Below, piece by piece: positions 1 through 64,000 of a DNA stretch of 64,000 nucleotides; the stretch's first letter is position 1, and each line of letters begins with the position of its first letter. Location of the stretch: contig NZ_CP036276.1 in NCBI RefSeq assembly GCF_007747995.1, forward strand, positions 1,479,001-1,543,000, read 5' to 3'. The translations under genes and the position numbers were made by a program. Source of the stretch: Symmachiella dynata. Its GTDB lineage: Bacteria; Planctomycetota; Planctomycetia; Planctomycetales; Planctomycetaceae. The notes below the pieces were generated by a model, which was given only the letters and a program-made list of their open reading frames with translations, had not been told where the DNA came from and searched no databases.

Positions 1-397
1 CATCAGAGGACTTGGCGTACAGCAACCAAGCTTCGTGATCTTCTGTTTCCAGTTGCAGGTACTGCCCGAGGTAACGGATCGCATCTCGGCGTTTTTGTGC
101 AGCTTGTTTTTCCAGCTTTTCCAGTTTCTCGCCTTCGGCCGACTGCGCGGCGGTTTCGTCAGCCTTTGCCTCGTCCAACAAGCGGACGGCGCGGTCATAT
201 AGGTCGCTTGCGTTTCGGTCGACCATCACACCGTGCACGAGATGAATCACGGTCCCTGAAACCAACAGCGCAACCGCCAAGATCAAAACCAGTCGTCCAT
301 TGACACGTCCATGACGTGTCTGGTGCGAAGTCGATTCAATTCCGAGAATTTGAGTTTTCATTTGCAGTCCAACCTGGCTTGAATTTGTTGCCGACAT
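1..397 (-). CDS. TPR-like membrane protein, N-terminal part (partial)
   Basis: An open frame starts at ATG 397 and runs off the left edge after about 132 codons, so the C-terminal part is missing. A second in-frame ATG lies at 361. Residues about 36-55 form one hydrophobic membrane helix (VLILAVALLVSGTVIHLV), preceded by a basic stretch, which suggests an N-in anchor with the rest outside the cytoplasm. After it come charged amphipathic helices rich in Ala, Glu and Lys, ending in a segment that resembles a tetratricopeptide unit (YLGQYLQLETEDHEAWLLYA). The likely role is a membrane-anchored scaffold, but the catalytic part, if any, lies outside the window. The function is inferred only. Confidence 0.7.
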   Translation of the reverse strand, partial: MSATNSSQVGLQMKTQILGIESTSHQTRHGRVNGRLVLILAVALLVSGTVIHLVHGVMVDRNASDLYDRAVRLLDEAKADETAAQSAEGEKLEKLEKQAAQKRRDAIRYLGQYLQLETEDHEAWLLYAKSSD

Positions 398-918
398 GCG
401 GCCGTTTTTTTGAAGGGATCTCTCTGGTGATTCGCATCATTCGAATTCGAGCGGTCCGTCAACAGTCTCTGCCCCGTTTATGACTCGTGCCCCATTGATT
501 CTTCTTAGTACTACTGTGTGCAGTCAGAAATCGGTGGATGAGTCCCCAGCATATTTTCTGTTCAATGAAAAAAAACGTGCGAGAACCGGTTTGGCCCCTC
601 CATTGGCCATGCGGAAATGCGTTGACATTCCGCAACATCCCATCACGATCAGGGAGTTCCACACAATGCGTGCAAACCGCATTCGCTGTTGTTCCATGCG
701 TCCAGCCAGTATTGACGGTACGCAGGAGACGTTCCTGGCAGTTCAGGGAACATCTCTTATGGACAATGTAGCGGCCAAATCCTTGAGCGTCCTCAAGGTA
801 ACGACTCTCTGGACAATTCACAGCGCGAAATTCACCGATTTTTTCGGAGATACGGGTCATTCCCGATTTTACGCCCCTCCTGGCAGCATGCGGCAACTAG
901 GCTGACATTCTTGCACGG
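398..918. other. Gene gap with a doubtful cysteine-containing ORF (459-896, minus)
   Basis: No convincing gene is seen here. On the minus strand an ORF of 145 codons starts at ATG 896 and ends at 459, just downstream of the rlmB stop. It has a CxxxC pair and a CxxC pair that could be zinc ligands (RCSLNC and VCTHC), but it matches nothing I recognise. An equally long ORF (480-905) opens on the other strand, so at least one of the two is chance. Low confidence that either is expressed. Confidence 0.3.
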
Positions 919-1686
919 TCATCGCTGACGTGTCGCTTCATACAGTACAATTCCGGCCGCGACAGCTGCGTTGAGCGAACCGATTTCTCCTTGCAGCGGA
1001 ATTCGCACGAACCCGTCGCAAACCGCTTGGACCTCGGAGGAAATTCCGGTTCCCTCATTACCGATGACCAACCCGATCGGGCCGGACAAATCGTGCTTGA
1101 AAATCGGTTCGACCGCCTTTTCACTCGCTCCATAGACCAAGATTCCCTGCGTTTGCAGAAGTTGAATCATGGTCGCCACATCTGCAGATTGCACAATGGG
1201 TACGCGGTTGACTGCGCCGACGGAACTTCGCGCCACCAGACTGTTGACCGTCGCTTGGCGGTGTTTTCCAACAACGATTGCCGAAGCGCCAAACACCTCA
1301 GCCGAGCGGATCACCGCACCAAAATTGTAGGCGTCCTGCATCGCGTCTAAAATTAAATAGAGCGGGTTCTTTGCCGGATTTTGTAAGACCTCTTCGGCCG
1401 CCTTGTAAGGGAAAATCCCCATCTTGGCGAGATAACCTTGGTGGTCCTTGGTTTTGGCCAATTGGGTCAAGCGGGTAGCTGTTTCCACGATTACCGGGAC
1501 ATGGTGACGGTCGGCGAGGCTTTGCAATCGCGACAGTTCTTCCTCGCCCAAGCGGTCGGCCAAATGGATTTCGTGAATGGGCCATCGATTGGCTTCGAGC
1601 GTTTGCCGTACGAGGTGCCGTCCCCATAGCCAACAGCGTTGATGATTGCCCAACAACGCGTCTCGCCGTTTTTTTGCAGCTGCCAC
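919..1686 (-). CDS. rlmB: 23S rRNA (guanosine-2'-O)-methyltransferase, TrmH/SpoU family
   Basis: This is an AdoMet-dependent SPOUT methyltransferase for ribose 2'-O-methylation of rRNA. All three family motifs are visible: motif 1 (NFGAVIRSAEVFGA), motif 2 (IGLVIGNEGTGIS) and motif 3 (IPLQGEIGSLNAAVAAG), which build the trefoil knot and cofactor site. The N-terminal RNA-binding part begins near WGRHLVRQTL. The open frame extends back to ATG 1884, but that would overlap the preceding gene by about 128 bases. GTG at 1686 has a good AAAGGGA ribosome site and gives 255 residues, close to the roughly 245 of E. coli RlmB, so I chose it; TTG at 1656 is the alternative. It follows the 1757-2263 gene in the same direction. 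The exact substrate (RlmB against another TrmH relative) is inferred. Confidence 0.85.
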   Translation of the reverse strand: MAAAKKRRDALLGNHQRCWLWGRHLVRQTLEANRWPIHEIHLADRLGEEELSRLQSLADRHHVPVIVETATRLTQLAKTKDHQGYLAKMGIFPYKAAEEVLQNPAKNPLYLILDAMQDAYNFGAVIRSAEVFGASAIVVGKHRQATVNSLVARSSVGAVNRVPIVQSADVATMIQLLQTQGILVYGASEKAVEPIFKHDLSGPIGLVIGNEGTGISSEVQAVCDGFVRIPLQGEIGSLNAAVAAGIVLYEATRQR

Positions 1687-1756
1687 TGCGGTCCCTTTCC
1701 AAGCGATGGCTACTCTGCCAGCTGACCAGTATTGCTCTGCAGCGAGTCTCAGTTTT

Positions 1757-2263
1757 TTACGGTGTGAGCCGTTTGCTGATTTCGCCAAGAACGTTGTCGA
1801 GTTGCGATCGGACTTCGCTCGTGGCGGGATAAACGACGCGGCCCCGTTGGTCGTTTGTGATGGCCACAACATCGAATTCACCATTACGGCGTCTTAGGGG
1901 CATCACATAGGAGTTTCCGGTTGACAGATTGGAGATTTCAGAGAGTCCGACGACGGTGAGTTCCTTATCGGGAAATACGCCGTACATCGTTTCGGCAACA
2001 CTCACGCGGCCGGTGGCTGAATCAGCGACGTTGCCGATGATTACCAAGTCCGCGTCAGCAAATTGGCGGCGGTTGAGCGTGATGGGATTGGAACTCAGCC
2101 CGGCTAAGGCCAACAGACCGGCGATCCAGACGACCCACACGGTTATGCCAACGACCAATCTTGTTTTTGAACGCGGCAAAACAGCGGATTGTTCTTCCAT
2201 GACTTCCGGCGGCGACGATGCAGCGTCTTGTTTTTGAGCCGCCTGGCGGCGATGTCGTGACAA
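1757..2263 (-). CDS. Single-pass membrane protein of unknown function
   Basis: This 168-residue protein is not recognised. It has a basic N-terminal tail, one membrane helix at about residues 36-57 (VVGITVWVVWIAGLLALAGL) and an extracytoplasmic domain of about 110 residues with alternating hydrophobic strands (LVIIGNVADSATGRVSVAET). The domain has no cysteines or obvious catalytic motif and looks like a small beta domain. The start at 2263 is used because the basic tail plus helix is a normal N-in anchor. It lies directly upstream of the rRNA methyltransferase on the same strand and may share a transcript with it, but the functions appear unrelated. Confidence 0.7.
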   Translation of the reverse strand: MSRHRRQAAQKQDAASSPPEVMEEQSAVLPRSKTRLVVGITVWVVWIAGLLALAGLSSNPITLNRRQFADADLVIIGNVADSATGRVSVAETMYGVFPDKELTVVGLSEISNLSTGNSYVMPLRRRNGEFDVVAITNDQRGRVVYPATSEVRSQLDNVLGEISKRLTP

Positions 2264-2495
2264 CGTGCTTTCCTTCCCTGCGACGCACGATTCGAAAATT
2301 GGTGGCTGATGAGCAACTTTCGGGATCGGAAAAATATCAATTCAAGTGCTAGCGGTCGCTGCTGCGGGGTTTTTGCAACAGTGCGATCTTGCCGCAGTGG
2401 AGCCCTGGTTCGCCAAGAGGCATTGGCATTCTCATGGTGAGGCGACGCTATCTTGCCGCTGAGAAACAAGCTGCGATCTCCCAGCGGGAGCACCG

Positions 2496-2900
2496 TTAGT
2501 TGGGGGAGAAGGCGCGGCTGACATCGATGATGTATTGGTCGTCGAATGCTTCCTCGAAATCGAAGACGTTGCAAAAATCCTCTAAGCGATCATCGTCGGT
2601 TTTCTTCATGTCTCCGCTTTCGATCAATTCGAAGACAATTTTCCCGAAATCTTCTGTCGTATAGATTCCCCAGCTATTAAAGACAGTGCGGGCCAACATG
2701 CCGAACTGTTCTTGAGCGTATTGGCGAATGCCATTGACTAATTCCTGTCCGGAGATATGGGCCTCCGCTTCGGAATAATGGACGCCCGCCGCAGGGGGAT
2801 GGCGAAACAGGTTTTGCGAATACCGCAAGGCTGGGAAAATGAACCGATACGCATTGGAATCGTAACGGCGTCTGATCGTTGTATTTGATGTCGTTGTCAT
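2496..2900 (-). CDS. Minf_1886 family protein (Verrucomicrobia/Planctomycetes-restricted)
   Basis: This 134-residue protein matches my memory of the small, uncharacterised Minf_1886 family (TIGR04138), which is largely limited to Planctomycetes and Verrucomicrobia. The family core is visible: HISGQELVNGIRQYAQEQFG followed by a tryptophan-containing helix (VFNSWGIYTTEDFG), an IVFELIESG helix and an acidic C-terminal segment (FDFEEAFDD). No membrane segment or signal peptide is seen, so it is probably cytoplasmic. The biochemical role is unknown. It stands alone, with gaps on both sides. Confidence 0.8.
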   Translation of the reverse strand: MTTTSNTTIRRRYDSNAYRFIFPALRYSQNLFRHPPAAGVHYSEAEAHISGQELVNGIRQYAQEQFGMLARTVFNSWGIYTTEDFGKIVFELIESGDMKKTDDDRLEDFCNVFDFEEAFDDQYIIDVSRAFSPN

Positions 2901-3347
2901 GGCTTGCGTAGTACACTTCCGTTCCCGGTTTCACGGCGAGTTGTTATTGCTGTGAACTTTGGCCGGGCGATGTTTTCGGAGACTCTTTATTTACGCGAAA
3001 TCCCAAGTCCGCAGACTTTCCAAACAAACGCTGTCCTTATTGCCGCTGCGACGACTGGTGCTGATGCAGGGGTTCATCACTTTGATGAATTCGAACGGCA
3101 AGTTTCGCCGATTGTCTGTGGCGGCGTGCCTGTTCATCATAACCGGACAGGGGATGCAATTTGAATGCAAATCTTGACATTTTCTTAAGATACCCTGGCA
3201 GGTACGAAGAATCCGCCTCATGGTTTTCGAGGTCCCCCGAGACCTCCAGCAGTTCCCAGACGTTCAGGTTTCAGGTTTGCAAGTCCGTTGTCTCACCTCA
3301 AACAATGACGAGGCTGCTGAGCGACTCTGCATGGATGCAGCAAACTT
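2901..3347. other. Gene gap, nothing recognised
   Basis: About 450 bases between the Minf_1886 gene and the 3' end of the PSP1-domain gene. Short ORFs open on both strands but none has a plausible start with a ribosome site or a recognisable product. Promoter elements for the downstream gene may lie here, but none is convincing. Confidence 0.5.
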
Positions 3348-4196
3348 CTATTCGGCCGGCTTGACCGTCTCGGCCGATTTGGAGCGTTTGACGACTGTCA
3401 CGATCTCACTTTCGTCAACGATAATGCGGCGTTGGTCTTCATATTGAATTAACAGTTTCCTGGCTAAGATTTCTTGCCGTAACACCTTGCCCTGTCCTTG
3501 TTTAGTGACGACCATGTTTCCGACAGCGGGCAACTCCCGGCGGATTTCCTGATACGTATCGTATTCGTACCGCAGGCAGCATTTGAGCCGTCCGCAGCGG
3601 CCGGAAATCTTTGTTGGGTCCAAAGTGGCTCGTTGAACCTTGGCCATTTTCATGGAAACCGGCGGCATCTGGGTGAGATGCGTATTGCAACAGACCGGTT
3701 TGCCGCAGTCGCCGTAGTCGGCAAGCAACTTCGCTTCATCGCGAACACCGATTTGCCGCATTTCGATCCGGGTGTGGAATTTCTTTGCCAGCGCTTTGAC
3801 CAACTCCCGGAAATCGACTCGCTTTTCTGCCAAGTAGAAAAAGACGATCCGTTCTCCGCCGAGCACGTGCTCAACATCGATGAGTTCCATTTGCAGTTTG
3901 CGCTCGCGGATCATTTCCGCGCAGTCGTGGAATTCAATTCGCTCTTTTTCGTGCAACTCTCCGCTGGATTGCTCGTCCTCAAGAGTGGCAATGCGGACAA
4001 TATGGCCTTTCGTTTCGGAGGAGGGCAAAAACTTAACGGCGCGTTCCGTTGCTTCGCAAAGGACCTCGCCCAATTCCATTCCCCGGTCGCTACGGACGAC
4101 CACGGAATCTCCGCGGGCATAGGTTTGCGGCCCTTTTACCGAAAAGGGGGCGACGTGGCGGATTAACCCATAGCGAACGACGTAACGACTCGGCAT
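3348..4196 (-). CDS. ricT: PSP1-domain regulatory-complex protein, RicT/YaaT type
   Basis: This 282-residue protein belongs to the PSP1 C-terminal domain family. In Bacillus the homologue RicT (YaaT) works with RicA and RicF in an iron-sulfur complex that affects mRNA processing and development. The hallmark cysteine motifs are present at about residues 164-215: GDCGKPVCC, then GRCGRLKCCLRYE. The N-terminal part (YVVRYGLIRHVAPF) and the long central helix region fit the family, and the length is typical. It lies downstream of the holB-like gene on the same strand, the same pairing seen in Firmicutes (holB-yaaT). RicA and RicF homologues are not visible here, so the partner proteins are unknown. 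Confidence 0.85.
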   Translation of the reverse strand: MPSRYVVRYGLIRHVAPFSVKGPQTYARGDSVVVRSDRGMELGEVLCEATERAVKFLPSSETKGHIVRIATLEDEQSSGELHEKERIEFHDCAEMIRERKLQMELIDVEHVLGGERIVFFYLAEKRVDFRELVKALAKKFHTRIEMRQIGVRDEAKLLADYGDCGKPVCCNTHLTQMPPVSMKMAKVQRATLDPTKISGRCGRLKCCLRYEYDTYQEIRRELPAVGNMVVTKQGQGKVLRQEILARKLLIQYEDQRRIIVDESEIVTVVKRSKSAETVKPAE

Positions 4197-4425
4197 GGTG
4201 ATCTCGATAGATATGTATATGTTTCAATATGAAGCCGTCGCTGTCAGCCATGCCTCGCTTGTCCCGAGGCATTCAAGTGGCGGCGTCTATTGAAATTTGT
4301 GGAAAGGCAAAAATCCCAACGGGCATTATAGGCCCATCGCTGCGGCAATTGCCATCGTGGCAACAAATGCCGGGATTATCGGCTACTGGAGGCGTTCCGG
4401 TGGTCGGGGGAAGTGTGCTTTATGT

Positions 4426-5442
4426 TCAGGCAGACGTTTTTGCCGTACGGCCGATTCGGCCCAGGTCGTCGAACAGCGCTTCGATGCACAGTCCGACCGA
4501 CATACTGCGATCCAAGTGCATTTGCGCAGTCACGGCGCGTTCGATGGCGGCACCGATCACTTCAGCCCGTTCCGGGTCGATTTCGGAAACCTCTGCAAGC
4601 GAGTGGCGGTAGTACTCCATGCAAAACCGGATTATCCAAGCGGCCCGTTGTCGTTGTGCCGCCGTGTCTGAACCAGCCGCTTCGATGCATTCCATGACCT
4701 GGGCAGCTGTATTCACGCTGTGAAATCGTTCTGATGCGAGTGCGGCAAACAATGTCCGCCGTTGCTCCAGAAGTTCAGCGTCTCCCAATTGCGCTGCAGT
4801 CGCCAAACTGCCGTCGCTCAGCGCGGCAATTTCAGCGGCGACCTCGGGCGAGTCGGTGATGCCGTTTGCCAAGATTAAGTCCGCCACATCCTCGGCGGTG
4901 AGGGGGGCAAAACGAATGGTTTGGCAGCGTGAGCGAATCGTAGGCAATAGCCGCTCGACATTGGTGGCGATCAGCAGGATCAATGAACCGTGCGGGGGTT
5001 CCTCCAAGGTCTTTAGAAAGGCGTTGGCAGCTGCATCGTTCATTTTGTCGGCGTCATCGATGACGGCGATTTTACGGTCGGCCGACATTGGCTTGAGGGA
5101 CAAGTCGTGGCAGAGGCCTTCCTTGCCGCGATTCTCCTTAGGGCCGATAAACTGTTCGATCAGCAGTTCGCGTTTCTCCGGCAGCAGTTGCACGCGAGAA
5201 AAATCGGGGTGCGCGCCGCTAGCCATTTGTTTGCAAGACGGGCAGGTTCCGCAGGGATCCAGGTCCGTGTGGGAGTGGGTCTGACAAAAGAGCGCCTGCG
5301 CCAACGTTGTCGCGAAGGTCTGTTTGCCAACCCCTTCAGGCCCCACAAACAGATACGCCTGTCCCAGCCGGCCGCGCGATAGCGTACGGCGAAACATTTC
5401 GATCTGCTGTGTATGTCCGCGTAGTTGTTCCCAGCCCATCAC
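4426..5442 (-). CDS. holB: DNA polymerase III subunit delta' (clamp loader)
   Basis: This is an AAA+ clamp-loader subunit of 338 residues. Visible motifs are the Walker A loop (GPEGVGKQT), a zinc-binding cysteine module (CGTCPSCK plus an upstream Cys) at about residues 52-70, Walker B (AVIDDADKMNDAAANAFLKTLEEPP) and the sensor motif with SRC (TIRSRCQTIRFAP). The C-terminal collar domain is helical. In the holoenzyme it sits with delta and tau/gamma to load the beta clamp. ATG 5442 follows a plausible gap and gives the expected start (WEQLRGHTQQI). It is upstream of the PSP1-domain gene, a conserved neighbourhood. Confidence 0.92.
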   Translation of the reverse strand: MMGWEQLRGHTQQIEMFRRTLSRGRLGQAYLFVGPEGVGKQTFATTLAQALFCQTHSHTDLDPCGTCPSCKQMASGAHPDFSRVQLLPEKRELLIEQFIGPKENRGKEGLCHDLSLKPMSADRKIAVIDDADKMNDAAANAFLKTLEEPPHGSLILLIATNVERLLPTIRSRCQTIRFAPLTAEDVADLILANGITDSPEVAAEIAALSDGSLATAAQLGDAELLEQRRTLFAALASERFHSVNTAAQVMECIEAAGSDTAAQRQRAAWIIRFCMEYYRHSLAEVSEIDPERAEVIGAAIERAVTAQMHLDRSMSVGLCIEALFDDLGRIGRTAKTSA

Positions 5443-5837
5443 CCTGCCGTCCTTCGTGACCGCAGGCCTCGCAATCGGAATTCAGAGCGAAAGGTCGCGG
5501 CGTCTGCGGTATTAAATTTCAATCGCAGAGAGTATCACGTCGAGATAGCGGGAACAACTGGCGCTGGAGTGGGACAATCGTCTGTCGTGGGGAAACAATC
5601 ATCGGGTGGCAGCGATTGCCAACGGCAATGGGTCTGCCGTAGGCACAAGACGGGTGCAATTTCAGCTGTCCCGATGAATGAGACTCTGCTTGTTAACGGA
5701 GCGCGGAAATTGCGGCTTCTTGCGGGCTGTGCCCGCCCCGATTGCTGCGCCATCGCGGCCACCCTCTCCCAATTCTATGCCTATCGAATACAGGGTTGGT
5801 TGCTCTGGGAGAGAGGGGGGCATGTTGTCCGGCGGGT
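5443..5837. other. Gene gap holding a two-hairpin repeat
   Basis: About 395 bases between the holB start and the 3' end of the secreted-protein gene. No credible gene is seen. The part at 5708-5765 is a dispersed two-hairpin repeat, described in its own entry. Confidence 0.5.
5708..5765 (+). repeat. Two-hairpin intergenic repeat, copy 1
   Basis: Two adjacent stems: GCGGGC (5722-5727) with GCCCGC (5731-5736), then CGATTGC (5739-5745) with GCCATCG (5749-5755, one mismatch). The same layout, with compensating base changes, occurs at 14820 and 23620. It lies in a gene gap. Confidence 0.75.
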
Positions 5838-6824
5838 TTATTTCCGTGACATGTACATCGCTGGGGCATCGATGATCCAGGGGGTGGACCAGGTGCGGCC
5901 GTCGTTGGCGTTGCAGACGTCGAAGAAGTAGGTGTTGAACCGCACGCACCTGTAGTCGTGGTAGTTGTGCGAGGCGATGTGGTCGGCGGGGGTGAGGTTT
6001 TCGACGCCCGGTTTTGCGTAGTAGTGAATCCGCCCATCGGGAGTGAAGGACATTCCAATCGTCCACCAGCCGGTTTGTTTGATTTGCGGACCGGTGTAGT
6101 CGTAGCCCCGTTCATCGGCGCGAATGATGAAGTAGGCGGAGTCTTCTTTGTAGCCGCTGGTTTTGCTGTTGAATTGAATGAACATACCGGGATAGAGCGT
6201 TTCGCTTTCCGTTCCGCCGCTAAACCGGGAACGGAAACCAAAGAATCCTCGTTTACGAGAACCGCCCCGCGTGGAACGTTGTGCGAGGACACTGGCGCGA
6301 AATCCGAATGAGGTTCCGGTGCGGTTTTCCCATTTGTCGAACTCGGGGATGTAGAGTCGGACCACCACGTTGGGGGACCAGGCGACCGGTACAAATCCGC
6401 CTAAGGCATTCGTCACGTCGACCAACAGGTCGTCCTGTTGCCATTTGCGTGATGAGTAACCGGGGATGCCGGAGTTCAGCGTTTGCATCAACATCGCGCC
6501 GGTGCTGCCGGGAAGTCCGCCTGCCGGGGGCGTGACACGTTTGATGACGTCGGGCTGTCCGCGTTTGAGACTTTCAAACCATTTGTTGTTGTTGGACTTC
6601 CCAGAGGGATACCGGGTTTGTTTGTCGATGTTGCTGCTGCTCTTGGGGAAATTGTGTGTGAAGACCCATTCGGTATCTTCAAAGTCGTCACTGGCTTTCG
6701 CCTGGAAAGTGCCGGTTCCGGGGACAACTTGAGCCGACGCAGTTCCGCAAAGAACCGTAACCGTCAACGCCGAACAAAGAGTCGCCGCGAGCGACTTGGC
6801 AATCGAAATTCGCATGGTATCCAT
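5838..6824 (-). CDS. Secreted protein of unknown function
   Basis: This 328-residue exported protein starts with a clear signal peptide (ISIAKSLAATLCSALTVTVLCGTASA, cleaved before QVVPG). The frame extends further upstream, but the first start that leaves a signal peptide at the N-terminus is ATG 6824, with ATG 6815 as an alternative nearer the GGGATGG ribosome site. The mature part is rich in aromatic residues and Ser/Gly and has beta-strand patterns (WTIGMSFTPDGRIHYYAKPG), suggesting a beta-sandwich or lectin-like fold. A basic segment (RGGSRKRGFFGFRSRF) interrupts it. I do not recognise the family. It is transcribed divergently from the zinc-ribbon genes. Confidence 0.75.
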   Translation of the reverse strand: MDTMRISIAKSLAATLCSALTVTVLCGTASAQVVPGTGTFQAKASDDFEDTEWVFTHNFPKSSSNIDKQTRYPSGKSNNNKWFESLKRGQPDVIKRVTPPAGGLPGSTGAMLMQTLNSGIPGYSSRKWQQDDLLVDVTNALGGFVPVAWSPNVVVRLYIPEFDKWENRTGTSFGFRASVLAQRSTRGGSRKRGFFGFRSRFSGGTESETLYPGMFIQFNSKTSGYKEDSAYFIIRADERGYDYTGPQIKQTGWWTIGMSFTPDGRIHYYAKPGVENLTPADHIASHNYHDYRCVRFNTYFFDVCNANDGRTWSTPWIIDAPAMYMSRK

Positions 6825-7150
6825 CCCAAAACTCAAATGGCGGTTATATACATTTTCCCCGAAAGAGAGCGTGGGCGCTCTCTTAGCACTCCTCTGAAAT
6901 ATCGGAATAGTAAACGGGAGAGCGTAAAGGATGTTTGTCGGCATAATCGTGTTTGTCGGAACCAGACGATCGTGCGCGGAAAACTTTGACATTCGCGTCC
7001 TCTGACTTAGAGGACCGCTGCGATTTCCCGATTTGCGAAACCGGAGAAAAAAGTTGTGGATTTTCAGATTGACCACTAGTAGCATGCGGATAGTGCGTTG
7101 TCCCAATGAGACCCGCCGGTTTGTTTTCGCCTCGCTTGGGGAATTATTTC

Positions 7151-7699
7151 ATGTCGATTACGGTGCGCTGCCCGTGCGGTAAAGCCTATAAGGTGGCTGA
7201 TAAACTTGCCGGCAAAAAAATCAAATGCAAGGCGTGCGAAAAGGTGTTGGCGATTCCGCGTCCGGTTGCCAAAACGAAACGGGATGGGATATCCAGCGAC
7301 GACGATTCGGGGTTTTTGGACGTGGATCTGGATGCGGAGTATTCGCAGATGGCGGCGGTCAAACGCGCGCGTCCCAAACAAAGCGAATCTGAAAGCCAAT
7401 TTGCCGATCCCTTCGAAAGGCGCGGTTTGGCAGCTGCCGGCCTCGATGTCTCCCAGAATAAAGAGCCTCGCTTTTTTATTCCGTCCATGCCCCGCGTTGA
7501 AAAAGTTGTCAGCAAACTGATCCCCTTGATGGGCGTCGCTTTGGGTCTGTTGATGATGTTGGGCACCTACCTGCTTTTTGTGTATTACAGATTATTCTGG
7601 CCGTTTCTAGGGGCTGCGGGCATCATTGTGGCGATCGTCAGCCTGAATTTGCTCTTCAAGGAAGAAGATGAGGTAGAAGCAGAGCCAGAGGCAGATTAA
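7151..7699 (+). CDS. Zinc-ribbon membrane protein, tandem paralogue 1
   Basis: The 182-residue product has an N-terminal zinc ribbon with CPCGK and CKACEK (two CxC/CxxC-like pairs about 20 residues apart), a low-complexity acidic linker (SSDDDSGFLDVDLDAEYSQMAAV) and a C-terminal hairpin of two membrane helices (about residues 130-150 and 155-172). The frame opens at 7106, but ATG 7151 puts the zinc ribbon at the N-terminus exactly as in the following paralogue. The linker and ribbon are nearly the same in the next gene while the membrane parts differ, so this is a tandem duplication. It probably senses or binds something on the cytoplasmic side of the membrane. No function is known to me. Confidence 0.8.
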   Translation: MSITVRCPCGKAYKVADKLAGKKIKCKACEKVLAIPRPVAKTKRDGISSDDDSGFLDVDLDAEYSQMAAVKRARPKQSESESQFADPFERRGLAAAGLDVSQNKEPRFFIPSMPRVEKVVSKLIPLMGVALGLLMMLGTYLLFVYYRLFWPFLGAAGIIVAIVSLNLLFKEEDEVEAEPEAD

Positions 7700-7785
7700 C
7701 CCGCCCCAGATCAACGGCGCCTGCGCTTACCTGCCGACCTCAACCGGCAGATCCGCTCTTACTATCGTTTGGGAAGAATAGAGAC

Positions 7786-8295
7786 ATGACCATTTCCGTA
7801 CCTTGCTCGTGCGGCAAGTCTTATAAAGTTGCCGACAAACTTGTCGGTAAGAAATTCAAATGCAAGGCGTGCGACAAGGTGTTGGCCATACCCCGACCGG
7901 CGGCGCGAAAGAAAGCGAAAACGGCCAAGTCGGATGAGGACTCCGATTTTTTGGACATGGATCTCGATTCCGAGTTTTCCCAGATGGCAGCTGTTGAGCG
8001 GCCGCGGTCGAACGATGACGACGATGAGTGGGACGTCACCCAGCAGCGCGATTATCGATTTGCTAACGGCGATCCGAATAGTGCGGAACCGCTTCAACGT
8101 TCTCATCAACAGGGGATGGGAGTCGAACAAACGGCGGCGATTGTGTTGGGGGTCCTGGCGATTTGCATTGGCATCGGTCTGATTGGCAGCGGGATTTACT
8201 TGCGGGTCAACCACGGTTGGCGAATCCGCGGCTTCATTGGTCTGGGGATTACGTCTCTAGTCAGCGGCGTGGGTTTTTTGGTCAAAGGGTTGTGA
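7786..8295 (+). CDS. Zinc-ribbon membrane protein, tandem paralogue 2
   Basis: The 169-residue product repeats the layout of its upstream neighbour: zinc ribbon (CSCGK and CKACDK), acidic linker (SDEDSDFLDMDLDSEFSQMAAV) and two C-terminal membrane helices (about residues 110-132 and 145-165). The first 75 residues are closely similar to the neighbour; the rest has diverged. The gap between the genes is 86 bases, so co-transcription is likely. An inverted repeat that could act as terminator follows 9 bases after the stop. Function unknown. Confidence 0.8.
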   Translation: MTISVPCSCGKSYKVADKLVGKKFKCKACDKVLAIPRPAARKKAKTAKSDEDSDFLDMDLDSEFSQMAAVERPRSNDDDDEWDVTQQRDYRFANGDPNSAEPLQRSHQQGMGVEQTAAIVLGVLAICIGIGLIGSGIYLRVNHGWRIRGFIGLGITSLVSGVGFLVKGL

Positions 8296-8303
8296 AGAGA
8301 ACT

Positions 8304-8376
8304 AGGGCAGGCTCCCGCCTGCCGTGAATTACACTCGACGTGAATCGCTGAGTTGCGGCAGGCGGGAGCCTGCCCT
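8304..8376. terminator. Inverted repeat between convergent genes, likely bidirectional terminator
   Basis: Arms 8304-8323 and 8357-8376 are perfect 20-base inverted copies. Each arm is itself a short hairpin (GGCAGGC, loop GGGA, GCCTGCC). It sits right after the second zinc-ribbon gene and before the 3' end of the opposing gene at 8432. No T-run follows, so termination is inferred; it may also be a REP-like element. Confidence 0.6.
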
Positions 8377-8431
8377 ACGGGTTAGACGTTGCTGCGATCT
8401 AGAGAATGCGCCCTCCCGGGAGGGTGGTCTT

Positions 8432-8710
8432 TTAGATGCGAAACTTCTCTTGGAGACTTTCCAACTTTGCCGAATCATGTGGGTGGCCGCAGTCGCAATC
8501 GTCATTGAGGTCACTATACCGGACCGCTAAGCAGACGTTACAACGGCCGCAACATCGGCAATAGGGCACTTGGCAAGTCGCGCACAAACGAACCTCTTTC
8601 GACCGTTTAGTCCCGCATCCCGGACAGCGTCCGCAACCCGGGCAGGTTTGCGTCGTTGCGGCGATCACTGTTGAGCAGCCAGGGCAATGAATCATTTTGG
8701 ATGTCGACAT
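8432..8710 (-). CDS. Small cysteine-rich zinc-finger protein
   Basis: This 92-residue protein has 16 cysteines arranged as repeated CxxC pairs (CPGC, CPGCGRCPGC, CATC, CRCCGRCNVC) plus a CDCGH near the C-terminus, the pattern of several double zinc ribbons in series. It has no membrane segment. The final part (SAKLESLQEKF) is helical. It could be a zinc-dependent adaptor or a nucleic-acid-binding protein; no more specific family is recognised. It converges on the zinc-ribbon pair to its left. Confidence 0.75.
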   Translation of the reverse strand: MSTSKMIHCPGCSTVIAATTQTCPGCGRCPGCGTKRSKEVRLCATCQVPYCRCCGRCNVCLAVRYSDLNDDCDCGHPHDSAKLESLQEKFRI

Positions 8711-8752
8711 GGGTTGAATGGGGTGGTTGATCTTTGTAGCACGTGGGTCCGC

Positions 8753-9307
8753 TCAACCTGAATCAGCAAAGCGGGTCCATTTGAAATAGGCGATGGTGAT
8801 GGCGATCCACGTCCAATCGTCGTCGTCAGAAAAGATCATTAACGCGCTTGGCCGACAAGTCCGGACGTGGAAAGCGAAGGATCGTCGAACAGCAATGCGC
8901 GTCCATCCGAAAGTCTGTTGTACTTGTAGGAGCGGGACTTCGACGTTTCGGGTGAGCAGCGTTTCACCTGCGAACAGCAGCCTCGGTCCGCGACGTAGAC
9001 GAAATTGTTCGGCTTGCCCCTGTTGGAATACCAAGTCAGTTTGAGGAGCACGCATCAAACAAAAGTCGCGTAACCGCGTTCGCCACGTCCGGTTCGATTG
9101 CGGCTTGATTTCGAAGCGCGCCGAACGCTTTTCGCCCGTTGTTGCATGTCGGATGAGATAACACGGAAATCGTTTGTCATTCGCATCGATTTCGCTCCAA
9201 CATTCGAATTCCGTTCTACCGTCCCGTTCAAATCCAACGCGATCAAACCCGACGTTTGATTGCCAGCCGAGCTTGGGAGCATTGGTGACGAGGTGATAAC
9301 GCTTCAT
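8753..9307 (-). CDS. Hypothetical protein
   Basis: This 184-residue protein is not recognised. ATG 9307 gives KRYHLVTNAPKLGW at the N-terminus; GTG 9313 would add two residues. It is rich in Arg and aromatic residues (FDRVGFERDGRTEFECW; GWTRIAVRRSFAFHV) and has an acidic DDDDW cluster near the C-terminus. It has no signal peptide and no clear membrane helix. It sits between a zinc-finger gene and the DUF1501 gene on the same strand, with only 20 bases to the latter. Confidence 0.55.
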   Translation of the reverse strand: MKRYHLVTNAPKLGWQSNVGFDRVGFERDGRTEFECWSEIDANDKRFPCYLIRHATTGEKRSARFEIKPQSNRTWRTRLRDFCLMRAPQTDLVFQQGQAEQFRLRRGPRLLFAGETLLTRNVEVPLLQVQQTFGWTRIAVRRSFAFHVRTCRPSALMIFSDDDDWTWIAITIAYFKWTRFADSG

Positions 9308-9327
9308 GGACACATTGTGCCGCCGGA

Positions 9328-10602
9328 CTACGTCGAAGGCAACAACAATCGTTCAATCGGCGCGCCTTCACACAGTGCCAAGGGGCGGCCGATGGGGGTG
9401 ATGACTTCTTGGGCGTATTCGACGCCGAGCACGGCGAGGATGGTGGCGTATAAATCGGGGACTTCGATCGGGTCGACGGGATCTTTTTTTGCGCCGGTGG
9501 GGTCTGTTTCGCCAATCACTACGCCGCTGCGCAATCCACCGCCGCCGAGAAGTGCGGAAAAGCCAGTCGGCCAGTGGTCGCGGCCGTCGAGGGGGTTGAT
9601 GTTGGGCGTGCGGCCGAATTCGCCAATGCACAAGACGACGGTCGATTCCAGTAGATCACGCTGGCGAAGATCGGTCAGCAGCATGGCCAGCGCCGGGTCG
9701 AGGATCGCCGCGTTTTCTTGGTGGCCGTCGAAGTTATTGGCGTGCGTGTCGAACCCGTCGAGCGTGACCTGCACCGCTTTGACACCGGTCTCGACCAACC
9801 GCCGCGCCATCAAGCAGCCTTGACCGAAAGAGGTCTCGCCATAAGCGGCGCGGATGGCGGCTGGTTCGTGCTGCAATTCAAAGGCCCGCAGTTGCTCGGA
9901 AGTCATCATGGTCAGCGCCCGCTTGAGGGTTTGACGATGTTGCGTGCGGTCGGCAGCAGCGGTGCGGTTTTTGCGAAACGATTGTTCGATGATATCCAAG
10001 TTCGACAACCGTCGCTGTTGCCGCTGATCATCGACGTTTGCCGTGACGTTGCTGACTTTGTCTTGCGGATTGAAAACTTTGAAGGGATCGAATTTGTCGC
10101 CGAGATATCCACCGCGACCGGGAAACGGATCGTTGCCGATCATGACATTGCGGGGGATTTCGACTCGGGCATCAGTTTGTTGTTGTGTGACTAGTGCGGC
10201 GATGGAAGGGTGGGTCACGGTCGGGTCGGGTCGGTATCCCGTTTTGAGGAAATAGGCGCCCCGTTCGTGGTCCCCTTCTTTGGAAACCAGCGAGCGGATC
10301 ACGGAGAGTTCGTGGATCTGTTCGGCCGTGTGGGGAAACAAATCGGCGATATGCAAACCGGGAACCATCGTGGCCAGTGCCTTGGTCGGTCCGCCGACTT
10401 TGGTCCCGGGATGGGGGTCCCAGGTCTCGAGTTGGCTCGGTCCGCCCGCCAGCCACAGCGTGATCAGTGATTTCTCACGTTCTGGACCGCGCTTTGCAGC
10501 GGCGCGGAGATCCAACGCCGGGAGCGCAAAGGAGAGTGTGCCGGCGGCGGCGATTTTTAGAGCATCGCGACGTGACAGACAGGAGGATGCTTGGTCGGTC
10601 AT
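9328..10602 (-). CDS. DUF1501 family exported protein (sulfatase-like fold)
   Basis: This 424-residue protein is a DUF1501 member, a family strongly expanded in Planctomycetes and usually paired with DUF1549/DUF1553 proteins. The N-terminus has a twin-arginine export signal (SRRDALKIAAAGTLSFALPAL), so it is probably exported folded. Family motifs include LWLAGGPSQLETWDPHPG, the GFDTHANNF motif and GEFGRTPNINPLDGRDHWP, which resemble metal-binding parts of the alkaline phosphatase/sulfatase superfamily. ATG 10602 was preferred over the in-frame codon at 10635 because it places the signal at the N-terminus. The DUF1549 partner is the next gene upstream. The substrate is unknown. Confidence 0.9.
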   Translation of the reverse strand: MTDQASSCLSRRDALKIAAAGTLSFALPALDLRAAAKRGPEREKSLITLWLAGGPSQLETWDPHPGTKVGGPTKALATMVPGLHIADLFPHTAEQIHELSVIRSLVSKEGDHERGAYFLKTGYRPDPTVTHPSIAALVTQQQTDARVEIPRNVMIGNDPFPGRGGYLGDKFDPFKVFNPQDKVSNVTANVDDQRQQRRLSNLDIIEQSFRKNRTAAADRTQHRQTLKRALTMMTSEQLRAFELQHEPAAIRAAYGETSFGQGCLMARRLVETGVKAVQVTLDGFDTHANNFDGHQENAAILDPALAMLLTDLRQRDLLESTVVLCIGEFGRTPNINPLDGRDHWPTGFSALLGGGGLRSGVVIGETDPTGAKKDPVDPIEVPDLYATILAVLGVEYAQEVITPIGRPLALCEGAPIERLLLPST

Positions 10603-10653
10603 GAATTTATGTCTCACAAGATGCGCCTCGTGCACTTTAGAATTTCAAAAGTT

Positions 10654-10729
10654 GGGTGCCACTGGCTTGGCCAGTGCGAGTTCAAATATCTGATAGACAA
10701 ACAAAGCACTGGCATAGCCAGTGGCACCC
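10654..10729. repeat. Palindromic repeat between the DUF1501 and DUF1549 genes
   Basis: Arms 10654-10666 (GGGTGCCACTGGC) and 10717-10729 are inverted copies, and each side also forms its own hairpin with loops TTG and ATA. A related CACTGGC...GCCAGTGGCACCC hairpin occurs at 14904-14932. It looks like a REP-type element and may attenuate transcription from the upstream gene. Confidence 0.65.
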
Positions 10730-10769
10730 CCCAGGGGGGCAACTAATACAACGGGGTAGTGAGGAGGGG

Positions 10770-12380
10770 CTAATGATTCCAGGAAAATTCGGTTGTGTTT
10801 AACAGGCTCCAGAATAGATCCTCGACGACTTGTTCTCGTGATTCGTCCGTGCTGTCTTGGAGTTGGGCGACGAAGTGGGCTGATTCGGGTGGTGTTGGTT
10901 TTCGCGACAGGCAAATTAAAAATGCGGTTTCGATGCATTGCTCGTCGGTGGGGGCCATCGTGGCGGTGCCGCCGACGGAGTTGAAGAGATTGCTTTCCAT
11001 CAATTCGCGGACCAGGTCGCCGTTCATCAGTACAAGTCGTTGCGGAATGGTTCCGCCCCGTTCCTGTAATTCATCACTTCCCAGATCGCCGTACTCACGG
11101 ATGAAATCTCCCTCGCGAATCAGACGGATGGTGCGGACGAGTAAATGCGAGTTGCGGTCGATGGTTTGCACTGATGCCGCTTGTAGTATCGCGCCGATGA
11201 CTTGTTCGGGGCGCAACCGCACGAGTGGAAAGATGGCCGATTTGCTTTCGGCGGCGGCGAGTGACTTGTCGTCGCCGCCATCGATGGTCGAAGCCGCGCG
11301 GAAGGCGCGTGTGGCGGTGATGGTTTCGATCAGGTGTTTGATGCTGTAGTTCTGTGCCGCGAAATCGTCGGCAAGCAAGTCGAGCAGGTCGGGGGCATCG
11401 GTTGGGGGCGGGTCGTCGAGGTCGTCAACCGGTCTGAGGTAAGCGCGGCCAAAGAGGAGTCCCCAGACACGGTTCACAGTGGCACGGCGGAAGCGGCGGT
11501 TTTCGGGGTGTGTTAACCAGGCAGCCAATTGTCCGCGCGATGTGCCGGCGGTGGGCAACCATGTTGGTGAGAAGGGGACCGACGGTGCGACCGTACGATC
11601 TTCGAGAGTCTCTCGGTCCTGGATTGTATACTCCTGCGGTTTGTCCTCCACTCCGAAGGGGGACAATGAGACTTCTCCGAAGTGAGCGGCGAGTCCTTCG
11701 AATTGGTCTTGGGTCCAATCTCGGAAGGGATGGTCGTGGCATTGGGCGCAGTCGATGCGCTGTCCTAGAAACGCGCGGACCGTGCGGCCGGCGAGTTTAT
11801 TTTCGTCGAAGTCTTCGTCGATGCGGGCAGAGGTCACAAAATTCACCGCCGGCGCGCCGGTCCACAGGCCGGTCTCGGCGATCAGGTGTCGCACCGTTTC
11901 GTCATAGGGGTGATCAGCTTGCAACCGGCTGCTGAGCCAATCGGTCAGACGGTCGCGGCGAAAAATGATAAACGGACCCTCATCGACTCCCACATAAACG
12001 CGGGCGAGGCGTTGGGCGAAATAATCGGCAAAGCGGGGATCGTCCAACAGTCGTCGCGTCCAGCGGCGCAGCTTGTCGGGTTGAGTGTCGGTTTGGAATT
12101 GGCGGATTTCTTCCAGCGAGGGAATCGTGCCGTGCAGCGCCAGCGACAGGCGTCGCAGTATCTGTAGGTCATCCGCCGGTTCGGCTGAGGCGATGTTGGC
12201 GTAGGTCCAGGATTGATTGAGATAATCGTCCACCGTCGCAACGGCTGAAGAGAGCGTGGGCGTCACGTTGGCGGGTGAGGAGCGCCGCGGCTGGCGGAGG
12301 GGATCGCGCGCGGCAGCTGCGACCAGCAGGGTCACGCCGGCGACAACAGCGATTGGAATCAGGGCGGCTCGGACTTTCAT
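10770..12380 (-). CDS. DUF1549/DUF1553 protein with cytochrome-c-like CxxCH motif
   Basis: The 536-residue product has an N-terminal membrane anchor or signal (LIPIAVVAGVTLLVAAAA), a DUF1549 domain at about residues 45-235 and a DUF1553 domain at about 285-530. The planctomycete signature CAQCHDHPF begins at about residue 211; its CxxCH could bind haem, but haem binding has not been shown for the family as far as I know. The C-terminal part (RLRPEQVIGAILQAAS; RLVLMNGDLV) is typical of DUF1553. It is upstream of the DUF1501 gene on the same strand, and the pair is a recurrent planctomycete unit. Its role is unknown, with carbohydrate breakdown often suggested. Confidence 0.9.
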   Translation of the reverse strand: MKVRAALIPIAVVAGVTLLVAAAARDPLRQPRRSSPANVTPTLSSAVATVDDYLNQSWTYANIASAEPADDLQILRRLSLALHGTIPSLEEIRQFQTDTQPDKLRRWTRRLLDDPRFADYFAQRLARVYVGVDEGPFIIFRRDRLTDWLSSRLQADHPYDETVRHLIAETGLWTGAPAVNFVTSARIDEDFDENKLAGRTVRAFLGQRIDCAQCHDHPFRDWTQDQFEGLAAHFGEVSLSPFGVEDKPQEYTIQDRETLEDRTVAPSVPFSPTWLPTAGTSRGQLAAWLTHPENRRFRRATVNRVWGLLFGRAYLRPVDDLDDPPPTDAPDLLDLLADDFAAQNYSIKHLIETITATRAFRAASTIDGGDDKSLAAAESKSAIFPLVRLRPEQVIGAILQAASVQTIDRNSHLLVRTIRLIREGDFIREYGDLGSDELQERGGTIPQRLVLMNGDLVRELMESNLFNSVGGTATMAPTDEQCIETAFLICLSRKPTPPESAHFVAQLQDSTDESREQVVEDLFWSLLNTTEFSWNH

Positions 12381-12599
12381 GATCGCCTCGCGCGGTGACG
12401 CGCGTTCCCAGCTTGCCGGAGAATTGCCAGACGGCTCACGTGAACCATCTGTTTTAAGGGATTCAATTTGATTATTCTCTAAAGATCGAATGCTGCAAGG
12501 CGAATAACCGATTGCCGTGCAGCCATTGAGCTATTCGAGTGGCTGCGGGAAATCTTGACGTCATTTGCGAATTCCGGCGGATCGAAAGAAAACAATCGC

Positions 12600-13841
12600 A
12601 TGTCCGAGCATTTGCAATCCCCTCCCGACACCTCTGAGCTGCGGCTCGAACCCGTGGAATTGACCAAGTTTTACGACGAATCGTTGGTCGAGGATTCGCC
12701 CGATCCCACACCACCCGCCCGGCAGAGAGGGTTGCTGTGGGGGATGTTCGCTGCGCTCTTCCGAGCCATCCGGTTTGTATATCGCCTGATCGGGGCGGTG
12801 TTGGTGTTGGCCGTGGTTGCGGCGGTGCCGATTGTGAATTTTTGGGTGCTGGGGTATTTGTTGGATGCCCAGGGGCGAGTCGCACGGGGACGCGTGGCCG
12901 GGGGCGGAGGGTGGCGGGATGCGTTTCCTGATATCGCGTCGCTGTCACGGATCGCCTCGATCGGCGTGGGGATTTCGCTCTGTTTGTTGCCGCTGCGGCT
13001 GTTGGCGGGGCTGGCGGCCGATGCGCGTTTGATCTCCGCCGGCTCGACGGCCGATGTGGGGTTACATCGCGCGGTGATCGTGGCGGCCGTGCTGGTCGCC
13101 GTGCATATCTATTTGGCCCTCGCTCGTGGCGGCGGGTTGTCCTGCTTCTTTCGACCGCTGAAGAATCTGCGTTGGCTGCGAAAGCAAATTCGCAATGGAC
13201 AGTACCTTGAGGTTGCCGATCGCGAAACACGGGCCTTCATCGCGTCGCTTCGAATTCGCGAACGGTGGTGGTTGGGGCTCCGGGGATTTCTCACCGGTTT
13301 GGCTTGGTTGATCGTGCCGACGGCTATGTTTGCCGCTGCGAACAGTTCTGAGGGGGGACTAGTTGCCGTGACCATTGCCGGGGGACTGTTGCTGATTCCG
13401 GTGCTGAGTTGGATGCCGTTGTTGCAGGCGCGGTTTGCGGCGGAGCGGCGATGGCGGGCGGCGTTTGAATTGCGGACGGTGCGGCGGATTTTTCGCCGTG
13501 CACCAATCGCGGGGACGTTGGCCGTGATCGGCACGTTGGTGTTGTCGCTGCCGTTGTACCTGGCCAAGGTAGTCCTGCCGCCGCGGGATGCGATGTGGAT
13601 GGTGACGATCGTGTTCATCGTCAGCATCTGGCCGGTGAAACTACTCTCCGGCTGGGCTTACCAGCGCGGCATGAAACGCGAGACCGATGCTTGGTGGGGT
13701 CTGCGTTGGCTGGGCCGCGGCGTGATGCTGCCGTTGTTGGCCGTCTACGTCTTTTTGTTGTTGTTCACGCCCAGCTTGGGAGAGCATGGCAAATGGGTGT
13801 TGTTTGAACACCACGGATTTTTGCTGCCGGTGCCGTTTTGA
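12600..13841 (+). CDS. Polytopic membrane protein
   Basis: This 413-residue integral membrane protein has an N-terminal cytoplasmic tail of about 55 residues followed by about eight hydrophobic helices, including RLIGAVLVLAVVAAVPIVNFWVL near residues 65-85 and two adjacent C-terminal helices around 330-400. Conserved-looking features are a GYLLDAQGRVARG motif after the first helix and an amphipathic segment FFRPLKNLRWLRKQI. The frame opens at 12555, but ATG 12600 has an AAAGAAAA purine stretch upstream and is preferred. It is divergent from the DUF1549 gene. The general pattern resembles DUF4013-like planctomycete membrane proteins, but I am not certain. Confidence 0.75.
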   Translation: MSEHLQSPPDTSELRLEPVELTKFYDESLVEDSPDPTPPARQRGLLWGMFAALFRAIRFVYRLIGAVLVLAVVAAVPIVNFWVLGYLLDAQGRVARGRVAGGGGWRDAFPDIASLSRIASIGVGISLCLLPLRLLAGLAADARLISAGSTADVGLHRAVIVAAVLVAVHIYLALARGGGLSCFFRPLKNLRWLRKQIRNGQYLEVADRETRAFIASLRIRERWWLGLRGFLTGLAWLIVPTAMFAAANSSEGGLVAVTIAGGLLLIPVLSWMPLLQARFAAERRWRAAFELRTVRRIFRRAPIAGTLAVIGTLVLSLPLYLAKVVLPPRDAMWMVTIVFIVSIWPVKLLSGWAYQRGMKRETDAWWGLRWLGRGVMLPLLAVYVFLLLFTPSLGEHGKWVLFEHHGFLLPVPF

Positions 13842-13888
13842 TGAAATCCAGAAATCAGTTTGTTGAACACTGTTTATTCCAGACAGGT

Positions 13889-14524
13889 TCAATTGTCGAA
13901 CCAAAACACGAGACGCGTGCGTCCGTCTCCTAGTTTTGCTTCAATTTGTTCCATAACATTCACCACGATCGGGAACATCATCTCTCTTTGGTCGTCTTTC
14001 ATCTCCATAATCGACAGGTCAAAGTAGTCGAGACTATCGAATATCTCGGGAAGCGTTAACCAGCTTGGCGAGTGCCAATCGGGATGCGATACTCGTTCCT
14101 TGCACACTTTCCCCGCCCCAAACACGATCCTCCATGGGCAACCTATGTAGATTGAATATCCATCGTCAACCCATCGCTGCGCCACTTCTTGCGTCACGGC
14201 AGGGAGGCCCGGCGACAGCCAACTTAAGTTGCTGTTGAAGTAGTGTACGTCGGTGTCGCCTTTCACAATTATGTGTGCAAATCGGTTAAATACGGGAAAT
14301 GATAGCATTGGCGGTAAGCCACGTGGTGAATGAAGCGCGCGTTTTCGTGATCGGTCGCCAGGAAAGTGGTAGTTTACGCCGTCCCCCAGAGCGTCAAGTA
14401 CTTGTGGGTTTCCAGTGAGCAATAATTCACCATCGTTAAATGCCGAAACTGTTTTGGACGTCACGAACGGCATGCTCTGTTCGGAGTAGTCCACTTCGAT
14501 GAATGCATGAATACTAGTGCCCAT
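13889..14524 (-). CDS. Hypothetical protein with GTSIHAFIEVDY N-terminus
   Basis: This 211-residue protein begins GTSIHAFIEVDY, a start that resembles a family of uncharacterised bacterial and phage proteins. ATG 14524 gives this N-terminus; the frame extends to 14557. The chain is soluble, with many Trp, Phe and Asp residues and no signal peptide. A +1 base composition lower in GC than its neighbours is apparent by eye, which would fit acquisition by transfer. It converges on the polytopic membrane protein gene. No function can be assigned. Confidence 0.6.
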   Translation of the reverse strand: MGTSIHAFIEVDYSEQSMPFVTSKTVSAFNDGELLLTGNPQVLDALGDGVNYHFPGDRSRKRALHSPRGLPPMLSFPVFNRFAHIIVKGDTDVHYFNSNLSWLSPGLPAVTQEVAQRWVDDGYSIYIGCPWRIVFGAGKVCKERVSHPDWHSPSWLTLPEIFDSLDYFDLSIMEMKDDQREMMFPIVVNVMEQIEAKLGDGRTRLVFWFDN

Positions 14525-14819
14525 TGGATCGTCCCCTTGCCAACTATATACGCGCACGTTCCTTCGTCGACCAAGTAGTAAAACACTTCGATAGACGAGG
14601 CTTATACGATACTTCGAAGTTACCCGCCGAATTCATGCGCTTACCAGTTCAATATTCCAAAGCGTATGGTCGATAAGCAAGAGTTCGAAATTATCCGATA
14701 CTGCCCCGATATTTCGCGGGTGGCACTGAATGTCGGCGGCAATCAGTGTGCCGGAGACACAAGTCGCTGCCGTTTCAGCCGTGCTTGTCAATCAGCCTCC
14801 CCTTGTGTCGGAGGGCGTG

Positions 14820-14875
14820 AATTGCGGCTTTTTGCGGGCTTTGCCCGCCCCGATAGCGAAGCTATCGCGGCCACC
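14820..14875 (+). repeat. Two-hairpin intergenic repeat, copy 2
   Basis: Stem 1 is GCGGGC (14834-14839) with GCCCGC (14843-14848). Stem 2 is CGATAGC (14851-14857), loop GAA, GCTATCG (14861-14867), both perfect. Compared with copies 1 and 3 the T-A pair in stem 2 has changed on both sides, which keeps pairing. Confidence 0.75.
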
Positions 14876-14903
14876 CCTTTGTGTTGCCTGCGGTCAAACG
14901 TAG

Positions 14904-14926
14904 CACTGGCGGACGAGCCGCCAGTG
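14904..14926. terminator. Hairpin just downstream of gmd
   Basis: A perfect 9-base-pair stem, CACTGGCGG with CCGCCAGTG and a 5-base loop, lies 15 bases beyond the gmd stop. It resembles the repeat at 10654-10729. No T-run follows, so a role in termination or mRNA 3'-end protection is inferred. Confidence 0.55.
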
Positions 14927-14941
14927 GCACCCGTGAACTGT

Positions 14942-15970
14942 TTATGCGGCGCGGACGGTGGCTAGGATGCGTTCGCGGCGGGCGCGTTCCCAGTCGGCGT
15001 CGACCATGATTTTGACCAGCTCGGCGAACGTGGTTTTTGGCTGCCAGCCTAGTTTTTCGCGGGCCATTGTGGCGTCGCCCAAGAGCAAATCGACTTCAGC
15101 GGGGCGAAGATAGCGGGGGTCGATTTCGACGTACGGTCGCGGGGACAATCCCACCTGTTCGAAAGTGAGGTCCAGGAATTCTTGGACGGAATGCGTTTCT
15201 CCTGTGGCGATCACGAAATCTTCGGGCTGGTCTTGTTGCAGCATCAGCCACATCGCTTCGACGTAATCGGCGGCGTAACCCCAGTCGCGTTTAGCGTCGA
15301 GATTGCCGAGGTACAGTTTGTTTTGCAGCCCTTCACGGATACGGGTCGCGCCGAGCGTGATTTTGCGGGTGACGAAGGTTTCGCCGCGGCGGGGGGACTC
15401 GTGGTTGAACAGGATCCCGTTACAGGCATACAGGCCGTAGGCGTCGCGGTAGTTCACGGTTTGGTGGAAACTGAAAACCTTGGCACAGGCGTACGGGCTG
15501 CGGGGATGGAAGCGAGTGTTTTCGTTTTGCGGTGTTTCGGAAACCTTGCCGAACATTTCGCTGGAGGAGGCTTGATAGATGCGGACTTCGTGGCGGCGGT
15601 TGAGTTGCCGCGCTGCTTCGAGCAGTCGCAGTGTGCCGAGCGCGTCGACGTCGACGGTGTACAGCGGCTGGTCGAAGGAAACCCGCACGTGGCTTTGCGC
15701 GCCGAGGTTATAGATTTCGTGCGGCTCGATTTCGTGGACCAGATTCGACAAGCTGCCGCCGTCGGTCAGGTCGCCGTAGTGCAGGACCAATTTTGGGCTG
15801 GTTTCGTGAGGGTCCTGATAGAGATGATTGAGGCGTTCGGTGCTGAACGTGCTCGAACGGCGGACAATGCCGTGCACCTCGTAACCTTTTTCCAAAAGGA
15901 ACTCGGTGAGGTACGAACCATCCTGTCCGGTGATGCCGGTGATTAACGCGCGTTTGGTTGGGTCGGTCAT
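14942..15970 (-). CDS. gmd: GDP-mannose 4,6-dehydratase
   Basis: This enzyme converts GDP-D-mannose to GDP-4-keto-6-deoxy-D-mannose, the first step of GDP-L-fucose synthesis, using bound NADP. It is an extended short-chain dehydrogenase of 342 residues, the usual length. Visible motifs are the Rossmann glycine motif ([10 protein letters not shown]), [12 protein letters not shown] in the cofactor loop, YNLGAQSHV, the catalytic Ser-rich loop ([10 protein letters not shown]) and the YxxxK pair in SPYACAK, and the substrate motif [17 protein letters not shown]. The next gene, fcl, does the second step, so the two form a GDP-fucose unit for surface polysaccharide. Confidence 0.95.
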
Positions 15971-16235
15971 TTGAATTCCTATTTCATTCCCTCGTTCCCA
16001 AACGGAGTTTAGGAACGCCGGTTCGCGAAGCTCCGCTTCGCTGAGGTGTCTGTTGGGCTTGGTTGGTTACGTGATGGCCGTCCGATGTTGTCTCCCTCTC
16101 CCTCTGGGAGAGGGCCGGGGTGAGGGTTTTCGCATCAATTGCGATTTCCCACCGTCATCAGACGTGACTTACGTTAAGCCGTGGTGCATTGGGGTTGTTA
16201 TTCGTCCTGCATAGAAAGGTGCGTCGCGACGCACC
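15971..16235. other. gmd-fcl gap with palindromes
   Basis: No gene is seen in these 265 bases between fcl and gmd. The gap holds a widespread-type palindrome near 16092-16127 (CCCTCTCCCTCTGGGAGAGG followed by GCCGGGGTGAGGG) and an 18-base perfect palindrome at 16218-16235 immediately after the fcl stop (GGTGCGTCGCGACGCACC). These may separate the two transcripts. Confidence 0.6.
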
Positions 16236-17237
<1,002 letters not shown>

Positions 17238-17288
17238 TCAACCCCCGACTCTGCCGGGGGAATGGACGCTGTACAAATTCCGCGTCGC

Positions 17289-17741
17289 TTACGAAACCCA
17301 GGAGCGCGAGGGGCTCTCTTGCTCGTCAAGCAGGGCATGGTGCGGCGTGGGGGTGGAGGTGGCGGGGCGTTCGCTGCTGATTTTTTCCATCAGCTCGACC
17401 CAAGTTTGCCGATGTTGCTCGAGAATCTTGATGGCGTCGGTTGCTGCTTGGGCATCCCGTTCGCCGTCGGCGTCGACCAACGCGCGATAGACAAATCCAA
17501 AGACCGCCTGCAAGTTGACAACCATGGCTTCGTCGCCATCGGCTTTGAGTCCGTTGATCAACTCATTGACAAACTCGCGACTGCGGCTGAATGATTCGTG
17601 TGACAGTTCGTAGTTGGCTTCGCCCAAGGCTTGCACACCAAGTCGCGCAAAACGCAGCGCGCCGTCGACGACCAGCATGTGCAGTTGCTCAGGAGGGGCG
17701 GTCAAAACTTGTGTTTCCAGGTATTGATCAGCGGCAGGCAT
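17289..17741 (-). CDS. fliS: Flagellar export chaperone FliS
   Basis: FliS binds the C-terminal helix of flagellin in the cytoplasm and prevents early polymerisation. The 150-residue product has the family N-terminus (ADQYLETQVLTAPPEQLHMLVVDGALRFA) and a helical bundle (SREFVNELINGLKADGD). A proline- and serine-rich C-terminal tail of about 30 residues goes beyond the usual length. It is directly downstream of fliD, the common fliD-fliS order. Confidence 0.92.
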   Translation of the reverse strand: MPAADQYLETQVLTAPPEQLHMLVVDGALRFARLGVQALGEANYELSHESFSRSREFVNELINGLKADGDEAMVVNLQAVFGFVYRALVDADGERDAQAATDAIKILEQHRQTWVELMEKISSERPATSTPTPHHALLDEQESPSRSWVS

Positions 17742-17816
17742 GATGTCGGTCCTTCGTATTGGTCAGACGTTGTGAAAGGGAGTTGATGATGGTTTGACGC
17801 AGCGGGGCTGCTGTGA

Positions 17817-20561
17817 TTACGACGAGCCCGGATTCGCGAGTGCTGCCAGTCGATCGATTGCTGAGGACTGAGAGTTCAATTCGCTGATGATGGTTTCCAT
17901 CCTGGCGTATTGCTCCACAAGACGAGCCCGCTTGTTTTCCAGTATTTCATTGAGCACGCCGATCCGTTCGTCGATGGACTGCAATGATGCGGTCAATGCT
18001 TCGTTTTGCAGCGATATCGCGCCAGTGAACGGGTCGGTGAATGCATCGACGGTGGTCTCTAGTCGGTCGGACAAACCGTTGTCGGTCGCAGTGAAGAACT
18101 CGCGGACGGCGGCGGGATTGTCGTCGAGTGCTGTTTTGAGCACTTCGTCATCTAGTTGGAGCTTGCCGCCGGAGGTGACAGTAATTCCCAAGTCTACGAG
18201 TGAGCGATACGGTCCGTTGAGGTTTCCGACCGGTTGTGTGACTTCGCTGTCTAAACGTCGCAGCAATCGCAGGACGATCCCTTCGCCTTGCAGGACGCCC
18301 CGTTCACCCGTATCGGGATCGAATTTGGTTAGGTCTGCGGCGGCATCGATGATTCGGTTGTACGAGTCGATGAAGGATTGCACAGAATTGATGATATTGT
18401 CTTGATCACGCTGCACCGTGACTGTGATCGGATCTTCGCTCACCTCTTTGATATCAATCAGGGCATTGATGCCGGTGTTGAATCGGTTGGTGCTGGATGT
18501 TGTGACAAATGCCGTGGCGGGGTTGGAACCGATGCGGAGCACTGCATCTTCAGCACGGGTTGTGATCGTCAATCCGAGGTCGAATCCCTCTGAGTCAAGA
18601 ATCAGCGCGCCCTCCGACCCCGACCGGGTGGAGTTGAGCACCAATCGTTTGGAGTTCAGCGTGCTACCGTCGTCGATAATGGCAGCGGTCAGCCCGGCGT
18701 TGGCGTTGTTGAGTTTTTCCGCAATGTCATCCAGCGTATCTTCGGCATCGATTTGGATCTCCGTCGTTAACCGGCTGGAGATCCGTTGCTGGCCCCCTTC
18801 GTTGGTATCCACCTCGCCCAACAGCCGGAGTCCCTGCGCCGCCTGGCCGCCGCCCAGGTCTTGGACAGTGAGTGTTTCAGCTCCCCCGGCGAGGTCGATC
18901 AGCTCGAAGCCGTCTCCTGTTTCGTTGAGTTGCGCTTGCACATTGATCGTCTCATTGGAATTGATCCGCTGCAGCACGTCGCCGATGTTTTTTACCGATG
19001 TCGAAAGGCTGATCGTCGCGGTGTTTCCCGCAGAGTCGGTGATCGTGAACGCACTGGTTTGTGGTGTTCCGCCCCCGGGAGCATAGCCATCGAGACTCGT
19101 GGCCGCGTTGACGTATTGCAAGTTGAGCGAACCGGACTCGACGGTGCTTTGCGCTGCATCGACGGCAATGCCAAGTTGCGTCGCCAGCGTCGAACCTCCC
19201 ACGTCGGCGATCGTTAAATTGCCCGACGGCGATGCCGTGGTATCGATGATGCGAATCCCGGTGCCCAATTCGTCGAACGTGGCTGTGAGATTCAATTTCG
19301 AGCCGGTGTCTTCGGCTTGATTGATGGCGTTGATCACATCGTTCAATGATGTGGCGGTGCTGAGGTCAACGACGGCGGTTTTTCCCGATTGGTCGGTCAG
19401 CGAAATCGACCCGAGTTGATCGAATCCCTGTCCGCCATTGAGATTTCGCAGCAGGACCGAGTCGAGTCCGCCGATGATGCGTTCGCCGCTGATGGTGTTT
19501 CCCACAGCGGCGACATCCAGTCCCAATTCATGCAGGACGTTGGCATCGTTGATTTCGGTCAGTTCAAAAGAACCCGCCCCGCCCCCGCCAGTCTGGTCGG
19601 TGAGGGTGAATTGACCGTTGTTCACTTCGGCCAGCACCTTGCCGGCGTTGTCTTCGTGGTCATTGATGGCATCGGCGATATCTTGCAGCGTCACTGCGTC
19701 GTCGAGGTCGACATCGAATTCCGTTGTGGGATCGTCGGTGAGACTGATCCGTAGTTCCGGGGCACCTTCAATCAGTCGCAGGCCGTTGCCGCCGTTGATC
19801 AAGTCGAGTGTATAGTCGCCCGGAATGGTGTTGATGTCGTCGCCGGTAATCGTGGTTCCCGCGGTTGTCTTGAGAAGCCCTAGGCCTTCGGCCGCATGAC
19901 CGCCATTGAGTTCCGCGACGGAAAAATCGGTTGCCGATTGACCGGACGTATCGACCAGAATAATCCCATCCCCTTCAGCACGGGCCTCGACGCTGATGGC
20001 GCTGTTTTCGTTGATCAAATCCAACACATCGGTGACCGACACGGCATCGCTGATATCAATATCGGCCGACGCGCCGCTGCCATCGGTGATACGAAATACG
20101 CCGCGGGCGACACCCTGGCCTTCATTCAGAATGTCCAGTGGGGTCGGAGTCGCCAATTTCCCACCCGAGGCGATGGTGATCACGCCTTCGCCGAGCGTCT
20201 GAGTATCGGTGTTGGCAAAACCCTTAGAATAGATTTGTTGTGTGGTGGCTTTGCGAATCGCCTCGAATTCATAGGTTCCGACAGGGGTGTCGGGACTGGG
20301 GGCTACGCTGAGGATCGCTGGATTGGAAACGGTCGTGGTCAGTTTGTCGAACGTCGTCTCTTTACCGAGTGTGGTGGCCGATCCGGTGAGTGAGAGCAGA
20401 TTTCCGGACAGGACGTTGAGTCCGCCACTTGTGGCGCCGTATTCTTCGGCACGACTCGCGAGCCGATCGATCGTACCGCGCTGGGCATTGATGAGCGCAT
20501 CAATGATTTCGCCTGTCGGCAAATTGCTCGCCAGTCCAACGCTGGTAGAAATTGTGCCCAT
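17817..20561 (-). CDS. fliD: Flagellar filament cap protein FliD, extended form
   Basis: FliD caps the growing flagellar filament and guides flagellin insertion. The protein has 914 residues against roughly 450-670 in most bacteria. The N-terminal part (GLASNLPTGEIIDALINAQR) and the C-terminal coiled coil (LEQYARMETIISELNSQSSA-like) are typical. The extra length comes from four or five tandem repeats of about 75-100 residues that look like flagellin hook-IN motifs: an I/F-x-I-T-D-x-x-G strand, a TATIxLS strand and an AIN/RIN helix. These probably form extra surface-exposed domains on the cap. fliS follows 75 bases downstream. Confidence 0.92.
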   Translation of the reverse strand: MGTISTSVGLASNLPTGEIIDALINAQRGTIDRLASRAEEYGATSGGLNVLSGNLLSLTGSATTLGKETTFDKLTTTVSNPAILSVAPSPDTPVGTYEFEAIRKATTQQIYSKGFANTDTQTLGEGVITIASGGKLATPTPLDILNEGQGVARGVFRITDGSGASADIDISDAVSVTDVLDLINENSAISVEARAEGDGIILVDTSGQSATDFSVAELNGGHAAEGLGLLKTTAGTTITGDDINTIPGDYTLDLINGGNGLRLIEGAPELRISLTDDPTTEFDVDLDDAVTLQDIADAINDHEDNAGKVLAEVNNGQFTLTDQTGGGGAGSFELTEINDANVLHELGLDVAAVGNTISGERIIGGLDSVLLRNLNGGQGFDQLGSISLTDQSGKTAVVDLSTATSLNDVINAINQAEDTGSKLNLTATFDELGTGIRIIDTTASPSGNLTIADVGGSTLATQLGIAVDAAQSTVESGSLNLQYVNAATSLDGYAPGGGTPQTSAFTITDSAGNTATISLSTSVKNIGDVLQRINSNETINVQAQLNETGDGFELIDLAGGAETLTVQDLGGGQAAQGLRLLGEVDTNEGGQQRISSRLTTEIQIDAEDTLDDIAEKLNNANAGLTAAIIDDGSTLNSKRLVLNSTRSGSEGALILDSEGFDLGLTITTRAEDAVLRIGSNPATAFVTTSSTNRFNTGINALIDIKEVSEDPITVTVQRDQDNIINSVQSFIDSYNRIIDAAADLTKFDPDTGERGVLQGEGIVLRLLRRLDSEVTQPVGNLNGPYRSLVDLGITVTSGGKLQLDDEVLKTALDDNPAAVREFFTATDNGLSDRLETTVDAFTDPFTGAISLQNEALTASLQSIDERIGVLNEILENKRARLVEQYARMETIISELNSQSSAIDRLAALANPGSS

Positions 20562-20662
20562 ATGCCGTTTCGTTTTCAGTAGGAGGTTTACCAGTTGGAG
20601 CGCCCGTTTATCACACCGCGCAGCACCAGCCCGACGGATTTTCTCCGTAGAGTATTTGAGAT

Positions 20663-20691
20663 CTATCGGCAGGCTGTTGTTGGGACTTGAG
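20663..20691 (-). promoter_or_regulatory. Possible flagellar (sigma-28 type) promoter upstream of fliD
   Basis: On the minus strand the sequence GCCGATAG (20663-20670) is close to the sigma-28 -10 element GCCGATAA. Upstream is TCAAGTCC, resembling TAAAGTTT, but with spacing one base longer than consensus. It is about 100 bases before the fliD start. Weak, based on motif match alone. Confidence 0.35.
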
Positions 20692-20782
20692 AAAAAAATG
20701 GGAATTCGGATGGATTGCCGGTATATTCTGAGAGAACAAATGGGCGTTCTTTCCAGGGACGCCCAATGACGTCACTGTCAGC

Positions 20783-21175
20783 ATGACTCAAATCCCTTTT
20801 CAAGCAGATTCGGAGCGCCGCACGATAGACGAAAAAACTACAAAACGCGTGGACTCGCTTTATCGAAACATAAAGCAGTTGCTGCCGTTGGGGTGTCTTG
20901 CTTATTTTGTCCCCGTTATCGGATTCATTTTATTGCCGATTCTCATTGGCTACACACGTCTCCGCTCTAATTTGAGAAAAGATTATGCGAAGGGATTGAT
21001 TCAAATTGAGGAACATGATTCCGTTTCACCTAAGCCAGGGGAACTGAGTCCGCAACAGAAATTAGAATTTCTGCTCCACGGAAATGCCCGCCTCTGGATT
21101 CCCACCTTTATCACCGTGCTCTTTTGGGGCTTGGTTCTAGCCTTGTTTGCGTATGAACTATTCTTCCGAGAGTAG
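20783..21175 (+). CDS. Small membrane protein
   Basis: A 130-residue protein with two or three membrane segments: one at about residues 33-58 (LLPLGCLAYFVPVIGFILLPILIGY), and one at 105-125 (WIPTFITVLFWGLVLALFAY). A charged loop of about 45 residues lies between. It has no recognised domain and no good ribosome site. It is transcribed away from fliD, and the AT-richer composition is notable relative to fliD. Confidence 0.65.
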   Translation: MTQIPFQADSERRTIDEKTTKRVDSLYRNIKQLLPLGCLAYFVPVIGFILLPILIGYTRLRSNLRKDYAKGLIQIEEHDSVSPKPGELSPQQKLEFLLHGNARLWIPTFITVLFWGLVLALFAYELFFRE

Positions 21176-21259
21176 CAGAATGAAGCCGACCACCGGACTT
21201 TTATCCACGCTTAGCCGCTCGCAGCGATTGGTGCCAATTCTGAGCTATTGGAGGCACCG

Positions 21260-21850
21260 ATGAACCACCTCGAACGTTTTTTACCTTCACGGTTTGAGAT
21301 ACTCGTTATCGTAGTGATCTGTGGAGGCCTATTCGCGCTGCTGTATCCCGCAGTTCAAATGCAACGCAATCCTAAAGGGCCTCACGGCTCGATGATTCCT
21401 CAGGAACCGCCCGATGAACGAAATCGAGTGTTTCATTCCTCCGGGGTGTCCATCGTGGCTCCGCTGAATTGGGATAAGATTCGAGATTATTCCTTCGGTT
21501 TCCCTTTTTTGTCCGTTGCAGCTAGGGGTGTTCCCGGTGCTCGGCTCAGGTCGTTTATTGAAATCCAATTAACAGACGCTCCCGGAGAAGATATCCAGAA
21601 CCGTTACCGGCCGCTGAGATTTCAAGGTTGGCCTGCGTACGAACGGATGCAAATCGACCGCGAAGATTCATTCGATGACCCGGCAAGCTCCAGTTACGAG
21701 CTGTACGTGAATCGCAACGACGAGTGGTGGTTAGTCCGATTTATCATTGCGGATGAAATGACAGAATTGCCGCCCGAGATCCGGCGATATCTCGACACAA
21801 TTCGTTTTCCAGAAGAGCAGTCCCGTTTACGGGACTTGTCACGCGAATAG
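21260..21850 (+). CDS. Membrane-anchored protein with pilin-like N-terminus
   Basis: The 196-residue product begins with a short basic segment and a membrane helix (FEILVIVVICGGLFALLYPAVQ) like the N-terminus of planctomycete pseudopilins, but without a clear GF(T)LxE prepilin cleavage site. The remaining domain looks globular (SGVSIVAPLNWDKIRDYSFG; DEWWLVRFIIADEM) and resembles PsbP- or DUF-type stress domains only vaguely. ATG 21260 is preferred over TTG 21248. It is close behind the small membrane protein gene on the same strand. Function unknown. Confidence 0.65.
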   Translation: MNHLERFLPSRFEILVIVVICGGLFALLYPAVQMQRNPKGPHGSMIPQEPPDERNRVFHSSGVSIVAPLNWDKIRDYSFGFPFLSVAARGVPGARLRSFIEIQLTDAPGEDIQNRYRPLRFQGWPAYERMQIDREDSFDDPASSSYELYVNRNDEWWLVRFIIADEMTELPPEIRRYLDTIRFPEEQSRLRDLSRE

Positions 21851-22295
21851 CGTATATTCGCCCCGTCGTTTACGGCGGGGTCACGTAGGAGAGAATGTTT
21901 CCGGATGGAGCCTCGTTGACGAGGCTTCTCGCTGGTTGGCTTGAGCCAGATAGCGGCTGTGGCTAAAGCCGCGACATCGAGAACCCCCGTGAAACGGGGG
22001 TGAATTTGACGGTGTGCCGAGCGCCTTCCCCGCCGTAAACGACGGGGCTAATACCGCTGCGCGGGGCGCCCGGTGAACCGGGCTTTGTGGTTCCTGTGGG
22101 GTTTGGGATTGTGATTCGGTTTATGGGGGTGCGTGTTGTGGGTTGTCCGTAGATTTTTCAACATCGCGCAGGACCGCTGGTGCAGGGGAGCTTTTTGCAA
22201 TGGGGGCTAGGTTCCCGGTTCGACGCTTGCCGCACGCGGCTGGGTTTTCTACCGTGGTTGCGTATCGTGGAATTCAACAACGGAGAGTCACACAT
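21851..22295. other. Gene gap with dense hairpins
   Basis: About 445 bases without a gene. The first 215 bases consist of nested and successive short palindromes, described in the repeat entry. The rest, before the aminotransferase gene, shows nothing clear except the GGAGAG ribosome site at 22282-22287. Confidence 0.55.
21860..22065. repeat. Cluster of nested hairpins
   Basis: A perfect 21-base inverted repeat (21860-21880 with 22028-22048, core CCCCGTCGTTTACGGCGGGG) encloses at least three further hairpins: AGCCTCG/CGAGGCT near 21909-21926, GCGGCT/AGCCGC near 21954-21972, and ACCCCCG/CGGGGGT at 21983-22001. One more (GCCCGG/CCGGGC) follows near 22048-22065. The loops share GTGAA- or GTTGA-like sequences. 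It could be stacked REP elements or a structured RNA. Confidence 0.6.
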
Positions 22296-23588
22296 ATGAC
22301 GGACATCTATCAACGCGGCGCTGCTGTCCTGCCGGGCGGGGTTTGTTCCAGTACGCGGTTTAATCAAGCATGGGGCAAGCCGGTCTATGCGACGCGGTCC
22401 AAAGGGGCGCGGTTTTGGGATGTTGAGGGGGGGGAGTTTCTCGATATGTCGATGAGCCACGGTGCTACGCTATTGGGGCATGCGCCGGAGTGTTTGCGAC
22501 GGGTGTTTGAACAAACCTGGGAGGCGGGTGTCCTGTGTAGCCTGGATACCGAACATCACATCGAACTGGCTGAGCGTCTGTGCGAAATCGTCCCCTGCGG
22601 CGAACGTGTTCGCTTTACCGGATCAGGGTCCGAAGCGACGTTGCATGCGTTGCGGCTGTGTCGTGCGGTGAGCGGGCGGGATAAGATCATTCGTTTTCGC
22701 GGGCATTTTCACGGGTATCACGAATTCACATTTATCGGCGGGCACCCGCCGGCGGGGCAATTGGAGGCGTCGCCGCCGTATCGTGAAAGCGCGGGCATTC
22801 CGGAGGCGATGGCGGAGTTGATCGTGCCGGTCGAATACAACAATCCCGCGGCGCTCGAAGCGGCGATTGCCGAGCATCGCGGCGATGTGGGGACGATCGT
22901 GATTGAACCGGTCGATTTCAATTGCGGCTGCATTCTACCCGAACCAGGATTTCTGGAATTAGCGCGGCGGTTGGCGGATGAGAATAACATGATTTTGTTT
23001 TTCGACGAGATCCAATCGTTTGCCAAAAAGAGTCCCGGCGGCGCGCAACAAGATTTTGGGGTGACGCCCGATATCTGCACGATCGGCAAATCGCTCGGCG
23101 CCGGCCTGCCGCTCTCGGCAATCGCAGGCAAAGCGGAGTTGATGGACCGTTATAAACCGATCGGCGATGTCGCCCACAGCGGGACATTCAATGCGCCGTT
23201 ACCGTCGATCTTAGCGGGGTTGGCGTTTGTGGAGACCGTAACCACGTCGGAGTTTTGGCAGCACATCAATACGCTAGGCGAACGGCTGTTTGCCGGTTTG
23301 GCGGAGATTTCACAGCGTAGCCCGGTGCCGGTGCGGTTCCAACATCACGGCAGCCGCTTCGGCATGATCTTCGGCACGCGGGAACCGGTCATCAACTACC
23401 GGCAAAGCCTCGTCCACGATCCGCAGACGATGCTGCAATTCTGCCGCGAAACGACAGAGCGTGGCGTCTACTTCCACGACTACGGCGGCGGCTCATGCCA
23501 TCACGGATTTAGCTTGGCGCACGACGCGGATGATATCGACCGCGTGCTGAACGTGGTAGACGACTCGTTGGCAGCGATGGGCAGCTAA
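22296..23588 (+). CDS. Class III PLP-dependent aminotransferase, glutamate-1-semialdehyde aminomutase-like
   Basis: A 430-residue PLP enzyme of the acetyl-ornithine/GSA aminotransferase group. Visible motifs are GSGSEATLHALRLCRA (PLP phosphate loop), FRGHFHGYHEF (GSA-aminomutase-like), the IVIEPVDFNCGC segment, FFDEIQSF with the Asp that binds the pyridine nitrogen, and the PLP lysine in TIGKSLGAGLPLSAIAGK. The true hemL normally has a GGG(M/L)P motif after the lysine; here GAGLP, so a role in another aminotransfer, for example amino sugar or amino acid metabolism, is as likely. ATG 22296 has a GGAGAG ribosome site; the frame extends to 22143. It stands alone. Confidence 0.85.
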   Translation: MTDIYQRGAAVLPGGVCSSTRFNQAWGKPVYATRSKGARFWDVEGGEFLDMSMSHGATLLGHAPECLRRVFEQTWEAGVLCSLDTEHHIELAERLCEIVPCGERVRFTGSGSEATLHALRLCRAVSGRDKIIRFRGHFHGYHEFTFIGGHPPAGQLEASPPYRESAGIPEAMAELIVPVEYNNPAALEAAIAEHRGDVGTIVIEPVDFNCGCILPEPGFLELARRLADENNMILFFDEIQSFAKKSPGGAQQDFGVTPDICTIGKSLGAGLPLSAIAGKAELMDRYKPIGDVAHSGTFNAPLPSILAGLAFVETVTTSEFWQHINTLGERLFAGLAEISQRSPVPVRFQHHGSRFGMIFGTREPVINYRQSLVHDPQTMLQFCRETTERGVYFHDYGGGSCHHGFSLAHDADDIDRVLNVVDDSLAAMGS

Positions 23589-23852
23589 TCCGCTTCAATT
23601 GAGCCAACACAAGAAAACGGGTAGCCGCGATTGCGCAGCAATCGGGGTTGGCATAGCCAACAAGAAGCTGCAATTAGAACGTTGAATAGATTTCCGAATC
23701 CGCCAATTACGCAGACCGTCAACTGCAGCGTCTCGTGCCGACAGCACACCGATTGCAAAACAATCGCTGCCACCCGTTACCCGAGGAAAGCCCTCTCGAG
23801 AATCACCGTGTTCCTCAAGCCTGTTCCCTCAAGCCTCAAGCCTCCCGCCCCC
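23589..23852. other. Gap between convergent genes
   Basis: About 265 bases between the aminotransferase stop and the dehydrogenase stop. No gene is seen. It contains copy 3 of the two-hairpin repeat. Confidence 0.5.
23620..23675 (-). repeat. Two-hairpin intergenic repeat, copy 3 (inverted orientation)
   Basis: Read on the minus strand, stem 1 is GTTGGC with GCCAAC (23647-23652/23656-23661) and stem 2 CGATTGC with GCAATCG (23628-23634/23638-23644). Stem 1 differs from copies 1 and 2 at two positions on both arms, so pairing is kept. Confidence 0.75.
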
Positions 23853-24851
23853 TTAAGACCATTTCCAAGTCTCACGAATATCCGCTTCATTCACAATTGC
23901 CGTGGGGGGCCAAGTCCCTTTGGACATGGCGACGATGTTGGCGGCGGCTTCGTCGGCCATGTCTCGCAATGATTTTTCATCCACGCCGCCGATGTGGGGC
24001 AGGGCGACGACGTTGTCGAGTTTGAGCAGCGGATTGTCGGCCGGGGTTGGTTCTTCCTCAAAAACATCCAACCCGGCGGCGGCGATGTGTCCCGATTCGA
24101 GAGCGGGGATCAAGTCCGCTTCAACAACCAGTCCACCACGGGCGGTGTTGACGAAAAAGACGCCCGGTTTCATTTTGGCGATCGTCTCTTTGTTGATCAG
24201 CCCGCGCGTTTCGTCGGTCAGGGGGGCATGGACGGAGATCACGTCGGAGCGTTTGAGCAGTTCGTCCAGGCTCACGATTTCGATGTTGTGCTCAGCATTG
24301 AATTCGGCATTGGGAAATTGTTCGGCAGCGATGACATTCATGCGAAACGCGCGAGCGCGGATCGCCATACTGCGGCCGATGCGTCCCAGGCCGATAATGC
24401 CCAGCGTCCGCTCGCGAACGTTCTGCATGATGTGCGGCTTCCACTGTCCGCTGCGCATTTCGCGATCCGTCTGTGTGACCGTGCGGGCAATATCCAGCAT
24501 CAGAGCAAAGGCATGCTCGGCAACGCATTCGTGGTTGGCGTTGGGGGTGATGGAGACCGCGATTTTACGTTCGGTGCAAGCCGGGACGTTCACTTGGTCG
24601 TAACCAACCCCGACGCGGGAGACGACACGCAAGTCGGGACAAGCTTCGAGCAACGACGGCGAATACAACTCTCCGCTGGCCAGCGTCGCACTGATGCCTT
24701 GGAACGCCGCAACCAAATCGGCCTCGGTAGTTTGCTGTGTGAATCCAGGCGATTCAGGATAGACGACCTCAAACCCGGCCGCTTCGAGCCGCTCGGAGTA
24801 GGGACCCGGTTTTTTGTACAACAACGGCGGCGAAATCATCACGCGGGGCAT
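23853..24851 (-). CDS. D-2-hydroxyacid dehydrogenase, phosphoglycerate dehydrogenase-like
   Basis: A 332-residue NAD-dependent dehydrogenase. Visible features are the substrate-domain segment RVVSRVGVGYDQVNVPAC, the GLGRIGRSMAIRARAF Rossmann motif, the catalytic Arg in NTARGGLVVEADLI, the Glu in LDVFEEEPTPADNPLLKLDN and His in ALPHIGG. The family oxidises 2-hydroxyacids such as 3-phosphoglycerate or glycerate. The frame opens upstream to 25271, but ATG 24851 gives the typical start (PRVMISPPLLYKKPG). It lacks the C-terminal ACT domain of the long SerA type. The next gene is divergent. The substrate is unknown. Confidence 0.9.
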   Translation of the reverse strand: MPRVMISPPLLYKKPGPYSERLEAAGFEVVYPESPGFTQQTTEADLVAAFQGISATLASGELYSPSLLEACPDLRVVSRVGVGYDQVNVPACTERKIAVSITPNANHECVAEHAFALMLDIARTVTQTDREMRSGQWKPHIMQNVRERTLGIIGLGRIGRSMAIRARAFRMNVIAAEQFPNAEFNAEHNIEIVSLDELLKRSDVISVHAPLTDETRGLINKETIAKMKPGVFFVNTARGGLVVEADLIPALESGHIAAAGLDVFEEEPTPADNPLLKLDNVVALPHIGGVDEKSLRDMADEAAANIVAMSKGTWPPTAIVNEADIRETWKWS

Positions 24852-25034
24852 GGGGAGAGTCCTCGGAAATCTTCTCGCTGTGGAAAACAATGATTGCAGA
24901 ATCCCGTTATAATCTGGGGATCGCACAGACGAAAGCCTACCGGCCAATTGGCGTTCGCCGATTCCCGGCCCCAACCGACGACTGGGCCGTCGCGCAGGGC
25001 GATCCATTTCGCAGCAAAGAGGGAGGCATTGACC

Positions 25035-26264
25035 ATGAACGTGCGAGAATTCCCGTTCCGACGCTGGATCCCCGTGCTGGTGGTCGGTGGGGTGTTGCTG
25101 CTCGTGATTGGGCTGTTGCTTCCGGCGGTCCAACGTGCGCGGACCCAAGCCAGGAAAACCCAATCGGTGAATCGTCTCAAGAACATCGGACTGGGCGTCC
25201 ACAATTGCTATAACGGGCGAGAAGTATTTCCTAGTGGTGGCGTGATTCGCGACGATGGCGTGGCGATGCACGGGTGGTTATCGGAGGTCTACCTCCGTAC
25301 GGTCCATGGTATATTTGAAGTGAATTTCCATCGTCCTTGGGATGATCTTGAAAACGACCCTTGGGTGCGGCAGCGGATTGATTGGTTTGAAAATCCCGCC
25401 ATCTCTCAACAGCTCTCGCACGACGGTTACGGACTGACGCATTACATGGGAAATCCCAATGTCTTCCACCGCAATAGCAGCGTGACATTCGAAGACCTGA
25501 CCGCTGGGCTGTCGCACACCTGGTTGGCGGGCGAGGTGACCGGCAACTTTCACCCGTGGGCGTATCCGTTCAATTGGCGAGCCTTAGGAGAGCGTCTCAA
25601 TGACGAGCCGAACGGCTTTGGCCGCCCGACAGAAGACGGGGCCTACTTCGTGTTAGCCGACGGAGGTGTGAAGTTCTTCGGAAATGCCATGGGTGAAGAA
25701 GTACTGCGAAATCTGGCAAATGCTCCGCCCATAGCGACGCCGGAGCAGACAGTGATTCCGACAACGCGCGTGGAATCTGAAACCTGCAACTGGAAGTACG
25801 AGGAAATCGATTTACAACCGGCTAGCGCAGACGGCGTGTCGTTTGCCAAGGTCTGGATCGATGGAGCCGGGACGCCGCAAACGGTTTCGCTTATATGCCG
25901 CACTGGAGATTGGAATTTAATCAGAGGGTCAGGATGTCGCCTAATGACCGAACAAGAATTCCAACGCCTTCACGACAAATACCCCGGCATCCGAAAACTG
26001 TACGGACTGCATGGGATTGACGATGCGTCTGCGCAGATGATTGCGCAGTTTGAGGATTTGGAATTTCTGGAGACTAAGAGAATTCAACTCTCGGCAACCG
26101 GATTGCAGGCTTTGCAAAAATTGTCGCAGCTAAAAATCATGCGCGTTCGAAGCTGGCATCGCACTGCCGGCGAAGAACTCAGAGCGGCGCTGCCCGATTG
26201 CGAAATCCGCGGTGCCGGACAACTCCCCGACGACGTGCAGCCTTTTGATTGGTTGAAATGGTGA
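25035..26264 (+). CDS. DUF1559-like pseudopilin with C-terminal leucine-rich segment
   Basis: The 409-residue product starts with a basic leader and a membrane helix (WIPVLVVGGVLLLVIGLLLPAVQRAR), followed by the DUF1559-type stretch (QSVNRLKNIGLGVHNCYN) common in planctomycete pseudopilins; the family often shows LLPAVQ.AREAAR. The centre contains the H-x-x-W-rich segment typical of the family (LADGGVKFFGNAMG). The last 110 residues resemble leucine-rich repeats (DDASAQMIAQFEDLEFLETKRI...LQALQKLSQLKIMRV). ATG 25035 follows a GGGAGG ribosome site. It is probably an exported, membrane-bound protein; its partner is unknown. Confidence 0.8.
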   Translation: MNVREFPFRRWIPVLVVGGVLLLVIGLLLPAVQRARTQARKTQSVNRLKNIGLGVHNCYNGREVFPSGGVIRDDGVAMHGWLSEVYLRTVHGIFEVNFHRPWDDLENDPWVRQRIDWFENPAISQQLSHDGYGLTHYMGNPNVFHRNSSVTFEDLTAGLSHTWLAGEVTGNFHPWAYPFNWRALGERLNDEPNGFGRPTEDGAYFVLADGGVKFFGNAMGEEVLRNLANAPPIATPEQTVIPTTRVESETCNWKYEEIDLQPASADGVSFAKVWIDGAGTPQTVSLICRTGDWNLIRGSGCRLMTEQEFQRLHDKYPGIRKLYGLHGIDDASAQMIAQFEDLEFLETKRIQLSATGLQALQKLSQLKIMRVRSWHRTAGEELRAALPDCEIRGAGQLPDDVQPFDWLKW

Positions 26265-26285
26265 GCGTAATGTGCTGAGCGGGGA

Positions 26286-27077
26286 TTATTGCTTTGTCCC
26301 ACACAGCGCCGCACGGGCTGTTGTGGTCGCATAGACAATCAGCATTTGTCCGCCGCCATAGGGGATCCAAACCGCCTCGCGCGAATACGGAAACGAACCG
26401 TGGAACATGCCCCAGGCCAGAATCAGATCACTGAGCAGAAACAGTGCGGCTCCGATGGTCAGGAGGGAGAAACGACGGTCTTGTACGGCCAGCGACATCG
26501 CCATACCGGCCGTGCAGGCGAGTAGCAGCGTATAAACCAGGGCGGGCCAGCGCAGCAATTGCAGGCGGTCGACTTCAGTGGGGTAGACGATGAAATACCA
26601 GCCCACCAGTCCGATCAATTGCCAGATCAGCAGGGCCTCCCATCTGGCCGCGCGGGATTTCAGGCCGGCCCGCTTGTGAGCGTCGAGGCAAGCGGCGATG
26701 TAGGCGGCATGTCCCAGTCCAAAAGCGGCGATGCCGCCTAACGCGGGGTTGGGTAGTTTGATGAGTGTTTGTAAGCGGCCCGCCATAAAAAAATCACCGA
26801 GGGCCCCCAGCGTCATACCAATGGCAATGAGCAGCAGGTACCGCGAAGCTGCCGTCGCCCGCCCCCGTAGGAAAAACAACCAGGCAGCGACCACGAGCAG
26901 AACAGAAGAACCGAGCCGCCCCCATTCGCTCCAGCCACTTGCGTCATCGAGCGGCAGATTTCCAGCAAGCAGCCCGCCGCACAACAGAGCCCCCCAAACC
27001 AACCAAACTACAAACGGCCCGCCATCGCCGACTTTACGGTGTGCGGAATGGGTCGGTTCTGGAATGTCGGCCACCAT
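26286..27077 (-). CDS. YhhN family membrane protein (lysoplasmalogenase-like)
   Basis: A 263-residue polytopic membrane protein with about eight helices. The family hallmark includes LGALGDFFMAGR (acidic residues in a helix) and LLSDLILAWGMFHGSF near the C-terminus; these Asp residues are conserved in the YhhN/TMEM86 lysoplasmalogenase family. The frame extends to 27503, but ATG 27077 is the first start that leaves a normal N-terminus. The 5' end lies just inside a region with tRNA-end remnants. A role in plasmalogen or ether-lipid turnover is inferred from the family; cls is nearby. Confidence 0.8.
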   Translation of the reverse strand: MVADIPEPTHSAHRKVGDGGPFVVWLVWGALLCGGLLAGNLPLDDASGWSEWGRLGSSVLLVVAAWLFFLRGRATAASRYLLLIAIGMTLGALGDFFMAGRLQTLIKLPNPALGGIAAFGLGHAAYIAACLDAHKRAGLKSRAARWEALLIWQLIGLVGWYFIVYPTEVDRLQLLRWPALVYTLLLACTAGMAMSLAVQDRRFSLLTIGAALFLLSDLILAWGMFHGSFPYSREAVWIPYGGGQMLIVYATTTARAALCGTKQ

Positions 27078-27205
27078 CGTTTTCCTTGGGTTGCCACATG
27101 AAGATGTGCTGTACGAACTTCGACAAATTACAGTGATCGCCGCTGTGTGGATAATAAAATACAGGGGGCGGTGTCGAATATCGGCGTAACTTTGATGATA
27201 CCCAT

Positions 27206-27250
27206 GAGCGCCGGTCGCACACGAACCGACAGCCAACAACGATGAGTTTG
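27206..27250 (-). repeat. Degraded tRNA 3'-end remnant (old att site)
   Basis: The stretch aligns with the 3' half of the tRNA at 62986-63059 at roughly three quarters of positions, including the CAAACTCAT anticodon region and a T-arm-like CTGTCGGTTCG. It is followed by the same decayed ORF tail as the perfect att copy at 29070. It seems to come from a related CAT tRNA. Confidence 0.55.
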
Positions 27251-27439
27251 TAGGATAACGGTGAAAGTACCGCGAAAACAAGGAGTTGTGAAGCCCGCAC
27301 TGCGCTGGGCGGCGCAGTCGATCTTGAGCTGAAATCTCTCGTTCAACGATGGCAGCAGTTGCCCCGGCGTGTAACGACGGATATCGGCGAGATGGTAGGG
27401 GCAATGAGTGGCTCGCCACAGCAACGCCCGGAGATCTAA
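27251..27439 (+). pseudogene. Decayed ORF tail of an integrative element
   Basis: A plus-strand frame reads LKSLVQRWQQLPRRVTTDIGEMVGAM and stops at 27437. The same W-x-x-LP-x-x-(V/I) pattern occurs at 29142-29303 and 29503-29859. I recall such tails near tyrosine recombinases in Planctomycetes; here it has no start and is a fragment. Confidence 0.5.
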
Positions 27440-27530
27440 GTACCGGCGGCAAGGCTTGCGCAAAATCCACGACCGGCATAATTGCCGAACATGTGTCCCG
27501 CATCCCCGAAATTTCACTACCAGACGACGC

Positions 27531-28985
27531 TCAAAGCACCGGGCCGAGCATGGCGATGGTGTTGTTCCACAGGCGATGGCGGATGGGCCAATTGGCGACC
27601 ATGTCGGATGTCACGGGGTGGGAATGTGCGAGGTAGGTCGCTTGCCGTTGGCGGACGTCGGCGGTCAAACTCTGGTCGTAGAAGAGAATATTGTTTTCGT
27701 AGTTCAGATCAAAACTACGGCGGTCCATATTGGCGGATCCGATCAGCGTGATCTCTCCGTCCAGCGTTAAGGACTTGGTGTGCAGCAGGCCGCCTTCGTA
27801 TTCAAAAATCCGCACTCCCGCCGCCAGCAGGTCTGCGTAATAACTACGGCTCGCAGCTCCTACGATGAAGGAGTCGTTCTTGGCAGGAAAGATGATCGTG
27901 GTCTCCACCCCGCGGCGGGCACTAGCACAAAGTGCCGCCTGCATCGCTTCGTCCGGCACGTAGTAGGGGGTTGAAATAACCAGCTCGCGTCGTGCTGCAT
28001 ACATCAGTGTTTCAAACACCTGCGGCATGGCTTCGTAGCGTACTGTCGGACCGGTGCCGATCACTTGAGCCGCCAAACCATTTTCGAGCGGCGGAAGCGG
28101 TTGCCGTAGTAGGTCGTTGATGTCCTCGTCGACGTGCGCCATCCAGTCACTGGCAAACAGGTATTGGTTTTGTCGGACAATCGGACCTTCGAAGCGGATC
28201 ATTGCATCGACCCAGGGCGCGTACTTCGCCTTCACACGAAATTCGGGATCCGCACAGTTTTGGCTTCCGCAATACGTAAGGCGATTATCGATTACCAAAA
28301 TTTTGCGGTGATTGCGCAGATCGATCCGCCCTTTGAGCGGACGCAGAAAGGGGTTTCCGATGGGAAGAGCGACGGCAACACGGACGCCGGCAGCTTGCAT
28401 GGCCTTCCAGTGTTCCGAGTCGATCATCGTGCGCGAACCGAGCCCATCCGCCATTGCCCGACAAGTCACTCCCCGCGCCGCGGCCCGTTTTAGTGCTTCG
28501 ACCACCGCGAGTCCGTTGTTGTCCGTGAGCCAGATATAAAAGATCAGATGCACGTGGTCTTTGGCAGCATCGATGTCGGCAATCATGGATTTGATCGTCG
28601 CATTGGAATCCTGCATCAACTCACCACGGTTGCCCCCCACCGGCTCAAATCCATTGACCGTAGATCCGATGCGGAAGAGGTGCGCATAACACTCGGGGAT
28701 CTCCGACCGCAGACTCGTGCTTTCCGTCGTAGCCGTGGCTGAGACGTTTGGCATCTGAGCCAGCACTTCGCGCATCCGCGCCACGCGGCGGCGGCCAATG
28801 TTTGTCTCGCCGAGTAGAAGGTAAGCGATAATGCCGATCACGGGCAGCGAGAAAATCACCACAATCCAAGCCACACGCGCCGCTGGGTCGCGGTGCGGAC
28901 GTAATATTGCACGTGCAGCAACACCGACATGCACCAAGAAAAGTAGGCCCGTCCAGAGGAGTGTGACGAGGGAAGATTCAGTCAT
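27531..28985 (-). CDS. cls: Cardiolipin synthase, phospholipase D family
   Basis: A 484-residue membrane enzyme that makes cardiolipin from two phosphatidylglycerol molecules. It has two N-terminal membrane helices (VTLLWTGLLFLVHVGVAARAI and VAWIVVIFSLPVIGIIAYLLLG) and two HKD motifs: NHRKILVIDNRLTYCGSQN at about residues 215-235 and LLHTKSLTLDGEITLIGSANMD at about 395-415. ATG 28985 is the first sensible start; the frame opens at 29081, inside the att repeat. YhhN family and cls both act on lipids and are near each other. In the empty tRNA site, cls would lie directly behind the tRNA gene. Confidence 0.93.
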   Translation of the reverse strand: MTESSLVTLLWTGLLFLVHVGVAARAILRPHRDPAARVAWIVVIFSLPVIGIIAYLLLGETNIGRRRVARMREVLAQMPNVSATATTESTSLRSEIPECYAHLFRIGSTVNGFEPVGGNRGELMQDSNATIKSMIADIDAAKDHVHLIFYIWLTDNNGLAVVEALKRAAARGVTCRAMADGLGSRTMIDSEHWKAMQAAGVRVAVALPIGNPFLRPLKGRIDLRNHRKILVIDNRLTYCGSQNCADPEFRVKAKYAPWVDAMIRFEGPIVRQNQYLFASDWMAHVDEDINDLLRQPLPPLENGLAAQVIGTGPTVRYEAMPQVFETLMYAARRELVISTPYYVPDEAMQAALCASARRGVETTIIFPAKNDSFIVGAASRSYYADLLAAGVRIFEYEGGLLHTKSLTLDGEITLIGSANMDRRSFDLNYENNILFYDQSLTADVRQRQATYLAHSHPVTSDMVANWPIRHRLWNNTIAMLGPVL

Positions 28986-29069
28986 TCTCGCTCCGGAAGT
29001 TTTTTTGCGATCAAAGGTGAAATCAAGATGAACACAAGGAGCGAACGCCACGGGCCTGCTACAACTTAT

Positions 29070-29140
29070 GCAAATCAACACCAGACAAAAATAGGGCCGG
29101 CAGGACTCGAACCTGCAACCAACAAATTATGAGTTTGCTG
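29070..29140. repeat. Attachment-site direct repeat, left copy
   Basis: These 71 bases are identical to 62964-63034. 29091-29140 correspond to the 3' part of the CAT-anticodon tRNA gene (from the anticodon loop to the 3' end); the rest is beyond its end. Identity stops exactly at 29141, where the other copy continues into the 5' part of the tRNA. This is the expected pattern for the attL of an element integrated in a tRNA gene. Confidence 0.85.
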
Positions 29141-29141
29141 A

Positions 29142-29303
29142 AAAACGCTGAAAGTACCGAAAAAACAAGGGTTTGTGAAGTCTGAGCAGCGCCGGGCGCA
29201 GCAATTGATTTTTGATTTGGCGTATTTGAGTGATCGCTGGGAGAGGTTGCCAGAGCATGTCAGGACCGGCATTATGGCGATGGTGCGGGCGACTGGTGTG
29301 TAG
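29142..29303 (+). pseudogene. ORF tail next to the attachment repeat
   Basis: A frame without start ends at TAG 29301. It reads QQLIFDLAYLSDRWERLPEH and VRTGIMAMVRATGV. It is related to the tail at 27251-27439. Such W-x-x-LP-x-x-V-x-x-x-I-x-x-M tails are, as I recall, common at the ends of planctomycete integrative elements. Fragment only. Confidence 0.55.
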
Positions 29304-29502
29304 GTATGGCCTCGCCAAAGGGTCGTCTTCGACTTCACCGAAACGAACAGATGGATAACGAATCGTTGGCAATATACAGCAAGTAAACCAAAGTTTCGTA
29401 GACTGATGCTTTGGTCATGTAACTACCGATCTCAGCAATAAGTTACGGCAAAACAAATCCAGCGAGGTGCCGACAATGTCGCCAAGCACGCCCGAATAAA
29501 CC

Positions 29503-29859
29503 CTAGAGGCTGATCTTGCCCACGTCATCACTGCCTGGAGACTCCTTCCGGTTTGTATCATAACCGCCATACTGGCGCTGCTTGACGCGGCTGTCGCAAC
29601 TTCCGAATTCCCGCCAAGTGACGACGGAAAAGTGATTGACGCTACCGAACTGGCCAGGCTGTTGCACGTCTCCCAGCTGCGGATGATGCAGATTATGAAT
29701 CTGTTGAACTTCGCGTGGGATGTCCAGGAGTTGTTATTGTATCTGCCACCGGTGGAGCAGGGGCGGGATTCGCTGACCGAGCGACATCTGCGGGCAATTG
29801 TTTCAATCGTCGATTGGGGCCGACAACGGCGGCTCTGGATGAAGGTTGTGAATCGTTAG
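29503..29859 (+). pseudogene. Decayed helix-turn-helix protein of a mobile element
   Basis: After a TAA the frame reads LEADLAHVITAWRLLPVCII, then from GTG 29632 a 75-residue part with TELARLLHVSQLRMMQIMNLLN, a typical helix-turn-helix, followed by LPPVEQGRDSLTERHLRAIV and WGRQRRLW. This arrangement is like the KorB/ParB-like HTH tails found with recombinases in Planctomycetes. The first part carries the same W-x-x-LP tail as the neighbours. No full-length start is seen, so I treat it as a remnant; the 29632-29859 part might still be expressed. Confidence 0.5.
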
Positions 29860-30111
29860 CCGATGAACGCTTTACTGAAAATGCTACGTCACTCGACGCT
29901 CCTCTGGGCGTGTCTGAAACGTCGTCTCGCGCTGATTAAGTGACCGCGCCTCCTCCGACAGTTTTGACAAGCGATTTTGAGGCGAACATTCCCATACAGC
30001 TTGACGTTCGTCCATCATTATTCATGAATCGCGCGAATTTGCATTAAAAACCATCCGTGCCCAAAGCCCCGCCGAAGGGTTGCGCTGAATACTCCACACC
30101 GTGTGGCGTGT

Positions 30112-30933
30112 CTATTGAGAATCGTCTGGAGGCACTTGTTGTTTGGTGCGGCGCTGCGACATGGGGCGTGCATCGAGCCATGTCTTCCAAGTTTGAAGTT
30201 GTTGTTCGCGTTGCTTTGGTTCCCCGAAAGGATCAAAAACGAGTTCGGCGCGGGTCAGTTTCAGAAATGTGCCGGAAGCGGCGGCGCGGACAGCTAGGCG
30301 TTGGTCGGCCATAAGATCGATCAGCGTCGCGAGCAGGCCCGATTCGGTCTGCGCCATGGCTTGTAGGATCACATCGCGTCCATCCCGGTCGGAGCGTGCG
30401 AGATGCTCGACAAGCCGCGTAATCGTCTGATTCCGCTCCTCGACCCCCTCTTCGGCCTGCAAACGGTCGAGCAGATTGAGCAACACGACTTCGGGGGGTT
30501 GGGGATTGAGCAATGCGCCGTTCAAAAACTTGACGAACTCGTCCGGCCCGGTATAGCCGGGGCGTGTGGCGATCACGCGGTCATCGCTATCGAGTACGAA
30601 CGTTTGCGGCAACCCTTGCACGCCGAAACGAGCGGCAAGTTCCGTCTGTTCCTCGACGTCGACTTTGACCCACAAAAACTTGTCGGCCAAGGCGTTCACC
30701 CGCTCGTCCAGGAAGGTGTCTGCTTCCAGTTTACGGCACCACTTGCACCAATCGGCTCCAAAAGTGATCACCAACAATTTTTTTTGCCCGTCGTCAGCCG
30801 GCGGATCCTTCTCGCGGGCTTTTTCGATCGTCGGCTCGAATTCCACGGCCATGCCCGGCAATGCTAAACAACCGCAGTTAATCAGGATCACCACAGTCGC
30901 GCTGAGTCCAAAGATCATCGCCGTGCGGACCAT
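30112..30933 (-). CDS. Thioredoxin-fold protein, exported
   Basis: A 273-residue protein with an N-terminal signal or lipoprotein signal (SATVVILINCGCLALPG) and a thioredoxin domain at about residues 45-145. The redox motif is WCKWC (ITFGADWCKWCRKLEADTF), with the cis-Pro in GLPQTFVL. The C-terminal 120 residues are helical and unrecognised (LVEHLARSDRDGRDVILQAMAQ). It probably reduces disulfides outside the cytoplasm. It is the last gene of the MoxR/DUF58 operon; the first gene of the operon is a VKOR-DsbA protein that would form disulfides, so the operon is flanked by an oxidant and a reductant. Confidence 0.85.
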   Translation of the reverse strand: MVRTAMIFGLSATVVILINCGCLALPGMAVEFEPTIEKAREKDPPADDGQKKLLVITFGADWCKWCRKLEADTFLDERVNALADKFLWVKVDVEEQTELAARFGVQGLPQTFVLDSDDRVIATRPGYTGPDEFVKFLNGALLNPQPPEVVLLNLLDRLQAEEGVEERNQTITRLVEHLARSDRDGRDVILQAMAQTESGLLATLIDLMADQRLAVRAAASGTFLKLTRAELVFDPFGEPKQREQQLQTWKTWLDARPMSQRRTKQQVPPDDSQ

Positions 30934-30989
30934 TTCACCTCCTCCTTAGAACGTTCGGCTTGGATTGCAATGCTTTGCGGACAATTCAA

Positions 30990-31733
30990 TCAATGTGTCA
31001 GCGTGTAGGCCAGCAGGTTCACGTTGACTTGCCGGGCATTCTTGATTTCGTTGCCTCCGCAACAGCAGCAATTCCCGCCCACCTTACCGGTATCGTTCAG
31101 TCCGTCTGGTGAAAAGATCAACACGATCTTGCCGTCAATTTCGAGACCTTCAAGGTGCGACGTGTGCGCCCCTTTGCATTTCAGTTCGTCGATTTCGTAA
31201 ACCGTGTGAAACACCGGATGGGACTGGTCAATGGTTTGCAGGCTGATTTCGGGGAAGACCTCAGTGACGGCGCGGCGAAAGCTCTTTTCCCAATCGGGGC
31301 TGCTGCAACCCGCTGAGGCGATGATAAATCCGCCATTTTCCAAATAGTTTCGCATATTGGTTTGCTGCGACGGGGTGAGACTGTAGCTGCCCTCGCCGGT
31401 CATGACGGCGACCGGATAATTGAACAACTCAGTTGATTCGAGGTCGACGGGTACTAATCGTTGATTCGTCCGGATGTGGGTTTCGCGGCCGATCTGTTTG
31501 AGGAATTCGTCGCTGAAACAGGTGGACGTTTTCCGCTTTCCATAAGTCAGATTCGCACAGTTCACGATCCCCGGTTGCAAAACGGCTGGCGGGAGCGATT
31601 TCGACTTCTTGGGGTTCTCATCGACGTCCGATTCGTCCTGGGCATACCCGGCAACGCCAAGCCCTAAGAGTGCGGACAGAATCGCCCCTAAGAACCATAC
31701 CGAACGTTTAGGAGTGATTTTAGATGCCATCAT
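30990..31733 (-). CDS. DUF4159 family exported protein
   Basis: A 247-residue protein with a signal peptide (VWFLGAILSALLGLGVAGYA) and a DUF4159 domain, a glutamine-amidotransferase-like fold common downstream of MoxR/DUF58 genes in Planctomycetes. Visible parts are NCANLTYGKRKTSTCFSDEF, YPVAVMTGEGSYSLTPSQQ, LENGGFIIASAGCSSPDWE, and a run GGNCCCCGGNE near the C-terminus. The four consecutive cysteines could bind metal or be a disulfide cluster. It follows the DUF4175 gene by 60 bases. Confidence 0.85.
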   Translation of the reverse strand: MMASKITPKRSVWFLGAILSALLGLGVAGYAQDESDVDENPKKSKSLPPAVLQPGIVNCANLTYGKRKTSTCFSDEFLKQIGRETHIRTNQRLVPVDLESTELFNYPVAVMTGEGSYSLTPSQQTNMRNYLENGGFIIASAGCSSPDWEKSFRRAVTEVFPEISLQTIDQSHPVFHTVYEIDELKCKGAHTSHLEGLEIDGKIVLIFSPDGLNDTGKVGGNCCCCGGNEIKNARQVNVNLLAYTLTH

Positions 31734-31793
31734 TGTTTTTCCGTTTGTGATTTTTTGACGGAGATTTGGACCGGCGCAGCGGTCGCAACTGGA

Positions 31794-34700
31794 TCATTTT
31801 TCTTCCGCAAGTCGTTTGAAGTAGGCTTCAGCGGCTGCGCGATAGCCGACGGGGACGGCGCGGAGATTGCCAACGGTAGACGATCCGAAGGCGCGAAAAT
31901 CGGGAGTAAGCGTCTCCGCTTCTGATGGATCGTTCCCTTCACCCAGCGGGATCCAGGAACCGCGGCCGTTTCTGCCGAGCCGGCCCCCGGCAGATTTCTG
32001 TGGCATACCTTGCTGTGCGTGCGGTCCAATGATCGCAACGGGCGTCTGAGATCCAGGGAAGCTTTGTCCGACCTGCCATTGGGATCTGGCACCTTGACCG
32101 CCCGCCTGTTGGCCCGCCTGACCAGATTGGCCGATGCCACCTTGTCCCGCTTGCCCTTGACCATTACCAGACCCGGGACGCGGCATCCCGGACCCCGGGA
32201 TTCCCCGTCCTTGGGCAAGTTGATCCAAACATTGCTTGAGTTGATTTTTGGTTAATTTCAACGGCCCGTCCAGAGAATTGCACATCCCTTCACAGCTGTT
32301 GTTGCAATTGGGACAATCCGAGAGCAAGCTTTCCAGCTTATTGGCGGCTGCTTCGGCCGCTTCCCAAGCTGATCGGCCCGATCCCTGCCGCGCATTCCGA
32401 GCGGCGGATTTCTGGTCTTGCCCGATTTGCATCTCGTCGATTGCCTCGCAGATCTTAAGAGCATCGCCCGACATTTCTGGCAACTCTTCTTGCGCTGCCT
32501 CGGCTGCTTGTTTCAACTGATCCACGACTTCCTGCAATTCCTGCTCGAGGCGCTCCTGTTCGCCGGCAAGCCGGTCGGCCCGGGCTTGGTCTTCGGCAGT
32601 CATGCGCTCCTGATTCTGAAATTCCGCCAAGCGATCGGCCACCTCCCGCTGACGAGCAATCACCAGCTTCAACTGCTCAGCGGCCGCCAACACATTATCA
32701 GCCATGCGGAACAGTTCCAGGTCCTGTTCGGCGGCATCGAGCTGTTGTGTTTCTTTCTCGTTAAAGGGTTCATCTTCCTTTTGAAGTTTTTCCAGGGCCT
32801 GCTGAAATTGCTGCCGTCCCTCGGCATTTGCACCGCCCGGCTGCTTCAATTCCGACAGGGACTGCTCGACGTCATTCGCGTTTTGGGCCTGCTGTTTCAA
32901 TTGCTTGCTGAGCCGCTTGAGCATTTCTGTGTAGGGCTCTTCCAGTTCATACAACTGCATCTGTTCGACGCGATGATCGAGCTGTTCGGCGAGTTGTTCG
33001 GCTGATTTTGAAAACTTCTGCAGTTGCTCTTCCTGTTTCTGCAACCGCTCAAGCATTTCGTCTGTCGGTTGGTCAGTGTTCTCGAGTTGCTTGCGGAGCA
33101 TTTCCAGTTCTTCGAGCAATTCCTCCCGCTGTTTTTTGAGTTCGTCGAGCTTTTCGCGTACCGATTCAAACTCGGCAATTAGTTCCTCCATCTGATACTG
33201 CTGCCGGGCGTATTGTTGATATTCCTGCCGGGAAATGACTTGAATCACATACGTCTCGCTGTCGCGGAACTGTTTTCCGCCAGGATGGTTGTCCCATGCT
33301 GAAGCGTAATAAGTGATCACGTCGCCGGCGCGGGCGCCAAGCTCCTGCAGGTTGAATTCATAAACGGACCGGGCCCCATTCCCGTTGCGGGTGGTGAAGG
33401 GTAAATCGGCGGCCGAAGGTCCCCAGCCATTGACGCTACGGTAAATGCGAACCTTGGAAATGCCGATATCGTCGACCGCTTCGATAACGGTCGGCACGGT
33501 CCAGTCTTCGACCACGATAACGTGCGGGGCCGGCTCGACGATCGAAATCTGCGGCAGCTTGTCTGCAATCGCCGTGATCGGCCCTTCGATTCGTTCCAGG
33601 CTTTCGGCGCCGTTGGCGGCTTCCAGGGAAATCGAGTATTGCCCGTTGACACGGATGCGAAATGATCCGCTCACCGTGGTTGGATCGTCGGCAAGCGGCA
33701 TGAGTGTTACCGTGGTTTGCTTGACATCCGCATCCGATTCAGAAGCCTCGGATTCCTTGAGGAGTAGTTTCCCGGACATCAGCGGCAGATTACTGCGTGC
33801 CTGGACCGTAATTTCGGTCCCTACAATCGCCCTCAGCCCCTTCTTCTGGGGTGGTGTTTCGCGGGATGGCCACTGGGTGTATTCCGGATAACGATAAGTA
33901 AAGCGGACGTCTTCAAAATATGGCACCTCGACAACGTCTAAATGCATGGTGCGGCTGCGCCCGCGGGGCGTGTCGATATAAAACGCGCGGGACTGTTCGG
34001 GGCGATCAATGTACAGTGAAAACTGCTGGTCCTGCTTGCGTAACATGGGAATCGGCTCACCCGACCGTCGTTGCTTGTCCAAAAAGACCACCGAGGCCTG
34101 TTCCACCGTTTCCGGGCCCGACAGCACCGCCTCAATGGTCGCCGGTTTGCCGTGGTAGACCGGCTCGGGCAAAATCGTGACCTCGAAGTCAAGCAACGTA
34201 AATGGTGGGTGGTCGCCGTGCGGATCCATGAAGCGGGGCACGACCATCGCCAACAAACGCGGCGCCGCCAAATGAAAGACGAACAACACCAAGCAAGCTG
34301 CTACGGCGATACCCAACGCTCGATACAGCGGCCGCAGTTGAATCACATCCAGCGAAGATATCCTATGCGCACGCTCGTCCGCGATGCGGATCACGCGTTG
34401 GCGGAGTTGCGTGCTCTGGCCGCCGGGTGACGATGTGGAAAAATCAACAGCATTGATGAACGAACTGTCCCGATCCCCCAAGCGCTCCTCGATCAAACGT
34501 GCGGTGCTGGAGGGATTGAAGCGGTTACGAAGAATCGTGCGCAGCGCTACGGCAAAGGCACCGCACAAACTGGCTACCAGCATCGCGTTTAACACAATTC
34601 GCACCGTAGGCGAGAGTGCTAAGACGGCGTCGGCGCACACAGCAAGCAGTGCCAACCCCAACAGAATGGCGAATGCGAGGCAAGCCATCGATGAGGTATC

Positions 34701-34865
34701 AAGAAAACGTTTCAAGCCGGACGTGGCCCGCAGCAGATGAAACAACGGCGAGTCTTTTCGAGACCCGGAGATAGTCGCCATCTGATTTTGCGGTTGAACG
34801 CCGGACCGCGCAGTTCGTTGATTCACCGCATTTCCCCTCTTGGTTTTTTGGGTCGGACTATGCAT
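31794..34865 (-). CDS. DUF4175-type membrane protein with long coiled coil
   Basis: This 1023-residue protein has three N-terminal membrane helices (MACLAFAILLGLALLAVCAD; VRIVLNAMLVASLCGAFAV; LGIAVAACLVLFVFHLAAP) followed by immunoglobulin-like beta domains at about residues 200-530, and a long coiled coil at about 555-830 rich in Gln/Glu/Lys (LDELKKQREELLEELEMLRKQ). The C-terminal part is low complexity (Gly, Gln, Ser). The pattern matches DUF4175 proteins of the MoxR operon. It probably sits in the inner membrane as a large scaffold. The start may be ATG 34865 or 34781. Confidence 0.85.
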   Translation of the reverse strand: MHSPTQKTKRGNAVNQRTARSGVQPQNQMATISGSRKDSPLFHLLRATSGLKRFLDTSSMACLAFAILLGLALLAVCADAVLALSPTVRIVLNAMLVASLCGAFAVALRTILRNRFNPSSTARLIEERLGDRDSSFINAVDFSTSSPGGQSTQLRQRVIRIADERAHRISSLDVIQLRPLYRALGIAVAACLVLFVFHLAAPRLLAMVVPRFMDPHGDHPPFTLLDFEVTILPEPVYHGKPATIEAVLSGPETVEQASVVFLDKQRRSGEPIPMLRKQDQQFSLYIDRPEQSRAFYIDTPRGRSRTMHLDVVEVPYFEDVRFTYRYPEYTQWPSRETPPQKKGLRAIVGTEITVQARSNLPLMSGKLLLKESEASESDADVKQTTVTLMPLADDPTTVSGSFRIRVNGQYSISLEAANGAESLERIEGPITAIADKLPQISIVEPAPHVIVVEDWTVPTVIEAVDDIGISKVRIYRSVNGWGPSAADLPFTTRNGNGARSVYEFNLQELGARAGDVITYYASAWDNHPGGKQFRDSETYVIQVISRQEYQQYARQQYQMEELIAEFESVREKLDELKKQREELLEELEMLRKQLENTDQPTDEMLERLQKQEEQLQKFSKSAEQLAEQLDHRVEQMQLYELEEPYTEMLKRLSKQLKQQAQNANDVEQSLSELKQPGGANAEGRQQFQQALEKLQKEDEPFNEKETQQLDAAEQDLELFRMADNVLAAAEQLKLVIARQREVADRLAEFQNQERMTAEDQARADRLAGEQERLEQELQEVVDQLKQAAEAAQEELPEMSGDALKICEAIDEMQIGQDQKSAARNARQGSGRSAWEAAEAAANKLESLLSDCPNCNNSCEGMCNSLDGPLKLTKNQLKQCLDQLAQGRGIPGSGMPRPGSGNGQGQAGQGGIGQSGQAGQQAGGQGARSQWQVGQSFPGSQTPVAIIGPHAQQGMPQKSAGGRLGRNGRGSWIPLGEGNDPSEAETLTPDFRAFGSSTVGNLRAVPVGYRAAAEAYFKRLAEEK

Positions 34866-34937
34866 CGCTCGGGATCATCAACTTCATTCAGTCTATGATT
34901 CCGAATCGTGGTTGTAAAGCGGACTTGCCGGAGTCGA

Positions 34938-37205
34938 TCACCACAGTCCCACCCAGCGGCGGATGAACAATTCCATCCCGATCCAGATGAGTAGAATCGT
35001 CATAATCCACCCCCGGTCCCATAAATAGGCCAACTTCGGCGGAGTGAGCATTGAGATGCGATGGTGTTGTAGCTGTGAAAATAAATCTTCGGTGTTCTCG
35101 GCGAGAAAAAACGATCCGCCGGAATGCTCAGCCATAATCTTCAAGGTCAGCATGTTCGAATCCGTCAGCAAGCGTTCCAGATTCATATCGTACACATTCA
35201 GTTTCTTTCGCAATTCGGCGGGAGTCATTCCAGGCGCATTGAGATGGACGTCATGAATGCCCGCCGTCTCCGGTTCCAATGTTGCCCGATATCGCAGGGC
35301 TGCTCCCGGCAAGCGGTGCAAGGCGATTTGATCGACGTGTCCCTCAGGATTCACAAATTCTAATGACGGCTCCTGTCCTCCCGCAGGGGCTTTTTTCAAG
35401 AAGACTTCGGCAGTGAGCGGATCTCCCAATCGGGACGTGGCCCGGCTGAGATTCAAGGCGACCTGCTGGCCCGGTTCGAAGTCGCCGCCGATCACCATCC
35501 AGCGGACGAGGTTGGACCACAACGTGTCGTAAAACCCGCGCAAATCTTCGTTTTCAGGAGTCAACAGGCTCCATTTCCAATGCCCTTCGCCGAGCAGGGC
35601 CGCCACCCTCCCCGTTCCATAGGCCATGCTAACTATCGCTGGCATGCCTTCGTCTTGCGGTCCCGTCGTGGCAAAGGCGCGGGCCAGTACGATGGTTCCC
35701 GGTTTCTCGCCATCGACAATTCGCATGACCTCGAAACCGGGCAGCCGCTCCAATGCCTCACCAGTATCGAAGCCGATTTTGGCCGGAGACATCCACAGGC
35801 TGCTGCGGCCCGAGGGTGTCAATTCCACGGACAACTCCTGCAGCTCACCCGTTCCCCAAACAACCGGTTCGACCGTGCTCATGATTTCGCTCAAACGGCT
35901 TCCTCGTTCGGATTCCGGATCGTAGGGCAGGCCGCGACTGAAGATCAGGTGGCCTCCTCCCTTGCGGACAAAGGCTACGAGTTGTTCTGCCGACTGATCG
36001 TCCAAAATGTGTTCGAGTCCCCGCCCTAAAATCACGATATCGTAGTTGGCCCATTCTTCTTCCCCGTCAGGCAGTTGCGAACTGCGATTCTCAACACGGG
36101 AGACGATTGTTTCACGTTTTTCCGTACTGACCTGCGAAATTTGCGTGAGTTCGAGGTGTTGGTCCTTTCTAAGCGACTGAGCCAGAAACTTACTGTCCCA
36201 AAACGGTTGGCCTTCTAGGATGAGGACGCGGATGCGGCGTTTCATCACCTCACAGAAAACGACTTGCTCGTTGTTGGCTAATTCCGTTTCCCTGTCTAGC
36301 GCATCCAGGGAAACGTCGTATTGATACTGCCCGTATTCGGGCTGCTGAATCGGAATTTGCAATTCCGTAACTCCGCTTTCGCCCAGCAATATCGGATACG
36401 TATCCACCATGTTACCCTGCTTGAGACGCACGTTGGCAGTGAGGCCTTGAAGACCGGTATGGTAGATCTTAACGAGAATTCCACCCGGTTCGTCGGGCAG
36501 TAGATAGTCCTGCATGGGAATCGCGAACAGGGCCGCATCGACGGTCGAACCGGTTCCCCCGACGCCGACGGTATAAAGCGGGACCTTCTTCGAGCGGGCC
36601 AAATTTGCGACCGACTGCATCGAGGTGTCTTCACTGTCGCGACCGTCACTAATGACCAGTATCGCATCTCCCTCCTTGGGCCCGACCTGGGAGATGGCGT
36701 CCTTGACGGATTCCGCCAAGAAAGTCGCATGCCCCTGCGCAACGGCCTCGGGGGCCGTGCGTAGTTTTTTTACGTAGAGCGGGCGAACTTGCGTGTCGAA
36801 TGCCAGCATCTCGATATCGAACTCGCCCGCCAGTCGGCGGAGCTGCTCCTGGTCGATGACATTCTCTGTCACGTAGCCGATCCGTGACTGGTTGTCGCAA
36901 TCGTTGGTCAGCATCGACTGCGAAGTATCGAGCAGGATTGTCAATTTCGAACGCCGCAGTTGTTCAGGACGCGCGATTGCGCGGCTAGGACCCATCAACA
37001 CGGTGGCGATTGAGGCGATCAAAGCCAGCCGCATCACCAACAGCAGACTTGCCGATATGCGATTCGTCGGAAATACACGGACGAAAGCATACAAGGCCAC
37101 GGCAGTTAGTACCGCGCACCCGCCGTAAATGTGCAGCAGCGGTACAATCGGCTGCCATTTCCAGGCCGACCAAGTTTCAATCGATAATAGAATGGGTTCG
37201 GACAT
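34938..37205 (-). CDS. Membrane protein with VWA and glutamine-amidotransferase-like domains
   Basis: A 755-residue protein with two N-terminal membrane helices (LHIYGGCAVLTAVALYAFV; LLLVMRLALIASIATVLMG), a von Willebrand A domain at about residues 85-235 with the MIDAS motif (LLDTSQSM) and VISDGRDSE, a beta domain, then a region (FVRKGGGHLIFSRGLP) that resembles the glutamine-amidotransferase-like fold of planctomycete BatA-type proteins, and a C-terminal membrane helix near the end. It belongs to the MoxR operon and probably recognises a substrate or partner outside the cytoplasm with metal-dependent VWA binding. Confidence 0.85.
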   Translation of the reverse strand: MSEPILLSIETWSAWKWQPIVPLLHIYGGCAVLTAVALYAFVRVFPTNRISASLLLVMRLALIASIATVLMGPSRAIARPEQLRRSKLTILLDTSQSMLTNDCDNQSRIGYVTENVIDQEQLRRLAGEFDIEMLAFDTQVRPLYVKKLRTAPEAVAQGHATFLAESVKDAISQVGPKEGDAILVISDGRDSEDTSMQSVANLARSKKVPLYTVGVGGTGSTVDAALFAIPMQDYLLPDEPGGILVKIYHTGLQGLTANVRLKQGNMVDTYPILLGESGVTELQIPIQQPEYGQYQYDVSLDALDRETELANNEQVVFCEVMKRRIRVLILEGQPFWDSKFLAQSLRKDQHLELTQISQVSTEKRETIVSRVENRSSQLPDGEEEWANYDIVILGRGLEHILDDQSAEQLVAFVRKGGGHLIFSRGLPYDPESERGSRLSEIMSTVEPVVWGTGELQELSVELTPSGRSSLWMSPAKIGFDTGEALERLPGFEVMRIVDGEKPGTIVLARAFATTGPQDEGMPAIVSMAYGTGRVAALLGEGHWKWSLLTPENEDLRGFYDTLWSNLVRWMVIGGDFEPGQQVALNLSRATSRLGDPLTAEVFLKKAPAGGQEPSLEFVNPEGHVDQIALHRLPGAALRYRATLEPETAGIHDVHLNAPGMTPAELRKKLNVYDMNLERLLTDSNMLTLKIMAEHSGGSFFLAENTEDLFSQLQHHRISMLTPPKLAYLWDRGWIMTILLIWIGMELFIRRWVGLW

Positions 37206-37281
37206 CTCGCCTGTTTTTTCCGGCAGTGGAATTCATTCAACCATAGGAATCACAATCTTGAAGCTGCAACTGGTATTCTCG

Positions 37282-39417
37282 TCATCGTCTCCAGAGTCCT
37301 AAGAGAAACATTTCGCATCCAATGGCGCACATCGCCAACGTTAAGCAGTTGCCCCACAGCGGGCGCCCTGTGTATTCAAGGCTCGATTCCCAACTGCCGG
37401 CGATTTGCAGATCAGTTTCCACGCCCTGAGACGCCACAAATCCCTGCAGGCGGTCGACGTTTATGGCTTCGAGATCGCTTTCGCGGGGATCGACGTTAAT
37501 GCCGACCGCCGCCAGCGTGCGATCGCCGTCAGTCACGCGATAAATCCCTGAGGTTTGCGGTTCCAACAGGCTGATGGAAATTCGATCCGCCAGGGTGGTC
37601 GTCCGTGATGGAACAGCGATGCCATCTTCGGTTTGAATTCGCAGTTGCCCATCGGCTGACTCCATCGCAAATTTTTGAGGAAAGTCATAGGTCTTCCCCG
37701 GCGGCGAATTCCGGAACCGTTCCTCCTCCGGCCGCAGGCTTTTGGCGAGGATTTGCATCCAGGCCACAAAGGTGCCATGTTTGCCGAGGTCGCTGGATGT
37801 CGCATCAGGGGAGAAGCCGGCCAATACTAATTGTCCCCGGCCGAACAACCGACTGCCCAACGCAGGTCTCCCGTCGGAAAACATCAGCAATACTTCGGCG
37901 TTCGGATCAGGGACTCCGGCCGCCCAGACCTGATTGAAGTGAATTTGAGAGACCGCTAATTGGCTTTGCTCGTCAAATTCGCGAAACCAGCGCGATTGCC
38001 ATCGGCCGGATGTAATCCTGAGTGGTTCCGGCTGGCGGGAAAACCGAACCCGCTCCTCCGGCATCCACGGCAAAAGTCCACGCTCACCCGCCGTGACTTG
38101 CAGGGCCGCTAAGTTTTCTTTCACTGGACCGTCACCGCAGAAGAACACGACTCCCCCCCCGGCATCCACATAATTGACGATCGCACCGGCCGCCTCGACC
38201 GACAGTTGGGCGAGATAGCCGACAAACACCGCCGCATATTGTTCCAGCGGCTTGTCGGCCAATTCTCGTGAACGAATATGTTCCGCGGCATACGGATCAG
38301 TCTGATCATCTCGGGGCATCAGCGCCCGCATCATGTAATAGGCAGCCGTCCCCGGCTGTTGGGGATCGTCGTCACTGACGACCAACACCGGCAGTCGGGC
38401 CGAGGTCTCCACCGCCAGATACGCCCGATTGTCGACGTCCAAATCGTCATTCGGAATGGAAAAGGTCGCCGTCAGCAGGCCTGCCGCCGGGACCGTCGTA
38501 CCGAAAGTGACTGTTTGCTGTTCTCCGGCCGATAGACTGAGCGTTTGCGACTGTGTCGTCTCTTGATTGCCGCCCTGTTGAATGACGACCGTCACCGGCA
38601 CTTGCTTGGTTTGGTTCGAATAATTCGTGATCTGCACGGTAACGTCACACGTCTGGTCGGCCAAAGGCCGCGAGGGAAAATGTTGAGGATTGTGCAGTGC
38701 AATATTTTCCCGGGCGGCGCCTTTGATCTCGGCAAATCTGACCCGCGTCCCCTTCGGCAACATTTCAGACAACGCGTCGTTCCCCAAAAAATCGGACCAG
38801 TTCGCCGCCTGCATGTCGGAGATGACCACGATGTCGCGTTTCCCCGTATGTTCGGACAAGAGTTTGCCAGCGATCCCCAAGGCTGTTGAGAAATTCGCCC
38901 GTTCCTGACTCGGCTGAAATTGCGACAACTCGTTCTGCAACCCCGGCAGATTCGCGGTCAGTCTCGGAAATATGGCTTGCGGCGCCGAGTCGGCCAAGAC
39001 GATGTTCGCCACATCAGTGCCGGAACGAAGAGCGTCGAGCGTCTGTTTGGCAGTGCCCCGCATCCTCTCACTGATGCTTACTCCGTCGATACGCTGATTC
39101 GTCGAGGCGCTGGTATCCAAAACCAGCACGACCGCTGCCGTATCATTGGCATGAGACTGATTCGCATAACCCTCGTTAAACCACACCGGTCGCGTAAAGG
39201 CCAACACGATACAGGTGAACGCCAACATCCGTAGCAGCAACAGGATCAAACGCCTCAGTCGCGACAGCCGTGCATGCTTGGCCGTCACCGCCTCCAACAG
39301 CGCAATCGTGGGAAAAATCAATGTTTGGCGGGAGTGGCGATTCACCAGATGCGCGATCACTGGCAGCGCCAGCAGCGTCAAGCCGGTGAGCAGCAGTGGT
39401 GTCGTCAAGGAGATCAT
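37282..39417 (-). CDS. BatA-type VWA membrane protein
   Basis: A 711-residue protein with the BatA N-terminus (LLLTGLTLLALPVIAHLVNRH), a second helix (RRLILLLLRMLAFTCIVLAFT), a VWA domain with the MIDAS motif (VLDTSASTNQ) at about residues 95-270, then DUF4159-like and beta-sandwich parts and a final membrane helix (CLTLAMCAIGCEMFLLGLW). It is a partner of the MoxR ATPase and DUF58 protein in the standard planctomycete arrangement. In other bacteria such Bat proteins affect stress tolerance and cell envelope function. Confidence 0.88.
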   Translation of the reverse strand: MISLTTPLLLTGLTLLALPVIAHLVNRHSRQTLIFPTIALLEAVTAKHARLSRLRRLILLLLRMLAFTCIVLAFTRPVWFNEGYANQSHANDTAAVVLVLDTSASTNQRIDGVSISERMRGTAKQTLDALRSGTDVANIVLADSAPQAIFPRLTANLPGLQNELSQFQPSQERANFSTALGIAGKLLSEHTGKRDIVVISDMQAANWSDFLGNDALSEMLPKGTRVRFAEIKGAARENIALHNPQHFPSRPLADQTCDVTVQITNYSNQTKQVPVTVVIQQGGNQETTQSQTLSLSAGEQQTVTFGTTVPAAGLLTATFSIPNDDLDVDNRAYLAVETSARLPVLVVSDDDPQQPGTAAYYMMRALMPRDDQTDPYAAEHIRSRELADKPLEQYAAVFVGYLAQLSVEAAGAIVNYVDAGGGVVFFCGDGPVKENLAALQVTAGERGLLPWMPEERVRFSRQPEPLRITSGRWQSRWFREFDEQSQLAVSQIHFNQVWAAGVPDPNAEVLLMFSDGRPALGSRLFGRGQLVLAGFSPDATSSDLGKHGTFVAWMQILAKSLRPEEERFRNSPPGKTYDFPQKFAMESADGQLRIQTEDGIAVPSRTTTLADRISISLLEPQTSGIYRVTDGDRTLAAVGINVDPRESDLEAINVDRLQGFVASQGVETDLQIAGSWESSLEYTGRPLWGNCLTLAMCAIGCEMFLLGLWRR

Positions 39418-39545
39418 GGTGAAAAGTTCCGTCCGAGTCGTTCACGCCAAGCGATGTGTGGCCGTCAGGCATACCGGAATCCCGCAGGTCGACTGCGACG
39501 CGTCTCGATATAAGTTTGTAGCGGCTTAACGTTGGGAATAACCTT

Positions 39546-40475
39546 TTAACTGGAAGCTCGATTGGCAAGATATTGTTCCAGCAAACGATAGTACGGTTGT
39601 GACAGCGAAGCCCGAAAATAATCGACGCCGATTCCCCGGCAGCGGCGGGACCAAGCGTCAATGAATTCCCGTGCTTTCTTTTGATATTCTGCGCGAATTT
39701 CGCTGACGTGCAGCCGCACGCGGCCTCCTGTTTCGCTGTCGATAAACACGCCATGTTCCACCTGCGGCAGTTCGATTTCATCGGGGTGCAGCACGTGAAA
39801 CAGCACAATCTCCCCTCCCCCATGGACCCGTGCCGCCATGGCCTTGGCCACCCCTTCGGGATCGTCCCAGAGATCGCTGAATATCACCAATAGATTGCGC
39901 ATAGAGCCTTGGCGGTTGAAGGCATTCAACGCTTCGGCCAATCCCGCTGGTCCGCCCGGACGAATCCGTTCCATCCGTCGCAGGATGCCCATGAGGTGTA
40001 GCATCGAACATTGTGCGGGGATTTGTTCATCCAGACCGTCGCGGCTGATAGCAAAACCGAAACGATCGTGTTGTTTCATCACCAAAAATGCGATCGAAGC
40101 CGCCATCATGCAGGCATAGTCGTATTTCGAGGCGTTTTTACGATGACCGCTCGTCGCGGAGCGATAGCCCATCGACGCTGATGCGTCCACCAGCAGATGC
40201 ACCGTCATTTCGGAATGATGCTCGAAGAGCTTGATGAATAGCTTGTCACTGCGGCCCAATACTTTCCAGTCAATTTTGCTGACGTCGTCGCCCGGCAGGT
40301 ATTCGCGATAGTCCCGAAATTCGACACTCTGGCCGCGCTGGTTGGTAGCGAAATGGCCCCCGTAGCGGCCATGAATAATCCGGCGGGGTGCAAACAACAT
40401 GTGCGTCAGCCGACGCAGGTCGGCAGGCTGCAGGTATTCAAAAGAGAGTTTTCCCAAATTGGGCGTATTGGCCAT
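39546..40475 (-). CDS. DUF58 domain protein
   Basis: A 309-residue protein with the DUF58 core: SVEFRDYREYLPGDDVSKIDW and LFIKLFEHHSEMTVHLLVDASASM, then VWA-like residues at about 170-260. DUF58 proteins are the usual partner of MoxR AAA+ ATPases. No membrane segment is seen, so this form is cytoplasmic or peripherally bound. It directly follows the MoxR gene with 27 bases between stop and start. The molecular role is unknown; the operon is thought to act as a chaperone-like or metal-insertion system. Confidence 0.9.
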   Translation of the reverse strand: MANTPNLGKLSFEYLQPADLRRLTHMLFAPRRIIHGRYGGHFATNQRGQSVEFRDYREYLPGDDVSKIDWKVLGRSDKLFIKLFEHHSEMTVHLLVDASASMGYRSATSGHRKNASKYDYACMMAASIAFLVMKQHDRFGFAISRDGLDEQIPAQCSMLHLMGILRRMERIRPGGPAGLAEALNAFNRQGSMRNLLVIFSDLWDDPEGVAKAMAARVHGGGEIVLFHVLHPDEIELPQVEHGVFIDSETGGRVRLHVSEIRAEYQKKAREFIDAWSRRCRGIGVDYFRASLSQPYYRLLEQYLANRASS

Positions 40476-40502
40476 GTCGGTCTCGTCGGAGGAACGTCTA
40501 AA

Positions 40503-41531
40503 TTATCGATATGTCGCCACTGGTTCGCTCACTTCTTCGATGATACGGGTCACAATCGCCCGCGCGTCGATTCCTTCGCCCGTTGCGCTATAATTCGGCA
40601 AAATGCGATGCCGCAGTACGAGCGGGGCGACCTTGCGAACGTGCTCGGTCGAGACGGCCGGTTCGCCGTTGACCACGGCTAACGCTTTGGCTGCTAAGAT
40701 CATATGTTGGCTGGCTCGCGGACCGGCACCCCAAGAGACGTAATCGGTCACGAAATCAAACGTGAGATCGCCTTCCGGACGCGTCGCCCGCGCGAGCATC
40801 ACGGCATAACGCACAACGTGCCTCGAAACGGGAATTCGCCGGACGAGATGCTGAAACGCCTGGATCTCCTCAGCGGTGCAGACCGCGTTGACCTCAGATT
40901 CGCTGTCTTCCGTCGTGGCCAGCACGATCTCGACTTCTTCATCCGCATCGGGATAATCCATCCACAAGCTGAACATAAACCGGTCCAACTGCGCTTCTGG
41001 AAGCGGATAAGTCCCTTCCTGCTCAATCGGATTCTGAGTGGCGAAGACGAGAAACGGGCGCGGCAAATGGTGGGTTTGTCCCATGCTCGTGACCGTAAAT
41101 TCCTGCATCGCCTCCAAGAGCGCCGATTGGGTCTTGGGCGGCGTGCGGTTGATTTCATCGGCCAAAACCATCTGCGCAAATAGTGGTCCGGGGACAAACT
41201 GCATTTTCCGATCGCCGGTTTGTGAGTCCTGCTGCAGCAGTTCCATGCCGATGATATCCGTGGGCATCATGTCCGGGGTGAACTGCACCCGCTTGAATTT
41301 CCAGCCGAGCACCTTGGCCAGCGTGCGGACCAGCAGTGTTTTTGCCAGACCGGGCACGCCTATTATCAAAGTGTGTCCTTGTGAGAAGACGGCTGCGAGG
41401 ACGGTGTTGACCGTCGCCTCTTGCCCCACGATCACTTTCGCCAACTCCTCGCGCAGGCGGAGAGCGGTTTGATGAGCCTGCGACAACAGTTCCTGGTCGT
41501 CACCCGTCAATTCCGGTAATGAGTCTGCCAT
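40503..41531 (-). CDS. MoxR family AAA+ ATPase
   Basis: A 342-residue ATPase. Walker A (GVPGLAKTLLVRTL), Walker B (LADEINRTPPKTQSALLEAMQE), sensor 1 (FATQNPIEQEGTYPLPEAQ) and the Arg finger region (DRFMF) are all visible; the lid domain follows (RVIPVSRHVV-like). MoxR proteins work with VWA proteins to mature or insert cofactors into other proteins. It is second in the operon after the VKOR-DsbA gene. The start ATG 41531 gives the usual N-terminus with few residues before the first helix. Confidence 0.92.
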   Translation of the reverse strand: MADSLPELTGDDQELLSQAHQTALRLREELAKVIVGQEATVNTVLAAVFSQGHTLIIGVPGLAKTLLVRTLAKVLGWKFKRVQFTPDMMPTDIIGMELLQQDSQTGDRKMQFVPGPLFAQMVLADEINRTPPKTQSALLEAMQEFTVTSMGQTHHLPRPFLVFATQNPIEQEGTYPLPEAQLDRFMFSLWMDYPDADEEVEIVLATTEDSESEVNAVCTAEEIQAFQHLVRRIPVSRHVVRYAVMLARATRPEGDLTFDFVTDYVSWGAGPRASQHMILAAKALAVVNGEPAVSTEHVRKVAPLVLRHRILPNYSATGEGIDARAIVTRIIEEVSEPVATYR

Positions 41532-41649
41532 AAGATTTGATTTTACCCGATTTGCAAAAACAGTTCGTCGTGCCTATTTCTAACGCATGGCCGACCCGAA
41601 ACGGTCAAGGAATTCGATAAAAAACGGTCTTTTCTGCAATTTGGCCGCG

Positions 41650-42942
41650 TCAATTCTCTGCTCTGAAAAGATTCAATTCACTCTCAAGCACCTTAAACAG
41701 ATCGTCGGCATTCTCGGCGCGGCCGACAATGGCATCCATCTTTGGAGAAAGTACCAGCGGAATCTGCTCGACGCCGCTGGCATTGTATGCTCGGACGTCC
41801 TGGGAGATCCGCTCGTCAATCCAGGGATCGTTCAGCGCCGACTGCAACTTGTTTGCTCCGATAAGGTCCGCCGCATGTTTTTGGGCCTCCGCGGCCGCGC
41901 GGGGCATTTCCGGTTCGTACAGCCACGCGTCAAATTGGGGAAATTTCGAACGGTCCGCCCGCCACACCGCCAAGGCAATGCGGGCCAGTTCGCAGGACTC
42001 CTCGAACCGCGTTTCGGTCTCTTCCACCGATTCGTTGCAATCGGCATCCAGCGGCATCGGCAACAGCACGATGCAATAGGGCCTCGAATAGGAGGTCATC
42101 CGTTCGATCAGATGTCCGTGTGTGGCCCGGCAGTGTGGGCAACAATAATCGTACAGCAGCACAATCGGCACGTCGGCATCAGCGGATCCCAGGATCGGGA
42201 CGTCGTCGACAGCCACAGGCAATTCTCCGTTGAGAACGGCAAGTTCACGCCCCGGTCCGGGACCGGTATCGGTGTTTCGATCACCCGGCAACCGCCCAAA
42301 TTTCACCCCCGATTCGGAGAAAAACAACTGAGCCGAAAACAACATCAATGCCATTACGGCGCCCATCAAGACAGGCCGCCCCCACTTGAGGCGTTTTTCG
42401 GGGGAGGCCGACGTAGCCAGCGAAGTCTTTCCCCAAAAACACAGAATCGCAACGGCAGTGGCCAGTCCTGCTAAATGATCCGCCATACACCATTGGCAAA
42501 TCGCCTTGACCACGAACAGTTGCAAACTCACGAACCACATGACAGAGAGGAAAATACAGGCAGTGAACGCCAACAACAGAGTGAGGCCTATCGACTGAAC
42601 GCCGGCGCTGCGATCGGGGCTAACGAATATCGTTGCCCCAATTACGGCAAGATATACTGCCAACGCATAGGCACCCATCGGAAGGCCGAACAGAAATGAC
42701 CAGCGACTGCGCAACACCTCGCTGCAACCCGAATCACTTCCGCACCCCAGAGGCAGACCGTGCTGTGAAATCGAGACGAATGTGAGATACGCCGATATCA
42801 AGACTGAAATGAAGGCAAAGGCACGAATTGCGAACAACATACGGCTCGCCTGTGGCCGCCGCTCTGGAGTATTTGCCAATACAGTCTCCAATTCACCAGA
42901 CATTGCGTGCGCGTTCTCAATGGTGAAAATCCGGTCCCTCAT
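41650..42942 (-). CDS. VKOR-DsbA fusion, disulfide-forming membrane protein
   Basis: A 430-residue protein that combines a VKOR domain (four or five membrane helices, residues about 40-200) with a thioredoxin-fold domain (about 240-430). VKOR motifs: loop cysteines in LGCGSDSGCSEV and the active CxxC in KAICQWCMADHL. The DsbA-like domain has CPHC (YDYCCPHCRATHGH). Such fusions oxidise exported proteins to disulfides with quinone as the electron acceptor. It is the first gene of the operon with MoxR and VWA proteins, which suggests disulfide formation in one of those exported components. ATG 42942 or 42903 may be the start. Confidence 0.88.
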   Translation of the reverse strand: MRDRIFTIENAHAMSGELETVLANTPERRPQASRMLFAIRAFAFISVLISAYLTFVSISQHGLPLGCGSDSGCSEVLRSRWSFLFGLPMGAYALAVYLAVIGATIFVSPDRSAGVQSIGLTLLLAFTACIFLSVMWFVSLQLFVVKAICQWCMADHLAGLATAVAILCFWGKTSLATSASPEKRLKWGRPVLMGAVMALMLFSAQLFFSESGVKFGRLPGDRNTDTGPGPGRELAVLNGELPVAVDDVPILGSADADVPIVLLYDYCCPHCRATHGHLIERMTSYSRPYCIVLLPMPLDADCNESVEETETRFEESCELARIALAVWRADRSKFPQFDAWLYEPEMPRAAAEAQKHAADLIGANKLQSALNDPWIDERISQDVRAYNASGVEQIPLVLSPKMDAIVGRAENADDLFKVLESELNLFRAEN

Positions 42943-43935
42943 CAGCAGCCCAACGGCTCTTCACTCTGGTATAGCTTCAGTCATTGGCAAATACAACTGC
43001 ATCCATTGGGAAAGTGAGGATAATACATACAGTACGCCGTGAAAGCGGACAACTCAATATTTACGTTCAAACCGCCCCCGAAAGCTGATACTAGTGATAC
43101 ACCACCAGCCGTAATTGAGGGATGAACGTTGAATGGCGCACCGCCAAGACAATGATGGACGAAGATCGACCTGCAAAGGAAGGCCTAACGACAATCCCCG
43201 GCGACCAACCTAGCGCACTAAGCTCTGTCGGAAAACATCAAAGCCCATGATTCTGAAGTAGCGTTGAACGAAGGCTATTTTGATGAAGCCGCTGTAGTTT
43301 GTCGCCGTCTTATCGAAACGCGTCAGCACGCGGCGGCATTCTTTTAATCAACCAGTCAAACGCTCGATGATGTTGCGATCCCGATAGTGTTGGAGGTCAA
43401 AGTTCACAGGACGGGCGAGGCGGTAAGTCACGTCAGTTTGTCTTAATTCAATCAGTCTGGAAATCTAAGAGAATCTCTCGCTGGCTTCAAACCGAAGCGG
43501 CTTGCTTCCCCTTTGAACGAAGCCTTCACCAGTCAGTTCGTCGTTGGTTGCGCACTCAATCCCTAGCAAGCCGTCAGGTGTCGTCGGTTTGAATTCGCAT
43601 TTCGCAGCCGCAAACTGCGAATGGTGTTTTTCACCGACAGCGTGTGCCCCCTCAGCCTCCATCATTCGGACGATTTAACCGCCGTCACGTCGTGAGTTCG
43701 CTATGTGCCTCCGGTCTGCCGGACCGAGGGGAGTTCGCGGTGGTCGATCGATCGCTCAGGCCACGCCCTCCTTTCGCACAAAGCGATATTTGTCTGAGGC
43801 ACAGGCTTCGCGCGACTGTTTCTATCGCTGCCACAATTGCAAAACGCGGCCGATCTGAACGCCGTAGGTTTGGTTTTCGTCAGCCGATCGTGGCCGACAA
43901 TCGTCAACTGGAGTTCCCTCAACAGGACATTGCGT
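42943..43935. other. Gap with IS remnant
   Basis: About 1 kb. The part 43210-43440 is an IS5-type transposase fragment, see its entry. Short ORFs at 43465-43665 (minus) and 43644-43973 (plus) overlap on opposite strands and have no recognisable products; I do not call them genes. Confidence 0.55.
43210..43440 (-). pseudogene. IS5-family transposase C-terminal remnant
   Basis: On the minus strand the frame reads PVNFDLQHYRDRNIIERLTG, then an in-frame TGA in place of the usual Trp, then LKECRRVLTRFDKTATNYSG and FIKIAFVQRYF, ending at TAG 43210. This is the well-known end of IS5-group DDE transposases. The N-terminal and catalytic parts are gone. The fragment marks mobile DNA activity between the MoxR operon and the sulfur operon. 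Confidence 0.8.
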
Positions 43936-44397
43936 TCAATGTGGTAGCTTCGGTTTCAACGCGGCGTAGCTAAACATGCCGAGTAGGGCTCCGGCCAGAG
44001 TGAACAGTGCCATCCACTCGCCAGACCCGATCTGAGCGTAGATTGGTCCGGGACAGGCTCCGGTGATGGCCCAACCGGCTCCGAAGAGCATACCGCCAAT
44101 GATGACGCCTGTATGATATGGCTTCGGTTTGTAGGTAATTGGTTTCCCGTCGATTGATTTGACCTTAAACCGCTTGATGATGAGCATTGAAATCATCGCA
44201 ACAACAATCGCGACACTGATGATGAGATACATGTGGGCTTCGCGAAACAGGAACATGTCGTGAACACGTTCCCAGCGTGCCACTTCGGACTTGATGAACA
44301 GGATGCCGAGGTAGGCTCCGATCAGCAGCACAAACAGATAGTTCAGCGGCGACATGCCGGATGAGTTTTGGTCCGCAGCTTTTGCTTCTTCGCTCAT
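43936..44397 (-). CDS. YeeE/YedE (sulfur-transport) family protein, second subunit
   Basis: A 153-residue membrane protein with about four helices. The conserved part GAGWAITGACPGPIYAQIG carries the family Cys. YeeE/YedE proteins carry thiosulfate or related sulfur compounds; split versions with two half-size proteins are known. The partner is the upstream gene at 44414. This one lacks a second Cys motif, so both halves are probably needed. It is the last gene in the sulfur operon. Confidence 0.85.
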   Translation of the reverse strand: MSEEAKAADQNSSGMSPLNYLFVLLIGAYLGILFIKSEVARWERVHDMFLFREAHMYLIISVAIVVAMISMLIIKRFKVKSIDGKPITYKPKPYHTGVIIGGMLFGAGWAITGACPGPIYAQIGSGEWMALFTLAGALLGMFSYAALKPKLPH

Positions 44398-44413
44398 GAG
44401 TGTGTCTCCGCTA

Positions 44414-44902
44414 TTACGCTGGAAAGATCAGTTGGCCGAGACCCCATGTCACGGCAAGGCCGCCGACGAAGAAGAAAATCGTTGCGACGAGACTAGGCCA
44501 ATTCAGGTTCGAGATGCCCGTTATCGAATGCCCAGAAGTGCATCCTCCGGCGTACCGAGTACCGAATCCAATCAGGAAGCCACCAACGAGCAGCTTGATT
44601 CCGCCACTGGCACTGTCGAAAGATTCCGGTAGTAGTGGAGCCGGTTCGCTCGACAGGAATCGCGTCGCGATGAATGCGCCAACCGCGATCCCCACCGCAA
44701 ATACGATCGTCCACAGGTTGGCTTTGCGATCGAATGTGCTGAGATATTCCAGCTTGCTGTTCGGCGCACACATCGCCCCAGCTTGTTGCAAGCTGGTCGA
44801 AATGCCAAACGCCTTTCCCGCAAGGATGTATAGCAGCGGAACGGTCAATCCAATCAAGATTCCCGATATCCACCACGGCCACGGTTCCGTAATCCAGTTC
44901 AT
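44414..44902 (-). CDS. YeeE/YedE family protein, first subunit
   Basis: A 162-residue membrane protein with about five helices. The signature GFGTRYAGGCTSGHSITGISN carries the conserved Cys of the family. It forms a pair with the following gene, with 16 bases between them. The start ATG 44902 (NWITEPWPWWISG) is preferred to 44923 because it gives a normal first helix. It would import a sulfur compound (for example thiosulfate or sulfide derivative) into the cell or export oxidised sulfur; the direction is unknown. Confidence 0.85.
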   Translation of the reverse strand: MNWITEPWPWWISGILIGLTVPLLYILAGKAFGISTSLQQAGAMCAPNSKLEYLSTFDRKANLWTIVFAVGIAVGAFIATRFLSSEPAPLLPESFDSASGGIKLLVGGFLIGFGTRYAGGCTSGHSITGISNLNWPSLVATIFFFVGGLAVTWGLGQLIFPA

Positions 44903-44919
44903 TCGATGTTCTCCATTCT

Positions 44920-45750
44920 TCACTCTTGGTCATCAGGACTCGGTCGGACGGGAAGCCGAATGACGGCGCCCTCATCGAGACCTGTCTGTTCAACGTGAGC
45001 CGTCACCCGTGCGTCAGAATTTGGCTCGTTGAAAACGACATGCGTGTGTGTTGACGTGTCTGGGTGTGTCAGTTCGCCTGCGGCATTCTTGGCGAAAACG
45101 CCTACCAGTGTTCCAGTGAGTCGAGGAAACGAGCCCTCAAAGGGCTTTTCGTTCTCACTCAACTCCACTCCATGCAACTTCGCATGCACTGGACAGGCGC
45201 CTTGAATCACATGCAGTCGAACATCGATAAAGTCGCCGCTTGCCGTAAACACGAACGGCTTCGATGTGTCTATCCCCTGCTCACTGGCAAGCTGCTCGAT
45301 GTATGCGTCAAATTCTTCAGAAGGCACTGCTTTCGATACCGTGTGATCCGTCCATGCAGAAATGTGATTCCCTACAAGCAGGGTTGCTTGTATCTCTGGA
45401 TTCACATCAACCGGCTGTAGCTGATGTGCTTCGTCTACGGTCGTTGCAACGACTGCACCGTCCAGAACGGTTACTTCGCCTGTCAGTCCTTCCAACGCCC
45501 CGACGGCGTATAGATGCGGCTGCGATGTCGCTTCGGCAAGTGCAATGCGGCCATGATGCTTTTGCATGCCAATGACTTCACGCATTCGGCCGTACTGGAT
45601 CAATTTCGATTCCGGCTCCGACTGCTCGGTGGAAGTTTGTTCTGAACCGTCCGATTCCTGCGTGCCCGGATTCTGGCTCTGACAACTGAAAGTGCAGAAA
45701 ATCAGCGTTGCCAGCGCTGCCATCGTCGTCAACGTAAGTGTCTTGTTCAT
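44920..45750 (-). CDS. Acetolactate-decarboxylase-like lipoprotein
   Basis: A 276-residue protein with a lipoprotein signal ending at Cys about 23 (LIFCTFSC-QSQ). The middle resembles alpha-acetolactate decarboxylase: YAVGALEGLTGEVTVLDGAVV, and the C-terminal HTHVVF with a further His 15 residues on, close to the zinc His-x-His pattern of that fold. In acetolactate decarboxylases the third His follows at about 11 residues, so the loop is longer here. A lipoprotein form in a sulfur operon is odd; a metal-bound domain for another substrate is likely. The ATG 45750 has an AGGAA ribosome site. Confidence 0.7.
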   Translation of the reverse strand: MNKTLTLTTMAALATLIFCTFSCQSQNPGTQESDGSEQTSTEQSEPESKLIQYGRMREVIGMQKHHGRIALAEATSQPHLYAVGALEGLTGEVTVLDGAVVATTVDEAHQLQPVDVNPEIQATLLVGNHISAWTDHTVSKAVPSEEFDAYIEQLASEQGIDTSKPFVFTASGDFIDVRLHVIQGACPVHAKLHGVELSENEKPFEGSFPRLTGTLVGVFAKNAAGELTHPDTSTHTHVVFNEPNSDARVTAHVEQTGLDEGAVIRLPVRPSPDDQE

Positions 45751-45762
45751 GGGATTCAATTC

Positions 45763-46353
45763 CTATTTCAACATCGGCAGGTAGGCGTATCCGTCGGCCT
45801 GAAGGTTGACCAGAGCAGTGAGCGCCGAAACGGCTACGTCGGCCTGCTCGGCGACTTCCGAAGGCTTCGCACCTTTACCGGTGAGCGATTGACCGCAAAC
45901 ATAAACTTTCACACCTGCCTTCTTTAGTTCCGACAGACATTCGAGATTCGGATTCGCTTTGCTGCTGAAGCGAGTGGAGTATGCATCGTTCCTCAAAACA
46001 GTCAGAGTCGCGTCGCCGTGCAGAACGACGGCGATGTCGACTTTCGCGGAGTCCTTTCCGGCTCCGGCGTAGATGTTGACGAAGCGGCACACCTTTTCGA
46101 TGGCCGAGTTCAGCTTGTCGGGATCACTGCCTTTGGTGATGTCCACGACGATCTGGCTTCCGTCGCGAGGTTGGTGAGCCGCGCCGGGCAGTTGCACGAC
46201 CTTGCCATAGTCTTTGATTGCTGGATTAATGTACTGCGGTTCGGCTGGACGAGTTGACTTGTCAGTCGGTGGCGAAGTTTGACCCGACGCCACCCCCAAA
46301 CCCATTACTCCAGCGATTACGATGAGAGCGAGGACTGTTGCTTGATACTTCAT
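45763..46353 (-). CDS. DsrE-family exported protein
   Basis: A 196-residue protein with a signal peptide (TVLALIVIAGVMGLGVASG) and a DsrE/DsrF-like domain. Family parts are VDIAVVLHGDATLTVLRNDAYS, a conserved Cys in VKVYVCGQSL and the final LTALVNLQADGYAYLPM. Cytoplasmic DsrE proteins carry persulfides; this one appears to act outside the cytoplasm. The frame extends to 46455, but ATG 46353 starts the signal peptide. It lies between the cytochrome and the ALDC-like lipoprotein genes. Confidence 0.85.
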   Translation of the reverse strand: MKYQATVLALIVIAGVMGLGVASGQTSPPTDKSTRPAEPQYINPAIKDYGKVVQLPGAAHQPRDGSQIVVDITKGSDPDKLNSAIEKVCRFVNIYAGAGKDSAKVDIAVVLHGDATLTVLRNDAYSTRFSSKANPNLECLSELKKAGVKVYVCGQSLTGKGAKPSEVAEQADVAVSALTALVNLQADGYAYLPMLK

Positions 46354-46575
46354 TTCTGTTTTGCCTTGTGTGTGGTAAGTAATCTCTTCGCAGTTGAAAT
46401 CATTGGCCTGGTTTTGTTTTCGTGGCGAAGAAGTGATCGTCGTAGGAGTCAGCAAAGCGGCGGCGAATATCGACTTCCGTTTCGCTCATCGCGACGACTC
46501 CAGGTGCTTCTTCGTCGCCTTGATCTATCGAACATAGAGACATCAGCTTCATAGTAATGGCTCACAACGTGACAT

Positions 46576-47343
46576 TCACTCACTGATTTGCTGCTCCGCT
46601 TTGATCGGCTGTTGAAATTTGGGGCGATCGTGTGAGTTGACAAAAGCGGCAATGTCAAACGCCTCCCGAATCGTAAGATCGGTTTCTCCCGGGGGCATCG
46701 CGACCTTCAACCACGACGCCATCTTCGGTACCTTCGAAAGTCCAGCCCCGTCATTAAACGATTTGTGGCCCCAGACGGGCGGACCGTCGTCACTTCCACT
46801 CCCGTCATCGTTGTGACATGCGGAACAGCGGTCGGCATACAGCGACTTGCCACGCGCAAGGTCTGGTTGAACAGTTTGTTTCTTCAATGGTTGCAAACTG
46901 TTGGGACCGAGCGGCGCCTTTGGGTTCATCTGAATCGGTACGTCTTTCGACAGCCATGTGATGTACGCTGCGATCGCGACGGAAGCCTGGCTTCCGTTGG
47001 GAGGACGCTTTCCATTCTGACTCCGAATGAAACAGTTCAAAATGCGGTCTTCGAGTGTGATGACAGCGGATTCACGAGGGGAGTATGCCGGATAGACCGA
47101 AGCCACACCGATGAATGATGCCGCTTTGGGATCACGACCTGCATCGAGATGACACGATGTACATTGCAAATCGTTGCCGACATATGGCTTTGTCAACGGA
47201 TGAGTATTGGTTTCCCTGACAAGGGATTCCCCCAAACGCACGGTTTTGCCGAGTTCGCCGGGCGGGTACGTGTCTTGAGCCTGCACTTTGCTCTGGCAAA
47301 TCAGAACCACTAAAAGGCTGCCTGCTACGGTTGCTGTGTTCAT
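46576..47343 (-). CDS. Di-haem cytochrome c, thiosulfate dehydrogenase (TsdA)-like
   Basis: A 255-residue exported cytochrome with a signal peptide (AGSLLVVLICQSKVQA) and two haem-binding sites: CTSCH at about residue 61 and CSACH at about 173. The surroundings NDLQCTSCHLDAGRDP and RILNCFIRSQNGKRPP match the TsdA family (thiosulfate to tetrathionate). Whether thiosulfate or another sulfur compound is oxidised is inferred. Its start overlaps the stop of the ferritin-like gene by ATGA, so the genes are translationally coupled. Confidence 0.85.
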   Translation of the reverse strand: MNTATVAGSLLVVLICQSKVQAQDTYPPGELGKTVRLGESLVRETNTHPLTKPYVGNDLQCTSCHLDAGRDPKAASFIGVASVYPAYSPRESAVITLEDRILNCFIRSQNGKRPPNGSQASVAIAAYITWLSKDVPIQMNPKAPLGPNSLQPLKKQTVQPDLARGKSLYADRCSACHNDDGSGSDDGPPVWGHKSFNDGAGLSKVPKMASWLKVAMPPGETDLTIREAFDIAAFVNSHDRPKFQQPIKAEQQISE

Positions 47344-47837
47344 GCAAGTTGCTCCGATGAGCCGGGGGACGGAATGTGTTTCGAGATGTAGGCTGACTCG
47401 CCCATGCGTTCAAGCAGATCGAGCTGCAACTCCAGCCAGCTCATGTGTTGCTCTTCATCCAAAGCAATTCGCTCGAAGATTGCCCGTGAACCGAGGTCGC
47501 CCTCTTCGACAGCTTGCAAGGACGACTTCGTGTAGAATGTGATCGCTTCCTTTTCGTCGACAAGGTCAGACTCGAACATCTCCTTGAGCGATGAAGCTCG
47601 CACCGGAGGTTTCGCCATCTTCATTTCGGGATCACCTTTAAGAAACATGATCCGCGACATGAACTCTTGGGAGTGGCCCAACTCTTCCTGCATCTCCTCG
47701 CGCATCTGTGTAGCCAGCAAGGTCATGCCCCAATCATCCAGCACTCCGGCATGAAGTTGGTACTGGTGGGCGGCGGTTAACTCCATTGACAGGGCAGTTT
47801 GCAGGTTCTTGATTGATTGTTTTTTAGCCATTGTCAT
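47340..47837 (-). CDS. Ferritin-like protein, bacterioferritin type
   Basis: A 165-residue four-helix di-iron protein. Ligand helices: LSMELTAAHQYQLHA, EEMQEELGHSQEFMSR and FERIALDEEQHMSWLELQ, with the E-x-x-H pairs in helices B and D. It could store iron or detoxify peroxide; in the present cluster with haem proteins and a peroxidase it may protect against peroxide. No haem-binding Met is obvious. Start at 47837 or 47831. Confidence 0.85.
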   Translation of the reverse strand: MTMAKKQSIKNLQTALSMELTAAHQYQLHAGVLDDWGMTLLATQMREEMQEELGHSQEFMSRIMFLKGDPEMKMAKPPVRASSLKEMFESDLVDEKEAITFYTKSSLQAVEEGDLGSRAIFERIALDEEQHMSWLELQLDLLERMGESAYISKHIPSPGSSEQLA

Positions 47838-47877
47838 TTCTCCTTGGGTTAGTGGAACGTGTCGTTTTTCGTCTGCG

Positions 47878-50112
47878 TCAGTGATTCGTTACGGCGGGTT
47901 CCTGATTTTCAAGCACTGATCTCCCTGAACGCGACGGTAGCCGTGGCATCTTGATTTCAGGGAACTCGCCTTCCAGTGAATTGAGGAACTCGACGATGTC
48001 GGCAGTGTCTTTGTCGGACAATTCGGTATCGAGTTCGGTCTCGGCCATGACACGCACTGCATCCGCGAGTGACTCAACGGCACCATTGTGGAAATAGGGT
48101 GCGGTGATCGTGATGTTCCGTAGCGTGGGCACCTTGAAGTTGTGCTTGTCGGCTTCCAGTTTCGTTGCTTCGTATCGTCCAAGGTCGCTATCGAGGCGAA
48201 ACTGTTTGACGAATTCGCTCGTTGCGAATCGCGGAAACTCTTCAAACGATGGCTCCGTGTCTCCAACTTCCCAGCCATTGAATGCCGGACCGGAATGGCA
48301 CTCCGTGCAACCAATGTTGTCGAACAGCTTCATCCCTCGAATTTGTTGGTCGCTCAGTGCCTTCTTGTCGCCTTTGACGTAGCGGTCGTATGGGCTGTTC
48401 GGTGTAACTAGTGTTCGCTCAAACGCGGCGATCGCCTTCACAGCGTTGTCGATGGTGACTTGCTTGTCGTCGCCGAACACACGAACGAATTCTGCTTGAT
48501 AACCCGGAATGGCTGCGATTCGTTCAATTGCCTTTCCATGATTTGGCATGCCCATTTCAGGCGAGGCAACGACTGGCCCTTTCGCCTGATCTTCCAGACT
48601 CGGCGAGCGTCCATCCCAGAACTGTGAGGCTTGGAAGACGGAATTCCAGACGGTTGGAGCATTGCGAGGCCCGAGGCGTCCGTGAATGCCCATTGACGAA
48701 GGCCGGCCATCGTCGCCGCCTTCCATTATGTTATGGCAACTATTGCACGACACCGTGCCAGTCAGCGAAAGGCGTGGATCGAAGAACAGTTTCTTGCCCA
48801 ATTCGACCTTCGCCGGGGTTGTCGGGTTGTCGGTTGGTGCTCTGGCCTGCGAAGGAAGCGGCGGTGTAATGCCAAGTGATGCTGGTTCCGTTGCTTCTGC
48901 TGAGACGCCTTCGCCTTCGGATTGCTCCTGTTTTACCGTCGGCAGCGTGTACGGCTTGTGGATTTCCTCCATGCCGTTCTTGATGAAGCGACTGACCAGT
49001 TTCGCGTGTTCCTGCACCAACATGATGACGAAGGGATCGTTGGCTTCATAAGCCACCCTCAGTCCCTTGTCAGTTTCTTCATACGTCAGCGTGTAGTCGT
49101 CGGCGCGCTTGATGAGTTCGACAAAGATCGGATGGAACGTCATCGGCGGGAGCGGATCATTTTCATGCACGCGGCTCTCCATTGCCGGAACGTGTTTCTG
49201 AATCAACGCAGCGATCTTCTCATCGTCCGACTCCGTGACCGCTTCTGCGCCTGTGGGCAGCATTTTTACGGTTCTATTGATCTTGTCGCGGTCATCGAAC
49301 ATCGCGTGCAGCGTCGTCATGTCCTCGCGATTCCCGCCCATCATTCCGGGACCGCGTCCCCTGCCTCTGCCGAAGCCTCGCCCTCGGCCGTGACCCGGGC
49401 CATGTCCGACTGCGGATGAATCACTGTCTGAAGCTGCCGCTGCTTCCTTGCCGTCTCCCTGTTCCGCTTGGTTGTCGCCCACTGCCGAAGGGACTTCGAC
49501 CCAGAACCAGCCGCGCAGGTCTCCCTCGTTGAAACCGGTCGCCTGATCGTCAGGATAAAGTTCCGTTAGTTTCGATCGGACGTCAGGTGCGATGCCTTCT
49601 GTCGGCCCGTGACACACCAGACATTTTTGTTTGAGTCGAATCGGCAGCAATGCGCCGGTGCCTCCATGCGGCAATGCGACGAACTGTGGATCTTCCACGC
49701 GTTCTTCGACGAACGAGCGAGCCCAATCTGGCGGTGTATTCTTCACGTTGCGAAGTTTGAATGAAGTCCGACCGATGGCGACTCCTTGTTCTTCACCCAC
49801 TTCGGTTGCGATCGCGGGAGCTTCGCGGCTGCAAACGCTAATTGCTGCTGCCGGTCCGTCGGCGCTCATGACCTCGGTCAAACGACCTGACAGTCGCGTA
49901 AACAACGCGTCTTTGGCGGCAATCGCTTTCTGTTTGGCGGTGTCATCAACTTGTTCCGCATCTGGCTGCTTTTCGCTCGTCGCTGTCTGCGGCGGCTGAG
50001 AACGCTGGCAGCCGATCAGACCAACGAACAGTAAGATCGTGGACCACTGGACCAGAGGCTTCATGGTCGCCTGAAAGCGGTAGGCGACGGAAGTTTTGTG
50101 TGTAATTTTCAT
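47878..50112 (-). CDS. Tri-haem peroxidase with DUF3365 domain and cytochrome c peroxidase part
   Basis: A 744-residue lipoprotein-like protein (LVQWSTILLFVGLIGC, lipobox Cys) with three parts. Residues about 50-210 are a DUF3365/Tll0287-like haem sensor domain with KCLVCHG. Then comes a low-complexity GHGPGHGRGRGFGRGRGRG stretch (about 220-250) and a helical domain. The last 320 residues are a di-haem cytochrome c peroxidase (MauG/CcpA) with CNSCH and CTECH. It can reduce peroxide with electrons from the chain, or oxidise a sulfur protein. It overlaps the SQR stop by one base (TAATG). Confidence 0.88.
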   Translation of the reverse strand: MKITHKTSVAYRFQATMKPLVQWSTILLFVGLIGCQRSQPPQTATSEKQPDAEQVDDTAKQKAIAAKDALFTRLSGRLTEVMSADGPAAAISVCSREAPAIATEVGEEQGVAIGRTSFKLRNVKNTPPDWARSFVEERVEDPQFVALPHGGTGALLPIRLKQKCLVCHGPTEGIAPDVRSKLTELYPDDQATGFNEGDLRGWFWVEVPSAVGDNQAEQGDGKEAAAASDSDSSAVGHGPGHGRGRGFGRGRGRGPGMMGGNREDMTTLHAMFDDRDKINRTVKMLPTGAEAVTESDDEKIAALIQKHVPAMESRVHENDPLPPMTFHPIFVELIKRADDYTLTYEETDKGLRVAYEANDPFVIMLVQEHAKLVSRFIKNGMEEIHKPYTLPTVKQEQSEGEGVSAEATEPASLGITPPLPSQARAPTDNPTTPAKVELGKKLFFDPRLSLTGTVSCNSCHNIMEGGDDGRPSSMGIHGRLGPRNAPTVWNSVFQASQFWDGRSPSLEDQAKGPVVASPEMGMPNHGKAIERIAAIPGYQAEFVRVFGDDKQVTIDNAVKAIAAFERTLVTPNSPYDRYVKGDKKALSDQQIRGMKLFDNIGCTECHSGPAFNGWEVGDTEPSFEEFPRFATSEFVKQFRLDSDLGRYEATKLEADKHNFKVPTLRNITITAPYFHNGAVESLADAVRVMAETELDTELSDKDTADIVEFLNSLEGEFPEIKMPRLPSRSGRSVLENQEPAVTNH

Positions 50113-51299
50113 TATGTTCGCCCTTTCAACATGCCGTGCCAATACAAGTTTGGTAGTCCGTACTTCTTCAGCATCAGCATGCTGAAGCGTTCTTTCGACT
50201 GATCAAATGGGAATGTCTCTGCAGGTTCCTTGTCGTAGTTGAATTCCGCCAGGACGAGACTGTCGTAACCGGTGACGACAGGACATGACGTGTAGCCGTC
50301 GTAGCTAGCCTTCAAAGATTGACCGTTCTTTTCGGCCAGCAGGTTCTCCACAAGCACAGGAGCCTGTTTGCGAATCGCCGCAGCTGTCTTTGAGGTGGGC
50401 AGGCTTGACGCGTCGCCGAGGCTCCATACATTGTAAAAACGACAGTGCTGCAGAGTGTGTTTGTCGACATCGACCCAACCGTCATCGTTCGCCAACGGGC
50501 TCTGAGCGACAAAATCGGGAGCACCCATCGGCGGAGTGACATGCAGCATGTCGTACTTTAGGATGACTTCTTCGCCGGTGTCCAGTTGCTCGAAGACGGC
50601 TTGTTTGGAATCAGGACGAATCGCCTTTAGGTTGTGCCGGAACTTGGTGATCGTGCCTTTTCGCTGAATGACACGTTCCAGCGTCTTTGCGTATTTATCC
50701 ACGGCGAAGATGCGAGGGCTGGCCGACGCGAAGACGACTTCGCATTTGTCGCGAATCCCTTCACGACGGAAATAGTCTTCGGCCAGATGACAAATCTTCT
50801 GGGGGGCTCCTCCGCACTTCACGGCCCCTGCAGGCTGCGTGAAGATCGCTGTCCCGCCTCTGAAGTTGCGGATGTTCTCCCACGTCGACCCGACGGTGGC
50901 GAAAGAATAGTTACTGCAGACCCCCTCTTTACCCACGGCGTCCTTCAGTCCTTCAATCGCATCCCAGTTGATCTGAATACCGGGAGCGACCACGAGGTGA
51001 TCGTATGTGATTGTCTGGCCGCTGCGAGTTGTCAGGGAGTTGTTTTCGGGATCAAATGTCGCCACGAAATCCTTGATCCACTCAGCCCCATAAGGAATCA
51101 GATCGGCTTCGCAACGCTCCGATTCCTCCGGTTTACACATGCCACCGCCAACAAGGGTCCACAACGGCTGGTAGTAGTGTTTCTCAGATGGCTCGATGAT
51201 TGCCACATCGAGTTTTTCGTTTTCATTCAGCAGGCGGGCAGCCACGGTGATGCCGGCTGTTCCGCCGCCAACAATGACGATGTGATGATGAACGCTCAT
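50112..51299 (-). CDS. sqr: Sulfide:quinone oxidoreductase
   Basis: A 395-residue FAD enzyme that oxidises sulfide to polysulfide or persulfide and reduces quinone. Visible parts are the FAD Rossmann loop (IVIVGGGTAGITVAARLL), CGGAPQKICHLAEDYF with a catalytic Cys, the second FAD part (YNVWSLGDASSLPTSKTAAAIRKQ), and SCPVVTG with a second Cys. The length and motifs fit type II (mitochondrial SQRDL-like). It lies between DUF1641 and the peroxidase, nine bases from the DUF1641 stop. Confidence 0.93.
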   Translation of the reverse strand: MSVHHHIVIVGGGTAGITVAARLLNENEKLDVAIIEPSEKHYYQPLWTLVGGGMCKPEESERCEADLIPYGAEWIKDFVATFDPENNSLTTRSGQTITYDHLVVAPGIQINWDAIEGLKDAVGKEGVCSNYSFATVGSTWENIRNFRGGTAIFTQPAGAVKCGGAPQKICHLAEDYFRREGIRDKCEVVFASASPRIFAVDKYAKTLERVIQRKGTITKFRHNLKAIRPDSKQAVFEQLDTGEEVILKYDMLHVTPPMGAPDFVAQSPLANDDGWVDVDKHTLQHCRFYNVWSLGDASSLPTSKTAAAIRKQAPVLVENLLAEKNGQSLKASYDGYTSCPVVTGYDSLVLAEFNYDKEPAETFPFDQSKERFSMLMLKKYGLPNLYWHGMLKGRT

Positions 51300-51308
51300 G
51301 GCGATTCC

Positions 51309-52079
51309 TTATTGAAGATTGTTGGTTTGTTGTTGGCTCGAAGCCGATTCGTTTGACGTTTGGCCGTTCAAGTCGCCGAAGCATTTGGCAAACCGAACGC
51401 CGAAGCCAAGTGTCCGCTGGAGGTTGGGATCCCTGAGGGCTTTCAAGAGACCGAGCATGCCGATTCGTTCGGGCGTTCGTTGTTCGCAGGTCTCTCGTTG
51501 GCAGTTGGCTAGCGATGTCGCCGCTTGCCCGATGACTTGCAGTGCGTGAGGATCGAGAACGTCGGACCGCAGCAGAAAGCCGAGCCGCTCGAGTTCGTCT
51601 TCGCTAACGCGGCAACCAAGCCACAGCAAAGCGTGCAGCCCCTGTGAGATACTTTTTTCGAGCTCGACTCCATGTGACTTGAAATTGGCTGCGTATTCGT
51701 CGACGACATCGGTTGCAATCGCTAAGAGATTGGGAACTTCGTCCAGCAAGCGGCTTGCTTCTTCTAGTTGCGGAAGCCGATCGACCAGTCTGCTGAGCGC
51801 CGACACGGCTTCAGGTTCTGTGACTATCAGAAAGAGACTGACCAATGAACCGAGCCGCTCCTCGACGGACGTACCAGACTGATTGATTTTCTCGCACTGT
51901 TCGTCGATGACATCGGCTACTGTTGCAAGCAGACCATCCGCCGCGTTGTTAGCTTGCACCGCTCGTTCGACAAGATGCTCAATGTCTTTTGCGCGGCCAA
52001 CCAGCCGGGCGAGTGATTCCGCTGTCTCTGCATCATCCAGTTGTTCGCGAATTGGCATGTGTGCGGTATTGATTTCCAT
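51309..52079 (-). CDS. DUF1641 protein, SQR-associated
   Basis: A 256-residue helical protein with the DUF1641 C-terminal motif (GMLGLLKALRDPNLQRTLGFGVRFAKCFG). DUF1641 genes are often next to SQR or formate dehydrogenase genes. The rest is helical with Cys residues near 155 and 193. It may anchor SQR to the membrane or transfer electrons; there is no membrane helix. Nine bases before sqr, so it is coupled. Confidence 0.85.
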   Translation of the reverse strand: MEINTAHMPIREQLDDAETAESLARLVGRAKDIEHLVERAVQANNAADGLLATVADVIDEQCEKINQSGTSVEERLGSLVSLFLIVTEPEAVSALSRLVDRLPQLEEASRLLDEVPNLLAIATDVVDEYAANFKSHGVELEKSISQGLHALLWLGCRVSEDELERLGFLLRSDVLDPHALQVIGQAATSLANCQRETCEQRTPERIGMLGLLKALRDPNLQRTLGFGVRFAKCFGDLNGQTSNESASSQQQTNNLQ

Positions 52080-52294
52080 GTCTTAATTCCTCTTTGTTTT
52101 ACGAGGGCGAACGTCGTTGGAGTGATCTGCATCCGCGTCCCCTGATTGAGACGTTGTGGATTGTTCTGTGGTTGGCTGGTCCGACCGGACTTTGCAGGAA
52201 CCGGACAGTCACGTCTTGACGCCGAAGCGAGGCAATACCCACGCGTTCAGCACGAACAACGCAACCTAGACAGCAAGTGGCAGTAGCAATTCTT

Positions 52295-52963
52295 TCATTG
52301 CGAATCCAAACCATCATTCAATGTCTTCATACAGAAGTACCAATCAGCGCATTCATACGAAGCGTCCGCCATTCGTTCGCGAGCTGTTTCAGATGTCTTG
52401 GGCGGGGGGACAATGACTTTTCCTCCAGGCATCCAGCTTTCCGGCGTGGCGACCTTGTGCTGATCGCTTGTCTGCATAGCCTTGAGCAATCTCAAAAACT
52501 CTTGAACGCTTCTCCCATTGCTCATCGGGTAGAAGACCATCGCCCGAAGCACAGCGTCGGGGTCGATAAAAAACGTTGTCCGCACGGCTGACGTATCGCT
52601 GGCTCCCGGTTGGATCATGCCGTACGCATGGGCCACGTTCATCGAGAGGTCATCGATGATCGGAAACGGAATGTCCACGCCAAACTTTTCTTTGATATTC
52701 GCCACCCAAGCGAGGTGCGAAAAGACGCTGTCAATTGAAAGCCCCAACAGGTCGCAATCCAAAGCCTGAAAGTCACTGTGAGCCTTCGCAAATGCGATGA
52801 ACTCCGTTGTACAGACCGGCGTGAAATCAGACGGGTGCGAGAACAGAATCAGCCACCGCCCCTTGTAGTCGGCAAGTTTCTTCGGCCCGTGGGTCGTCAT
52901 CGTGTCGAAATCCGGCGCTGGCTCGTTCAATCGCGGCATTGGTACGTGGTTTTCATTTGTCAT
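52295..52963 (-). CDS. Peroxiredoxin, Prx6/1-Cys type
   Basis: A 222-residue peroxiredoxin. The peroxidatic Cys is in HPSDFTPVCTTEF. The remainder (LGLSIDSVFSHLAWVANI; FPIIDDLSMNVAHAYGM; RTTFFIDPDAVLRAM; ESWMPGGKVIVPP) matches the Prx6 subfamily of archaea and bacteria. It reduces peroxides or perhaps persulfides. It has a second Cys pair near the C-terminus (YECADWYFC), as in the archaeal type. It is next to the persulfide dioxygenase gene. Confidence 0.92.
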   Translation of the reverse strand: MTNENHVPMPRLNEPAPDFDTMTTHGPKKLADYKGRWLILFSHPSDFTPVCTTEFIAFAKAHSDFQALDCDLLGLSIDSVFSHLAWVANIKEKFGVDIPFPIIDDLSMNVAHAYGMIQPGASDTSAVRTTFFIDPDAVLRAMVFYPMSNGRSVQEFLRLLKAMQTSDQHKVATPESWMPGGKVIVPPPKTSETARERMADASYECADWYFCMKTLNDGLDSQ

Positions 52964-53005
52964 GACATCTTACTTTCAGAGTTGTGATTGTTTGATGTGT
53001 AAGAG

Positions 53006-54451
53006 TCACGGGCACGTTGCGGTCCGTGACATTTCATCGCATGCCGGAGCTGCATGTCCTACGGGCAAACCCGCGCCAGCCCATGCTCCGAATCCGCCGG
53101 TCATGTTGATGACTTCCAGCCCATTGGCTTGCAGAATGCTGGCTGCGATCGCGGAACGCTCCCCAGTCTGACACTGCGTCACGATTGGCTTGCCGCTCTC
53201 AATGTCAGATAGATTGTCGGGGAGACGACCGAGGAACCGATGGTCGGCTCTGGCGATGTGGCCAGACTTCCATTCCTCCTCCGAACGCACGTCAATCAGT
53301 TTCACGTCGCCTGACTCGATGCGTGGAGCCAATTCTTTTGGTGTGCGGATTGAATACTCCTCGGTAGCCAAACCGCTTGACCGGACTTCGCTCGGGTGAA
53401 AAGCACCCTCGATCTGCTCCACGCCGATCTTGTGCAGTACCCGTGCCGCTTCCTCCAGCTGATCTGGATGGCAGATCAAGTAGGTCGGCCGGTCATAGTC
53501 AACCAGCCAACCCGCCCATGTCGCGAGCATCTCCAGTGGAATGTTGATCGTGCCAGGCACGTGGCCTTTGGCGAATTCAGACGATGGAGTCAGGTCGACG
53601 ACCGTTCCGGATTTGACAGCATTCTCTAAACCAGCGACATCGAGCACTGAGTGATGATGTCCCGCACCAAGAATCCGCGGGCCTTCTTTGTTGACTCGCT
53701 TCATCACCGCGAAGTACTTCGGTGCTTCCGGCTGGTCGGACAGGATATACTGCACGAACTCTTCTTCGTCGGTGAACTGCAAAGCCGGGTTGAACAGTTT
53801 TTCGTAGCCGACTGTCGAAGACGGAACGGCACCGAGTCCCTTGCCACAGGCACTGCCCGCACCGTGTGCAGGCCAGACTTGCAGGAAGTCTGGAAGCTGT
53901 TTGAATTTCTCTGCGGAGTGGAACAGGTCACGAGCGCCCGGTTCGGCCGTGTTCGCCAGCCCCGCTGCTTCTTCGAGCAAGTCAGGACGTCCGATCGAAC
54001 CGACGAACACAAAGTCGCCGGTGAAAATGCCCATCGGCTTATCGGCATGTCCGCCTTGGTCAGTCAGCAGGAACGAGATGCTTTCCGGCGTGTGCCCCGG
54101 AGTGTGTAGCACATCGAACCTGATGTTTCCGATCATGAACGAGTCACCATCCTTCAGCAGTTGATGCTCGTGCTGGTCGGCGAAATGATACTTCCACTCC
54201 GCCGGTCCTTCGTCCGACACGTAGAGCTTCGCCCCGATGCGATCCGCCAGTTCACGGGCTCCCGACACGTAATCGGCGTGGATGTGAGTCTCCGCGATCG
54301 CGATCAGTTTCACATCCTCGCGATCGGCCATTTCGAGGTACTGCTCGATGTCCCGACCGGGGTCGACGACCACGGCAACCTTCGCCTTCTGGCATCCGAC
54401 CATGTAGGAAGCATGAGCGAGAGCTTTGTCGTAGAAGTACTTGAGCAACAT
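53006..54451 (-). CDS. Persulfide dioxygenase-rhodanese fusion
   Basis: A 481-residue protein with an N-terminal metallo-beta-lactamase domain of the ETHE1 type (residues about 1-240) and two rhodanese domains (about 265-360 and 370-470). Metal motif: ETHIHADYVSG, H in LHTPGHTPES and D in IFTGDFVFVGSIGRPDL. The usual HxHxDH has Tyr for the last His here. The second rhodanese has the active loop CQTGERS; the first has CHPDQ and is probably inactive. It would oxidise glutathione-type persulfide to sulfite and move sulfane sulfur. It follows the TauE fragment by four bases. Confidence 0.92.
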   Translation of the reverse strand: MLLKYFYDKALAHASYMVGCQKAKVAVVVDPGRDIEQYLEMADREDVKLIAIAETHIHADYVSGARELADRIGAKLYVSDEGPAEWKYHFADQHEHQLLKDGDSFMIGNIRFDVLHTPGHTPESISFLLTDQGGHADKPMGIFTGDFVFVGSIGRPDLLEEAAGLANTAEPGARDLFHSAEKFKQLPDFLQVWPAHGAGSACGKGLGAVPSSTVGYEKLFNPALQFTDEEEFVQYILSDQPEAPKYFAVMKRVNKEGPRILGAGHHHSVLDVAGLENAVKSGTVVDLTPSSEFAKGHVPGTINIPLEMLATWAGWLVDYDRPTYLICHPDQLEEAARVLHKIGVEQIEGAFHPSEVRSSGLATEEYSIRTPKELAPRIESGDVKLIDVRSEEEWKSGHIARADHRFLGRLPDNLSDIESGKPIVTQCQTGERSAIAASILQANGLEVINMTGGFGAWAGAGLPVGHAAPACDEMSRTATCP

Positions 54452-54455
54452 GGGA

Positions 54456-54701
54456 CTATCTCCTTTTCAGTTGGGTTTCGAGCGATGCTTCGCTCGTGAG
54501 TGGTTGAACTTCCGTGGTGGACGATGCGGAGGCTTGACCGGACGAAGGTAGAGCCAGCTTGCTGCCTTCATTCACGATCACGAATCCACCCAGCAGAATC
54601 AGGAACACTGCAAAGACTCTCTTGAACAATTGCTGATTCATGCGTGCGTTGACCGACTTGCCGATCAAGTTGCCCACCACGCCGATCAGCACGACGATCA
54701 T
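54456..54701 (-). pseudogene. Truncated TauE/SafE sulfite exporter, C-terminal piece
   Basis: The 81-codon frame matches only the end of TauE/SafE proteins: NLIGKSVNARMNQQLFKRVF and AVFLILLGGFVIVNEG. Full-length family members have about 250 residues with eight helices; here only one or two helices remain. The missing part and the end of the rhodanese gene upstream were probably lost in one deletion. An ATG at 54701 may still be used. Confidence 0.7.
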
Positions 54702-54749
54702 TTTTATTCAAACCTGACTTGGCTTTTTTTGTTTCAGTTCGCATTCACT

Positions 54750-54902
54750 TCACGGAGCGAGCGAGTCCAAAGGAATGTTACGGGCTACAACCGCACGCAC
54801 TTCGCGAAACTCAAGCGACGTGCGAACGTCGATGATGTCGACGTTTCCCTGCCCGTCGCGCTCCGCAAGCTGTCCGACTGAAATCGTTTGTAGTTGACTC
54901 AT
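54750..54902 (-). pseudogene. Truncated rhodanese, N-terminal piece
   Basis: From ATG 54902 the frame encodes 50 residues: a typical rhodanese start (QTISVGQLAER, VDIIDVRTSLEFREVRAV) and then stops at TGA 54750 before the active-site Cys. The remaining 60 or so residues are missing. Together with the TauE piece that follows 48 bases later, this looks like a deletion scar. Confidence 0.7.
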
Positions 54903-54986
54903 TTCTATTTACCTCGAATATTCGTAACCTCGTAACCTTGCGATGTGTGTGGGCAAAAAAAGGGAGAGAATTGACGCTGCTTTGCG

Positions 54987-55316
54987 TTACACATCCGACA
55001 AAAACCGCCCCTCAATACAGTCCATAATGTTCTGCAGATGCAGTTCGGCCACCTGATAATAAACCCGTCGACCTTCCCGCTCGCTGGTGAAAAACCCACA
55101 CCGCTGCATCAATCGCAGGTGTTCCGAAGCCACGTTGTTCGGCACCCCACAGTCTTCGGCCAATTCACCAACCGTGTACCGTCCATGCAGCAACAGCTGC
55201 ACCATCCTGAGCCGCACCGGATGCGCCAGCGTCTTCAGACACTCCGCCGCCTCAGCAAACGCCGCCGGATCACCGAGCGGTTTGGTTTTAGAATGGGACT
55301 TCTTTTTTGTGGTCAC
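54987..55316 (-). CDS. ArsR-family repressor of the sulfur operon
   Basis: A 109-residue winged-helix protein. The HTH is at about residues 48-75 (TVGELAEDCGVPNNVASEHLRLM), followed by the wing (FFTSEREGRRVYYQVAE). Four Cys (about 27, 56, 73 and 100) are present, and the sulfide-sensing BigR/SqrR members use two Cys as a persulfide switch. It starts at GTG 55316 with an AGGAGG ribosome site. It is at the head of the operon with SQR and persulfide dioxygenase, so it likely represses these until sulfide appears. The Cys pairing is inferred. Confidence 0.88.
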   Translation of the reverse strand: MTTKKKSHSKTKPLGDPAAFAEAAECLKTLAHPVRLRMVQLLLHGRYTVGELAEDCGVPNNVASEHLRLMQRCGFFTSEREGRRVYYQVAELHLQNIMDCIEGRFLSDV

Positions 55317-55334
55317 TTCAAACCTCCTTTGATC

Positions 55335-55362
55335 ACTATATCGTAATCTAACGACATGTCAA
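55335..55362 (-). promoter_or_regulatory. Promoter with operator for the ArsR-headed sulfur operon
   Basis: On the minus strand: -35 TTGACA (55357-55362), 16-base spacer, -10 TATAGT (55335-55340). The spacer holds an imperfect palindrome TCGTTAGATTACGA (55341-55354) exactly between the two boxes, where an ArsR repressor would block RNA polymerase. An AAGGAGG ribosome site and GTG 55316 follow. Confidence 0.8.
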
Positions 55363-55749
55363 TGAGTCTTTTTTAGGAAATTCGGTCGTCCCCTGGAAAA
55401 TGCGGGGACGGACGACCAATCTGGATACTGAGAATCACGATACCGAAAGCGATCCGCAACCGTGAGGTTTGTCACCCCGGCCATATTTGCCGCGCTGTCA
55501 AAATGACTCTTACGGGCAACTAGCGTGCGACTATTTGTCCACTCTGGGGATGTGCCCCACGCGCCCAAGATGGCCCCTGGAGCTTGTTCATACCGCCCTA
55601 GTCCGGCCCTCAATTCCTAACCGGCAATGGCGCATGGGTGTGATTCTCCTCGTTTGGACGAGGCTTGTCGGACGTGGAACTTTTTATTTGTGTGTGTATA
55701 TGTAAATCGTCGGCGTCTGAACAAGATTGATTCCGATTCGCTCACGTAC
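55363..55749. other. Gap upstream of the ArsR promoter
   Basis: About 390 bases between the propeller stop and the ArsR promoter. A weak minus-strand ORF (55359-55613) is not convincing. No gene or clear repeat is seen. Confidence 0.5.
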
Positions 55750-56925
55750 TTAGTTGCTCAGGTCGAGGCATTTCAATTGGTTTTCGCTGCGAATAAAAAG
55801 TTTTGTGCCCACCAATGCCGGGTGGGAATACGGGGGGACCTTATCCTCGAATAGCTTCACCCGCGAGATAATTCGCGGTTTGTCGGCGAGAGGGTCAAGC
55901 AGCAGCAACTCTCCGTCGCCAATGACCAGCAGACGGTCGCTGGAAGCGATGATCACGCCGTGTTTCGACAAGGCCGCGTCACGAAGCCTCCAGATTCTCT
56001 CCAGCTTGCCATTCGCGTTGAGACACCACAAAACATAATGCACGCAGAACAATCGATCACCGACAACGACCGGTGAGCTGGTGTCGGGATTCAGTTGTGC
56101 ATTCTCCGCAACCGGCTTCGGGTCGATCTCGCCGTTGTCCTTGAATCGATACAGGCGTGTTCCGTTGTTCTCGGTACTCACCAGTAGTTGTCCGTCCACG
56201 TTGATCGGCGTGGGAACGTTGAAATCGTTCTCGTGTGGCGGCGTCAAAGTCCAAAGTCGCTTGCCGGTTTTCGGGTCCCAACCGCCGAGCGAATCGGTAT
56301 CGTGTCCGACGATCTGCAGTTTTCCACCGAATCGGCCGGCGATCAACGAACCATAACCGCAGGCTTTACCCGGTGATTTCCACAGCACCTGCCCGGTCTT
56401 TGGATTCAAGGCGACGAGCGACGCGTTCGCCGCACCGGGATTGATGATGAGTTTGCCGTCAACCAGCAAAGGGGACCCGCAATAGCCCCACGGCATTTCC
56501 GCCGTCGCGACGAATGCTTTGCGGACGTTGGTTTTCCACTGCACTTCGCCGCTGAGAAGATCCACGGAATGCAGATCGCCCAAGGCACCGAACAGGAACA
56601 CCAGGTCTCCATAAATTAGCGGCGTTGTCCGCGGTGAGATTCCGTAGTCGAGTTCTCCTTCTGCTGCGTATTCAAGTTCCCAGAGCTTCAACCCGGCGAG
56701 GGTATCGTAACATTGGAAGAGGTCTTTTCGGTCATCGAGACTACGACTTCCGAAGATCACGAATGATTCCGTTGCGGCGATCCCCCCGAGAGCGGGTTGA
56801 GCAAGCTTGATTTCCCAAGACACAGTCGGTTGAGCGGCGAGTTGCTGGGGCAATTGAGGATAACGGCCATCCCGATGTGGCCCCCGCCAACCATTCCAGT
56901 CAGGCGTCTTCGATTCGGCGGCTAC
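55750..56925 (-). CDS. PQQ-type beta-propeller protein, probably read by -1 frameshift from phnD-like gene
   Basis: The frame encodes about 391 residues of a PQQ/BamB-like beta-propeller with repeated VALNPKTGQVLWKS-type blade motifs (also LLSGEVQWKT; DPKTGKRLWTL). It has no signal peptide. The first blade begins with DWNGWRGPHRDG, a classical opening, but no ATG, GTG or TTG lies upstream of it in frame; the only candidate, TTG 56853, would delete that blade. The upstream PhnD-like gene ends in A AAA AAG followed by TAG, and a -1 shift puts ribosomes exactly in this frame. I therefore give the coordinates from the shift point. If the shift does not happen, a shorter protein from 56853 is possible. 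Confidence 0.8.
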   Translation of the reverse strand, partial: VAAESKTPDWNGWRGPHRDGRYPQLPQQLAAQPTVSWEIKLAQPALGGIAATESFVIFGSRSLDDRKDLFQCYDTLAGLKLWELEYAAEGELDYGISPRTTPLIYGDLVFLFGALGDLHSVDLLSGEVQWKTNVRKAFVATAEMPWGYCGSPLLVDGKLIINPGAANASLVALNPKTGQVLWKSPGKACGYGSLIAGRFGGKLQIVGHDTDSLGGWDPKTGKRLWTLTPPHENDFNVPTPINVDGQLLVSTENNGTRLYRFKDNGEIDPKPVAENAQLNPDTSSPVVVGDRLFCVHYVLWCLNANGKLERIWRLRDAALSKHGVIIASSDRLLVIGDGELLLLDPLADKPRIISRVKLFEDKVPPYSHPALVGTKLFIRSENQLKCLDLSN

Positions 56926-57806
56926 TTTTTTTTTGCCGAAGCCGTTGACGTCTTCTCTTCAGCGGGTTCAATCGGTACAAAGCCGATCAATGTCTCGATC
57001 GCCTCGCAGATTTGGCGGTGATCGCCAACTGCGAGCAGTGCTTTTTGAATGCGTTCCCGCCGGGGCGCATCGACCGTGTTCGTCGTAAATGCTGTGACAA
57101 ACGGGACAGGTTTGGTCTTGCCGACCACTTGCAGATCTCCTTTCTTGATCGTGCCACATCCTTCCAGCAGCGGAGCGGCATAACTTGAGATGACGGCTGC
57201 GATGCGGGTCTTCTTATTGGCAGCCAACTCGACGACTTTCGCTGCCCCATCACTGCAGGATTGATCGATCTCCAGCTTGGGGGGAATAGCGACCTTCGCT
57301 TTTTTCAGCAACGTCATCGCTGCCGCGTGTTTTTCGTCGCATTCTTTCGGGCCGAAGAGAATGCGATAACCGGACAGGTCGGCGACTTTCTTGGCCGGGT
57401 CGCTGCTTGCAACGACAACCAGTCCATTTTGCGTCGTCAAACCGTCTTTGTCAGTCAACCTTGCAACCGCTGTCACTGTGAATTTGTGTTCAGCGGCATC
57501 AAAACGGATGACCGAGTCCTTACCGATAATCACATCTGCTTGGCCTTTGGCATCCCCCTTGAGGGCCGTGCCCAGCGCATCGGCAAACACAAGATTCACG
57601 CGCTCACCGAGTTCCTTTTCCAGAAATTTAGCCAGGACGTTGTAGTCCCGTTGCGCATATCCTTCCACGCAGGGACAGGACAGCGGTTTCGCCAGTGGGT
57701 CCATCACGATGACCGTCAGCCCATCATCACTGGCTAAGACGACATTGTCAGCCAACCCGAGCACTGCAATCATCAGACAGAATACGAGTAACGAAATTCT
57801 TTTCAT
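56922..57806 (-). CDS. PhnD-like periplasmic binding protein
   Basis: A 294-residue protein with a signal peptide (SLLVFCLMIAVLGLADNVVLA) and a two-lobe binding fold of the phosphonate/phosphite PhnD family (VIVMDPLAKPLSCPCVEGYA; ADVIIGKDSVIRF; LSGYRILFGPKECDEKHAA). The CPC near the ligand part and further Cys residues are unusual for PhnD. No transporter genes are nearby. The last codons are GCA AAA AAA AAG TAG, a -1 slip site. It lies between the NHL gene and the propeller gene on the same strand; the propeller is probably its C-terminal extension. The ligand is unknown, possibly a sulfur or phosphorus oxyanion. Confidence 0.82.
   Translation of the reverse strand: MKRISLLVFCLMIAVLGLADNVVLASDDGLTVIVMDPLAKPLSCPCVEGYAQRDYNVLAKFLEKELGERVNLVFADALGTALKGDAKGQADVIIGKDSVIRFDAAEHKFTVTAVARLTDKDGLTTQNGLVVVASSDPAKKVADLSGYRILFGPKECDEKHAAAMTLLKKAKVAIPPKLEIDQSCSDGAAKVVELAANKKTRIAAVISSYAAPLLEGCGTIKKGDLQVVGKTKPVPFVTAFTTNTVDAPRRERIQKALLAVGDHRQICEAIETLIGFVPIEPAEEKTSTASAKKK
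56925..56931 (-). promoter_or_regulatory. Putative -1 frameshift (slippery) site A AAA AAG
   Basis: Inside a run of nine A (56926-56934), with A AAA AAG in phase with the PhnD-like frame and TAG directly after it. It is the same heptamer as in E. coli dnaX. A purine-rich stretch GAAGAGAAG lies about 18 bases upstream and could act as an internal SD-like stimulator. A weak CGCC/GGCG stem follows. Transcriptional slippage on A9 is an alternative. Confidence 0.6.
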
Positions 57807-57860
57807 CGGAGCATCCTCGATTCATTTTTCGTCGAAATCTCGAAATAGTGAACTGGCCGA

Positions 57861-59108
57861 TTAGCGGGTCGCCGTTTTTCCTTCTACATCTGTTGGTTTA
57901 GTTTGCATCACGATAATGTGGTTCCGCGTGATGTCGAGCATATAGATACGATCAGTATCCTGCGATACAGCAATGGAGACTTTCTTACAGCCGGGGACGA
58001 GTTTCACATCGCCGACGTAGTCGATCAATTTCCCTTTGGAATCAAACCGTTTGATGCGGCCGCTGCTTGATTCCGCCGTATAGACATCACCGTTTTTGCC
58101 GAAGCAGAGATTCATTGGGTTGCAGCAACTGCTGAAACCTTCCACTCCTTTACGGTCACCTTTGCCCCAATGGAGCTGTTCTTTTCCGTCCGTATCGTAG
58201 CACACCACTCGGTGGCGGGAATTTTCAGCGACGTAGATCCCATTTTTGTCCGCCTGTACATCCATCTGCCCACAACAGCCGGACAACCCGGTCACGATCT
58301 GCTCGGCATTTTTGAATTTCAGATCGGTCCGCCAGATCGCATAGCCATGACCTTTGAGGGCACGTGTCGCGACGAAGATATTGTTACCGTCCGAACTAAT
58401 AGACGAAACCCCTGTTTTGTACTTAATCATCCTGACCACTTGCTGGTCGATCTCCTCCTCGGACAGTTTGGGTTGCTCGGAGATCTGATCTCGGGCTTCT
58501 TTTAATGTTTTCAACATGCGTCCAAAGGCTTTCAGCCGACGTTTATCGATCTCGGTTGGCTCTTTCTTCTTTTTTAGATCTGCCACGCGTGTCTCGTAAT
58601 TCTCGATCGCTGAATCGTAGTTCACACCTCGCGAATTGAGTTGTTCTATCACCTCTTTACGAACGACATCGGCGTTGGACTTCAAGTCTTTGTAATGCGG
58701 CGCAGCCGCTTCCTGTATTAATTTGCCGGTGGTTGAATAACGAAACAAACGTCCGTCGCCAGCAACAAGCACGGTGCCATCCGGAGCGACATTGATCGCT
58801 TCTGGATCAACCGGCACCTTCCAGTCGCGCAAGTGATTGCCCTCAGCATCAAATGTGCGGATTACGCCGGTGCCGTTCCCCTCCTTATCCGAGCCGGTAT
58901 TGCACCCGGCAAGAATATCGCCGTCACCGGTCAGACAGAATGTGTTCAGCTTAAAGCCTGCCTTGTCCTCGGTCACTTTGATGAGCTTGACCTGCTCATG
59001 CGTAGATTTTTCTGAGATGTCCGCTTCACGTTCTGGCAGGCTAAGTTCAGCCTTGAGGGATAGCGGCGAGAGCAGTGACAACATGACGATCAAACCAAGC
59101 GCTTTCAT
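57861..59108 (-). CDS. Exported NHL-repeat beta-propeller protein
   Basis: A 415-residue protein with a signal peptide (LGLIVMLSLLSPLSLKA) and a six-bladed NHL propeller (GEGN-, VDPEAINVAPDGTVLVAG, MDVQADKNGIYVAENSRHRVVCYD, MNLCFGKNGDVYTAESSSGRIKRFD). A coiled-coil insert of about 90 residues (residues 165-255, with KKKKEPTEIDKRRLKAFGR) splits the propeller. Two CC motifs (SGCCGQ, SSCCNP) at equivalent blade positions may hold a metal or cofactor. The ATG 59108 is preferred over 59186. It is the first gene of the NHL-PhnD-propeller unit. Confidence 0.85.
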   Translation of the reverse strand: MKALGLIVMLSLLSPLSLKAELSLPEREADISEKSTHEQVKLIKVTEDKAGFKLNTFCLTGDGDILAGCNTGSDKEGNGTGVIRTFDAEGNHLRDWKVPVDPEAINVAPDGTVLVAGDGRLFRYSTTGKLIQEAAAPHYKDLKSNADVVRKEVIEQLNSRGVNYDSAIENYETRVADLKKKKEPTEIDKRRLKAFGRMLKTLKEARDQISEQPKLSEEEIDQQVVRMIKYKTGVSSISSDGNNIFVATRALKGHGYAIWRTDLKFKNAEQIVTGLSGCCGQMDVQADKNGIYVAENSRHRVVCYDTDGKEQLHWGKGDRKGVEGFSSCCNPMNLCFGKNGDVYTAESSSGRIKRFDSKGKLIDYVGDVKLVPGCKKVSIAVSQDTDRIYMLDITRNHIIVMQTKPTDVEGKTATR

Positions 59109-60102
59109 CGTGTCTCTCCTTTGATGAAATGGTGTAGAGAAGTGGAGCTGCTCAGGGAGTATGACGTTTTGTCTTCGCGAATCCAACAGGAATATTTGAA
59201 TATTTACTCCCCAAAGGGTTATTGATGTCGGCTCGCTGGGAAACTAGGCCATCATAGGGAGAATACCGAGACTCTTGAAATCCAATGAATATGATGCGCT
59301 ATTTGCGCCGTTTCTAAGTATATTGAAAGAAGTAGAAAATTATTTCCTGCTAATTGCATTTGCGCGCCGCCCGCATTTCATCGAAACGACAGAGTCAACG
59401 CGGTGATCGGCAGAGCTGAATGTTAACTATGCCGTAGAAGCAGCGATCCACAACATGCAAGCCTCTCTGGCGGGCGAGCATGTAGTGTACGGAAATCTAT
59501 GTCGGTAAGATCAACCGCCGCAAGTCTCTAAACCGGGGTTCGCCAATCAGTGTTATCAGATAGACAGCTTGAGGCGAATGCGTTCGAACGCGCCGAGACT
59601 GATGTTGATGACCAAGGACGAACCGTCATTTGAATTATTGGGTCAACTAATTATTGGGCGATGATTCGGTTCGCAACGGGCAACCGATTACCGGGTCGTG
59701 CACCAGTCACATCGACCTCTCGCCAATAAATCGCTATTCCAGACCCTGAAAACCCGGTGCGGCTGATTGGCGTAACAAGCCATCAATTCTGCGATAGAGT
59801 GCCAATTCTCCTCCGATAGGTTCATTTTCTCAAACTCAGGTAACTTGACTGGTGGTCCCCGCGAGAGAAAAGAAGTCCGGGGTTGCCTTTCCCTCAGACG
59901 AACATTTATCAAATGTCGTCGACGTCACTTCGCTCGGACCGCCAGTCGCTCAGTCTTTCGCCCAAAGCCAGCAATTGATCCGGACCAGCGCGTTCTATAG
60001 GCCATACGGCAGCAACGATCAATTTTTGATGCATTGAAGCCTCCGTTACACGATTGCGGAAAGCACTTAGTGTGCCTCAGGACCGTAGTAAGGCCGAGGT
60101 CG
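59109..60102. other. Gap of about 1 kb without a clear gene
   Basis: On the minus strand a short frame starts at ATG 60034 (HQKLIVAAVWPIERAGP) and after a stop continues in another phase at 59688-59912 (NLSEENWHSIAELMACYA). It could be one decayed gene with a frameshift; the family is not recognised. The rest shows nothing. The AT content is higher than in neighbouring genes. Confidence 0.45.
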
Positions 60103-61305
60103 TTATTCGTTTTTCGGCCAATCCGGTAGATCGAACTTCTTCACCGTGTTGGCGGTGTGTTCTTTGTAATGGTCTTCCATTTGTTTCAACAATCGGCGGG
60201 GCGTCCAACGACTTCCTGGGGCCTTTTCGTCTAGGTTCAGGCCCTCGAGTAAATAGGCGAAACGCCGTGTGAATTCGCTGACCCGTTGTGTTTGCCGGGC
60301 TTCCTCGCGACCATCCCAATCCGGGTGCGCCGCCACATAGTCGGGAGGCATCTGTTTCGGATTGAGGTCCATCACCGGGATCGCCGGATTTTGGGCATGA
60401 TAAATCTGTGAGAAAAACAACAGTTGCCGGCCCATCATATGTTCGGTGTTCCATCGCGGAGTGTGCGTGCCATTCCCTGGCCGAAAATTCAATTGCTGCG
60501 GCGACAGTTTGGCAAACACCTTTTGTGAGTCCATGTTGGATTTTTCCATCTTGGTAAATAACGTCGCCAGTTCATCAGGCATCTGCCAAGGCGAATCGTC
60601 AAGTACGACGACCTGTGTCTGGTATTTCGGTTTGCGTGATTGGGAGACAGCAAGTGTGTTATGGTCGACCAGGGTTACCGCCTCCTTCGCACCGATGGAT
60701 TTGCCGAACGCTTCGGCAATTTCCAGTTGGCTAGCGCCGAATTGATTAAGCAATACCAACCGCGGAGCAATCGATTTCATGAGTGCGATCACGCGGGGGT
60801 CGGTCAGTCGCCATGGATTATCGGTCGAAAGCACAAGTAGATCCGCAGATTTTATGTCGTTTATAGGAACGTCCGCAGGCGAAGCCAAACATCCGTCAGG
60901 CATGAAGACGAGACGCGTCCCGTCGACTTCCAGCAGCAAGGGATTCGCACTGACACTCTTCGACGGCAAAGTCTTGATGTGAATTGCATGGGGGTCCTTT
61001 TCGGTAAACTCAGCGGCGGGAATCCAAGTCGCCTTGGTGGCATTTGGCTTTCGCGTGAGGAAGTGATCGATTGTTTCAGATGTGGAAACGGTTTGATCGG
61101 GTGCGCGAGGCAGCTGTTTGAGAGCGTCGCCATCGGGATTGATGACGACGTGGAAACCCCAAAGACTTTCCAGCGAAACCATGCCACTAGGCCATGTGCG
61201 GATTGCCAACGGGTCCCCATCGCCAGCCTTCACCGTAGCGGCGTCAATGAGTAGCCAACTGGCAATAAGAATCAAGCAGGCAATAACAATGGGATGGCGA
61301 TGCAT
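60103..61305 (-). CDS. Exported DinB-like protein
   Basis: A 400-residue protein with a signal peptide (IVIACLILIASWLLIDAATVKA). The last 150 residues resemble the DinB/YfiT four-helix metal fold (KLSPQQLNFRPGNGTHTPRWNTEHMMGRQLLFFSQIYH), with the His residues in W-N-T-E-H and I-Y-H as likely metal ligands and a third in EDHYKEH. The first 230 residues hold a separate alpha/beta domain (ADLLVLSTDNPWRLTDPRVIALMKSIAPRLVLLNQFG) that resembles the metallo-beta-lactamase class. DinB-like proteins outside the cytoplasm are common in Planctomycetes; the substrate is unknown. Confidence 0.78.
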   Translation of the reverse strand: MHRHPIVIACLILIASWLLIDAATVKAGDGDPLAIRTWPSGMVSLESLWGFHVVINPDGDALKQLPRAPDQTVSTSETIDHFLTRKPNATKATWIPAAEFTEKDPHAIHIKTLPSKSVSANPLLLEVDGTRLVFMPDGCLASPADVPINDIKSADLLVLSTDNPWRLTDPRVIALMKSIAPRLVLLNQFGASQLEIAEAFGKSIGAKEAVTLVDHNTLAVSQSRKPKYQTQVVVLDDSPWQMPDELATLFTKMEKSNMDSQKVFAKLSPQQLNFRPGNGTHTPRWNTEHMMGRQLLFFSQIYHAQNPAIPVMDLNPKQMPPDYVAAHPDWDGREEARQTQRVSEFTRRFAYLLEGLNLDEKAPGSRWTPRRLLKQMEDHYKEHTANTVKKFDLPDWPKNE

Positions 61306-61598
61306 TTTATTTTTCCTCTGACAGGTGATTTAGCTCAGCTAGGATCATACCAAGTCGACGCCGGGAATCGACCGCGGAATCATCTCCAGCATTTCCGGGA
61401 GACCAAACCTATCCAGAATTGTTGAGCGGCGTTTGGGCACGCGATCTAGCAATCTGACCACCGAAATCCCCAACACCGGCATATCGCTGCCCAACCGGTA
61501 CATTCTTTAACAACTCAATCCCTCGACGGTCCCGCTACCTTGGCGGGGGGGGCCGTCAATCTCCTTCATTTTGAGCTCGCAACAAGTTTTGTCGCGTA

Positions 61599-61745
61599 CT
61601 AATTTGAATCGGGATATTTCGCTTCGACTACCAATTTGGGTAATGCCTGTTCCAGTCGTTCGATTCCCGTGGCTGTCACGTCAGTGTCCCATAAAGTGAT
61701 GCTCTGCATCGAGGTTAAAGGTTCGAGATGCTGGATTGAGGCCCG
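61599..61745 (-). pseudogene. C-terminal remnant of a leucine-rich-repeat gene
   Basis: The minus frame reads IQHLEPLTSMQSITLWDTDV, then TATGIERLEQALPKLVVEAK, and stops at TAG 61599. This is the end of planctomycete LRR proteins (L-x-x-L-x-L-x-x-T-x-V-x-x-x-G). The upstream part is missing at about 61745. Confidence 0.55.
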
Positions 61746-61904
61746 CCAACCACGAACCACCGGAGGTGCGCGCCGGCGGCTGTTGTTGGCGGGTTGTTTC
61801 CGGACTGTTTATTCCCTGTTCGGGATACCCAGCAAAATGGCCCGGACGGAGTCTGAACCACTCCGCCGGAACTCTCACCCCAATCTGTTGTGGAGATTGA
61901 AGCG

Positions 61905-62189
61905 ATGACGAATGGGGAAACCTGCTACCCCGAAGCACAAAAAAGCACCGATAAAGGCGAAGCCCTGGCTAAGATTATTGCCGCGTTGACCAAACATCAC
62001 AAATAGGCTGAGGGCGGTAATCTCAACAAGGAGCCGATTGGTGACAGGGTGATTTGCGCAAACGAAACGAATCTGGAAGCGTCGCTCAAACTGCTTGACA
62101 GTGAATTCTTGCCAAAGATAATTGTCAGCACTGACCGTTTCCCCGAACTGTCTGTGCCCAATGAGGAAGCCGAAAAAGCTGACGAATAA
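61905..62189 (+). pseudogene. Element-associated small protein, interrupted by TAG
   Basis: ATG 61905 opens a frame of 94 codons with an in-frame TAG (after ALAKIIAALTKHHK); it then continues in phase (AEGGNLNKEPIGDRV; NLEASLKLLDSEFLPKIIV) to TAA 62187. The pattern K-H-H-x-A-x-G-x-x-L-x-x-E-P-I-G is one I recall from small proteins upstream of excisionase/integrase genes in Planctomycetes. A central part of those seems missing. Confidence 0.5.
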
Positions 62190-62287
62190 AAGTAACTGTT
62201 CGATCGTTCGATACAAAATGTCGAACGCTGGGCCCATAAGTGTGCGAGCCGCACTTCGCGGCGAGTGACTCATTGGAGCACAGAATC

Positions 62288-62368
62288 ATGACGGAATGCA
62301 CAAATGCTTTGCGGTTGAGTCCCAAGCGAGCCGCCGAGGCCCCGGCAATTTCCCCGCGCAAACTGTAG
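62288..62368 (+). pseudogene. Truncated excisionase-like helix-turn-helix ORF
   Basis: ATG 62288 encodes NALRLSPKRAAEAPAISPRKL and then TAG 62366. The AA-E-A-x-x-I-S-P-R-K-L pattern is the start of a MerR/excisionase-type HTH that binds att DNA. The rest of the domain is gone; the frame ends immediately before the integrase piece. Confidence 0.55.
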
Positions 62369-63040
62369 TTGGCAGTCACTCTGCGGGCTCACATTGCTAC
62401 TAAATTGCCGAAGGCAGGGGTGTTCGAAATGCCACACAATACCGATCTGGCGCGTATGCTGCGGGCTGATTTGGAACAGGCTCGCGGGGCTTGGATCAAG
62501 GACGCGAAACGTCAGCCCAAAGAGTATATCCGTCGCGTACAGAGTGACTTTTTGGCTGCCAAGAATCACGAAGATGAAGTTTTGGACTTTCACGCACTAC
62601 GCCACACGTGCGGCGCCTGGTTGTCGTTGGCGGGCGTGCACCCCAAGGTTGTCCAGACCGTGATGCGGCATTCGACCATCACCCTGACGATGGACACCTA
62701 CGGACATTTATTCCCGGGCCAAGAAGCAGACGCCGTCGCTAGATTGCGCGGCGTCTGCAATGGCCCTCCACAGACGCTCAAAGCGACCGGGACTAATGAT
62801 GCGACACCAAACTCTCCAGAAAACGCGCAGCGCCAGGCGCAGCAATCGCGACGCGAAACGCGGCAACACGGTGCGATACAGTGCGACGAACCGAACACAA
62901 CACCAGCAAACAAGAAATCGCCCAAACCCAACAATGGTGTGGACTTAGGCGACGCTGTGCAACGCAAATCAACACCAGACAAAAATAGGGCCGGCAGGAC
63001 TCGAACCTGCAACCAACAAATTATGAGTTTGCTGCTCTAA
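62369..63040 (+). pseudogene. Truncated tyrosine recombinase (integrase), C-terminal catalytic part
   Basis: From TTG 62369 the frame encodes about 223 residues with HALRHT (His and second Arg), the VMRHSTITLTMDTYGH box and the nucleophile Tyr. The N-terminal SAM-like domain and the first catalytic Arg are absent, so it cannot be active. The tail is low in order and its last codons (RAGRTRTCNQQIMSLLL) read the attachment site and the tRNA 3' half on the opposite strand. This is the usual position of int next to attR. Its deletion joins it to the excisionase-like ORF. Confidence 0.8.
62964..63034. repeat. Attachment-site direct repeat, right copy
   Basis: Identical over 71 bases with 29070-29140. 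This copy continues at 63035 into the 5' part of the tRNA gene, so the tRNA is kept intact at this side. It also contains the end of the truncated integrase frame. Confidence 0.85.
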
Positions 63041-63059
63041 CCGATTGAGCTACGGCCCC
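62986..63059 (-). tRNA. tRNA with CAT anticodon (Met elongator or Ile2)
   Basis: A full cloverleaf of 74 bases: acceptor GGGGCCG with CGGCCCT (one G-U at the end), D-arm GCTC/GAGC, anticodon stem GCAAA/TTTGT with loop CTCATAA, T-arm GCAGG/CCTGC with TTCGAGT, discriminator A, no encoded CCA. No GGG/CCC anticodon stem, so not an initiator. Whether C34 is modified to lysidine (Ile) or not (Met) cannot be told. Its 3' half is duplicated at 29091-29140. Confidence 0.93.
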
Positions 63060-63448
63060 GGGGAGGGGATAGATGCGGGGAGGCTGGTGGATGTTCGCTT
63101 GGGTTTTGTCTTTTTTTCGTAGGTCACACGATGCTATCGCGCCCCAATGTGAGTTGGGCGGGTGATTTGGGGATTCTACACGGCAATCTCTGAAAACAAA
63201 AGTCCGCACTTGCCGGCCTGTGCCGCTCTTCTTGGCTGGCTTGCGTAAAAATCGGGGAGATGTCCCAGATTGATCGCAGGGAGGAAATCTGTTTTTTGCG
63301 GGGCGGAGCGCTGGCTGGTTCGTTGATTCTGATGGGAGTGTATTAAAGCGCGTTGCGGGATGTGCTTTCGGGTCTGGCATTCGACAATTCTGTGGCTGCA
63401 AACTACAGTGTGAGGCGTCACGTATTTGTTGAAAAAAAGGATCTAGCT
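63060..63448. other. Gap between tRNA and galE-like gene
   Basis: About 390 bases. No gene is seen. It must hold the promoters of the divergent tRNA and galE-like genes. An AAAAAAAGGA ribosome site precedes the TTG start at 63449. Confidence 0.5.
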
Positions 63449-64000
63449 TTGAGTTCGGCAAAAACAATTTTGGTCACCGGTGGAGCCGGTTATATTGGCA
63501 GTGTGGTGGTCGAGCAGCTTGTCGGCGAGGGAGCGCGGGTGGTTGTCTTTGACAATCTGTCGCAAGGGCATCGCGCTGCTGTGCATCCCGATGCGGTGTT
63601 TGTTGAAGGCGACCTGCTGGACGCGGAGGCGATTGAGTCGGCGGTCGCTGAATACCGCCCGGAGAGTGTTCTGCACTTTGCTGCTCATTCCTTGGTCGGC
63701 GAGTCGATGCAAGTGCCGCTGAAGTATTTGGGTGAAAATGTGACGGCCGGTTTGAATCTGTTTCAAGCCATGGTGAATCACGATGTGCGTCAACTGATTC
63801 TTTCGTCGACGGCCAATTTGTTCGGTGACCCTGAAGAGATTCCGATATCGGAATCGACAAAAATTGCTCCCGGGAGTGCCTACGGCGAGTCGAAATACAT
63901 TCTCGAGCGCATGCTGGCTTGGTTGGAGCAGATTCATGGGTTGCGGTATGCGGCGCTGCGTTATTTTAATGCGGCGGGGGCGACGGACGAGCGCGGCGAA
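63449..64000 (+). CDS. galE: UDP-glucose 4-epimerase, N-terminal part (partial)
   Basis: The first 184 codons of an extended short-chain dehydrogenase; the end is beyond the window. Motifs: Rossmann loop [41 protein letters not shown], the catalytic loop STANLFGDP, YxxxK in AYGESKY, and [10 protein letters not shown]. It interconverts UDP-glucose and UDP-galactose. The usual Ser-Ser-Thr-x-x-x-Tyr site is present. It starts at TTG 63449 with an AAGGA ribosome site 8 bases upstream. Confidence 0.92.

Follow-up and report, generated by a model that had tools for sequence, protein, structure and literature searches.

A single gene of Symmachiella dynata would give rise to two exported proteins through slippage on about nine consecutive A's, a conserved run in the linker between its two domains. 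The gene lies in a stretch of 64,000 nucleotides of contig NZ_CP036276.1, called the window here. Templated reading would yield a PhnD-like binding protein that ends at a stop directly after the run. An extra A in the mRNA, or a step back by one on the part of the ribosome, would yield from the same start a 685-residue fusion of the PhnD-like part to a BamB/PQQ-like propeller. Judged from the sequences, it is highly probable that slippage takes place at one level or the other, RNA polymerase or ribosome. That one gene gives two products in this way with RNA polymerase as the likeliest slipping machine, by programmed transcriptional slippage as in Thermus dnaX, is a fairly probable reading and the one we prefer; -1 ribosomal slippage would be its main alternative or a helper. 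The arrangement in the window is as follows.

57861..59186, minus strand: NHL-repeat-like protein with a CCGQ motif, the upstream neighbour (Pfam NHL, E 5.8e-7)

56922..57806, minus strand: PhnD-like open reading frame, the short product, 294 aa (open reading frame and Pfam)

56926..56934, minus strand: slippery A9 run (sequence; A8-A10 in all 60 out-of-frame homologous loci)

56922..56924, minus strand: TAG closing the short product, right after the run-closing codon (sequence)

55750..56925, minus strand: -1 frame with a linker and a PQQ-like/BamB-like beta-propeller, 391 codons (translation, Pfam)

The PhnD-like frame does end GCA AAA AAA AAG TAG with nine A's, as an earlier note on this DNA had described, and the A AAA AAG heptamer is in phase within the run, again as claimed. 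The G that follows the run is position 56925 (minus strand). The -1 frame is open from 56958 and ends at TAA 55752-55750 (minus strand). Translation bears out the 391 codons after the run and the claim that no start codon precedes the WNGWRGP motif; the first ATG/GTG/TTG of this frame is a TTG at 56853, downstream of the motif. The TGA that closes the frame upstream is present, but at 56961-56959, two bases off the 56957-56959 given earlier. The 685 residues predicted for the fusion are recovered as 294 + 391.

The PhnD-like part matches Pfam PF12974 (Phosphonate-bd) with an E value of 6.9e-23 and 81.7 bits at a cut-off of 27, and carries a putative signal peptide at about residues 1-26 (by eye). 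With the PhnD equivalog NCBIfam TIGR03431 it stays far below the cut-off (23.5 versus 261.1 bits). It also matches 5jvb (E 4.7e-12) and PtxB 5o2j, and 17 sequences agree without exception in the cysteines C44, C46 and C217. The propeller part matches Pfam PF13360 (PQQ_2; E 2.8e-21) and stays below the cut-offs of the NCBIfam models for PQQ-dependent dehydrogenase or BamB, TIGR03075 (36.7 versus 480.05 bits) and TIGR03300 (38.7 versus 285.2 bits). An AlphaFold2 model of a one-frame fusion from Lacipirellula limnantheis (L159, the first row of alignment A2; mean pLDDT 83.5, pTM 0.60) has two folded domains and a disordered linker at 297-328, and BamB propellers rank first among its PDB matches, with tetrathionate hydrolase next. 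It is between these two domains, too, that the A run of the split genes is located.

Relatives of the PhnD-like protein were found in 30 of the 149 genomes searched, the own genome counted. Names for the loci come from a scan of named genome contigs and cover the best 80 of 139 relatives; planctomycetes are named for 78 of these, some of which we presume to belong to that group, and the other two are only "bacterium". Altogether, 110 loci were compared, of which 105 have both parts and 96 are distinct. Left out were five loci with one part missing, L017 and L020 without PhnD and L180, L187 and L193 without a propeller (for L187, 4 kb of sequence is available downstream), and nine duplicates with identical DNA near the PhnD end.

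The two parts are out of frame in 60 of the 96 distinct loci, and every one of these 60 has A8-A10 at the junction (49 A9, nine A8, two A10). The geometry is -1 in 58 and +1 in two, L010 and L165. In L145 and L197 the automatic frame call was +1 but the junction itself is -1, and they were counted as such; a second frame change lies within the propeller of both, downstream of a normal A9 junction, and may reflect decay or an assembly error. With a run of eight to ten A's in every out-of-frame locus compared, the junction is conserved and far from chance.

Both parts share one frame in the remaining 36 distinct loci, and so the fused homologues that the earlier note had suggested looking for do exist. 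Thirty-two of them have no run of at least seven A's, one has A7 and three have A9 or A10 (L138 A10, L167 A10, L194 A9). Removal of one A from any of these three would place a stop directly after the run, a mirror image of the usual state. The in-frame loci L164, L190 and L206 are cut by a contig end. One further in-frame locus (L021, genome G123) has a TAG between PhnD and propeller and no A run; no ATG/GTG/TTG was found between this TAG and the propeller match, and readthrough, an assembly error or loss are possible. In a PhnD tree of 95 of the 96 loci, one being too short, the split state requires nine changes (bootstrap 8-9), with L138 and L167, but not L194, nested among split relatives. 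Since many lineages have the plain fusion alone, the short form would be dispensable there, a point against the two-product reading.

Several features of the -1 loci argue that the ability to make both forms is maintained. The 0-frame stop is in the first (41 loci) or second (13 loci) codon after the run-closing codon in 54 of 58; further on in the short frame of the same 58 loci, stops make up 562 of 18035 codons (3.1%). An A ends the codon preceding the lysine block in 44 of the 56 loci in which this could be tested, compared with 7.2 expected from the same genes; as the loci are related to each other, the calculated P value cannot be read literally. The run thereby extends past the A AAA AAG heptamer. 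Very probably, slippage that yields PhnD alone as well as the PhnD-propeller fusion has been selected.

As to the machine that slips, the sequences point with moderate strength to RNA polymerase as the main agent, and the ribosome is the less probable of the two. The earlier note had proposed a -1 frameshift at A AAA AAG, the dnaX-type slippery site. A -1 programmed ribosomal frameshift at A AAA AAG or A AAA AAA, as in E. coli dnaX, is the main competitor, though we consider it rather unlikely. All 60 out-of-frame runs hold an in-phase heptamer A AAA AAN (AAG, AAA or AAC), and in 46 of them G is the third base of the run-closing codon. The direction is nearly uniform, with -1 in 58 of 60 loci, and a conserved direction of the frameshift points to the ribosome (PMC3711429); by this criterion the finding counts against polymerase slippage. 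Eight of the -1 loci have only A8, which is short for polymerase slippage, and most A8 loci have stable RNA downstream, as judged by folding energies only, with no shuffles. Overall, the RNA immediately downstream of the run has a low mean folding z of -0.7 to -1.0, compared with -0.67 to +0.16 in windows elsewhere; this slight stability is a weak signal of a conserved downstream stimulator.

On the other side, the length of nine A's is kept beyond the heptamer (the same 44 of 56 loci), and a Shine-Dalgarno-like tetramer (AGGA, GGAG or GAGG) is found 4-20 nt upstream of the run in just seven of 58 loci. Runs occur also in other phases and are also followed by C, and dnaX and two other genes have the same run length but not the same phase. 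Given the in-phase A AAA AAN in each of the runs, the varying phase is weak evidence at most against ribosomal slipping and was discarded as proof. The gene resembles E. coli dnaX in the in-phase A AAA AAG (PMC5009743) and differs from it in the mostly absent Shine-Dalgarno-like element, the weak downstream structure, the longer run, the second tRNA-Lys and the position of the stop (0 frame instead of -1 frame). A ribosomal slip of the dnaX type, in the form first proposed, is thus not supported.

The tRNA genes bear on the same question. Thermus, with two lysine tRNAs, uses RNA polymerase slippage in dnaX, whereas E. coli, with one, uses ribosomal slippage, and the two tRNAs were offered as a possible reason for polymerase slippage in Thermus dnaX (PMC5009743). 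The own genome has both tRNA-Lys(TTT) and tRNA-Lys(CTT), and the presence of the latter argues against the ribosome. Anticodon CTT was seen at all 30 best-matching places read, the own genome being one of them. A further 20 places gave CTT at 13, TTT at two, Asn at one, Trp at two and no tRNA at two. One complete genome with an A9 junction (G020) speaks against the polymerase reading, since the two places read there have tRNA-Lys(TTT) and tRNA-Asn and no CTT. In the own genome, tRNA genes form a dense array at C1:5857300-5865500, perhaps a mobile element; 17 were counted in the two stretches that were read (L093, L101), including a second, different tRNA-Lys(TTT).

Polymerase slippage, the preferred mechanism, need not be confined to one gene. 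On both strands of the own genome (one contig, 7.77 Mb) A9 occurs at 25 places, which belong to 22 separate runs, and two of these runs exceed nine A's. Markov chains predict 133-156 places when fitted only to the 64 kb window, and A9 is therefore rarer than expected. All 22 runs were sorted according to their open frames, and for 13 of them the translation was inspected. Three of them lie in the following genes.

C1:4969180-4969188, minus strand: A9 between a TPR/secretin-like protein and its split-off C-terminal part (L124; by eye)

C1:5642357-5642365, minus strand: A9 run in dnaX (L127; open frames, gene named by eye)

C1:1453029-1453037: A run at which an ABC-ATPase-like/GNAT-like pair is split, -1 (L114; by eye)

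The TPR/secretin-like protein has no Pfam match and was named by eye. Homologues are present in 111 of 119 genomes, own included, and the 30 best loci (L217-L246), all from the window's family, comprise 27 with both parts: 24 junctions are -1 with A9, one is -1 with A10, one +1 with A9 and one in frame with A9. In families f3-f5 and f7-f9 a single frame of about 1,240-1,620 codons contains most of the matches; in family f2 a long single frame is not the pattern. The ATPase/GNAT pair has a match in 39 of 99 genomes. Its 30 best loci (L351-L380) include 18 that are -1 with A9 and one that is -1 with A8, nine in frame, six of them without a run and three with A9/A10, one that is -1 without a run (L353) and one that lacks the first part. 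Among the 30 best dnaX loci (L247-L276; 97 genomes with a match) 19 have A9, nine A10 and two no run. A -1 stop follows within six codons at all 29 dnaX runs, and the phase of the run varies; by sequence, the A9/A10 pattern of dnaX here is like that in Thermus. The same four sites are present in G020, which has 23 runs. It is conceivable, though we would put it at slightly less than an even chance, that nine-A runs serve planctomycetes as a common fusion switch in several unrelated cellular genes (PhnD/propeller, TPR/secretin-like, ATPase/GNAT and dnaX), with RNA polymerase as its reader. In that case, one change in the slippage rate of the polymerase would alter the domain composition of all these genes jointly.

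Three further explanations do not involve slippage during expression. In DNA-level phase variation, the run would gain or lose an A by replication slippage and the fusion would be switched within the population. Long A runs are mutable, and the three one-frame loci with A9/A10, two of them nested among split relatives, speak for this reading, as do the similar run-bearing in-frame loci of the ATPase/GNAT pair (three of 30). However, one register dominates (A9 in 49 and -1 in 58 of 60 loci), and near-identical species agree in separate assemblies (L019 and L182, both A9). Nine A's are also short for a contingency locus, and we regard phase variation as very improbable.

Even less probable are two separate proteins, with the propeller translated by reinitiation from an unusual start codon. 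In its favour, the stop does directly precede the propeller frame, eight of the 58 -1 loci have a GTG or TTG ahead of the propeller, and in the ATPase/GNAT locus L353 a Shine-Dalgarno-like AGGAGG and an own ATG (by eye) indicate that the two members of such a pair can exist separately. However, the interval from the run to the propeller motif lacks ATG in all 58 -1 loci and ATG/GTG/TTG in 50; the motif was located in 57 of the 58, and in the remaining locus 12 codons were read. Propellers with their own start, which according to the earlier note would speak against a frameshift, were thus not seen in the loci examined. The window's propeller part has no signal peptide of its own (by eye, in the window only), and the propeller is fused in frame in relatives; a separate start was rejected as unlikely. 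Least probable of all is a sequencing error or a decayed gene: homopolymers are error-prone and a single genome would not decide, but the run and its register are found again in 60 distinct loci, with proteins that share only about 40-60% identity with the window's, and the domains are conserved on both sides of the run. On this recurrence in independent assemblies, sequencing error was rejected.

Slippage by RNA polymerase would give the gene several relatives among known systems. It shares with dnaX of Thermus thermophilus (A9, tau/gamma) the A9 run, the nearby stop and the two length variants (PMC1088944, PMC5009743), and with the organism the two lysine tRNAs in the genome (PMC5009743). 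In contrast to Thermus dnaX, the templated register here would give the short product and slippage the long one, and the genes are unrelated. In Shigella mxiE (PMC1088944) and spa13 (PMC5009743) an out-of-frame downstream part is likewise restored by homopolymer slippage, and the product of Citrobacter rodentium tssM is lengthened in this way (PMC4256274). Those are secretion-system genes, whereas here an envelope binding protein is concerned and the junction recurs in many planctomycete genomes. The GeneTack clusters of predicted programmed frameshifts (magnesium chelatase, DUF111 and others) are comparable in that junctions are conserved, some at poly-A, and fused homologues exist elsewhere; "PQQ" and "phosphonate" do not occur in the main text of that work (PMC3711429). 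Among the matches listed from the planctomycete and general slippage literature, mostly outside subscription journals, none dealt with this gene.

Read from start to stop, each of these genes falls into two, and so a secreted binding-propeller fusion would go unseen in many planctomycete genomes. If the polymerase does slip here, a bacterial group would use slippage routinely in several housekeeping and envelope genes, in contrast to cases that are isolated or tied to mobile elements. Relatives with split genes, with the mirror register and with a plain fusion offer a natural comparison by which the need for the short form could be assessed.

The gene neighbourhood gives a hint at function. 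Of 59 loci with sufficient flanking sequence, 56 have an open reading frame with the CCGQ motif upstream, and the NHL-like gene is probably in the same operon. Its product probably forms an extracytoplasmic binding or docking complex with the proteins described here. Elsewhere in the window, genes for an ArsR-type regulator, a beta-lactamase-rhodanese fusion, a peroxiredoxin and a DUF1641 protein follow in a row (51309-55316), in the manner of what we take to be a sulfide/persulfide detoxification operon. At 62369-63059 a tyrosine-recombinase-like open reading frame (by eye) overlaps a tRNA-Met gene of the opposite strand, an arrangement like that of an integration site.
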